DNA of 37,472 nucleotides from a bacterium. Its GTDB lineage: Bacteria > UBP6 > UBA1177. The stretch lies in the NCBI GenBank assembly GCA_017405875.1, contig JAFQZM010000008.1:1-37472 (forward strand). Direction: 5' to 3'. The translations under genes and the position numbers were made by a program. This document shows positions 1 through 37,472 of this stretch, piece by piece; positions within the stretch are counted from its first letter, which is position 1, and each line of letters begins with the position of its first letter. A model generated the notes under the pieces. That model was not told the origin of the DNA. It made no database searches and saw only the letters and a program-made list of their open reading frames with translations.

Positions 1-1881
1 AGGCGCAACCGACTCGAATCTGACAGATTTTCTTCCCTCTTTCTTTAAAACCGCAACTCCTTCGAGGGTCGGGAACCACAGATCGCCGTTTCTGCGCTTC
101 AAAACCGAAGGCTGCACGCCGCCCGTCGACTCAGGTCTGCGGATTCCGTCAGCAGATCCGTAAAGATTGCAGAAAACCGTTTCATTTTCAGCAGTTGCAG
201 CTTTCAGAACAAGGGATTGCGGCAGAGAAAAAAGTCCTTTCGTACTTGAAAACCAAAGATTTCCGTCGTCATCGGGAACTATTCCCAGAACGGTGTCGCT
301 GCACAAACCTTTTCGCGAGTCGATGCGGAAAATTTTCTGATTTTTGTCAATCAGAATAAGCCCGCTGTTCATTGTGCCGAACAAAACATTTCCGTTCCCC
401 GCAGGATAGACCGAAACAGGCATATCAGCGGCAAGTTCCCGATTTATTTCATGGAATTCATCATTTTCATCAAGCTGCCAAATTCCTTTTGAAGAGGCAA
501 ACCAAAGGTTTCCGGCATCATCTTCGGCAATAGAAGAGACAAAATCTGAATCGTCGCCGAATTTGCGCAGAAGATGCCACCCTTTCGCAGTATTCAAATA
601 TATCGCGCCGCCTCCGCCGCCTGCCCACAGACGCGATTTTCTGTCTCGGAAAATGACCCCCGCAGCGTTCACCGGAATATTGTTTTCGTTTTTCATCTTC
701 TTGAAAACATTGGGCTTTTCAGGCGAGAAAGAAATTATTCCGTTTGGAGTTCCGACAAGAATCCGGCCGTCTTCATTCTGGAAGAGTCCGCCGACAAAAC
801 GCCCGATATCCCCTTTTCTGTCACGGAGATATTTGAAGCTGCCGTTTTCGTAGTAAAAAAGACCGCCGCCGCGCGTTCCCGCCCAGACTCTGCCCGAATC
901 ATCCTCAAGAAGAGCGTAGACTTTTTCCGAAAAAAGCCCCGATTCGCGCCCCAGAGTTATGAATTTTCCGGGATAAAAGAGCTTTACTCCGCGGCTGCCG
1001 GCCAGCCAGAGAAAATCGCCGTCGATCTTCACTTCGGCGACATTTTCGGAATCGCGGCACAACTCTCCGCATGGTGTTACGACACCGTTTTCGGCAAAAA
1101 AGAGTTTTCCGCCGGCCGCAAAAGCTATTGTTTTTGAATTGAAATCAAGCGAAACAACTGCGTCGCGAGTTTGAATCTGCAACAATTTAGAGCACTTGCC
1201 GTTTTCAATCTGAAAAACCGACCCGTCTTTAGTGCCGACAAGAATTCTGCCGTTTTCTGAAGCTCCGCTTGTGATTTCAGAATGGTTAGCAGGACATAAA
1301 TTTTCAGAAAAAGTGCCGTCCGAATAAGATCTGACAGATCCGTCTGAAAAACCTGCGAAAAGTGTCTGAGTGTCTGAAAAAAGTACCGAAACGGATGCGT
1401 TTTCGGTTTGTAACCTGTTTATTTTATTATCTTTTATCAAATAGATTCCTTTTTCATCCGCTGCAAAAAGAGTACAGTCGCCGAGAGATTCGACATCAAA
1501 AAAAGCATGTGATTTTGCAACCGGTTTCGAAGAGATTCCCGAACCTGATATTTCAGAAATTCCAGTGGCGGTAGCAACGAAAACTTTGCCGTCACAACCA
1601 GTCAAATCATTGATTTTATTATTTAAAATCGACGGTTTCGTATTGGTTGCAAAAAATTTCGAAGAGTTTGAATCGATTCTCGCGAGCCCTTCCGCGCTTC
1701 CCGCCCAGACCAGACCGGATTCATCGCGGTAAAACGAGGTGACATTGCCGTGCGGCAGATCTGCTGGCGAATTCCACGAACGCGAGGCGAAATGGGAAAA
1801 ATCGGAAAAGGAAAAATCTTCCGCCGAAATTTCCGACGGAATAAAAAACAAAAATATGAAGCATAAAAAAAGCACAAACAT
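1..1881 (-). CDS. Two-component-regulator propeller (reg_prop) protein, C-terminal part missing
   Basis: An uninterrupted minus-strand frame of 627 codons runs from ATG at 1881 off the left edge, so the 3' end of the gene is outside the window. The protein opens with a hydrophobic signal peptide (MFVLFLCFIFLFFIPSEISA). Short blades follow, with the typical G-x-[LV]-W-[AF] signatures: GLVWAG, GRVWAGT, SRLWAGG, GNLWFAS, GNLWFSS and GDLWFPT. This is the reg_prop beta-propeller pattern of periplasmic sensor regions, which in known proteins is usually followed by a Y_Y_Y domain, a membrane helix and a histidine kinase or GGDEF output; none of that is visible here. There is no clear Shine-Dalgarno sequence. 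The start rests on the signal peptide, and the frame has a stop upstream with no earlier ATG. It is divergent from the giant Cys-rich gene. The fold is fairly certain, the output domain unknown. Confidence 0.85.
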   Translation of the reverse strand, partial: MFVLFLCFIFLFFIPSEISAEDFSFSDFSHFASRSWNSPADLPHGNVTSFYRDESGLVWAGSAEGLARIDSNSSKFFATNTKPSILNNKINDLTGCDGKVFVATATGISEISGSGISSKPVAKSHAFFDVESLGDCTLFAADEKGIYLIKDNKINRLQTENASVSVLFSDTQTLFAGFSDGSVRSYSDGTFSENLCPANHSEITSGASENGRILVGTKDGSVFQIENGKCSKLLQIQTRDAVVSLDFNSKTIAFAAGGKLFFAENGVVTPCGELCRDSENVAEVKIDGDFLWLAGSRGVKLFYPGKFITLGRESGLFSEKVYALLEDDSGRVWAGTRGGGLFYYENGSFKYLRDRKGDIGRFVGGLFQNEDGRILVGTPNGIISFSPEKPNVFKKMKNENNIPVNAAGVIFRDRKSRLWAGGGGGAIYLNTAKGWHLLRKFGDDSDFVSSIAEDDAGNLWFASSKGIWQLDENDEFHEINRELAADMPVSVYPAGNGNVLFGTMNSGLILIDKNQKIFRIDSRKGLCSDTVLGIVPDDDGNLWFSSTKGLFSLPQSLVLKAATAENETVFCNLYGSADGIRRPESTGGVQPSVLKRRNGDLWFPTLEGVAVLKKEGRKSVRFESVAP

Positions 1882-2058
1882 GGCGGCATTGTAAAAATCT
1901 GATTTTTTTTGGCAAGTTTTGTTTCTGCCTTTCTGCCGCCGTTGATCTTGTCGGAATCACGGAATCCCGATGGCGGCAAAAAACTGGACTTTTTTATTGG
2001 TTTAACTAAAATCTGTCGGTTTTTTTAAATTTAATTGGTTTTTTTATAGGAGTTTCCG

Positions 2059-5000
2059 ATGAAGATTTTCAAGATTTTGATTTGTGTTGCGTTTGTTCTT
2101 GTCGTTTCCGCGTGTCACGGCAAAAAGGAGACTATTTACGATTATCCCGATGACGACCCTACAACTGCTGAAAAAGGGAATGTCGGTGATCCGTGCGAAA
2201 AAAACGACGACTGCAAAGAGGGTCTTCTCTGCATTGACAAAGTGTGCAGCGAACCTGTCAAAGATGAAGACTCAACCGACGATTCAGACGAAAATCCCGT
2301 CGATGATAAAGACGATACAGACACCACTCCGACGGATGATGCCGATTCGGACACGAACGACCCTGACATCACTCCGACGGACGATGATACCGATACAAGC
2401 TCGAATGACGAAGACGAACCGGAAGACTCAGACACTAAGCCTGATGAAGACAAAGACATTCCGGAATACATTCCCGAATGCGGCAACGGTCTCCGCGATC
2501 CCGGCGAAGAGTGCGACAACGGTGCCAGCAACAGCGACCAACCCGGCAGCTACAGCACATGCCGTACGAACTGCCTGAAGGCGAGATGCGGCGACGGTAT
2601 CAAGGACGAAGGCGAAATCTGCGACGACGGAAACAATTCGGACGGAGACTACTGCAGCAAAAACTGCAACAGCATCACAGGCAGCTGCGGAGACGGTAAA
2701 CTGCAGGTCAACGAAATTTGTGATTCCGCTCTTGATCCCTGCTGTACCGACGACTGTTCAGAAATTGTTGAAGGATGCGGCTGCGGAGACGGTATAGTTC
2801 AGCGCAACGAAGTATGCGATAACGCCGAACCCGGCGAAGGCGGCGGTGAAGGCATCGGACCTTACTACTGCAACCTTAACTGCACAGAAATCATCGGAAG
2901 CTGCGGTGACGCGAGACATCAGGACAATGAAGCGTGTGACGACGGCAACAACAACGGTCGTTACGGTTACTGCAACTCGACATGTAGCGGCAGAACTTAC
3001 TGCGGAGACGGTATCGTTCAGCACGGGAACGAAGAATGCGACTGGGCAGATCCTGAAGAAGACAGCTATTGCTCAAGCGACTGCCAAGAGATCGGAAGCT
3101 GCGGCGACGGTCTTATCCAGAATAGTAATGAATGCTCCGCAAAATATGCGGATCTTGGTTTCAGCAGTGTTGCAGAGTGCGAGACTAAACTTGCCGGCAT
3201 TAACGAAGCCTGCGACAATTCAAAAAACGGTCAAGGAACCGGTGCTTACTGCTCAGCCGACTGCAGAACAAGCTACGGCGCGTGTGGCGACGGTATAATC
3301 CAGCGCGGGAACTGCGGTATTGAGGAAAACTGCACCGAAATCGCAGGCTCGACCTTGAACGAAGAGTGTGACAACGGCGAAAGCAACGGAAACCTCTACT
3401 GCCCGTACGGTCTTGCTACCAGCTGTAAAGTGTGTGACAAGTCCTGCAAAAAACAAAACGGTTATCCGATGTACTGCGGTGACGGCCGTGTCAGTTCGGC
3501 GGATGGCGAAGCTTGCGACAAAAATAACTTAGACGATCCGAAACGAGAATACTGCGCCGACAACTGCAGATATTATATCGGAGAGTGCGGTGACGGTATC
3601 ATTCAAGAGGGAATCGAATTCTGCGATCCGAACAAGGCAGACGATCCGAGGTCACCCTACTGCTCATCCGACTGCAAAACGGTAACAGGCGGCTGCGGCG
3701 ACGGCATCCTCAACCGCATGAACTGCGACGGATACGGGGCAAACTGCCAAGTTACCACAGGAGCAAACGAAGAGTGTGACGACGGAACAAACAACAGTCA
3801 GACGGTCGTCGACTGCCCGTACTTTACCGACAAAACGGAATGTACGTTCTGCAATATATCCTGCGAACTCGAACAAGGAAAAGTGAGATACTGCGGCGAC
3901 GGACTCACTCAGACCGGATATGAAGAATGCGACGACGGCAACTCGAAAAACGGAAAATACGGTTTCTGCAACAGCGACTGCTCAGGCTATATGCCGAAAT
4001 GCGGCGACGGAATCATCGACCGGGAGAACTGCAACGGCTTCGGAGAAAACTGCAGGGTTACATCCGGCGCGAACGAAGCTTGCGACAACGGTGCAAACAA
4101 CGGCAAAACGGCATGTGAATACGGCGAAGAAAACTGCAAGGTCTGCACCACAGACTGCACAGAAACAGACGGAACAATAACAGCTTACTGCGGTGACGGT
4201 ATCATCCAGCGCGAAGACTGCGACGGCTTCAATATTTGTGATGAAAACATAACCGTAAACTGCTGTATCGTTACCGAAGGCATCAACGAATCCTGCGATG
4301 ACGGCCAGGACAACGGAACTCCGGGTCACTGCAGAGCGGGATGCTACAGCGGCAGCGAATACTGCGGCGACGGAGATAAAACCGGCGACGAAATATGCGA
4401 TGACGGAACGAACAACGGTCAGTACGGTTATTGTGCTTCCGACTGTATGAGCGAAGGCAGGCGCTGCGGCGACGGTATAATCGAGACAGCTTACGGCGAA
4501 GAGTGTGATGACGGCGAAAACAACGGGCACTACTCTCCCAATAGTCAAGGCTACTGCAGCAGTGAATGCAAATTACAGGGCGGTCTCGGCTACTGCGGCG
4601 ACGGTATAATCCAGCGCGAAAACTGCGACGGCTTTGATATTTGCGATGAAAACATAACCGTAAACTGCTGCATCGTCACACCCGGCGCTAACGAAGCCTG
4701 CGATGCAGGAGAAAACAACGGTCAAACAGCATGTGAATACGGCGACAAAAGCTGTACAGTCTGCACCTCGTCATGTCTGAAGCAAAACGGAACCACATCA
4801 TACTGCGGAGACACAATAATTGACTCCCTGCACGGTGAAGATTGCGATGAAGGCTCGGCAAACGCAGATTACAACGCGATCTGTGACACGAATTGCAAAG
4901 AGAATCCTCCAAGATGCGGCGATGGTGTCATAGACGATGAATTTGATGAAATCTGCGACCAAGGCGACGGCTATGACGGATTTAACGGACGCTATTCTTC

Positions 5001-7962
5001 ATCATCAGATCCTTACTGCAGCAGCGACTGCAAGAGCTTCGGCAGCGGCGGATGGTGCGGCGACGGTCTGCCCAACGGACATGAAACCTGTGACAGCGCT
5101 GCCATGAACGGTCACTACGGCGGATTCTGCAACAACAACTGTACAGGCTTTACGCACAAGTGCGGCGACTCTTACATTGACACTGAGCACGGAGAGATCT
5201 GCGACGACCACGCCAACAACGGAAATTACGGTTACTGCGACAGCGAATGTCAGTTCATTCTTAAATGCGGTGACGGAATATGGCAGAAAACAAACTGCGG
5301 AGGAGAAGCAGGCTGCACGGAAGTTCCGGGTGCTGACGAGCAGTGCGACTACGGAGAAACACTGAACGGCTCAACGACAAAATGTGCTTACGGCTTAGAG
5401 AACTGCAGCCTCTGCGACAGCGAATGCAACAAATTTGAAGGTGAAACCTCCTACTGCGGCGACAGTATCACCGATGAAACCAACGACGAATTTTGTGACA
5501 GCGGAAAAGCAAACAACGGAAGCTACAATTTCTGCAGAACAGACTGCAAAGGCTGGATGCCAAGATGCGGCGACGGTTTCATCGACCGCGAGAACTGCGA
5601 CGGCTTAGGAGAAAACTGTCGAGTCACACCCGGCGCAAACGAGGAATGCGACGATGGTGAGGAAAACGGAAATTACGATAAATGCAACACACTCTGTTCC
5701 GGAATAATCAAATGCGGCGACGGCGACATAACCGACGGTGAAACCTGCGACGACGGACCGTTTAACGGACATTACAACCACTGTGACGAAACATGCAGAA
5801 AAGAAAAGACAGGTACATGCGGCGACGGAATTCTGCAAAAAGAAATAGGATACTGCGGCGGAGAAGCAGGCTGCGTTGAACTCATCGGTGCTGACGAGCA
5901 GTGCGATGCAGGTTACAGCAACAACGGCTTATTTACAGACTGTGATTACGGTATTGATTATTGCGAATTCTGCGACAGCAATTGCAAAATACTTATCGGA
6001 AACACTTCATACTGCGGTGACGGAACAGTTGACAGCGAACACGGCGAAAAATGCGATGACGGTATAGCCGACGGATCCTTCGGACACTGTGACAAAGAAT
6101 GCCAGATTATGGTCAATTACAGATGCGGTGACGGCAAAATCCAAAAAAGGAACTTGGAAGAGTGCGGAGACCGTCCTATATGCAGTGACAGTCTGACAGA
6201 AAACTGCTGTGAAGTCGTCGAATTCGCTCAAGGCGACCTGGCCGAAATCTGCGATGACGGAGCTCTTAACGGCACACCACAGCACTGCAACTCGACATGC
6301 ACCGGTTGGACCTACTACTGCGGCGACGGAATCATACAAAGAAGAAACTGCGAAGGCTACGGAGATAACTGCTTTGCCGATGCAACCTTAACCGAGGATG
6401 AGGAGTGCGACGATGCCGGCAGCAACGGCTATTACGGTTTCTGCAAAGAAGACTGTTCAGGCAAACGCGAAGAAAAATGCGGTGACGGAATTCTGCACAC
6501 CGGAGACTGCACTGATTACGAACACTGTTATACCGATCCTGACACAGGAGACTTCATCTGCCCCGACAAACCAAACTGTTCTGTAGTTCCCGGAGCATCA
6601 GAGATGTGCGACGAAGGTGTGGACAACGGTCTTTACTATGGTCACTGCGACGAATACTGTTCCGGCACAACAGCAAACGGCTACTGCGGTGATAAAAAAA
6701 TACAGAAAGAAACTGAAGAAGAGTGTACAGCCCTGCTTCCTGACACGCCGCGCTGTCCTGAAACGAATTCTCAAGGAATTTGCTGTGAAGTAGTATCTTT
6801 CAAATCCGGCGAAGAAAACAAGAAGGAAATTTGCGACGAAGGCAAAGATGACAACGGCTACCACGGTCACTGCAACGAAACATGCAATGGAATATCTTCC
6901 TGCGGCGACGGAGCGATCGGTAAGGATGAAATCTGTGAACAGAACGATATGCTCGGTATGATGCCTTGTAATCTCATTTCACAGTTCCAGAGCGGCACTA
7001 TCGGCAACTGCGACGACAAATGTACACCCGACCTCACCGGATGCGTAAGCGCAGACTCACACACAAGTCCTTTCTTCAAAACCGGACAGACACTCTGCTA
7101 CAACAACAGCTCTGTAGAGACATGCACGGGTAATACCGGCAGCGATTTTTACGGTCAGGAACCTGAACCGAATTTCAGCTACACGGCTCAGCATTTCGAG
7201 CTTAGAAGTGAAGACACTGTGGTTGAAGAGGCTGTTTCGGGATTGTTCTGGCAGAGAGATACTCTGGGCAACTACGGTTATGAAAAAGAAGGTGAAATTC
7301 ACTATTTCTGTGACGCTCATTCGTCCTGTACATTTGAGGAAGCCGACGGCTACTGTACAGATCTGACGCTCGGAGGTTACAGAGACTGGAGACTGCCGAC
7401 AATCGCCGAATTCTCGACTATTATGAACTACTACGGCAATGAGAACCGCATCGACTCGATTTTCACCAACACAAGAGAAGAATACTGGACACAGGAAGGA
7501 AAAATCTTCTCATCGGTAAACGGAACTCTTGCCAATCCCGAAAACAACAGCACGCATCAGATAAAATGCGTACGCTCCGGCAACGGCTGCACAACACTCC
7601 AGTGTATGCCGAAAGAAGAGTTGCTGATTTTTGATTTCGGAGATTCTGCGGTCACATCTGACGATGACTCTGTGTTCGTATTCTGGTACTTCGGCTTAGG
7701 CAATTCAAAATACTACGGCACATGGGAACAGGCTCTCGAATACTGCAAAAACAGGGACGTCAACGGTTTGAACAAAATGAGACTTCCTACAGTCAATGAA
7801 CTCATATCACTTATCGGCTCGAGAAGAATCATAACAGACAAGGCTTGGACATCCACTACGGTTAAAGGAGACGCTACCAAAGCTTATGCCGTTGATTTTT
7901 CGAATACTTTAGTAACAACCGACAGCAAAAACACCGTCAACTATGTAATTTGTGTTGAATAG
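2059..7962 (+). CDS. Giant Cys-rich repeat lipoprotein with two C-terminal DUF1566 domains
   Basis: This 1967-aa secreted protein starts with a lipoprotein signal peptide (lipobox V-S-A-C, Cys19), so it is probably membrane-anchored and exported. Residues about 30-140 form an Asp/Thr/Glu-rich linker with one small Cys cluster (GDPCEKNDDC). About 32 units follow, each starting CGDG or a variant (CGNG, CGDA, CGDS, CGDT, CGDK) and most continuing with E-x-C-D-D-G. This is the Myxococcus Cys-rich (disintegrin-like) repeat pattern, presumably disulphide-bonded. The last ~280 residues hold two DUF1566 (Lcl_C) units with the landmarks GLFWQR, DWRLPTIAEF and MRLPTVNEL. The start is supported by AGGAG seven bases upstream. 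The next gene starts 10 bases after the stop and shares the DUF1566 part, so the two are probably co-transcribed. A surface or adhesive role is inference; no enzyme motif is seen. Confidence 0.9.
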   Translation: MKIFKILICVAFVLVVSACHGKKETIYDYPDDDPTTAEKGNVGDPCEKNDDCKEGLLCIDKVCSEPVKDEDSTDDSDENPVDDKDDTDTTPTDDADSDTNDPDITPTDDDTDTSSNDEDEPEDSDTKPDEDKDIPEYIPECGNGLRDPGEECDNGASNSDQPGSYSTCRTNCLKARCGDGIKDEGEICDDGNNSDGDYCSKNCNSITGSCGDGKLQVNEICDSALDPCCTDDCSEIVEGCGCGDGIVQRNEVCDNAEPGEGGGEGIGPYYCNLNCTEIIGSCGDARHQDNEACDDGNNNGRYGYCNSTCSGRTYCGDGIVQHGNEECDWADPEEDSYCSSDCQEIGSCGDGLIQNSNECSAKYADLGFSSVAECETKLAGINEACDNSKNGQGTGAYCSADCRTSYGACGDGIIQRGNCGIEENCTEIAGSTLNEECDNGESNGNLYCPYGLATSCKVCDKSCKKQNGYPMYCGDGRVSSADGEACDKNNLDDPKREYCADNCRYYIGECGDGIIQEGIEFCDPNKADDPRSPYCSSDCKTVTGGCGDGILNRMNCDGYGANCQVTTGANEECDDGTNNSQTVVDCPYFTDKTECTFCNISCELEQGKVRYCGDGLTQTGYEECDDGNSKNGKYGFCNSDCSGYMPKCGDGIIDRENCNGFGENCRVTSGANEACDNGANNGKTACEYGEENCKVCTTDCTETDGTITAYCGDGIIQREDCDGFNICDENITVNCCIVTEGINESCDDGQDNGTPGHCRAGCYSGSEYCGDGDKTGDEICDDGTNNGQYGYCASDCMSEGRRCGDGIIETAYGEECDDGENNGHYSPNSQGYCSSECKLQGGLGYCGDGIIQRENCDGFDICDENITVNCCIVTPGANEACDAGENNGQTACEYGDKSCTVCTSSCLKQNGTTSYCGDTIIDSLHGEDCDEGSANADYNAICDTNCKENPPRCGDGVIDDEFDEICDQGDGYDGFNGRYSSSSDPYCSSDCKSFGSGGWCGDGLPNGHETCDSAAMNGHYGGFCNNNCTGFTHKCGDSYIDTEHGEICDDHANNGNYGYCDSECQFILKCGDGIWQKTNCGGEAGCTEVPGADEQCDYGETLNGSTTKCAYGLENCSLCDSECNKFEGETSYCGDSITDETNDEFCDSGKANNGSYNFCRTDCKGWMPRCGDGFIDRENCDGLGENCRVTPGANEECDDGEENGNYDKCNTLCSGIIKCGDGDITDGETCDDGPFNGHYNHCDETCRKEKTGTCGDGILQKEIGYCGGEAGCVELIGADEQCDAGYSNNGLFTDCDYGIDYCEFCDSNCKILIGNTSYCGDGTVDSEHGEKCDDGIADGSFGHCDKECQIMVNYRCGDGKIQKRNLEECGDRPICSDSLTENCCEVVEFAQGDLAEICDDGALNGTPQHCNSTCTGWTYYCGDGIIQRRNCEGYGDNCFADATLTEDEECDDAGSNGYYGFCKEDCSGKREEKCGDGILHTGDCTDYEHCYTDPDTGDFICPDKPNCSVVPGASEMCDEGVDNGLYYGHCDEYCSGTTANGYCGDKKIQKETEEECTALLPDTPRCPETNSQGICCEVVSFKSGEENKKEICDEGKDDNGYHGHCNETCNGISSCGDGAIGKDEICEQNDMLGMMPCNLISQFQSGTIGNCDDKCTPDLTGCVSADSHTSPFFKTGQTLCYNNSSVETCTGNTGSDFYGQEPEPNFSYTAQHFELRSEDTVVEEAVSGLFWQRDTLGNYGYEKEGEIHYFCDAHSSCTFEEADGYCTDLTLGGYRDWRLPTIAEFSTIMNYYGNENRIDSIFTNTREEYWTQEGKIFSSVNGTLANPENNSTHQIKCVRSGNGCTTLQCMPKEELLIFDFGDSAVTSDDDSVFVFWYFGLGNSKYYGTWEQALEYCKNRDVNGLNKMRLPTVNELISLIGSRRIITDKAWTSTTVKGDATKAYAVDFSNTLVTTDSKNTVNYVICVE

Positions 7963-7972
7963 GAGATTTACC

Positions 7973-9319
7973 ATGAAATTAGAAAAAACTTTATCTTTTT
8001 TTCTTCTGATTGCGGCATTAGTCTTCTGTATAAGCTGCGGCGGCAAAGGCAGCAAATACGATGATTTGGACGACTCCGATGCCGTTGACAACGATTCGGA
8101 AAAAGAAGATGAGGACAAACCGCTTCCCGTTACAGATGAAGATGGAGACACTGACGACAACGGTGATACTGAGGTAAACGACAGCGATACCGATTCTGAC
8201 AACGATACAGACGACACCGATACTGATTCTGACAACGATGCAGATGATACTGACACCGATTCCGACAACGATGCAGACGATACCGACACCAATTCCGACA
8301 AGGATGCAGACGATACCGACACTAATTCCGACGAAGATGACACCGATACTGATGAAAACCCTGATATTGACATGGACATCGTTGACGGTAAGGATGATCC
8401 CGGCGTCATCTGCACAGGTCAGACAAAATGTTACAACACCTACGAAGAAATCAATTGTCAGTCAGATTCGCCGTTTTTCGGTCAAGATGCTCTCTATACC
8501 TCACAAGGATACTGCAATGACAAAAGTTTTTCTATTTCGACCGACAAAACAGTCGTCGAGGACAACCACACAGAGCTGATCTGGCAGAACACTATTCCAT
8601 CCTCTTATGAAGGCTGCACGAATACTTCCGGCACATTATGTCTTCATAGCGAGGCAATTGCTTACTGCGAATATTTAAAATCACAAAACTATGCAGGACA
8701 CAACGACTGGCGTCTCCCGACTCCTGATGAACTGGCAACAATTATCGATTTTGGCAAAACTTCCCCTGCGATAGATTCGGAAATTTTCAAAATGCCGAAA
8801 ACTTCATATAAAGAGTTCTGGACACAAAACGCTCTCTCTCCCAAAAAAATCTGGTATATCGACTTCGAAACAGGAGAAATCAAGTCCGGAGAAGACAAAG
8901 GAAGATATGTCCGCTGCGTCAGCGGTGAGCTTGAAAAAGCTGAGTTCTCCATTATGAATGCGGATTCCGAACAGAAAATCGTTAAAGATCCTGTCCACAA
9001 CCTTTTTTGGACATACACAGCAAGTGAACAGAGTCTCTCTTGGCAGGAAGCCCTGGAACACTGCCAAAAACTCAATTACAACGGAGTTCACGGCTGGCGG
9101 CTTCCGAGCGTCAACGAACTTGCAACGATTCTTGACTATTCAATTTCAAAACCCGCCTCATCATTTCCGTCACTTGAAGAATCTTCTTCACCTATATTCT
9201 GGACATCGACTTCATACCAGCAGAATATCGGCACCGCTTGGAGAATATCATCTTCAACCGGCGAAGTCGGAGCAAGCGATAAAGTAGATTTTATCTACAA
9301 GGTTCTCTGCGTAAAATAG
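7973..9319 (+). CDS. DUF1566 lipoprotein with Asp-rich tandem-repeat linker
   Basis: This 448-aa protein begins with a lipoprotein signal peptide (C-I-S-C, lipid Cys22; the Cys at -3 is unusual). A strongly acidic linker (about residues 28-140) follows, containing an 11-residue Asp/Thr/Ser/Asn tandem repeat. Two DUF1566 domains (Lcl_C type) make up the rest, marked by DWRLPTPDELATI with FWTQ, and WRLPSVNELATILD with FWTSTSY. I chose the ATG at 7973 because AGGAG overlapping the upstream stop codon lies eight bases before it; an in-frame ATG at 7952 would put seven extra residues before the signal peptide. It resembles the C-terminal part of the preceding giant protein and is probably in its operon. 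It is likely an exported surface lipoprotein; the DUF1566 function is unknown. Confidence 0.88.
   Translation: MKLEKTLSFFLLIAALVFCISCGGKGSKYDDLDDSDAVDNDSEKEDEDKPLPVTDEDGDTDDNGDTEVNDSDTDSDNDTDDTDTDSDNDADDTDTDSDNDADDTDTNSDKDADDTDTNSDEDDTDTDENPDIDMDIVDGKDDPGVICTGQTKCYNTYEEINCQSDSPFFGQDALYTSQGYCNDKSFSISTDKTVVEDNHTELIWQNTIPSSYEGCTNTSGTLCLHSEAIAYCEYLKSQNYAGHNDWRLPTPDELATIIDFGKTSPAIDSEIFKMPKTSYKEFWTQNALSPKKIWYIDFETGEIKSGEDKGRYVRCVSGELEKAEFSIMNADSEQKIVKDPVHNLFWTYTASEQSLSWQEALEHCQKLNYNGVHGWRLPSVNELATILDYSISKPASSFPSLEESSSPIFWTSTSYQQNIGTAWRISSSTGEVGASDKVDFIYKVLCVK
8190..8345 (+). repeat. 33-bp tandem repeat encoding an acidic linker
   Basis: Four to five degenerate copies of a 33-bp unit lie in frame in the DUF1566 lipoprotein gene and encode an 11-residue unit of the type DTDTDSDNDAD. 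The period is a multiple of three, so copy-number changes would lengthen or shorten the linker without a frameshift. Confidence 0.8.
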
Positions 9320-10225
9320 CTACTTCGATTTTTTCTGAGTTTTTTTCTCTGCTCTTGTTTCTTCTGTTTTAGGTTCTGCTTTTGTTTTCTGAAAAAGTTT
9401 CCAGCCGCCGATAAAAAGAAAAATCGAAATCCACTGACTTGTCGAAAATATAAGGAAACTTCCGCGTATATCGAAACGCAGGAATTCGATCAGAAAGCGG
9501 GTTACGGAATATGAAAGAAGAAAAACTGCCGAAATATATCCGGGATTTTTCTGATTTTTGGAAAAGGCAAGTTTCAAAAGAACCGCGAATATTACGAAAT
9601 TGCTGAAAGAATGAATAAGCTGCGTCGGAATTATCGGCTGCGTGTCGGTAAAAAGACTCGTGTTGTCAGGGTCAAGCTGGTAAAGCAGAAACATCGTCTT
9701 CGAGCCTTGAGGAAAGCGTATTCCGAAAAGTTCCGACGGTCTTCCGAAACAGCACCCTTCAAGAAAACAGCCGATTCTAGTTAACCAGAGTCCGTTTGCG
9801 ACACAAATTGAAGCAGCATCGGCTGTTTTGAGGAATGATTTTCCATCGTGAGGATAGGCGATCAGAGTAAAAAGCGCGCCGGCAATAAAACCGCCTAAAA
9901 GCCCGCCGTAAAAGACATGACCCGGAGTAAAAGGATTAAGCATCGAAGTAAAAAGATAGGAGATTCCGTTCACTCTCAAGCCGTCAAGATAAAGCGAAAG
10001 CCTGCCTTCGAACAAAATATGAAAAATCTTTGAAACAACAAGGGCGGACGGCACAATGACAAGAGGCATGAAAATCATCTTTTTCAGACTCAGACCGAAC
10101 TGTTTCGACGAAAAAATCATTATCGGAACAGTCATGAAAAACGAAAAAAAGAGGATAGTCATGTATGCGCCGGGATAACCGAAACCGAAATAGTCAAAAA
10201 TCGGCTTGAAGAAATTAATATTCAT
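9320..10225 (-). CDS. Prolipoprotein diacylglyceryl transferase (Lgt) family membrane protein
   Basis: This 301-aa polytopic membrane protein has Lgt-family landmarks: the GGLLGG turn, and near residues 145-170 the segment TRIGCFLEGCCFGRPSELFG, which matches the Lgt signature region (R-I-G-x-F-x-x-G-x-x-x-G-R). A late R-F-x-x-E-x-x-R segment is also present. Lgt transfers diacylglycerol to the Cys of lipoprotein precursors in the inner membrane. The divergent signature (CFLEGCC in place of NFxNxE) suggests a paralogue rather than the canonical enzyme, so I give no gene symbol. Its ATG overlaps the stop of the upstream MinD-like gene (ATGA) and is preceded by AGGAG, implying translational coupling. 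It is the last gene of a five-gene operon. The C-terminus is rich in Lys and Glu. Its stop codon abuts that of the convergent DUF1566 gene. Confidence 0.8.
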   Translation of the reverse strand: MNINFFKPIFDYFGFGYPGAYMTILFFSFFMTVPIMIFSSKQFGLSLKKMIFMPLVIVPSALVVSKIFHILFEGRLSLYLDGLRVNGISYLFTSMLNPFTPGHVFYGGLLGGFIAGALFTLIAYPHDGKSFLKTADAASICVANGLWLTRIGCFLEGCCFGRPSELFGIRFPQGSKTMFLLYQLDPDNTSLFTDTQPIIPTQLIHSFSNFVIFAVLLKLAFSKNQKNPGYISAVFLLSYSVTRFLIEFLRFDIRGSFLIFSTSQWISIFLFIGGWKLFQKTKAEPKTEETRAEKKTQKKSK

Positions 10226-11841
10226 CGTTTCTCCTGATTATTCTCGACATTTTCAGCAACTTCCGCCGAAGGCACGTTCTTAGATTTTAAGTAACCGGAA
10301 GCGATGAGTTCTGTATTCGACGCATTCATTTTCAGTGTTTTGCAGTACTGCTGAACGAAATTTTTGACATAAAGATCGGCTGGAAGCTGTGCATATTTGT
10401 CGTTTTCTATCGCATCGAGAACCATCTTTGATATTTTGGTGCGCGAAATGATAAGTTCATACGATATTCCGACTTCCTCACGGATTTTTCTAAGCAGATC
10501 TCCTGTCACAGGCAAATCGCGGTATTTATTAAAGATTTCATTGGCATCCACAAAATCGCTGCTGGAAGATGCAACAACTTTCTTTTCGGCACTCCGCCCG
10601 AAAACGTCCTTTTTGACGAGGACTTCACGCTTTTTTACGCGGTTATACTTTTTGATGACTTCGCCTATCATGAAAATATCGGGGAATGAAGTCTCGAGCG
10701 ACAGAAGATGGCTGCTTATGTCCATATCGTATTCGCGCCTTATTTCCGAGTCGTTAAGCTCTTTGAAAATCGTATCAATGAGGGAATTGAGTATAAAAAG
10801 ATCGCTGTCGCTGTAAACGTCACGCATCATCGGATTTTCGCCGACATAAAGTTTTTTAAGCTTTTCATACTGGTTGTTGATGTCGAATGTCGAACAGCCG
10901 CGGTCAAGACCGAACCATTCATAGTAGTTGAACGGCGTGACTTTAAGTTTTTTCTTAATCGAACTCTGCTGAAAAAGGTTTGCGGAAAGCGTGCTTGCGA
11001 ACTTGTCGAGAGCGTCCACGAATTCGGCGTTTTTCTCAAGAGTTACGACAGGTTTCATCGTAGCGACTGAGGTCGGAACCAGATCGGAATAGGCTATTTC
11101 AGCTATGGAATCGGTCTCAATGCCGAAACTGTTGCTGATTAAGAACCGGTAAGGCTGCACGAGTTCCTTGTCAGCCGAATTGCGCACGCCGTTGTAAACG
11201 ATTCCTATTTTCAGGTCGTTCACTATGTTCGCAATCTGACTGGCAGTTTTCGGAATCGCCTGGGAAAGCAGGACGAGCAGGTTCCGCGAAGTGAAAAGAT
11301 AGTCGTTTTTGGCACGCCTTATATTCTGCGTTTCAAGCTGGATGTCGTATTTAAGTTCGACATTGCGAAGCCTGTAATTGAAAAGTTCCCTGAAAAAATA
11401 GTTGCTTTTTTCAAACGAAATAAAGTCCGGGGAAAGGAACATGAGCGAATAGTCGGCAATCCCTATGACATCCATGAGATCGTGATTTATTACCGAACCC
11501 ATGTCGATGAAAACGAAATCGAACTGAACCTGACCCATCTCGCCCTGCCAGCGCGTAAGAAGTTCGCTGATTTTAGAGCCCTGATGCTGCAGGTTGCTGA
11601 AAAAACTAAGATTCTGATAATCAGTCGAAATAAGCGGCAGCACAGAAAAATGTTCTGCGACTTCATCTGAAACGGCTATCGTCGGAAGATTCAGGTAGGA
11701 ATGAAGCGTTCCGCCGTTCGGAGCCGCATCGATCAGAAGGACTTTTTTTCCTTTCTGGGCAAGGTAAATCGAAAGATTCGCGATTATCATCGAAGTTCCC
11801 GCTCCCCCTTTCGGAGAAAATGCCGCAATCAGCTTTACCAT
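10222..11841 (-). CDS. MinD/ParA-like ATPase fused to J-like and RodZ-type HTH domains
   Basis: This 539-aa protein appears to combine three modules. Residues 1-290 are a MinD/ParA-type ATPase with a deviant Walker A (KGGAGTS, residues 11-17) and a Walker-B-like segment FVFIDMGS. Residues about 303-372 look like a DnaJ-type helical domain (YYEWFGLDRGCSTFDINNQY ... REYDMD) without the HPD tripeptide needed to stimulate Hsp70. Residues about 446-518 match the HTH_25 domain of RodZ-like proteins (LLRKIREEVGISYELIISRT ... AQLPADLYVKNFVQQYCKTL). No membrane helix is predicted by eye. The start has GGGGTGA upstream. It lies 15 bases after the ankyrin gene and overlaps the Lgt-family gene by 4 bases. 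A role in positioning or organising an envelope or polar structure is inference from the domain families. Confidence 0.85.
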   Translation of the reverse strand: MVKLIAAFSPKGGAGTSMIIANLSIYLAQKGKKVLLIDAAPNGGTLHSYLNLPTIAVSDEVAEHFSVLPLISTDYQNLSFFSNLQHQGSKISELLTRWQGEMGQVQFDFVFIDMGSVINHDLMDVIGIADYSLMFLSPDFISFEKSNYFFRELFNYRLRNVELKYDIQLETQNIRRAKNDYLFTSRNLLVLLSQAIPKTASQIANIVNDLKIGIVYNGVRNSADKELVQPYRFLISNSFGIETDSIAEIAYSDLVPTSVATMKPVVTLEKNAEFVDALDKFASTLSANLFQQSSIKKKLKVTPFNYYEWFGLDRGCSTFDINNQYEKLKKLYVGENPMMRDVYSDSDLFILNSLIDTIFKELNDSEIRREYDMDISSHLLSLETSFPDIFMIGEVIKKYNRVKKREVLVKKDVFGRSAEKKVVASSSSDFVDANEIFNKYRDLPVTGDLLRKIREEVGISYELIISRTKISKMVLDAIENDKYAQLPADLYVKNFVQQYCKTLKMNASNTELIASGYLKSKNVPSAEVAENVENNQEKR

Positions 11842-11856
11842 TCAGTTCACCCCGTA

Positions 11857-12570
11857 TTACAGTTTTTCCTTTATTTTCTGTGTGTAGGCTGCGATTTCGT
11901 CAAATGTTCCGCTGTCAAGACGCCCGGCTTCAAGCGATTCAGCCGCATAGTCAAGAGCCGTTTTTCCGCTGAAATCCTTTGAAAGAGGCGAAACATTAAG
12001 CGACATGAGAAATTTTGCATAATCAGCATAACCTTTTTCGGCTGCGATTATAAAAAGAGTTTTTTTCTCTTTGTCGCGCCTTTCGATATCGGTTGATTTT
12101 CCCACAAGTATTTTGAATAATTCAACATTTTCTTCTTTGGCAAGACTTAAGAGAGTATTTGCCGCATCGCGCCCGAAATTATCCTGAAGATTGGCGTCGG
12201 CACCGTTTTCAAGCAGAAACTCCGCACATGCAAAAGAGTTTCCCGCTGCGGCGTAGTGAAGCGGAGTCTTTTCGGAATTATCCATAATTTTTAGATTTGC
12301 TCCTGCGGCTGCCAGCTTTTTAAGCATCGTGCAGTCTTTTTTGGCAGAGGCGAGCATAACTGCGTTTCTTCCCGATTTGTCGGCAAAGTTAAGAAGTTCC
12401 GGCATTTTGAGAAAAATATCGAGAGCTTTTTCATCGTCATTCCGAACCGCTTCCAAAAGCCCTGTTCCGTCGGCTTCGTAACCCGCTTTTTTTAGCAGAG
12501 AAGCGTTGTCACTTGAACATGAAACTGAAAGAAAAACAGCTAAAAAAATGAATAAAATCAAAGATTTCAT
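11857..12570 (-). CDS. Ankyrin-repeat lipoprotein
   Basis: This 237-aa protein has a lipoprotein signal peptide (MKSLILFIFLAVFLSVSC, lipobox S-V-S-C) followed by five to six ankyrin repeats from about residue 35. Repeat landmarks include GRNAVMLAS, KTPLHYAAAGNSFACAEFLL, NGADANLQDNFGRDA and GKTALDYAAE. Ankyrin repeats mediate protein contacts; this one would be anchored on the periplasmic side. An alternative in-frame ATG at 12594 overlaps the FHA gene stop (TAATG) and would add eight residues before the signal peptide. I chose 12570 because the signal peptide then starts normally, but coupling through 12594 cannot be excluded. It is the third gene of the five-gene operon. Confidence 0.85.
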   Translation of the reverse strand: MKSLILFIFLAVFLSVSCSSDNASLLKKAGYEADGTGLLEAVRNDDEKALDIFLKMPELLNFADKSGRNAVMLASAKKDCTMLKKLAAAGANLKIMDNSEKTPLHYAAAGNSFACAEFLLENGADANLQDNFGRDAANTLLSLAKEENVELFKILVGKSTDIERRDKEKKTLFIIAAEKGYADYAKFLMSLNVSPLSKDFSGKTALDYAAESLEAGRLDSGTFDEIAAYTQKIKEKL

Positions 12571-12593
12571 TTGCAAAACTTCTTTAAGGCGCA

Positions 12594-13481
12594 TTAAAGA
12601 ACAAAAAAGAATACCGCGCCTGCGGCAGCGGCAGCAACGGCAAGAACAAGCAGGATAACGGCGATTTTTTTGCCCGCTCCCGATTTGTTTACGCGGGTGA
12701 TTTCGGTTTTTTCATCCTGTTCCTCGTCGTTGATGCTTTTTATTTTCTTCCCTTTTATATCTTTTCTGAGTTTTTCCTTTCTCGATTTTTCAGCCTCGAG
12801 CTGATAAGGCTGCGGGTCGTACTCTTCCCCTTTTTCGATGAATTCGAAGATGAAATCGCCGACTCTGATCTCGTCGCCGTTTCTCATATCGACCGAATTG
12901 ACCACTGTATCGTTCACGATAAGCGGATAGTCGGCGTTGTAGTCGCCTTTTACCAGCAGATAGATGTTGCCGTCGAAAACGATTTTCGAGTGGATCGGCG
13001 GAATATCGTCTGCCGAAAGATAGACATCGGCGCTCGCGTGGGTTCCGATGACGGTTTCGCGGCCTGCAAGCGGGAAAATCTTTCCGCCGAGATAGCCGTT
13101 CTTTGCAAGAAGAAGGTTGTCGGCAGCGATTTTTTTAACGTCAGGCTCTACAGCAGGCTGAACTGTCTTGAGAAGCAGATCTTCGTCCTGCTCGAGATAG
13201 ATGTTGTAATCACCGACAGTGATCACGTTTCCGACAAAGATTTCGAGTTTTTCGTCAACAAGTTCGCGCTCGTCGACATAAGTGTGGTTGTAGCTTCCGC
13301 GGTCGCAGATGATGATCCTTCCGTCTACGATCTCAAGCTGAAAATGGTATCTCGACACGTTTCTTTCATCGAGGACAAGGTCGTTTTTCGGACTTCGACC
13401 GACGGTGATAAGATTGCCGTTGAATTCAAAAATGTTAAGTTCGTTTCTGTCGTTTTCGACTATGAGTTTCAGCAGAGCCAT
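12594..13481 (-). CDS. Membrane-anchored protein with two FHA domains
   Basis: This 295-aa protein has a clear N-terminal FHA domain (about residues 20-100: VGRSPKNDLVLDERNVSRYH, then DRGSYNHTYV). A second, more divergent FHA-like domain follows (about 125-215: VIGTHASADVYLSADDIPPIHS, then NGDEIRVGDFIFEF). A charged linker then leads to a C-terminal membrane helix (about 273-295, Ala/Val-rich) at the extreme end. FHA domains bind phosphothreonine peptides, so a Thr kinase should exist elsewhere in the genome; none is seen here. Both domains would face the cytoplasm, with the tail helix in the inner membrane. The start has GAGG upstream and lies 17 bases after the preceding gene. Confidence 0.9.
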   Translation of the reverse strand: MALLKLIVENDRNELNIFEFNGNLITVGRSPKNDLVLDERNVSRYHFQLEIVDGRIIICDRGSYNHTYVDERELVDEKLEIFVGNVITVGDYNIYLEQDEDLLLKTVQPAVEPDVKKIAADNLLLAKNGYLGGKIFPLAGRETVIGTHASADVYLSADDIPPIHSKIVFDGNIYLLVKGDYNADYPLIVNDTVVNSVDMRNGDEIRVGDFIFEFIEKGEEYDPQPYQLEAEKSRKEKLRKDIKGKKIKSINDEEQDEKTEITRVNKSGAGKKIAVILLVLAVAAAAAGAVFFFVL

Positions 13482-13498
13482 TCAAACCTCACAAAAAC

Positions 13499-14569
13499 TT
13501 ACCGCAGAATTTTCAACAATTTATCGAATCTGTCAAACATTCCTGAAAAATCTCTGTTTTCTTCCTCGAATCTGCGGACTTTTTCGCCGATATCAAGGGC
13601 AAGCAGGCGCTTTTTTTCAGGCTGAAGCAGAGAAGCAGCGGTTTTCAGCAAAAGATAAAGTATCTCGTCAAGATACCTGTGATACTCGCCGAAGCGGTAT
13701 CCGGCGGCAACAGATTTTCTTTCGTCAAGCATACTCTCCCAGTTTACGCTCGAAGTTTCAGTTGAAAACGAAAGTTCCGAATAAAACTGCGGATACCTGC
13801 CGCGAAGATATGAAAAAAGTTTTTCAGAAAGTTCTTTCAGTTTGTCTGCCGGCACAACTTTCAAAAAAGCATCGAAAACGAGCCTGAAACAGCCGAAATA
13901 AAGCTCGGCTTCCGTCTGAACGGGATCATTTTCAAGAAAATCAAGACCGCTGCTGAAAAAAGATGAAGCCAGAATTTTTTCCGAAATCTTTTTGCAGAGG
14001 ACCGCCGGCTTGGAAACATCGAGCGAACCTAAATACGAGCCGAATTTCACCGCGTTTTTCTCAAGGACATAGCGTTTTTTCTCAGGATCGAAATAGGCAA
14101 ACCCTTTGAAATTCCCTTTTTCAAAAGAGACAATGTTCATCGCCGGTCCGTGTTTAAAGCAGAGAAGCGCATTTTCCTTATTTTCCGCAAACGATGAAAC
14201 GAGCTTCATCACGTCAACGAAACGCCCCTGTGCAAAAAGCGAAACCGGATAAGTGAAAAAATCCGTAAGCCACGTGAAAACAAAATCGCTGCTTATGCTG
14301 AAAAGATAAAGATCGACCGATTTTTCACTCAGGATCTCATTGACAGGAACATCGGTCACCAGATCTTCTTCATCGGAAAAAGCCAGCACTTTCGAAATGA
14401 CCGCGCGCCCGTCTGAAATCAGCACATAAAGCGTCTTATTGCCCGCTTCGGCAAGCACCAAACCGCGGCTTGGAGTACTTTCGCGCGCCAGATCGTTGAC
14501 AAAAGACGGGATATATTTCCCTTCAAAATCTGCAATATAAAGTTTTAATTCAGAAAAAGGAATGATCAT
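13499..14569 (-). CDS. Unrecognised 356-aa protein, first gene of the FHA/ankyrin/MinD operon
   Basis: I do not recognise this family. The protein is mixed alpha/beta, without a signal peptide or clear membrane helix, and begins MIIPFSELKLYIADFEGKYI. The first ~90 residues (LYVLISDGRAVISKVLAFSD and around) could be a small sensory or scaffold domain, and the C-terminal part is helical and charged. I chose ATG 14569, preceded by a G-rich stretch (GGGGGCGG), because a good promoter lies at 14592-14620 and excludes the upstream in-frame ATG at 14677. It heads an operon encoding FHA, ankyrin and MinD-like proteins, so it probably works with them in a signalling or envelope-organisation role (inference). 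Confidence 0.8.
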   Translation of the reverse strand: MIIPFSELKLYIADFEGKYIPSFVNDLARESTPSRGLVLAEAGNKTLYVLISDGRAVISKVLAFSDEEDLVTDVPVNEILSEKSVDLYLFSISSDFVFTWLTDFFTYPVSLFAQGRFVDVMKLVSSFAENKENALLCFKHGPAMNIVSFEKGNFKGFAYFDPEKKRYVLEKNAVKFGSYLGSLDVSKPAVLCKKISEKILASSFFSSGLDFLENDPVQTEAELYFGCFRLVFDAFLKVVPADKLKELSEKLFSYLRGRYPQFYSELSFSTETSSVNWESMLDERKSVAAGYRFGEYHRYLDEILYLLLKTAASLLQPEKKRLLALDIGEKVRRFEEENRDFSGMFDRFDKLLKILR

Positions 14570-14591
14570 GCCGCCCCCAACAAGTCCATTC

Positions 14592-14620
14592 CTTATAGCA
14601 CAGACGATTTTTTTTTGCAA
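14592..14620 (-). promoter_or_regulatory. Sigma70-type promoter of the five-gene minus operon
   Basis: On the minus strand, TTGCAA (14620-14615) and TATAAG (14597-14592) are separated by 17 bases. The expected start point is near 14585, leaving a leader of about 16 bases before ATG 14569. It overlaps no coding sequence if that start is used. Confidence 0.6.
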
Positions 14621-14628
14621 AATGAAAT

Positions 14629-14656
14629 TTGCCTTATTCTGACCTCTCTGTATAAT
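14629..14656 (+). promoter_or_regulatory. Sigma70-type promoter of pepF
   Basis: TTGCCT (14629-14634) and a perfect TATAAT (14651-14656) are separated by 16 bases, about 44 bases before the pepF ATG. It is back to back with the promoter of the minus-strand operon. Confidence 0.6.
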
Positions 14657-14699
14657 CATTCGCTTTTTTGCTTTCATTTTTCATTGAGAGAGGTGAATT

Positions 14700-16466
14700 A
14701 TGGATAATCGCTGGAATCTTGATGCTCTTTATACAGGTTTTGATTCGCCTGAATTTATAGGCGACTGCAAAAAACTCGATTCAAAAAATGAAGAATACGA
14801 AAATTTTGCGAACACCCTTTCCCAAAGCGGCGATATCCTTGAAATTCTGAAAAAATACGTTGCATTAAAATCCGAGATCTCAGCGCTGACCGAAAAACTT
14901 CTCTGCTTTGCAAACCTCTCTTTCTGCGCCGATACGAACAATGCAAAGGCAAATTCCTACATCGAACTGATCTCAATCAGGCAGAACAGAAGTTCACTTG
15001 CCGATGTTAAATTCATAAAATGGCTCACCTCCAGCGGATTCGAGCCTAAAACTCTGCGCGGAACCGATCTTGAAGAGTGCATTTTTCACTTTGAAGAGCT
15101 CATCACGAAAGGGCGTCACATTCTCGACGACCAGACGGAACAGATCATTTCCAACCTCAAACTGGTCGGTTCTTCCTCCTGGATGAATCTCCACAATGTC
15201 CTCATAGGTTCTCTCACCGGCAAAATTTCGACTGTGGACGGAAGAATCGAAATAAAACCGATTTCCCAGATCCGTGCAATGGCGTATTCCGAAGATGCAG
15301 ACGTGAGGAAAAAGGCTTACGAAGCGGAAATCAGGGCTTACAGAAAAGTCGAAAAGGCAGTTGCTGCCTGCATCAACTCGATAAAAGGAGAATCGATCAT
15401 TCTGGCGAGGATGCGCGGCTACGCTTCACCGCTTGAAATGGTTCTTACCAAAAACAGAATGGAAAAAAGCATAATCGACACGATGTTTTCGGCAATCAGA
15501 GAATATCTCCCCTGCTTCAGGGCTTACTACAAAAAGAAAGCAAAGATGCTCGGGCTCAGCGGTTCTCTTCCGTTTTATGACATTTTTGCGCCGGTAACAG
15601 CCAAGGCGCAGTCAAACTTCACATACGAAGAAGCGGCAAAATTCATTGTTGAAAAATTTTCGACTTTCAGCAGGAAACTCGGAGACTTTGCAAAAAACGC
15701 TTTCGACAATAACTGGATCGATTCCGAAATAAGACCGGGAAAAGTGGGCGGCGCCTTCTGCGAAAACCTTTTTTCGATTTCGCAGAGCAGGATCCTCGCG
15801 AACTTCGGCAGTTCGTACAACGATGTCACGACAATCGCTCACGAACTCGGCCACGCATTCCATGGTCACTGCCTTTCAAACAACGTGATTTTGAACACCG
15901 GCTACCCTTCTCCGCTTGCCGAAACCGCTTCGATTTTCTGCGAAACGATAATCAACAAAGCTGCGCTCAAAGAGGCTGACAAAGAGAGTGCTCTCGCCAT
16001 TCTTGAATCCGCAATCTCCTCTGCCGGACAGGTCATAGTCGATATTTACAGCAGATATCTTTTCGAGACGGCGCTTTTCAAAGCACGCGAAGTTGCACCG
16101 CTTTCACCCGAACAGCTCTGTGAAGAGATGACCAAGGCGCAGATAGAATCTTACGGCGACGGACTTGATGAAAATGTTCTTCATCCTTATCTCTGGCTCA
16201 TCAAACCGCACTACTACAATCCCGACTGGAATTTCTACAACTTCCCCTATGCGTTCGGTCTCCTTTTCGCAAAAGGGCTCTACGCAAAATATACCGAAAC
16301 CGGCAGCAGTTTCGCCGAAAAGTATGAATTTCTCCTTTCGGAAACTGGCAAACGCAGCGTGACCGACGTTGCGAAAATAGTTGACGTTGACCTTAACGAC
16401 ATAAACTTCTGGAAAAACTCTCTCGAGCTCATCAAAGAAGATATCTCGAAATTCCTCGATTTATGA
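14700..16466 (+). CDS. pepF: Oligoendopeptidase F (M3 family zinc metallopeptidase)
   Basis: This 588-aa protein has the M3 zinc-binding motif HELGH (residues 381-385, in TIAHELGHAFHG). The third-ligand helix follows about 25 residues later (PLAETASIFCE, Glu408 the likely ligand). The length is close to the usual ~600 residues of PepF enzymes, which are cytoplasmic and cleave short peptides. The N-terminal opening (WNLDALYTGFDSPEF) is typical of the clade. The start is supported by GAGAGAGGTG upstream and its own promoter. Its last codons overlap the transglycosylase gene (ATGA), implying coupled translation. Confidence 0.93.
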   Translation: MDNRWNLDALYTGFDSPEFIGDCKKLDSKNEEYENFANTLSQSGDILEILKKYVALKSEISALTEKLLCFANLSFCADTNNAKANSYIELISIRQNRSSLADVKFIKWLTSSGFEPKTLRGTDLEECIFHFEELITKGRHILDDQTEQIISNLKLVGSSSWMNLHNVLIGSLTGKISTVDGRIEIKPISQIRAMAYSEDADVRKKAYEAEIRAYRKVEKAVAACINSIKGESIILARMRGYASPLEMVLTKNRMEKSIIDTMFSAIREYLPCFRAYYKKKAKMLGLSGSLPFYDIFAPVTAKAQSNFTYEEAAKFIVEKFSTFSRKLGDFAKNAFDNNWIDSEIRPGKVGGAFCENLFSISQSRILANFGSSYNDVTTIAHELGHAFHGHCLSNNVILNTGYPSPLAETASIFCETIINKAALKEADKESALAILESAISSAGQVIVDIYSRYLFETALFKAREVAPLSPEQLCEEMTKAQIESYGDGLDENVLHPYLWLIKPHYYNPDWNFYNFPYAFGLLFAKGLYAKYTETGSSFAEKYEFLLSETGKRSVTDVAKIVDVDLNDINFWKNSLELIKEDISKFLDL

Positions 16467-18247
16467 ACACCAAACTTAAAAGAATAACTGCGGCAGTCAT
16501 TTTTCTGCTCGTTTCGGCGGCAGTCGTTATTTTTGCGCTTGAAAAAGTTTCAAAAGGAAAAATCGACGGGTTTTCATCGAAAGCGACCGCTCTGATAAAG
16601 GCTAAATACGGCATCGACTCTGAAATTTCGGGGCTTGACATATCGCTTTTCCCGCCGTGGATATTCGTCAAAAAAGCAGTTTTTTCTCTCGGCGGAAGCG
16701 AACTCGCCGCACTGGAAGAATGTTCTCTGGGAAATCTCCGGAAAATGCTTTTTTCAGATGAAAAAAAGTTGAAGATAACCTGCGCTAAATCTACTGTTCA
16801 TGCGGACAAGGCAGTAAAAGCGCCATTTTTATCAGGCAAAGAAAAGGACCCCAAAAAAGAAAAAAATGAAAACCGCCGGAATACCGATTTTTCGATAGAT
16901 TTTTCAACCGACGCCGACTTTATTTTCGGCAGCGTAACGCAGAGTTTTAAAACCGACTTAACCGTGTCGCGCTCAGGCGGCAAGGCGCTTTTCAAAGAGC
17001 TCGGCGAAGCAAACGGCGGAACCGCCGAGATCCGCTTTTCGCTTAAAGATAAAAGCGCTTCGGTGCGGCTTGACGGAATTGATTTGAATGATTTTCACGA
17101 AATCATAAAAAACAAAACCTCTTTTGACGTTTCAGCCGGAAAAATCAGCTCTTTTTCTGAAATTTCGGAAGAAAAAGGAAAATTTCTCCTGAAAAACGAC
17201 ATGACGATCCACGACCTGACCTTTTTCCATCCGCTGATCGATTCCCAGCCCTTCACACTGCCGCTTTTCCGCTTCAAAGGTGACGTAGCTTTCGACAAAG
17301 ACGAAAAATCTGCCGAAATAAAAGAGGCAGAACTTTCTCTCGGTGGCATCAATGCGGTATTTTCTGGAAGTTACAGCAAAACATCAAAGAATTTTTCGAT
17401 AAAAACCGAATCGGCGAATCTCAACAAACTCGAAACTCTGATACACGACGAAGCGTTCGAAGGCTACCTCTTCGGCGGAACGCTTGAACTTCTGGCGGAA
17501 TACTCGCAGGAAGGCGACGAACCGCCGTTTTTTTCAGTCGTCGGCAACCTTATCGAGCCGAAACAGCTTTCGGAGCGCATGGACTACCTCAAACTGCCTT
17601 TCGAATACGTCTGGACCAACGAAAACGGAAGCACGAGAAAAATCTTCGTCGGCGAGCGAAATCCTGATTTCACGCCGATATCGCTCATTCCCGACCATCT
17701 CATCTGGGCGGTCATCGTTTCAGAAGACGCCGGATTTTTCGTCCACAAAGGTGTCGATTTTCAGGAACTCGACGCGGCAGTAAAAGACAACATCAAAAAA
17801 CACAAACTGCGCGGCGGTTCTACTATCCCGCAGCAGCTTGCCAAAAACCTCTTCCTCAACCGCGACAAAACGCTCCTTCGCAAATTCCGCGAAGTCCTGC
17901 TTGCAATAGAACTCGACGCGGCCCTTTCAAAAGAGCGCCTTCTTGAAATTTATTTCAACATAATCGAGTGGGCACCCGGCATTTTCGGCATCTCGCAGGC
18001 GGCATACTACTACTTCGGAAAGCAGCCGTATCAGCTCACCCCGCTCGAATCGGCATATTTAGCCTCCGTAATTCCCGGCCCCGCAAAATACCACTTCATG
18101 TTTCTGACAAAAAACGTGACCGAAAACTGGTACAAAAGCCTCTACCGGATACTCAACATCATGAACGAGACCGGACACCTCTCGACCGACGACTACTTCG
18201 AAGCACTCCAGCAGTCGATAGTTTTCAGGGAAGTTGAGGAAAATTGA
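16463..18247 (+). CDS. GT51 peptidoglycan transglycosylase with AsmA-like N-terminal region
   Basis: This 594-aa protein has an N-terminal membrane anchor (about residues 7-27). A long beta-rich region of ~380 residues follows, which looks AsmA-like (repeated LKDKSASVRLDGIDLNDF-type strands, and FSGSYSKTSKNFSIKTESAN). The C-terminal GT51 domain runs from about 405 to 575. GT51 motifs are SEDAGFF (catalytic Glu near 422), RGGSTIPQQLAKN (near 450) and KERLLEIYFNIIEW. GT51 enzymes polymerise lipid II glycan strands in the periplasm. There is no transpeptidase domain, so it is monofunctional (MtgA/Pbp1-like). The start overlaps the pepF stop by 4 bases. The fused N-terminal part is the unusual point. 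Confidence 0.88.
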   Translation: MNTKLKRITAAVIFLLVSAAVVIFALEKVSKGKIDGFSSKATALIKAKYGIDSEISGLDISLFPPWIFVKKAVFSLGGSELAALEECSLGNLRKMLFSDEKKLKITCAKSTVHADKAVKAPFLSGKEKDPKKEKNENRRNTDFSIDFSTDADFIFGSVTQSFKTDLTVSRSGGKALFKELGEANGGTAEIRFSLKDKSASVRLDGIDLNDFHEIIKNKTSFDVSAGKISSFSEISEEKGKFLLKNDMTIHDLTFFHPLIDSQPFTLPLFRFKGDVAFDKDEKSAEIKEAELSLGGINAVFSGSYSKTSKNFSIKTESANLNKLETLIHDEAFEGYLFGGTLELLAEYSQEGDEPPFFSVVGNLIEPKQLSERMDYLKLPFEYVWTNENGSTRKIFVGERNPDFTPISLIPDHLIWAVIVSEDAGFFVHKGVDFQELDAAVKDNIKKHKLRGGSTIPQQLAKNLFLNRDKTLLRKFREVLLAIELDAALSKERLLEIYFNIIEWAPGIFGISQAAYYYFGKQPYQLTPLESAYLASVIPGPAKYHFMFLTKNVTENWYKSLYRILNIMNETGHLSTDDYFEALQQSIVFREVEEN

Positions 18248-18990
18248 AAATCTGGAGATTTTGTGATATTTCACTATTGCAAATATGGAGATTTTGTGAA
18301 AACAAGATTCTGGCTCTTTACAGAAACGACATCAAAAATCAAAAAGAGGAAAACAGCACCTATTTGGGAAATATTCTGGACAATATTCCTTCCGAGCTTT
18401 CCAAACACGAAAAGAGGAGTTCGTTTCAGCTCTCTCATGTGGACAAAAATGCCAGATACCGCGAATACAGCAGCCCTCTCACGTGGCTTTCGGACGCAAT
18501 GATCGTAAATGTTGCGAGAAATGTCACCGATCCGAGCCCAGCTCTCACCCTCAATATGGATAACGAGCGTTTCAAGTGCTACCTGCTTGATACCGGTTTG
18601 CTTATAAACCTCAGTTTCGGTGACGGAACATTTATGGATAACGGGTTTTATAAGGCTATTCTCACGGACAGGCTGCATATAAACGAGGGAATGTTCGTGG
18701 AAAACGCGGTCGCGCAGTGCCTTCGCAGCAACGGACATAAAATCCTTTTTTATGTTGAATACAACGATAAGGGCAAACCCGTAATGGAAATCGATTTTCT
18801 GATCAGAAAAGAAAAAAAAGTCGTTCCGGTCGAGGTGAAATCAGGCAGGGAGTTTGCAGCGAAATCACTACGGAATTTCAAAACAAAATTTTCCAACAAA
18901 GTCGGCTTGCAGTATGTCCTGTATGACGGCGATGTAAAACGGGATAACGAAGTGATTTACCTGCCGTATTATATGGCTGCGCTGCTATAG
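18244..18990 (+). pseudogene. Remnant of a DUF4143-type ATPase lacking its AAA domain
   Basis: The 248 codons match the C-terminal half of the AAA_14/DUF4143 ATPases: a helical segment (KILALYRNDIKN), the DUF4143 region (KCYLLDTGLLINL, EGMFVENAVAQCL) and the nuclease-like end (EIDFLIRKEKKVVPVEVKSG). Full-length members are about 400-450 residues and start with a P-loop ATPase, which is absent here. No plausible ATG start exists, and the reading frame joins the end of the upstream transglycosylase gene. It is therefore probably a 5'-truncated pseudogene at the left edge of the accessory island. The first bases carry a 33-bp-spaced repeat. The family is common in accessory DNA; its function is poorly known. 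Confidence 0.75.
18253..18299 (+). repeat. 14-bp direct repeat at the truncated ATPase junction
   Basis: TGGAGATTTTGTGA occurs at 18253-18266 and again at 18286-18299, 33 bases apart, exactly where the homology to the DUF4143 ATPase family begins. It may be an insertion or deletion scar. The core ATTTTGTGA is close to the ATTTTGTGA core of the interspersed repeats further right. Confidence 0.7.
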
Positions 18991-19202
18991 CCGGAAGAAA
19001 AGTTATTGAGAATAGTTTTCCGCAATTGAACATATTTACCAATAAATTCAACCAGTTTTAATTATGGTGAATTCGCCGCAATTAAAACTCACCCCCTTAT
19101 TTTGTGAAACCTTCCGGGAGCGCGGGCGGCTCGCCTGCAAAATCAAACCCTTATTTTGTGAGACCGTGCGCTAATCAGCGTTTCTGACGCAGCGGACTTT
19201 GT
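18991..19202. other. Intergenic region with short GC-rich and interspersed repeats
   Basis: No gene is seen. The stretch holds a half copy of the interspersed repeat (19094-19110), a GC-rich REP-like segment with GCGGGCGGCTCGCC (19118-19140) and a full copy of the 36-bp repeat (19148-19183) just after the toxin gene stop. Confidence 0.6.
19148..19183 (+). repeat. 36-bp interspersed repeat, copy 1 (flanks the toxN module)
   Basis: This copy starts CCCTTATTTTGTGAGACC and ends CTAATCAGCGTTT. It matches copy 2 at 20050-20085 in 32 of 36 positions, same orientation. It includes a near-palindrome CGCTAATCAGCG. A half copy (CCCTTATTTTGTGAAAC) lies at 19094-19110. Confidence 0.8.
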
Positions 19203-19781
19203 TTATTTTGTCGGATATTCTTTGCTTTTTTCTTCAAGAAGTTTGAAATCACAGCAGAAATTCAAGATTTTTCCTGTAGATATCTGCTCATCGTATAAAA
19301 TTGAGGCTTTCTGAATAACCGAATCAATGATTTTGATGCAGAAACTATACTCTATGTTCAGCAGGACTTTGTATTTTTTCATGTCTTCCGAATCATCAGG
19401 GGAAGAATTCAAGTTTATTTCGGAGTAGAGACTCTGTTTGATCGGAATCATTTTTTTCAGGTCTATGACTGAAATGATGTGTTTCAGCGAGCCGTCAGGA
19501 TTTTCCGCGTAGATGCCGTTGAATGCTTTTTCAGACTTTTCGCAGTTTTCAAAAATAAGAAAGCGGTCACTATCAACATTTCTCCAAAACTTGTGCTTTT
19601 CTTTGGCGGATGAAAGCGGAATTACATATTCCGTTCCGTTATCCTCAACAAGAATTCCCAGATAAGGTTTGGTTTCATATCCAACAGGCTGGTAGTAAAC
19701 TTCCTTGCAGAAATCGTGAAGATATTTCAAATATTTCTGATCTATTGAAATGAATTTCAGATTCTTTTTCAGAGAGAACAA
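19203..19781 (-). CDS. ToxN/AbiQ-family type III toxin (endoribonuclease)
   Basis: The 192-aa protein resembles ToxN/AbiQ/TenpN toxins. It opens LKFISIDQKYLKYL (compare the ToxN start FYTISSKYIKYL). PYLGILVEDNGTEYVIPLSS lies in the position of the ToxN core strand pair, and SSAK (residues 57-60) aligns with the active-site T-S-P-K of ToxN. The protein ends LLEEKSKEY, like the ToxN C-terminus LLEEKYRDF. These toxins cut RNA and are inhibited by a small repeated RNA in a type III toxin-antitoxin system, often active against phage. I chose a TTG start at 19781 because GAGG lies six bases upstream; an in-frame TTG at 19793 has no such site. A promoter, short RNA and terminator precede it, as in known type III loci. 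Confidence in the family is good; activity is inferred. Confidence 0.82.
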   Translation of the reverse strand: MFSLKKNLKFISIDQKYLKYLHDFCKEVYYQPVGYETKPYLGILVEDNGTEYVIPLSSAKEKHKFWRNVDSDRFLIFENCEKSEKAFNGIYAENPDGSLKHIISVIDLKKMIPIKQSLYSEINLNSSPDDSEDMKKYKVLLNIEYSFCIKIIDSVIQKASILYDEQISTGKILNFCCDFKLLEEKSKEYPTK

Positions 19782-19791
19782 AATTTTCCTC

Positions 19792-19820
19792 AAAAAAAAT
19801 AGGCTGCCCGAAAGCAGCCC
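19792..19820 (-). terminator. Terminator between antitoxin RNA and toxin
   Basis: On the minus strand the hairpin GGCTGC-TTTCGG-GCAGCC (19819-19802) is followed by TATTTTTTTT. It lies between the candidate antitoxin RNA and the toxin start, the position where known type III systems use a leaky terminator to set the RNA-to-toxin ratio. Confidence 0.8.
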
Positions 19821-19873
19821 TCGTTAATCTTCATCTCTTCGCGGCAAGCCGCAGGTTAATGGAGACCTTACAT
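19801..19873 (-). ncRNA. Candidate RNA antitoxin of the type III module
   Basis: A strong minus-strand promoter (19880-19907) would start transcription near 19873, and an intrinsic terminator ends it at about 19792-19800 just before the toxin. The ~73-nt RNA contains two copies of ATTAAC spaced 32 bases apart, each followed by a GC-rich stem (CGGCTTGCCG, then GGCTGC with GCAGCC). It is thus a degenerate 32-nt repeat with under two full units. Type III antitoxins are usually 2-5 tandem units of about 35-50 nt. The position fits exactly; the weak repetition makes this a minimal or divergent antitoxin. Confidence 0.6.
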
Positions 19874-19879
19874 TTGCGA

Positions 19880-19907
19880 ATTATATGAATGAAAATAAAA
19901 ATGTCAA
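19880..19907 (-). promoter_or_regulatory. Consensus sigma70 promoter of the type III module
   Basis: On the minus strand TTGACA (19907-19902) and TATAAT (19885-19880) are both perfect and are 16 bases apart. It is the strongest promoter in the window, as expected for a highly expressed antitoxin RNA. Confidence 0.8.
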
Positions 19908-20049
19908 GATAAAAATCACAAATTTTTTAATTAAATTTAAAATTTTCTTAAATACCAGGATTTGTTCTGTCGCATTTTATAGTTGAAAATGTAGCTGAAC
20001 AACGGTTGCTCGCAGAAAAAATTCCGAAAAAACTTGTTGAAACCTCAAG

Positions 20050-20085
20050 CCCTTATTTCGTGAAACCGTGCACTGATCAGCGTTT
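20050..20085 (+). repeat. 36-bp interspersed repeat, copy 2 (other side of the toxN module)
   Basis: This copy starts CCCTTATTTCGTGAAACC and ends CTGATCAGCGTTT. It lies about 900 bases from copy 1, in the same orientation. The two copies bracket the toxin gene, its RNA and its promoter. Confidence 0.8.
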
Positions 20086-20161
20086 TTTTTGCTCACTCGA
20101 TTTTATTTTAGGCGTTTATTCACTACTACTTGTTAAAATTTTTAAGCAAACAAACTTAAAC

Positions 20162-20190
20162 TTGACTTTTTTAATTATTGCATTTATTAT
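20162..20190 (+). promoter_or_regulatory. Promoter of the DUF1016-type gene
   Basis: TTGACT (20162-20167) and TATTAT (20185-20190) are 17 bases apart, in a very AT-rich stretch. The leader to the ATG at 20275 would be about 78 bases. Confidence 0.55.
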
Positions 20191-20274
20191 TGATTCGCAA
20201 ATTGTTTCTTTATATTCAATAATTCGAAATAACATTTGTTGTTTAATGCAAACTGTCGTGTTAAAGGTGATACA

Positions 20275-20607
20275 ATGGTTAACGAAAACACAGGAACTTC
20301 AAGAAATTTGTTTCTTGCCGTAAAGACCATAAATACTGCTATTCTGCAGAGCCAGTATAGAGCTGCCAAAAATGTGAATTGTGAGCAGTTATCACTTTAT
20401 TTCGGGATTGGTCGCTATATTTCGGAAAATTCCAGACAAGGTTTTTGGGGAACCGGTGCTATAGAAAAAATCAGCGAGCAACTTCATAAAGAACTGCCAG
20501 AATTGCGAGGTTTTTCTGCTGCAAATATCAAATTTATGCGTCAATTCTATGAGGAATGGAATCGTGATTTGGAATCGCTAACTGCAGTTAGCGAAATTAC
20601 ACAATAA
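20275..20607 (+). pseudogene. Truncated DUF1016 (YhcG-like) nuclease gene, N-terminal domain only
   Basis: The 110 residues match the DUF1016 N-terminal domain (NCEQLSLYFGIGRYISENSR, EKISEQLHKELPELRGFSAANIKFMRQFYEEW), which is helical and thought to bind DNA. Full-length YhcG-type proteins are about 340 residues and end in a PD-(D/E)XK nuclease domain, which is missing. The frame stops (TAA at 20605) just after TAVSEITQ, and nothing in the next 300 bases restores the domain in any frame I could recognise. The ATG at 20275 has AAAGGTGA upstream and a good promoter, so the fragment may still be expressed. I call it a broken gene. Confidence 0.75.
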
Positions 20608-20933
20608 ATTCAGCCTGTTAACGCTTAATTATTAGGTCGAAAATTTTGACCTCATTCCAGGTGAAAGGGATCGAATGAGTGCGGGCGGCTCCCCCGCTGT
20701 CATCTTGAATGTGAAATATATCAAGATCATTTCCAAGAAATCCCGTTGCAGGTTTTTCAAAAGTTTAAGATCGGATTTTCGACAAATTATACCGCTTAAA
20801 GCGGTAAATTTTGTGATTTGGTGGAAAGAAAAATTTTGAGCCGTTCCTGCAAATTGTTTACTTGTCATCGGCTTTGTTTTGGATGATTTCACAAAAAACG
20901 GCTCGAGAGGTTTTTATGCAACATGAAATGAAA
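20608..20933. other. Non-coding stretch with palindromes
   Basis: I see no gene. There is a GC-rich REP-like patch (GTGCGGGCGGCTCCCCCGC, about 20678-20697), a 15-bp palindrome ACCGCTTAAAGCGGT (20791-20805), and a long-range inverted repeat GAGCCGTT / AACGGCTC (20838-20845 and 20897-20904). The last might end the Cys-rich operon transcript on the minus strand, since it is followed there by AAAATTTTT. Confidence 0.5.
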
Positions 20934-21725
20934 TTAATCAGGAACACATTTTCCGTCTTCGCAATGAGTGACTCCATAAGTACAGGTGTCTGTTTCATAT
21001 TGTTCACCATCTGAACAATACTGAGTAAAGTAATCACCGGCACACCTGCGCTTCCCTCTTGTACACTCACATCTTCCGGTAGAACTATTGCACTTGTCAT
21101 AGTAGTTATGAGTAGAACAGTCAACGTTTACAACCCAATTTCCCAAAGGACAATAGTAAGAAACAGAACCTTCACATTTATATTGGCCATGATTGCATTC
21201 GGCTGGTGGAGCACTTTCACATTTGCCTGTTGAAGATTTGCAGCCATAGGAACAATATTCATTATATTCCCAATATCCACCGGAACATTTGTAAGATGCA
21301 TCACCATCACATTTATATTTTCCTGAAGTACACTCTTTTGAAGTGCCGCCGCCAGAATCACTTTTGCATCGTCCAGTGGACGAATCACAACCGTTTGAGC
21401 AATACTCGTCATATTCCCAAGAACCACCGGAACAATAATAGGAAGACGAACCGTAACATTTATGGTCACCAGACGAACATTCAGAAGAACCTCCGTCTCC
21501 ACCACCCCCTGAACTGCTTTTGCATCGTCCAGTTGAAGATTGACAGCCGTAAGAACAATATTCATAATACTCCCAATGCCCGCCTGAACAATAATACGAA
21601 GTGCTGCCTTGACACTTAGAATCACCGGACCAGCATTCTGAGGAACTGCCTCCGCCGTCATCTCCGCCACAAGAAACTATCGAAACTATCGCAGCGAACA
21701 GGGCAATAACAAAAAGTTTTTTCAT
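20934..21725 (-). CDS. Cys-rich repeat lipoprotein (five six-Cys repeats)
   Basis: The 263-aa protein has a lipoprotein signal peptide (S-I-V-S-C, Cys19) and a Gly/Ser/Asp linker. Five repeats of about 45 residues follow, separated by Gly/Ser spacers. Each has six Cys in the pattern C-x2-G-x3-C-x-G-x4-Y-x-C-x2-G-x-W-x5-C-x3-C-x4-[TS]-G-x-C. The fourth and fifth repeats are more divergent. It is the paralogue and downstream partner of the 501-aa gene, 36 bases after its stop, with AAGGAG before the ATG. I do not recognise a catalytic domain. A small disulphide-rich surface protein is the simplest reading. The repeats differ from the CGDG type of the giant protein. Confidence 0.85.
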   Translation of the reverse strand: MKKLFVIALFAAIVSIVSCGGDDGGGSSSECWSGDSKCQGSTSYYCSGGHWEYYEYCSYGCQSSTGRCKSSSGGGGDGGSSECSSGDHKCYGSSSYYCSGGSWEYDEYCSNGCDSSTGRCKSDSGGGTSKECTSGKYKCDGDASYKCSGGYWEYNEYCSYGCKSSTGKCESAPPAECNHGQYKCEGSVSYYCPLGNWVVNVDCSTHNYYDKCNSSTGRCECTRGKRRCAGDYFTQYCSDGEQYETDTCTYGVTHCEDGKCVPD

Positions 21726-21761
21726 TTTATCTCCTTTATTACTGCAAAATGAAATTCTTAC

Positions 21762-23267
21762 TCATATTGTTTCACAGATATCATAAGTTCCCCAATGATC
21801 ATCATCATACAGGCAGGTAAGAACCCAACTTGTAGACCCGTACGAGTTTTCTGCATTCAATATAAGTCCAACAGAAGGATAAGAATCAGAATAAAAATAA
21901 GGTTCTGCATCAAATGAATATGTATCATAAGAATAAGCTATTGTCCTGCTAACCAATGTTTTAAATGTAGATGATGAACCGACCTGTACTTGAATGGTAA
22001 TTTTATCTGCTTCACCGCAATTACCAGTTTGTGTTAGACTCCAGTGAAGTTCTAAATATGTGCTGTCGGTACCGCTATAAGCTCCATTAAAATCACTAAT
22101 GCACGGTTTATTCCCTGTAGTCGAACCTCCGCCGGAGCTACTATTGCATTTGCCAGTTGACGAATTACAGCCGTTGGAACAATATTCATCCGCTGTCCAA
22201 AAACCATTCGAACAAGAGTACGAATAAGAATTTTGGCATTTTTTTCCTGACGAACATTCCTTACATGTTCCTGTCGAGACATTGCATCCATAGGAACAGT
22301 ACTCATTTGATTTCCAATATCCATAGGAACAATAATATGAATAAGAGCCACTGCATTTATAATCACCAGTAGAGCACTCTTGACATTTGCCTTTTGACAA
22401 GTCACAGCCGTAGGAACAGTCTTGATTCCATTGCCAAGAACCGTTTGTTGAGCATTTATAGGAAGAAGAACCTTGACATTTATAGTCTCCATAAGAACAT
22501 TCTGAAGTGCTCCCTCCACCGCTTGAACTGCTTTTGCATTGTCCGGTTGACGAATTGCATCCATAGGAGCAGTTTGCACTCAATATCCAAGAACCGCCAG
22601 AACAATAGTATGAATCGGAACCGTTGCATGTATACTGACCGGAGGAGCATTGTGCCGTACTTCCTCCGCCACCGTTACCACCTGAACTTCCGCCTTCACC
22701 GTTTCCACCGCTATTATCCACAGCATAGCAACAGCTAGTTAAATAGCTGCCACAATATGTAGATAAACAAGAAGAATCGTAATAACCATCTCCATCAGGA
22801 TCACAACCAAAAATATCTCCGCACTCAAAAATATAGTTGTAATCATTTATGGCAACTGAAGAACTATTATTAACACAATTATCATAGCAATTTTGATCTG
22901 AACAAGCATCAAAGCAATAAGCTAAATCACAGCAGGTTTGGTATGCCGCATTTGAACCGCCAGAATTACCGCCGCCAGAATTACCGCCGCCTGAATTACC
23001 ACCGCCATTTTCTCCGCTTGAACCTGATGTGCATTTTCCTGTATAATCATCACAGGAATAACTGCAGCGTTCTGACAGTTGCCAGATCAGATCATTAGAC
23101 CCGTTAGTATAACCGCACCAATACGAATCACCACCTTTACATTTGTAAGAACCATAAGAACATTCTGAATAACCGTAGCCTCGGCTACTTTCAATGTCAT
23201 TGCCACCGCAACCAACCATTAAAAACATTGCCGTGAATACAGCTAAACTAAAAAACATTTTTTTCAT
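21762..23267 (-). CDS. Cys-rich repeat lipoprotein with C-terminal beta domain
   Basis: The 501-aa protein has a lipoprotein signal peptide (M-V-G-C, Cys20), one six-Cys repeat and a Gly/Asn/Ser spacer. A different Cys-dense block follows (about residues 110-190; CCDLAYCFDACSDQNC, SSCLSTYCGS, SCCYAVD), then four more six-Cys repeats of the type shared with the next gene. A ~110-residue Cys-poor beta-rich C-terminal domain (from about 385: ISDFNGAYSGTDSTYLELHW) ends the protein. AGGAGG precedes the ATG, and a promoter with an embedded palindrome lies upstream. It is divergent from an XRE regulator gene. Likely exported and surface exposed; function unknown. Confidence 0.85.
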   Translation of the reverse strand: MKKMFFSLAVFTAMFLMVGCGGNDIESSRGYGYSECSYGSYKCKGGDSYWCGYTNGSNDLIWQLSERCSYSCDDYTGKCTSGSSGENGGGNSGGGNSGGGNSGGSNAAYQTCCDLAYCFDACSDQNCYDNCVNNSSSVAINDYNYIFECGDIFGCDPDGDGYYDSSCLSTYCGSYLTSCCYAVDNSGGNGEGGSSGGNGGGGSTAQCSSGQYTCNGSDSYYCSGGSWILSANCSYGCNSSTGQCKSSSSGGGSTSECSYGDYKCQGSSSYKCSTNGSWQWNQDCSYGCDLSKGKCQECSTGDYKCSGSYSYYCSYGYWKSNEYCSYGCNVSTGTCKECSSGKKCQNSYSYSCSNGFWTADEYCSNGCNSSTGKCNSSSGGGSTTGNKPCISDFNGAYSGTDSTYLELHWSLTQTGNCGEADKITIQVQVGSSSTFKTLVSRTIAYSYDTYSFDAEPYFYSDSYPSVGLILNAENSYGSTSWVLTCLYDDDHWGTYDICETI

Positions 23268-23350
23268 TTTAGCCTCCTAAATAAAAAAATGGTGTTAATT
23301 CAAATCCTCAAAGTTCAAAATAACCATGGCACTCTAGCCGAAAATTACTT

Positions 23351-23380
23351 ATAGTAAAGAAAAACTTTACCAATAGTCAA
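23351..23380 (-). promoter_or_regulatory. Promoter of the Cys-rich lipoprotein pair
   Basis: On the minus strand TTGACT (23380-23375) and TACTAT (23356-23351) are 18 bases apart. The spacer contains the palindrome GTAAAG-N5-CTTTAC. Confidence 0.5.
23354..23370. promoter_or_regulatory. Palindromic operator candidate between XRE gene and lipoproteins
   Basis: GTAAAG (23354-23359) and CTTTAC (23365-23370) form an inverted repeat with a 5-base centre, inside the spacer of the lipoprotein promoter and about 60 bases before the XRE gene. XRE repressors commonly bind such dyads, so this is a plausible site for the neighbouring regulator (inference). Confidence 0.5.
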
Positions 23381-23428
23381 AAAATTATTTTCTGTATGTG
23401 CTATATTGAAAAAGGAGGTGGTTTTAGT

Positions 23429-23761
23429 ATGAAAGGCTCGACACTTGGCAAAAGAGTGAGAGAATTAAGGCGAAAAGCCGGAATAACACAGCTCGATCTT
23501 GCATGCCGGGTGAATATCAGCGAAAGCTATATCGCACTGATAGAAGCCGACAAACGAAACCCCGGAATGGATATAATCTCAACTCTGGCAGATGAATTTC
23601 ATGTTTCCGTTGACTACCTCGTAAGCGGCAAAACTTCGGAAGATGACGCTCTCATGCTCCGAGAGTGGACTTCGCTGATAAAGAAGAGATCCCAGAAAGA
23701 TATCGAAAGCGCACTTAAGATCGTCCGCACATTCTTTGAATGTTTGGACAACAGAAAATAA
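23429..23761 (+). CDS. XRE-family helix-turn-helix regulator
   Basis: The 110-aa protein has a Cro/C1-type HTH at about residues 7-63 (LGKRVRELRRKAGITQLDLA, then SESYIALIEADKRNPGMDII) followed by a short helical tail. I chose ATG 23429, which has AAAGGAGGTGG eight bases upstream; an earlier in-frame ATG at 23396 would place that sequence inside the gene. It is divergent from the Cys-rich lipoprotein operon, with a palindrome between them, so it may repress that operon and itself. Confidence 0.9.
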   Translation: MKGSTLGKRVRELRRKAGITQLDLACRVNISESYIALIEADKRNPGMDIISTLADEFHVSVDYLVSGKTSEDDALMLREWTSLIKKRSQKDIESALKIVRTFFECLDNRK

Positions 23762-23869
23762 ATCCCAAGAAAGCAACTTAGTTCAGCAGTTTGAAAAATC
23801 AATAAAAACTTAAATTTTTAACAATATTATTTCGCAAACATTTTTACTTTTAATTGCGAAAATTTTTAC

Positions 23870-23875
23870 TATAAT
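23870..23875 (+). promoter_or_regulatory. -10 element for the Abi leader RNA, with inverted repeat upstream
   Basis: A perfect TATAAT lies at 23870-23875. No good -35 is seen at the right distance, but an inverted repeat TTCGCAA / TTGCGAA (23831-23837 and 23854-23860) lies just upstream and could be a regulator site. Confidence 0.4.
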
Positions 23876-23940
23876 GTTTGACGTTTCTTTTGTTCTTTTC
23901 AAACAGAATAATAGCTTGTGTTTGTAATAACTAAAAAAAC

Positions 23941-24030
23941 TGTTGGGGATAAAAAAGCGACTACCGCGGTCCCTGGCACTGCCGAAACAGGAGAAGGGAT
24001 ACCGCGGCTTATGGGAAGTATGCTACAGAA
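23941..24030 (+). ncRNA. Structured RNA upstream of the Abi gene (abiF-like RNA candidate)
   Basis: This GC-rich patch is out of character with its AT-rich surroundings. CCGCGG-T-CCCT (23964-23974) pairs with AGGG-A-TA-CCGCGG (23995-24007), giving an 11-bp stem with a 2-base bulge. It encloses GGCACTGCC (a small inner hairpin) and GAAACAGGAGA. Short G-rich strings on both sides (TTGGGGAT, ATGGGAAG) could form a pseudoknot with the CCC. It ends about 30 bases before the Abi_2 gene. From memory, a conserved 'abiF RNA' motif upstream of abiF genes has been described and proposed as an antitoxin RNA. The position and structure fit, but I could not compare sequences. Confidence 0.55.
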
Positions 24031-24056
24031 AAATTTTTATAAGTCAAGAGGAAACC

Positions 24057-24728
24057 ATGAATAAATTAACATTTGCAAATATAGAAAAATCAATTTCACC
24101 GGAACGCCTTGCTACCTACAAAACAGACGGAGCCACTAATGAGGTTGCACTTGCGAGGTATATCTACAACATAGAATTGTCCAAAAGTTTCTATCCGATT
24201 ATAAATATTTTCGAAGTAACTCTGAGAAATTCAATAGACAATGCTCTTAAAAAATTCTTCGATGTTCAGGATTGGAGCGATGTTATACCTCTTACTGAAA
24301 CTGAAAGAAGAATGATTGATGAAGCTAAAATAAAAATCGTTCAAAGGGAGCAGTTATACTCTATCAATCAGCTTGTTTCCGAACTTACGCTCGGGTTTTG
24401 GGTTGCTCTTATGGGAAGAAAATACAACTCTCAGAAATTCAGATCTTTCATGATAAAAAACATGTTTCATGAGTGTCCATCAGAGCAGAAACGCTCGGCG
24501 GCAGTGCAGAAAAATCTTGCTGAAATCAGGTTCTTGCGGAACAGAATAGCCCACCACAAACGGATTTCGCATTGGACTGACTTGAAGCAAAAACACGACT
24601 TGATTTTGGATTTTATCCGCTGGATGTCCCAGGACATGCACAAAATAGCAGTAAACAATGACACTTTCGACGTGGTTTTCAAAAGCGGGATCGCTCCGTT
24701 TGAACGATTCGTGAGGGAACAACTGTAA
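24057..24728 (+). CDS. Abi_2 / AbiF-like abortive-infection protein (HEPN type)
   Basis: The 223-aa protein matches the Abi_2 family: IFEVTLRNSIDNAL (about 51-64), a central helical part with LGFWVALMGRKYN, and the HEPN-type R-N-x3-H motif in LRNRIAHHK (Arg161 to His166). HEPN proteins are usually metal-independent RNases. AbiD/AbiF members cause abortive phage infection in lactococci, and this relative would be a cytoplasmic toxin-like defence protein (inference). I chose ATG 24057 with GAGGAAACC upstream; the in-frame extension to 23943 would translate through the structured RNA. It converges with dapH. Confidence 0.85.
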   Translation: MNKLTFANIEKSISPERLATYKTDGATNEVALARYIYNIELSKSFYPIINIFEVTLRNSIDNALKKFFDVQDWSDVIPLTETERRMIDEAKIKIVQREQLYSINQLVSELTLGFWVALMGRKYNSQKFRSFMIKNMFHECPSEQKRSAAVQKNLAEIRFLRNRIAHHKRISHWTDLKQKHDLILDFIRWMSQDMHKIAVNNDTFDVVFKSGIAPFERFVREQL

Positions 24729-24755
24729 AGGCGAATTTCAGGTAACTTTTTGCTG

Positions 24756-24778
24756 AAAAAAGTGCGATGCCGTCGCAC
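24756..24778 (-). terminator. Intrinsic terminator of the glycosyltransferase-dapH operon
   Basis: On the minus strand GTGCGA-CGGCA-TCGCAC (24778-24762) is followed by TTTTTT (24761-24756), 17 bases beyond the dapH stop. Confidence 0.8.
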
Positions 24779-24794
24779 CGATTTACCCTAAGAC

Positions 24795-25493
24795 TTAAAG
24801 ATTTCTCAGTGCGTCAACGAGTTCGGTTTTTGATTTGGTGACGTCGTCGACTTGTTTGATGATTTTTGCGGGAACCCCTGCAACGACGCAGCGGGGCGGC
24901 ACGTCTTTGGTTACGACCGATCCTGCCGCTACTACCGAATCTTCACCGACATGCACTCCTTCGAGAATGACGGCGTTGGCTCCGACCATGACTCTGTCGC
25001 CGATGACAACAGGGGTTGCGCTCGGAGGCTCGATGACGCCCGCAAGCACCGTTCCTGCACCGATGTGGCAGTTTCTGCCGACTATCGCGCGTCCGCCGAT
25101 AACGGAATTCATGTCGACCATCGTTCCTTCGCCGATAACGGCACCGATGTTGATGACGGCTCCCATCATTATGACGCACTTGTCGCCTATCTCGGTCATT
25201 TCGCGTATAACAGCGCCCGGCTCGATCCTAGCATTTATCTTGGTAAGGTCGGCAAGCGGGATCGCCGAATTTCTGCGGTCATTCTCAAAGCGCGTCATCT
25301 TTACTTCGGGATGAGCGGCTGCAAACGAAGCGATTTTTTCGTATTCATCGTAAACTTCAATAAAATCAACACCTTTATAAACTTCAGCCAGCGAAGAGAA
25401 GTCGCATTTTCCGATACCGCCTTTGAAAAGTGCGCGGACAGGAGTCTTTTTCTTCGATTCGCTGATGAGTTTTATGATTTCGTATGCGTCCAT
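24795..25493 (-). CDS. dapH: Tetrahydrodipicolinate N-acetyltransferase
   Basis: The 232-aa protein has the N-terminal DapH domain (residues ~1-85, [20 protein letters not shown]) followed by left-handed beta-helix hexapeptide repeats ([59 protein letters not shown]). DapH acetylates tetrahydrodipicolinate with acetyl-CoA in the acetylase branch of lysine and meso-diaminopimelate synthesis, in the cytoplasm. The length and domain order are as expected. I chose ATG 25493, which overlaps the stop of the upstream gene (TAATG) and has GGAG upstream. It is followed by a terminator. Confidence 0.93.
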
Positions 25494-26215
25494 TACTGCT
25501 CCATTATTTTTCTGCCCATAAATCTCAGTTTCCACACACCGAAAAGTGCCTCTTTGAAGATCTTTCCGCTCATTTTGCTGACTCCTTCGGTCCTGTCGGG
25601 GAAAACTATCGGGAGTTCAAACACTTTTCCGCCGCAGACCTTGGTTCTGAAGGCCATTTCTATCTGAAAGCCGAAGCCCGAAAGGACGAGCGGAGTCGAT
25701 ATCACTTTTTCGAGAAGTTTTGCATTCCAGCACTTGAATCCGGCGGTGACATCGTTTACGCCAAGCCCCAGTATCGTGCTTGCGTAGAAGCTGCCTCCCC
25801 TTGAAATAATGCGGCGGCCCAAGCCCCAGTTTTCAGTTCCTCCGCCTTTTGTGTAGCGAGAACCGACGACGACGGTGTAGCCTTCATCCGATTTTTTCAC
25901 CATTTCAGGCAGATATTCGGGTTTGTGCGAAAAGTCGGCATCCATCTGGATTATCTTCTCATACCCTTTTTCGATAAGGGTTTTGAAGCCGTCGAGATAC
26001 GCCGCGCCGAGTCCTTCCTTGTTACGCCGCACTTTCAGAAGCACGAAAGAGTTTTCCTTCATCATCTCTCTGACGATACCGGCTGTTCCGTCGGGCGAAT
26101 TGTCGTCAACGATGAAAACATCCGCTTCGGGAAGCTGTGCGTGGACTGCCTTGATTATTGCCGCGATATTCTCTTTTTCGTTGTAAGTCGGGATACATAC
26201 TGCAACTTTGCTCAT
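25493..26215 (-). CDS. Polyprenol/dolichol-phosphate mannosyltransferase-like GT2 enzyme
   Basis: The 240-aa family-2 glycosyltransferase opens [20 protein letters not shown], has the VDDNSPDG nucleotide-binding segment, [16 protein letters not shown] with the D-x-D motif, and the DPM1-type GSRYTKGGG and [11 protein letters not shown] segments. DPM1-like enzymes move a sugar from GDP-mannose or a similar donor to polyprenyl phosphate at the inner membrane face. There is no C-terminal membrane helix. I chose ATG 26215, with GGAGGTG upstream; the in-frame ATG at 26227 precedes this site. It overlaps dapH by one base, so the two are co-transcribed. Confidence 0.88.
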
Positions 26216-26235
26216 TTTCACCTCCAAATGACCTC

Positions 26236-26270
26236 ATCCCTGACCCTTCTCCATTGTGGCGAAGGGAACA
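26236..26270. repeat. REP-like inverted repeat (CTCATCCCTGACCCTTCTCC type)
   Basis: CCCTTC (26244-26249) and GAAGGG (26261-26266) form a short hairpin in a string CATCCCTGACCCTTCTCC often seen as dispersed short repeats in bacterial genomes. It lies in the 190-base gap between the divergent glycosyltransferase and flavoenzyme genes. Confidence 0.5.
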
Positions 26271-26408
26271 AAAGCAAGGTCAAAGCCCGTCATTCTAAAG
26301 TAAAACTGCGGAAAAACAAGATATTTTCACTTACTTGACATTTAAAACCTACAGAATTATTTTGCCCCACTGAATTTGTTTCTTTAATCACGGAATAATG
26401 GTGGTATT

Positions 26409-28478
26409 ATGACAAGAATTGAAAAACATCCCGTCCTTGAAGTTCCGCAAGGCAGGAAAGAGGTTGAATTTTATTTTGACGGACAAAAAATGACCGGTTA
26501 CGAAGGCGAAGCTGTAAGTTCGGCTCTTTTCGCAAACGGTATCAGACAGTTTTCGCTCCACAGAAACGGCAAGGCTCCGCTGGGTATCTTCTGCGCGAAC
26601 GGCCAGTGCAGCCAGTGCACGGTGATCATCGACGGACTGCCTCAGAAATCGTGCATCACTCCGCTCAAAGCAGGAATGAAGATCGAGACTCTTAACGGCG
26701 TTCCGAAACTTGCTGAAGACGACAGACCTGTAGAACACACCGAAAGACGCAACGAAAGCTGCGACGTTCTCGTTGTCGGCGGCGGTCCGAGCGGTCTCAA
26801 CGCTACGATCGAACTTGCTCAGCTCGGTTTCAGCGTCATTCTGGTTGACGACAAGGCGAAACTCGGCGGCAAACTGCTGCTCCAGACGCACAAATTCTTC
26901 GGCAGCGAGGAAGACTGCTTTGCCGGAACGCGCGGCGTTGACATCGCACACATCCTCGAAGAGAAAGTCAGAAGCTTCAAAAACGTCAAAATATACACCG
27001 AAACAAGCGTTATCGGCGTTTTCAAGGACAAAAAGGCAGGTCTTTTCGTCAAAAATAAAAACTATGTCACAGTCGATTTCAAAGGGCTCATCCTTTCGAG
27101 CGGCGCAAGGGAAAAATCGGTCCTCTTCAAAGGCAACGACCTTCCCGGCGTTTACGGCGCAGGCGCTTTCCAGACGCTTGTCAACCGCGACCTCGTAAAA
27201 GCGGCTAAGAAAATACTCATCATCGGCAGCGGAAACGTCGGTCTCATCGGCGCTTACCACGCTCTTCAGGCAGGGATCGAAGTCGCTGCGATCGTCGAGA
27301 TCGCTCCGAAGATCAACGGCTACAAAGTCCATGCCGACAAGATCAGAAGAATGGGCGTTCCGATCTATCTCAGCACGACAGTCATCTCAGCTGAAGGCGA
27401 CGGAAAAGTCGAGAGAGTCACCGTTGCACAGGTCGATGAAAAGTGGAACCCGATACTCGAAACGGCAAGGACCTACGAAGTCGATACGCTCCTTGTCGCT
27501 GTAGGTCTGAGCTCAGCGGACGAGCTTTTCACGCTGGCTGACCAGTATAAGTTCAACGTCATGAAAACCGGAGACTGCGACGAGATCGCTGAGGCTTCTT
27601 CGGCTATGTTCGGCGGCAAGATCACCGGCAGAAAGATGGCTGCGGCTCTCGGCAGGACAGATGCGGCAATCGATGAAAGCTGGCTTAAAAAGGCGGCTGT
27701 TCTCAAATCGAGACCTGGAAACACGAAAGAAATAGAAAAACCGGTCATCACGGCGAAATTCCAGCCGAAATTCTCCTGTCTCCAGGAAATTCCGTGCAAC
27801 CCGTGCACCACAGTCTGCGCTAAAAAGGCGATCAAACTCAAAGGCGGGACCGGAACGATCATGGATACTCCTTACTTCGATGGCGAGTGCATCGGCTGCG
27901 GAATGTGCGTTGCTGCCTGCCCCGGTCTTGCTATCGCCCTTGCAAAGAAAGTCGACGACACGAAGGCAGAGATCGTTCTTCCTTATGAATTCAACTGCGA
28001 TTTCAAAGAGGGCGACAAACTTCCGCTCACCGATATCGACGGAATTTTCCTTGAAGAAGGAATAGTCATCAAGACCGCTTACAACAAAAAGTACAAGACG
28101 ACTCTCGTCACCCTCAGTGTAACGGCAGCCAATGTCGCGGATATCGCAGGTATCAGATACCAGAGCGAAGAAGTCACGAAACCGATCCCGAAACCTGATT
28201 TCACCTACGCTCCCGAAAACAGCATCGTCTGCCGCTGCGAGAGAGTAACAGTCAAACAGATAGTCGATTTCATCAAGGAAAACAAAGTCAGAGACGTCAA
28301 CCAGCTCAAGCAGATCAGAGTCGGAATGGGCGCTTGCGGCAGCAAGACCTGCAGCGTTCTTATGCCGATGATCTTCAGGATGGCTGGCGTAGACTGGGCG
28401 GAAGTAACTCCGGGAAGGAAGAGACCGCTGACTGTCGAAACTCCGATGTACGCAATTGTAAACGAGGAGGAAAATTAG
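26409..28478 (+). CDS. Multicentre FAD/NAD oxidoreductase, alpha subunit of a sarcosine/proline-type dehydrogenase
   Basis: The 689-aa protein joins units that are separate in related enzymes. The N-terminal plant-type [2Fe-2S] domain has Cys62, 67, 70 and 82 (FCANGQCSQC). An FAD-binding site follows (VVGGGPSGLNA, about 122-132), then an NAD-type second Rossmann site (IIGSGNVGLIG, about 270-280), and a ferredoxin-like insert with a CNPCTTVC and a CIGCGMCVAACPG motif (about 463-505). The BFD-type [2Fe-2S] domain at the end has CRCERVT and GACGSKTC. Similar modules make HcnA/HcnB, LhpB/E/F (hydroxyproline) and sarcosine/proline dehydrogenases, which take electrons from an amino-acid-oxidising flavoprotein. 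The partner is the next gene, adjacent with no gap. The substrate cannot be read from sequence. Codon use is uniform and strongly biased, as in well-expressed genes. Confidence 0.88.
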   Translation: MTRIEKHPVLEVPQGRKEVEFYFDGQKMTGYEGEAVSSALFANGIRQFSLHRNGKAPLGIFCANGQCSQCTVIIDGLPQKSCITPLKAGMKIETLNGVPKLAEDDRPVEHTERRNESCDVLVVGGGPSGLNATIELAQLGFSVILVDDKAKLGGKLLLQTHKFFGSEEDCFAGTRGVDIAHILEEKVRSFKNVKIYTETSVIGVFKDKKAGLFVKNKNYVTVDFKGLILSSGAREKSVLFKGNDLPGVYGAGAFQTLVNRDLVKAAKKILIIGSGNVGLIGAYHALQAGIEVAAIVEIAPKINGYKVHADKIRRMGVPIYLSTTVISAEGDGKVERVTVAQVDEKWNPILETARTYEVDTLLVAVGLSSADELFTLADQYKFNVMKTGDCDEIAEASSAMFGGKITGRKMAAALGRTDAAIDESWLKKAAVLKSRPGNTKEIEKPVITAKFQPKFSCLQEIPCNPCTTVCAKKAIKLKGGTGTIMDTPYFDGECIGCGMCVAACPGLAIALAKKVDDTKAEIVLPYEFNCDFKEGDKLPLTDIDGIFLEEGIVIKTAYNKKYKTTLVTLSVTAANVADIAGIRYQSEEVTKPIPKPDFTYAPENSIVCRCERVTVKQIVDFIKENKVRDVNQLKQIRVGMGACGSKTCSVLMPMIFRMAGVDWAEVTPGRKRPLTVETPMYAIVNEEEN

Positions 28479-29627
28479 ATGAAAAGTTACGATATTCTCA
28501 TAATCGGCGCAGGCAGCATCGGAACACCGCTTGCATACAACCTTGCGAAAAAAGGAAAGAAAGTCTGTGTAATCGAAATGAACGCATCCACCGGAAGAGG
28601 CCAGAACAGAGCTGCTATCGGCGGACTCAGAGCGACATTCAGCGATCCTGCGAAAATCAAGATCTGCGCTGTTTCCATCAATGAAATCAGCCACATGAAA
28701 GAAAATTACGGAATCGATGTAGACTGGGTCGAAGGCGGATACATCTACCCGATCTTCGAAGAACAGACCGAGAAAAATCTGAAAGAGCTCCTCAAGCTCC
28801 AGAAGAGCATGGGGCTCAATATCGACTGGGTCTCGGCTGACGAGATCAAGGAAAGAGTTCCCGGAATACGCCCCGAAGGACTTAGAGGCGGAACATTCTC
28901 GCCGAACGACGGAAGCGCTTCCCCGCTCAAGACGACAGGTGCTTTCTACAAACTTGCAAGAGAGTGCGGAGCTGAATTCAACTTCCACGAAAAAGTCGTT
29001 TCAATGGAAGTCAAAGGCGGAAAGATCGTTTCGGTAAAAACCGACAAAGAGACCTACAGCGCCGACCTCATCATCAACGCTGCAGGTCCTTTCAGCCGCG
29101 AAATCGGAGCAATGTGCGGAGTCGATATCCCCGTTTATCCGGACTGTCACGAAGGCGGTATCACCGAGCCGGTCGAATACTTCCTCCGTCCGATGGTCGT
29201 TGACATCAGACCCGACGCGATCTCGCTCAACTACTACTTCTACCAGAACTACGAAGGTCAGTTCGTTTTCTGCATCACTCCGAAACCTTCGATCAAAGGG
29301 ACCGATATCGACAACACGAGCAACTTCATGCCGCAGGTAGTCGGAAGAATGCTTTCGCTCTACCCGAGACTCCGCAACATCCGCATAAGAAGGACGTGGA
29401 GAGGCCTTTACCCGATGACTCCGGACGGTTTCCCGATCGTCGGCAGAACGAAAGAAGTTGAAAACATGTTCCTTGCTACCGGTATGTGCGGCCAGGGCTA
29501 CATGATCGGCAGCGGTCTCGGCAAGATCTTGTCGGAGATAATCGTCGACAATTCGCACGAATACGATTTCATCCTCGACCAGCTCACGCTTTACCGTGAT
29601 TTCTCGGGCGACGAGATGCTCAAATAA
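28479..29627 (+). CDS. DAO-family FAD oxidoreductase, beta subunit (sarcosine/glycine/proline dehydrogenase type)
   Basis: The 382-aa flavoprotein has a DAO fold. It starts YDILIIGAGSIGTPLAYNLA (dinucleotide motif at residues 8-13), then has GRGQNRAAIGGLR, SADLIINAAGPFSREIG, the RTWRGLYPMTPDGFPIVGRT segment and a final MFLATGMCGQGYMIGSGLGK typical of HcnC/SoxB/LhpB-type subunits. It would oxidise an N-methylated or imino amino acid and pass electrons to the larger partner, whose stop codon is immediately before this ATG (GAGGAGG upstream). Its substrate is open: sarcosine, proline, hydroxyproline and glycine are all family substrates. Its stop lies two bases from the convergent protease gene. 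Confidence 0.88.
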   Translation: MKSYDILIIGAGSIGTPLAYNLAKKGKKVCVIEMNASTGRGQNRAAIGGLRATFSDPAKIKICAVSINEISHMKENYGIDVDWVEGGYIYPIFEEQTEKNLKELLKLQKSMGLNIDWVSADEIKERVPGIRPEGLRGGTFSPNDGSASPLKTTGAFYKLARECGAEFNFHEKVVSMEVKGGKIVSVKTDKETYSADLIINAAGPFSREIGAMCGVDIPVYPDCHEGGITEPVEYFLRPMVVDIRPDAISLNYYFYQNYEGQFVFCITPKPSIKGTDIDNTSNFMPQVVGRMLSLYPRLRNIRIRRTWRGLYPMTPDGFPIVGRTKEVENMFLATGMCGQGYMIGSGLGKILSEIIVDNSHEYDFILDQLTLYRDFSGDEMLK

Positions 29628-29629
29628 TC

Positions 29630-31093
29630 TCAAAAAATACTCAGGGAACACCCTTTTTCAGTGGTTTTTATCGGAAGCATTGAATCATCCGGAAATTCGT
29701 CGATGTCGCTTCCCATCTCAAGATCTTCGGGCTCGTATGTTTCTTCTTCGATTTCGGGAAGTCCGCCACTGCACTCATGCCTTTCGCAGAGCAGCTGCAG
29801 CGCGGCGAGAGCGTTGATCCTGCCGTAGCCGTATTTTTCGCTGAAGCCGTTTTCGTTGTAGTCCGCATCGACTGTAGAAACCTTGTCGGCTGTGGTCGTG
29901 ATAATCTCATAAAGCTCATCCCGGCTAAGTTCAGGATAAGCCGAGATCAGAAGGCCTGCAACTGCGGCTGCAAGAGGAGCCGCGCTGCTCGTTCCGCCGA
30001 AAGAGCCGGTGTAGTCACTTTGCGAATAGCCGTAATAACTGCGCGCATCGATCGTCCATATCCCGTCTTTTATCGTGTCGAACGCGAACGGATTCCAGAC
30101 ATAGTCGCCGTCGATATCGGAAGATGGCGCCATAATATCGAGATCCCTGCCGAAATCGCTGTAACTAGACCGCTGTCCGTAAGCATTAAGCGCACCGACC
30201 GCGATCACGTCTTCGTTTGCTGCATAACCGTCAAACGTCTCTTCTGCACTTATATCCTCGTTTCCGTTTCCTGCAGCGAAAAATATGACGACTCCTAAGC
30301 CTCCCCTCTCCTTTTCACGGGCGTATTTCACGATTTCCTTGATAACTTCAGGCATATCCTCGCCGCCGCCGTTATCAGCCGGACCCCAGCTGTTTGAAAT
30401 TATCTGAACACCCTGATCCAGAACGAAGTTGAAGGCGTTCGCCATGTTTTCGCCTTCGCCGAGCATATCACCTGATCTGACCGGAACGATCTTGCACTCA
30501 GGGCACGCACCGGCAACCCCTAGTTCATTGTCTTTTACCGCGGCAATCACACCGGTGACACAGGTTCCGTGAGGCTCGTTTTCATCAGCATAAGGATAAT
30601 CGTCGCCGTCGATCAGATCGAGCCCTTTGAGATACTTTCCTTTCATATCGGGATGATGCAGGTCAAAAGCATCGTCGATTATCCCGATTTTGATTCCGTT
30701 TCCCGGCTTTATCCCGAGGCTTTCAAGATAATCCCAAGCAGCCGCGACTTTCGCGTCATTTCCCTCGATACCGCGCTGCCCTGTATTCAGAAGATGCCAC
30801 TGATTGGCAAAAAAAGGATCGTTGCTTTTGTACTCGATATTCATTTTTTTATCAGGAACAGCCTTTTTCACCAAAGCAGATTTATTCAAACAATTCAAAA
30901 AGTTATCTTTATTTTCCGTATGAACCGCATAAAAACTGCTTCTTTTGATTTTGTAAAAATAGCTGATCCCGCAATCCTTGAAATCGCTCTTCAAAAACCT
31001 GCGCGAATCATCTTTCAGCTGCACAAAAACGGTCTCTTCGGCAAAAATCACCGAAAACACAAGCAAAATTGCGGCAAAAAAGAGTTTTTTCAT
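29630..31093 (-). CDS. Secreted subtilisin-like serine protease (S8 family)
   Basis: The 487-aa protein has a signal peptide (MKKLFFAAILLVFSVIFA). A propeptide-like N-terminal part runs to about residue 90, then the S8 domain with the catalytic triad: Asp140 (GIIDDAFD), His175 (PHGTCVTG), Ser369 (GGTSSAAP), and the oxyanion Asn276 (AAGNGN). The opening FANQWHLLNTGQRG is typical of kexin- and S8-type proteases of Myxococcota and similar bacteria. The last ~45 residues are acidic and end KGCSLSIF. The protease should act outside the cytoplasm. AGTGAAGC precedes the ATG; no strong SD. Confidence 0.9.
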   Translation of the reverse strand: MKKLFFAAILLVFSVIFAEETVFVQLKDDSRRFLKSDFKDCGISYFYKIKRSSFYAVHTENKDNFLNCLNKSALVKKAVPDKKMNIEYKSNDPFFANQWHLLNTGQRGIEGNDAKVAAAWDYLESLGIKPGNGIKIGIIDDAFDLHHPDMKGKYLKGLDLIDGDDYPYADENEPHGTCVTGVIAAVKDNELGVAGACPECKIVPVRSGDMLGEGENMANAFNFVLDQGVQIISNSWGPADNGGGEDMPEVIKEIVKYAREKERGGLGVVIFFAAGNGNEDISAEETFDGYAANEDVIAVGALNAYGQRSSYSDFGRDLDIMAPSSDIDGDYVWNPFAFDTIKDGIWTIDARSYYGYSQSDYTGSFGGTSSAAPLAAAVAGLLISAYPELSRDELYEIITTTADKVSTVDADYNENGFSEKYGYGRINALAALQLLCERHECSGGLPEIEEETYEPEDLEMGSDIDEFPDDSMLPIKTTEKGCSLSIF

Positions 31094-31155
31094 GCTTCAC
31101 TCCGACAAAAAACGGGCAATTATACATAAAATCAAATATTTTCAACCGATATTTA

Positions 31156-31200
31156 TTTGTCGGAGCGCACGCGGCCCGCGTGCTGAATTAATTGCAGGCG
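31156..31200. repeat. GC-rich palindromic repeat
   Basis: GCACGCGG-C-CCGCGTGC (31167-31183) is a perfect 8-bp inverted repeat in the 134-base gap between the divergent start of the protease and the end of the ORF6N gene. No T-run follows on either strand, so it is REP-like rather than a terminator. It shares the GAGCGC...GCGGC...GCAGGCGAGC wording with the patch at 19118-19144. Confidence 0.6.
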
Positions 31201-31227
31201 AGCAGACCTAAGCTCCGGCAAACAACT

Positions 31228-32148
31228 TCACATTTTTTCCAGCAAAGATTCCGTATTGATTTCCATCCGGCTGAAAGCAAACCACTTCTTTCCCAAGTCT
31301 TTCAGAGATGCACCAATGTGGTAAACCGTGTCGTCAATACACAGAAAACGATCATGGGAATGAGTAAAAACATGAATCGGTATCGGCGTATATTGGCTGT
31401 CGTGCCGCTGAATATCAAGCTGCAGTTGTGCATTCGGCGTATGTGTGTAGATTTCTGCCGCGACTTCGTTCCCGCGTTTGTCGAGCAAAATCAGGACACT
31501 TTCATCAATGTAGTTGTCAATCAGAATGATTTTATTTGTAGCAGTGCGGATCAAATCACTTATGAAAGAATACGCATCAAAAACTTGACCGTCAAAGAAT
31601 ATGCCCTGCGACGACGGTAAATGATTCTCTATTTTATTGAAAATTTCATCTATTTTTTTGTCAGTTGTCAGCTGATGTTTTTCCAGAAGTTCAAGCCGCT
31701 GAAATACTGCGGCATTGGCAATCAGAAAACGACGCATATTTACGAAAGCGTTCATTATCTTTATGCTGACTTCTATCGCTGTAGGAGTATGCAGCACTGA
31801 TGACAGCTGGGCGATTCCCTGTTCTGTAAACACGTATGGCAGTGAAGGATTAAACTTCAATGTTTTTAGGTTATCGCAATTTGCGATAACCTCATCACGT
31901 TCAATTTCGCTTAGCTGAAATCTGAAAGATAAAGGAAAACGCTCAATGTTTCGTTTTACCTGTTCGTTCAATCTGCCTGTAGAAACGCCGTATAGTTGTG
32001 CCAGATCCCTGTCCAGCATGACTTGTATTCCGCGAACATTAAAGATCAGATTCTCGATTTTTGTGGAAGCTACAAGGCTTTGTTCGGTATATTTCTCCTC
32101 TTTGATTGTTTTTGATTTCTGTTGAACTTTTACAATTTCGCCGCCCAT
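31228..32148 (-). CDS. ORF6N-domain protein with PLD-like C-terminal domain
   Basis: The 306-aa protein has an ORF6N domain at about residues 25-145 (VRGIQVMLDRDLAQLYGVST, RNIERFPLSFRFQLSEIERD, LPYVFTEQGIAQLSSVL). A helical linker follows, then a C-terminal domain with SFISDLIRTATNKIILIDNY and HDRFLCIDDTVYHIGASLKD, which resembles a phospholipase-D-type nuclease half with a degenerate H-x-[KR]-x4-D motif. ORF6N domains come from phage regulators and are widespread in accessory DNA; function is unknown. I chose ATG 32148; the in-frame extension to 32199 lies in AT-rich intergenic sequence. TTAGGTTAG upstream is a weak SD. Confidence 0.82.
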   Translation of the reverse strand: MGGEIVKVQQKSKTIKEEKYTEQSLVASTKIENLIFNVRGIQVMLDRDLAQLYGVSTGRLNEQVKRNIERFPLSFRFQLSEIERDEVIANCDNLKTLKFNPSLPYVFTEQGIAQLSSVLHTPTAIEVSIKIMNAFVNMRRFLIANAAVFQRLELLEKHQLTTDKKIDEIFNKIENHLPSSQGIFFDGQVFDAYSFISDLIRTATNKIILIDNYIDESVLILLDKRGNEVAAEIYTHTPNAQLQLDIQRHDSQYTPIPIHVFTHSHDRFLCIDDTVYHIGASLKDLGKKWFAFSRMEINTESLLEKM

Positions 32149-32296
32149 TTCTAACCTAAAAGAAAAATCATCTATGAATAAAATAAATATTTTAGTCAAT
32201 AAATCAAGATTTATTTTTACATTTTAAGAAATCCATCAACAATACATTTAAAGAAATATCTAATCCATCAATAAAAAGTTCGCTGTGTAAAGAGTT

Positions 32297-32320
32297 TTGA
32301 TCAGCGCACGGTTTCAAAAA
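32297..32320 (-). repeat. Partial, inverted copy of the 36-bp interspersed repeat
   Basis: TTGATCAGCGCACGGTTTCA matches the reverse complement of the centre of copies 1 and 2 (GAAACCGTGCRCTGATCA). It lies upstream of the ORF6N gene, 12 kb from the other copies. Confidence 0.7.
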
Positions 32321-32351
32321 CAATGATTTGATTTTTCAGAGATAACAGCCT

Positions 32352-32969
32352 TTAAAACAAACTCATCTGTTCCGGCTCTTCTTCTTTGACGAGTTTGAAA
32401 CTTTTTCTGTAGATTTCGCACGGACCGATTTTTTTCAGGATTTCGTAATGTTCAGCCGTCGGATAGCCTTTGTGTGATGAAAGGTGGTATTCGGGATAGA
32501 TTTTATCCCATTTGTCCATGATCCTGTCGCGGTAAGTCTTGGCCAGAATCGAGGCTGCAGCGATATTTATGCTTTTTGCGTCGCCTTTGACAACGGCGAT
32601 TTCGTTTTCAAACTGCCCGGTTTTTTTGTTGCCGTCAATCAGAAGCATGCAGTTTTCTTCAGTTTTCCGCATCACTCTCTTTGCGCACAGACTCATGCCG
32701 TAAAGCGAGGCGTGAAGGATGTTCATTTCATCGATCACTTTCGGAAGAACCGAATAAACCGCCCAGAAACTATTGTGAATTATCTGCGGAACAAGTTCCA
32801 GCCTCTTTTTTTCAGAAAGTTTTTTGGAGTCGTTTATCCCCGGAATTTCGGTAAAAAGCGAGACTGCCGCCGTTACTACCGGGCCGCACAAAGGACCTCG
32901 ACCCGCTTCATCTGCACCGATTACGCAAAAACCCTGCTTTATATAAATCTTATCTATTTCGCCAATCAT
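32352..32969 (-). CDS. rnhB: Ribonuclease HII
   Basis: The 205-aa protein has the RNase HII active-site signatures: GADEAGRGPLCGPV (Asp20, Glu21), LLIDGNKK (third Asp) and SINIAAASILAKTYRD (fourth Asp). It removes ribonucleotides embedded in DNA. The length is normal. The last five residues, QMSLF, match the sliding-clamp-binding consensus QxxLF. The start has AAGGTG upstream and lies immediately after the HemW-like gene stop, so the two are co-transcribed. It is the last gene of a four-gene operon. Confidence 0.95.
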   Translation of the reverse strand: MIGEIDKIYIKQGFCVIGADEAGRGPLCGPVVTAAVSLFTEIPGINDSKKLSEKKRLELVPQIIHNSFWAVYSVLPKVIDEMNILHASLYGMSLCAKRVMRKTEENCMLLIDGNKKTGQFENEIAVVKGDAKSINIAAASILAKTYRDRIMDKWDKIYPEYHLSSHKGYPTAEHYEILKKIGPCEIYRKSFKLVKEEEPEQMSLF

Positions 32970-32970
32970 T

Positions 32971-34092
32971 CTAGCACCTTATTGCATCAAAAAGTTTCAG
33001 AAGCACCGCGTTTAAAAAGTCGCTCCCCGTCTCTGTGCATTTTAAGATTTTTCTGTTTTCGTCGAATTCAAGCAAACCTTTTGAAACAAGGTCAGAAACA
33101 ACTTTTTCAGAAATCAGCTCAAAAAATTCTTTTCCGAATAGTTCCTTAAAATCACTGAGATTTATTCCGATTTTTACACGCAGGCCCATGAGCAGAAATT
33201 CTTCCAAGCGCTCCTGCAAAGTAAGCTCAACAGAACTCAAACCATCTCCTCCGATAAAAGCATCGATATCGTCGGCGTAACGCGATGAAACGCCCGTTTT
33301 TCGGATGAACGAAGCTGCTCCCGCACCGATTCCGAGCCATGAAGAATAAGTCCAGTAAAGCATGTTGTGCCTTGATTCAAAGCCGGAAAGCGAATAGTTG
33401 CTTATCTCATAGCGCGAAAAACCGCGTTTCTGCAGAAAATCTCTGATATCACTTTCCTGCTGCAGAGTTTCATCTTCATCAAGAAGCAGAGGGGCATTTT
33501 CCCGCTCAGGTCTTGCGTATCTGTAAGCCGAAACGTGCTTGAAGGGCGCCAACTCAAAAATTTTATTAAGCTCCTGATTTATTTTACGATTTTTACCTAA
33601 ACCATAGATGATGTCGCAGGAAACATTGTCAAAATATTTTGCGAAAAGAGGAATATTTTTTTCCATGTCGGCAACTGTCGTCCTGCGTCCCATTTCGGCA
33701 AGAACTGCATCGTCAAACGCCTGAATGCCGATGCTCACGCGGTTTATTCCGCAGTTTTTGAGATTTTTTATCCAGTTTTCGCCTCTGTCTGCAGGGTTTA
33801 CCTCGACTGTAACTTCGCAGGCACCTTGGTTTATCCCCGATTTTTCAGCAAATCTTGCAAAATTCAGGAAAAAATCTTCATCCATCGAAGTAGGGCTTCC
33901 GCCGCCGAAATAAACCGAGACGATTTTTGTTCCGGAAAGCTCGACAAGCCTTCTTCCGGCCTCGTTAAAAAGCGATTTTCCGTATCCTTTCAAAGTGTCG
34001 CGCGAACAACCGGTAACACTGAAAAAATCACAGTAAAGACATTTTTTCGGGCAGAATGGGATGTGAAAATAAATTCCGGAAAAGTTATTCAA
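32971..34092 (-). CDS. hemW: HemW-type radical SAM protein
   Basis: The 373-aa protein has the radical SAM motif CPKKCLYCDF (Cys14, 18 and 21; C-x3-C-x2-C), the GGG(S/T)PT segment (YFGGGSPTSM) and the downstream HemW/HemN-like region (SIGIQAFDDAVLAEMGRR, VSCDIIYGLG). HemW proteins are heme chaperones often misnamed oxygen-independent coproporphyrinogen oxidases. True HemN uses the same motif, but HemW lacks HemN's N-terminal extension, as here. The start is TTG at 34092; no ATG fits the family N-terminus (GIYFHIPFC). Upstream SD is weak. It is 10 bases from the preceding gene and 1 base from rnhB. Confidence 0.9.
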   Translation of the reverse strand: MNNFSGIYFHIPFCPKKCLYCDFFSVTGCSRDTLKGYGKSLFNEAGRRLVELSGTKIVSVYFGGGSPTSMDEDFFLNFARFAEKSGINQGACEVTVEVNPADRGENWIKNLKNCGINRVSIGIQAFDDAVLAEMGRRTTVADMEKNIPLFAKYFDNVSCDIIYGLGKNRKINQELNKIFELAPFKHVSAYRYARPERENAPLLLDEDETLQQESDIRDFLQKRGFSRYEISNYSLSGFESRHNMLYWTYSSWLGIGAGAASFIRKTGVSSRYADDIDAFIGGDGLSSVELTLQERLEEFLLMGLRVKIGINLSDFKELFGKEFFELISEKVVSDLVSKGLLEFDENRKILKCTETGSDFLNAVLLKLFDAIRC

Positions 34093-34102
34093 TTTGCGAC
34101 CG

Positions 34103-34414
34103 CTAAGATTTTCTGGCTGTTATATCCTCGACACCGATCGTAGCTTTCTCGGAAACGGCGATAAAAAGCCTTGCCTGAACACCGTGCTTGTTGAAAAGTT
34201 CCGAAACTTCGGTGTAGATCGTGTTTTTAAGTTCTTCCTTGTCCTCAAACTTGTATTCACCGATGAAAGTTCCTTCGGGAAGCGGCTGGAGAACGTCACC
34301 GAGTCTGATCTGCGCGTAAAGCCCGAGTTCTTCCAGTTCTCCGTGGATAAAATCTCTGTCATAATTTGCTGAAGCAAGAACTTCAAAACTCAAAAAAACA
34401 AAATAATGCTGCAT
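34103..34414 (-). CDS. Small unrecognised protein between DJ-1-like and hemW genes
   Basis: A 103-aa protein with no signal peptide or membrane helix, and no family I recognise. It is mixed alpha/beta (FVFLSFEVLASANYDRDFIH, GTFIGEYKFEDKEELKNTIY, GVQARLFIAVSEKATIGVED), which could be a ferredoxin-like fold. TAGGTGAG precedes the ATG. Seven bases separate it from the DJ-1-like gene and ten from hemW, so it is a true operon member. Confidence 0.8.
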   Translation of the reverse strand: MQHYFVFLSFEVLASANYDRDFIHGELEELGLYAQIRLGDVLQPLPEGTFIGEYKFEDKEELKNTIYTEVSELFNKHGVQARLFIAVSEKATIGVEDITARKS

Positions 34415-34421
34415 AACTCAC

Positions 34422-35036
34422 CTACTCAGAAAGTTTTTCCATAACTGCGTCTGCAAACTTTTCGGCTGCGTTCGGACCGTTGCCCGTAACGATATTTCCG
34501 TCGGTTACGACCTCTTTATTTACGAAAGTTGCCCCAGCGTTTTCCATGACTTTGCTTGTTTTCATGCCGTATTCAGGATCGTCACCCAACCAGACCGTAA
34601 CTTTTTTACCGCGGACGACATCGGCTTTTGCGAGGATCGTCGGAGCCCAGCAGATTGCAGAAAGAACTTTGTGGTGAGCCGAATTTTTCGCAATTTCTAC
34701 TGCTCTCATGTTTGCTCTGACCGAAGGAGTTCCCATGCCGCCTACAAAAACAACGCCGTCGAAATCGGCTTCATTAACTTCGTCAACCGAGTATCTGACA
34801 TCGAAAGTCGTGCCGAACATTCCCTTAGCCTTACCTTTTTCGGTGCTTGCGACAGTGACTTCGATACCTTCACCAGCGAACTGTTTGTAAGGAACATTGA
34901 ACTCTTCATCCCTGAAATTTTCATGGGCGATAATCATGAGAATTTTCTTTCCGCTAAGCATGTTTTCCTCCCTGGAACAACCCAAAATCAACAAAATATT
35001 GACTAAAACTATAAAAAAAATCCTGAAAGACCTCAT
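34422..35036 (-). CDS. DJ-1/PfpI-family protein with a lipoprotein signal
   Basis: The 204-aa protein has a lipoprotein signal (L-I-L-G-C, Cys20) and a full DJ-1/PfpI domain: KKILMIIAHENFRDEEFNVP, FVGGMGTPSVRAN, the nucleophile elbow SAICWAPTILA (Cys) and VVTDGNIVTGNGPNAAEKFA near the end. The family includes proteases, glyoxalase-like enzymes and stress proteins. A second start, ATG at 34961, has GGGAGG five bases upstream and would give a 179-aa cytoplasmic form, so both forms are possible. I chose 35036 because the signal peptide is intact. It is first in the DJ-1 / 34103 / hemW / rnhB operon. Confidence 0.85.
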   Translation of the reverse strand: MRSFRIFFIVLVNILLILGCSREENMLSGKKILMIIAHENFRDEEFNVPYKQFAGEGIEVTVASTEKGKAKGMFGTTFDVRYSVDEVNEADFDGVVFVGGMGTPSVRANMRAVEIAKNSAHHKVLSAICWAPTILAKADVVRGKKVTVWLGDDPEYGMKTSKVMENAGATFVNKEVVTDGNIVTGNGPNAAEKFADAVMEKLSE

Positions 35037-35143
35037 TTCAACTCTCAAAGCGAAAAAACCAAAAGCGCATTATTTTATAAGATATTGATTTTCATGCAAT
35101 ATTTCAGCCGCAAAAAATTTTTCACCTAAAAACGAAAAAAAAG

Positions 35144-35171
35144 TTGACTTTAAAATTTTCCTGACTATAAA
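35144..35171 (+). promoter_or_regulatory. Promoter of secG
   Basis: TTGACT (35144-35149) and TATAAA (35166-35171) are 16 bases apart, about 39 bases before the secG ATG. Confidence 0.6.
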
Positions 35172-35209
35172 TCCCGCCGCTGACGTTTTTTTGATTGATG
35201 AGGTTCGCA

Positions 35210-35614
35210 ATGTTTGAGGCTTTTGCAGTCGTTCAGATAGTTATCTGCATACTGCTTGTCGTAATAATCCTTCTTCAGGAAGGTAAAAAAGGAATGGGAG
35301 CTATTTTCGGCGGTTCGAGTAGTTCTGTTTTCGGTGCAAGAGGCGCTGGGAACATCCTCACCAAGATCACTTCCGTTCTTGCGATCCTTTTCATGCTCAA
35401 CTCAGTCTGGATGTCCTACATTTCAAGTAGTGACAAATCGGTTGTAAAAATCGAACAGCAGGCTGAAAAGACAACTCCGGCTCCGGTTGCGGCACAGCCC
35501 GCGGAAGAAAAGAAACCGGAAGAAGCGGTTGAACAGAAAAACGAGCAGAAAGAAGAAGCTCCTGTCGAAGAACAGAAACCTGCTGAAGAGCAGAAAGAAG
35601 CTCCAGCTGAATAA
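35210..35614 (+). CDS. secG: SecG, preprotein translocase subunit, with long charged tail
   Basis: The 134-aa protein has the SecG pattern of two membrane helices (about residues 4-22 and 53-72) separated by LLQEGKKGMGAIFGGSSSSVFG, the conserved SecG loop. It is part of the SecYEG channel. The C-terminal ~60 residues are a Glu/Lys/Pro/Ala/Gln-rich low-complexity tail, longer than in the shorter SecG proteins of about 70-110 residues. I chose ATG 35210 with TGAGG six bases upstream; an in-frame TTG/ATG pair at 35195-35198 lies before that site. Confidence 0.93.
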   Translation: MFEAFAVVQIVICILLVVIILLQEGKKGMGAIFGGSSSSVFGARGAGNILTKITSVLAILFMLNSVWMSYISSSDKSVVKIEQQAEKTTPAPVAAQPAEEKKPEEAVEQKNEQKEEAPVEEQKPAEEQKEAPAE

Positions 35615-35623
35615 CACAGCTGG

Positions 35624-35660
35624 CAGCTTCGGCAGAAGCCGATTGTTCCTTTTTATTTGA
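35624..35660 (+). terminator. Possible terminator between secG and tRNA-Leu
   Basis: GCTTC-GGCA-GAAGC (35626-35639) forms a small hairpin, and GTTCCTTTTTA follows after six bases. It is weak. Confidence 0.35.
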
Positions 35661-35676
35661 GTTTTTTCCCTCCGGT

Positions 35677-35764
35677 GCAGGAGTGGTGGAATTGGTAGAC
35701 ACGTAAGACTAAGGATCTTATGCCTATTGTTGGTGTGGGGGTTCGAGTCCCCCCTTCTGCACCA
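35677..35764 (+). tRNA. tRNA-Leu, anticodon AAG
   Basis: A class II tRNA with encoded CCA: acceptor stem GCAGGAG / CTTCTGC (one G-U), D-arm GTG-GAATTGGTAGA-CAC, anticodon stem TAAGA / TCTTA enclosing loop CTAAGGA, a long variable arm (GCC/GGT stem), T-arm GGGGG-TTCGAGT-CCCCC, discriminator A. The 5-bp anticodon stem fixes the anticodon at 35711-35713 as AAG. The long arm, the D-arm and G37 identify it as tRNA-Leu reading CTN codons. The usual bacterial reader of CTT/CTC is GAG, so AAG is unusual. Confidence 0.9.
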
Positions 35765-35795
35765 TCTTTTATTTTTTCAATATATTGGATTTTGA

Positions 35796-36584
35796 ATGTC
35801 GTTTTTTTGGTTGGCTCTCTTTTCTTATCTTTTTGAGAAGGATTCAATTCTTGAAAAAGCTGAAGACGACGGCTTTTTCTATAAAAACGCCGAAATTTCC
35901 GAGGTTTCGGCCTGTAAACCGGAAAAAAACGCCGTCTGCATTAGTCACAACGGAAAAAACTATCTCGTAAAAAAGAGCGGCAATCTGGAAATCGAGGCAA
36001 AGATAGTCAACGATTCCATTCATCTGACTCTTTCGCCAGATCAAGCCTACATTTCATACTTTCTTTACATCCAGAGCGGCTGCGATGTTCACAAAGTCCA
36101 GATAACAAAACGCGAGATTGTTCTCAAAGAAAAAGCTGCAAACATCACGAGGCTTCAGATGACCGGCACCGGCGTCGGCGGTCCGGAAATTCTCTGGAGC
36201 AGAAAATTCAAGGAAGAAAAACTCCAACCATTTTCTGACAACTTCGATAAATCGATAAAATCATTAAGAAAATCCTGCAAAAAACCTGCAATTTCTATAG
36301 ATAAAGCACTTGAAGAAGCTGCCGGAAAATCTCTAGCGAAGATCCAGAATGAAGGTTTGAAACACTATTCTTCAAAAGAGGGCGGCATCAGACACACAGG
36401 AATCCACAAAAAAATACTCGGAGAAAACCTTTTCACCGCAAAAAATGAAGCCGAAGCATGGAAAATGCTCGTTTTAAGCCCTTCCCACCTTTACAACCTC
36501 ATAAATCCGCAGTTCAGGCACTATTTTTACACGATAAAAAAAGAGAAGGACGAAGTTAGCGGCGCGATCGTGTTTTCGGAATAG
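35796..36584 (+). CDS. Protein with a CAP (SCP)-like C-terminal domain
   Basis: The 262-aa protein has a short hydrophobic N-terminus (MSFFWLALFSYLF) that may be a signal peptide. A beta-rich middle resembles a lead-in domain (about residues 20-125). The C-terminal part carries CAP-family landmarks: the helix with HYSSKEGGIRHTGIH, GENL near 208-212, a Trp (EAWKMLVL), and SPSHLYNLINPQF near 228-240, which matches the CAP S-P-x-H-x-x-N-[IL] motif. Bacterial CAP proteins are secreted and of mostly unknown function. Upstream SD is poor, so the start is uncertain. It follows the tRNA by about 30 bases. Confidence 0.75.
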   Translation: MSFFWLALFSYLFEKDSILEKAEDDGFFYKNAEISEVSACKPEKNAVCISHNGKNYLVKKSGNLEIEAKIVNDSIHLTLSPDQAYISYFLYIQSGCDVHKVQITKREIVLKEKAANITRLQMTGTGVGGPEILWSRKFKEEKLQPFSDNFDKSIKSLRKSCKKPAISIDKALEEAAGKSLAKIQNEGLKHYSSKEGGIRHTGIHKKILGENLFTAKNEAEAWKMLVLSPSHLYNLINPQFRHYFYTIKKEKDEVSGAIVFSE

Positions 36585-36665
36585 CTGCCCCTCCTTGCAT
36601 TTTTCATATTTTCCCTTAAAATCATTCGTTTTTTGTTGAACAACAAATCGTTTATTGAGGTAAAA

Positions 36666-37244
36666 ATGAAAAAACTTTTTCTCTTTATCAGCTTGTTTTT
36701 CGCGGTTTTCACTCTTTTGGCTGAAGATGAAACTTCTCAGGATGACAACGCATGCGACTATGCCAGAAAAGCACAAAACATCGAAGTATGGCAGAAGTAT
36801 CTTGAAAAATTTCCGGCAGGAAGATGCGCTTTCGAGGCTGAGAGCGAGATCGAAAGACTGAAAAACGAAAATTCAGAGCCGGAACAGCCGACAGAAACAC
36901 CGAGCGAAGACAAAAAGGAAAAAGAACCGACTTACATCGTGTTCACACAGGAACCTGTTCTGTACTACCGCCCGTACAAAACGGCCGGAATATCTTTGCT
37001 CGTGGTCGGACTGGCAGCTGATCTTGCAGGCGGAATAACCTACTACACAGGCTGGTACAAAAACGATTCCAAAATGATGCTCGGCGGACTCATAACAAGC
37101 ATCGTCGGACTTCCGCTGTGGATCACCGGATCAGTTCTCATCGGCATAAGAAGACCTGTCCCAAATCAGAATGTCGAATTGAGCAGCTTTTCCGTTGCTC
37201 CCACAAAAGGCGGGGATTACGCTTCACTCGTATTTAATTACTAA
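36666..37244 (+). CDS. Unrecognised protein with signal peptide and two membrane helices
   Basis: The 192-aa protein has a signal peptide (MKKLFLFISLFFAVFTLLAE) and a short helical region with a repeat-like motif (NIEVWQKYLEKFPAGRCAFE, as in TPR-adjacent sequences of many secreted proteins). A charged linker follows, then two membrane segments (about residues 113-130 and 142-160) and a polar tail. The Q-K-Y-L-x-x-F-P pattern is common in Myxococcota-type secreted proteins, but I cannot name the family. I chose ATG 36666 with TTGAGG upstream; the in-frame extension to 36633 adds only a few polar residues. Function unknown. Confidence 0.8.
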   Translation: MKKLFLFISLFFAVFTLLAEDETSQDDNACDYARKAQNIEVWQKYLEKFPAGRCAFEAESEIERLKNENSEPEQPTETPSEDKKEKEPTYIVFTQEPVLYYRPYKTAGISLLVVGLAADLAGGITYYTGWYKNDSKMMLGGLITSIVGLPLWITGSVLIGIRRPVPNQNVELSSFSVAPTKGGDYASLVFNY

Positions 37245-37472
37245 AAAAACGACACTGTGTCAATTTTCAATTATTTATCATTTCAAGCATGAGTTAAGAG
37301 AGCAGTTTTGGCAAAATTTTACAAAAAACTTGCCTTTCCGTTTCAATTCCATATTATACCGCGCGTTTGATTTTTTGAGGAGTCGATTTTGTTAAAAGAG
37401 AAAAAATTTTTAAAGAATAAAGAATAAATAATCAAGAAAAAACAATCAAGAAACAAGAAAAAAGAAACAATA
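37245..37472. other. AT-rich non-coding right end
   Basis: No gene is supported. A weak hairpin GACA-CTG-TGTC (37251-37261) with A-run before and AATTTT after may end the preceding transcript in either direction. The last 80 bases are purine-rich (AAGAATAAAGAATAAATAATC and similar) and show short repeats. Confidence 0.5.

Follow-up and report, generated by a model that had tools for sequence, protein, structure and literature searches.

ATPases of the ParA/MinD superfamily depend on partner proteins for their cargo, and for many orphan members no partner is known (PMC10241942). In B. subtilis MinD, ATP binding is disrupted in the K16A mutant, a locked dimer is expected of D40A, and the ATPase activity of either mutant is negligible (PMC13246001). 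TadZ of E. rectale has neither Walker lysine yet is still ATPase-active, another lysine compensating (as cited in PMC10482377). The HTH domain of RodZ binds MreB, an interaction weakened by F60A, and most of the periplasmic part of RodZ is dispensable (PMC6946637); contact between RodZ and MinD has been seen by two-hybrid assay in B. subtilis (PMC5778138). J-like domains without the HPD motif act as docking modules in ARC6 and CJD1 (PMC3196505), and SflA, a DnaJ-domain protein, acts in the FlhF/FlhG pathway of Vibrio (PMC7226244).

The window analysed here is a 37,472-nucleotide stretch of contig JAFQZM010000008.1 (assembly GCA_017405875.1) from a bacterium of the uncultured phylum UBP6. At 10222–11841 the earlier note, which gave no strand, had placed a MinD-like ATPase fused to a J-like domain without HPD and a RodZ-type HTH. 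The gene lies on the minus strand. Full-length fused orthologues are found in 15 other genomes (41–97% identity) and two-gene orthologues in four more, so the open reading frame is real and not a chance one. Pfam, profile searches and fold comparison bear out all three modules, CbiA, J-like and HTH_25, in the one protein, which is organized as follows.

10222–11841, minus strand: fusion gene MinD-like/J-like/HTH_25, 539 aa, ATG start.
10972–11841, minus strand: MinD/FlhG-fold domain, residues 1–290 (Pfam CbiA, PDB profile search, Foldseek).
11791–11811, minus strand: degenerate deviant Walker A motif KGGAGTS, residues 11–17, with K11 kept and T16 in place of the P-loop Lys.
11722–11724, minus strand: Ala40 at the place of the catalytic Asp (LLIDAAPN; D40 of MinD), invariant in the alignment of the order.
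10726–10929, minus strand: J-like domain, residues 305–372 (Pfam DnaJ, profile, AlphaFold/Foldseek).
10837–10845, minus strand: VGE, residues 333–335, at the place of HPD (family alignment).
10318–10497, minus strand: RodZ-type HTH_25 domain, residues 449–508 (Pfam, structure matches).
10357–10371, minus strand: aromatic pair Y491...F495, aligned with two Tyr of T. maritima RodZ (2wus).

The fused combination corresponds to no named architecture in the libraries searched, and no description of it was found in the open-access literature. A role in anti-phage defence was rejected, the PADLOC matches being weak and generic, as was identity with a phage ParA, since the PHROGs match is to a generic ParA-like partition family only.

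The N-terminal module has the MinD fold. Pfam CbiA (MinD/ParA) matches residues 5–265 at 42 bits, a profile of the MinD part matches MinD and FlhG in the PDB at E 2e-11, and the closest solved folds in Foldseek are FlhG, FleN and MinD (FlhG entries 4rz2 and 4rz3 at E 2e-9 to 6e-9). The signature lysine of the deviant Walker A motif, K11, is invariant (alignments A1 and A6). The P-loop Lys is replaced by Thr16 in all members of the order, where the motif reads KGGxGTS (A1 and A6), and the motif that follows reads DAA, with Ala40 in place of the catalytic Asp again invariant throughout the order (A6). Ala40 aligns opposite the position of A. aeolicus MinD that is Ala in 4v02 and Asp in 4v03. Fold, family profile and signature lysine place the module in the ParA/MinD superfamily, and the UBP6 protein naturally bears changes at the equivalents of both K16 and D40. 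Its description as a deviant Walker A ATPase holds for the fold and for K11, but the word ATPase is doubtful, since no member of the order retains either of the residues on which binding and hydrolysis of ATP most depend. We predict from these residues that the UBP6 module would not cycle ATP. The activity of E. rectale TadZ means that loss of K16 is no proof of lost nucleotide handling; hence we speak of a predicted non-cycling module.

The J-like assignment had been open to the objection that residues 303–372 might match no J-domain profile and adopt a different fold; it survives on both counts. Pfam DnaJ matches residues 305–372 of the window protein at 15 bits (E 0.026), below the curated cut-off, covering positions 1–63 of the 63 in the profile. 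The same profile, PF00226, is matched by 19 of 20 relatives (best E 2.2e-7), and a profile of the segment that includes two Myxococcota rows finds the J-domains of solved structures at E 5.5e-8. Modelled by AlphaFold (mean pLDDT 77), the J-HTH part shows the helix order of a J-domain, and Foldseek matches it to J-domains at probability 1.00 and target-normalised TM up to 0.8–0.86, but with E values of at least 0.02. The HPD motif is absent from all UBP6 and Myxococcota rows aligned, VGE standing in its place in the window protein, and the segment is acidic.

The C-terminal module is matched by Pfam HTH_25 at 449–508 (59 bits, E 3e-16), and the J-HTH model also matches the RodZ/YmfM-type HTH structures 3fym and 2wus. 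Against T. maritima RodZ, taken from the co-crystal entry with MreB, Y491 and F495 fall on its Tyr pair, and both are invariant in the fused family (A1). The second RodZ aromatic of the pair we take to be an MreB contact; the residue equivalent to Y64 is non-aromatic in several Myxococcota copies. A hydropathy scan found no transmembrane segment in the fusion protein, whereas RodZ has a single one after its HTH. In the order the J-HTH protein, fused or split, is the only full-length HTH_25 protein, with one strong HTH_25 match per genome; the other HTH_25 match in the window genome is partial and lies in an XRE-type regulator. MreB is present in 28 of the 28 genomes searched.

Genome content was tested family by family. 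A scan of 84,980 species gave 19 relatives, among them rumen and other MAGs, and the fusion family is confined to one order of UBP6. In three genomes of the same family (G016–G018) and one of the same order (G019) the protein is encoded by two adjacent genes, MinD and then J-HTH. With the MinD part of G055 as query, 78 of 97 genomes that we infer to be Myxococcota gave matches reaching E 1e-15 or lower, although the weaker matches cover the generic N-terminal half only. At 18 of 20 such loci besides G055, a J-like and/or HTH_25 open reading frame directly follows or overlaps the MinD-like gene; at five of the 18 only HTH_25 was recognised, and at one, L095, which is cut by the contig start, only the J segment. 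One of the remaining two loci is a second copy in its genome (L113) and the other runs to the contig end (L112). The ATPase motif of the Myxococcota homologues is intact, GKGGxGK[ST].

In the Myxococcota genome G067 a single frame of 737 codons holds all three parts, which adds another fusion. A tree that includes the Myxococcota rows, with long branches and deep rooting, requires two or more switches between the split and the fused state within UBP6; if the split state is ancestral, as in Myxococcota, these are two fusions, a provisional count. About three MinD/J-HTH fusion events are thus seen, and together with the adjacency of the separate genes they indicate that the two parts very probably act together. 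A J-like/HTH_25 protein is also encoded at L131:443-1099 in a Myxococcota genome (G064) that gave no MinD partner at the threshold applied. At L034:10085-11861 (G041, the single genome representing its phylum), an HNH endonuclease, a MinD-like ATPase and an HPD-less J domain stand in a row at a contig end. Three genomes searched in another phylum gave no match.

The neighbours of the fusion gene are transcribed in the same direction.

12594–13481, minus strand: operon partner with two FHA domains and a C-terminal transmembrane segment at 267–285 (Pfam FHA, 74 bits).
13499–14677, minus strand: operon partner without assigned family, with orthologues in the order.
11857–12594, minus strand: ankyrin-repeat probable lipoprotein, genus-specific (Pfam Ank_2, 87 bits).
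9320–10225, minus strand: divergent Lgt paralogue, genus-specific (Pfam LGT, 120 bits).

Co-transcription is likely, since the fusion gene shares 4 nt with the Lgt-like gene downstream and 15 nt separate it from the ankyrin gene upstream. The product of 13499–14677 has no Pfam or NCBIfam match; its orthologues begin at its Met37, so the start of the longest open reading frame is probably too early. The proposal in the earlier note of an operon with FHA, ankyrin and Lgt-like genes stands for the first of these, which all three families of the order share. At this locus the ankyrin and Lgt-like genes occur in the window's genus alone, and as functional partners both were rejected because they are not conserved there. 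The Lgt-like product scores 99.5 against NCBIfam lgt, below the cut-off of 118.9; it is a weaker paralogue among five LGT matches in the window genome, one of which, elsewhere, is a much better match. Genomes of the phylum (G000 and relatives) have three to seven LGT-family matches each, unusual for prolipoprotein diacylglyceryl transferase.

In the other genera of the order the row of genes begins with the protein of unknown family, the double FHA protein, an IF-2B/MtnA-like protein and a TPR/transglutaminase lipoprotein (shortened in one genus), and continues with MinD and J-HTH, a Ser/Thr kinase with PEGA, an Hsp33-like protein in some, and NAD kinase. For the window's genus, the genes of the kinase, the Hsp33-like protein and NAD kinase are grouped on a different contig (G000:C9), with the relocated orthologue of the operon Ser/Thr kinase at G000:C9:148881-150275 (L135:7882-9279). 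The FHA protein and the kinase are operon partners with evolutionary support, and the kinase's position next downstream elsewhere in the order strengthens the idea of phospho-regulation; the envelope-organising role suggested in the earlier note is still an inference. Genomes of the sister family (G025, G026 and G027) have nine to ten strong Ser/Thr kinase matches each, versus about two in the window's order. Elsewhere in the window, 2059–7962 (plus strand) encodes a giant 1967-aa lipoprotein with many Cys-rich CGDG...ECDDG repeats and a DUF1566/Lcl_C tail, its length varying from about 1400 to 1970 aa among close relatives in the loci read, and 16463–18247 (plus strand) encodes a protein with a Glycosyltransferase 51 (peptidoglycan transglycosylase) domain at 398–555, preceded by about 390 residues of AsmA-like look without a convincing Pfam match.

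We tentatively favour a cytoplasmic positioning scaffold, in which a static base of MinD/FlhG type is fused to a dedicated adaptor whose HTH_25 domain would serve the cytoskeleton. The MinD-like module would act as a docking base held static or locked, as in TadZ, instead of cycling as an ATPase. The J-like and HTH_25 domains would form the dedicated adaptor of this MinD subfamily, the J-like domain as a protein-docking helix hairpin rather than an Hsp70 activator and the HTH_25 domain as the binder of a cytoskeletal or envelope partner. That partner would most plausibly be MreB, because in these MreB-bearing genomes the adaptor is the only full-length HTH_25 protein and it keeps both RodZ contact aromatics. 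To judge from gene order, the scaffold is probably under phosphorylation control by the FHA protein and the Ser/Thr kinase of the ancestral operon. The two-hybrid contact between RodZ and MinD and the place of SflA in the FlhG pathway give precedent for each link of this mechanism.

Could the protein instead control a surface organelle at the cell pole, such as a pilus, a flagellum or a secretion machine, as FlhG/FleN or TadZ/CpaE do, with J-HTH as the organelle adaptor and MreB irrelevant? FlhG and FleN are its closest folds, a DnaJ-domain protein belongs to the Vibrio FlhF/FlhG pathway (PMC7226244), and TadZ likewise belongs to the MinD family and has an altered Walker A (PMC10482377). Yet no recognised pilus or flagellar genes occur in the operon of any genome read, nor are tad genes recognised near the fusion gene in these loci. 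The fusion protein has no TadZ-type receiver domain, and NCBIfam CpaE-type models score far below cut-off on it. We consider an organelle role unlikely.

Direct replacement of RodZ, the MinD base taking over from the membrane anchor while HTH_25 holds MreB at the membrane, would account for the conserved aromatics and for the presence of MreB beside an MreC-like gene. Moreover, the fusion protein and a transmembrane RodZ are mutually exclusive within the phylum: a sister family without the fusion protein has an HTH_25 protein of 162–168 aa with a transmembrane segment, a short canonical RodZ. This exclusion, however, rests on that one family of three genomes, and G010, 96% complete and with MreB present, has neither fusion protein nor RodZ detected, so the genus as a whole does not depend on the protein for an essential MreB function. 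Furthermore, the pair is accompanied by a short RodZ-like protein bearing a transmembrane segment in G055 (Myxococcaceae-like), G068 and G092 (Anaeromyxobacter-like) and G067; hence it is not the RodZ of those Myxococcota lineages. Replacement of RodZ by the fusion protein is possible, not established, and in the direct form given here rather unlikely.

The HTH_25 fold is of XRE type, HTH_19 and HTH_3 profiles match it too, and relatives of ParA use the nucleoid as a matrix (PMC10241942), all of which would suit a DNA-binding domain and make the protein a nucleoid tether or a transcription factor with a ParA-like N terminus. The charge of the region argues otherwise, the HTH being near neutral (10 K+R, 9 D+E) and the J segment acidic. 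RodZ HTH domains of the same family bind MreB, not DNA (PMC6946637), and the best structural matches include RodZ/YmfM-type proteins. DNA binding therefore seems improbable. That the J-like domain works as an Hsp70 co-chaperone, remodelling a MinD-linked complex, is hardly credible, for all that its J fold is sound and the DnaK-bound J domain 5nro is matched too, given the loss of HPD in every UBP6 and Myxococcota row and the acidity of the segment.

The scaffold reading has a wider and more doubtful form, in which a MinD base with a J-like/HTH_25 adaptor would be an unrecognised system, ancient in Myxococcota and UBP6 and repeatedly fused, and the UBP6 version a non-hydrolysing stand-in for RodZ in which docking through MinD does the work of the membrane anchor. 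The locus is more than a single odd fusion since it exposes a conserved MinD/J-HTH pair of which we found no description. Adjacency at nearly all sampled Myxococcota loci and repeated fusion name a likely partner for a whole orphan MinD subfamily, an assignment testable in the genetically tractable Myxococcus. If HTH_25 holds MreB, a single molecule would tie Min-type positioning to the cell-shape cytoskeleton, and a MinD-fold protein would be working without the ATPase cycle usually seen as its point.

The fusion protein shares with FlhG, FleN and MinD the fold, the signature lysine K11 and a Walker B-like IDMG, and differs from them in its replaced P-loop Lys and catalytic Asp, a long helical insert and the added J-like and HTH_25 domains. 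TadZ/CpaE are also MinD-family proteins with an altered Walker A; the fusion protein has no receiver domain, its MinD domain starting at residue 1, and it keeps the signature lysine, whereas E. rectale TadZ is without both. RodZ proteins, including those of E. coli and T. maritima and the short form of the sister family, have the same HTH_25 with two MreB-contact aromatics. In the fusion protein this domain is C-terminal, with MinD-like and J-like domains added and neither a transmembrane nor a periplasmic part. ARC6, CJD1 and Pam16 share the J fold without HPD, which in them is used for docking, but these are eukaryotic organelle proteins that contain neither a MinD nor an HTH_25 domain. SflA of Vibrio is similar as a DnaJ-domain protein in the pathway of the MinD-like FlhG; it is membrane-bound, has a periplasmic TPR/Sel1 domain and no reported HTH_25, and is not fused to FlhG. 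The Myxococcota pair has the same two parts in the same order, also with HPD absent; it differs in that its ATPase motifs are intact, a long linker often separates J from HTH, and the parts are two genes (fused only in G067 among the loci read).
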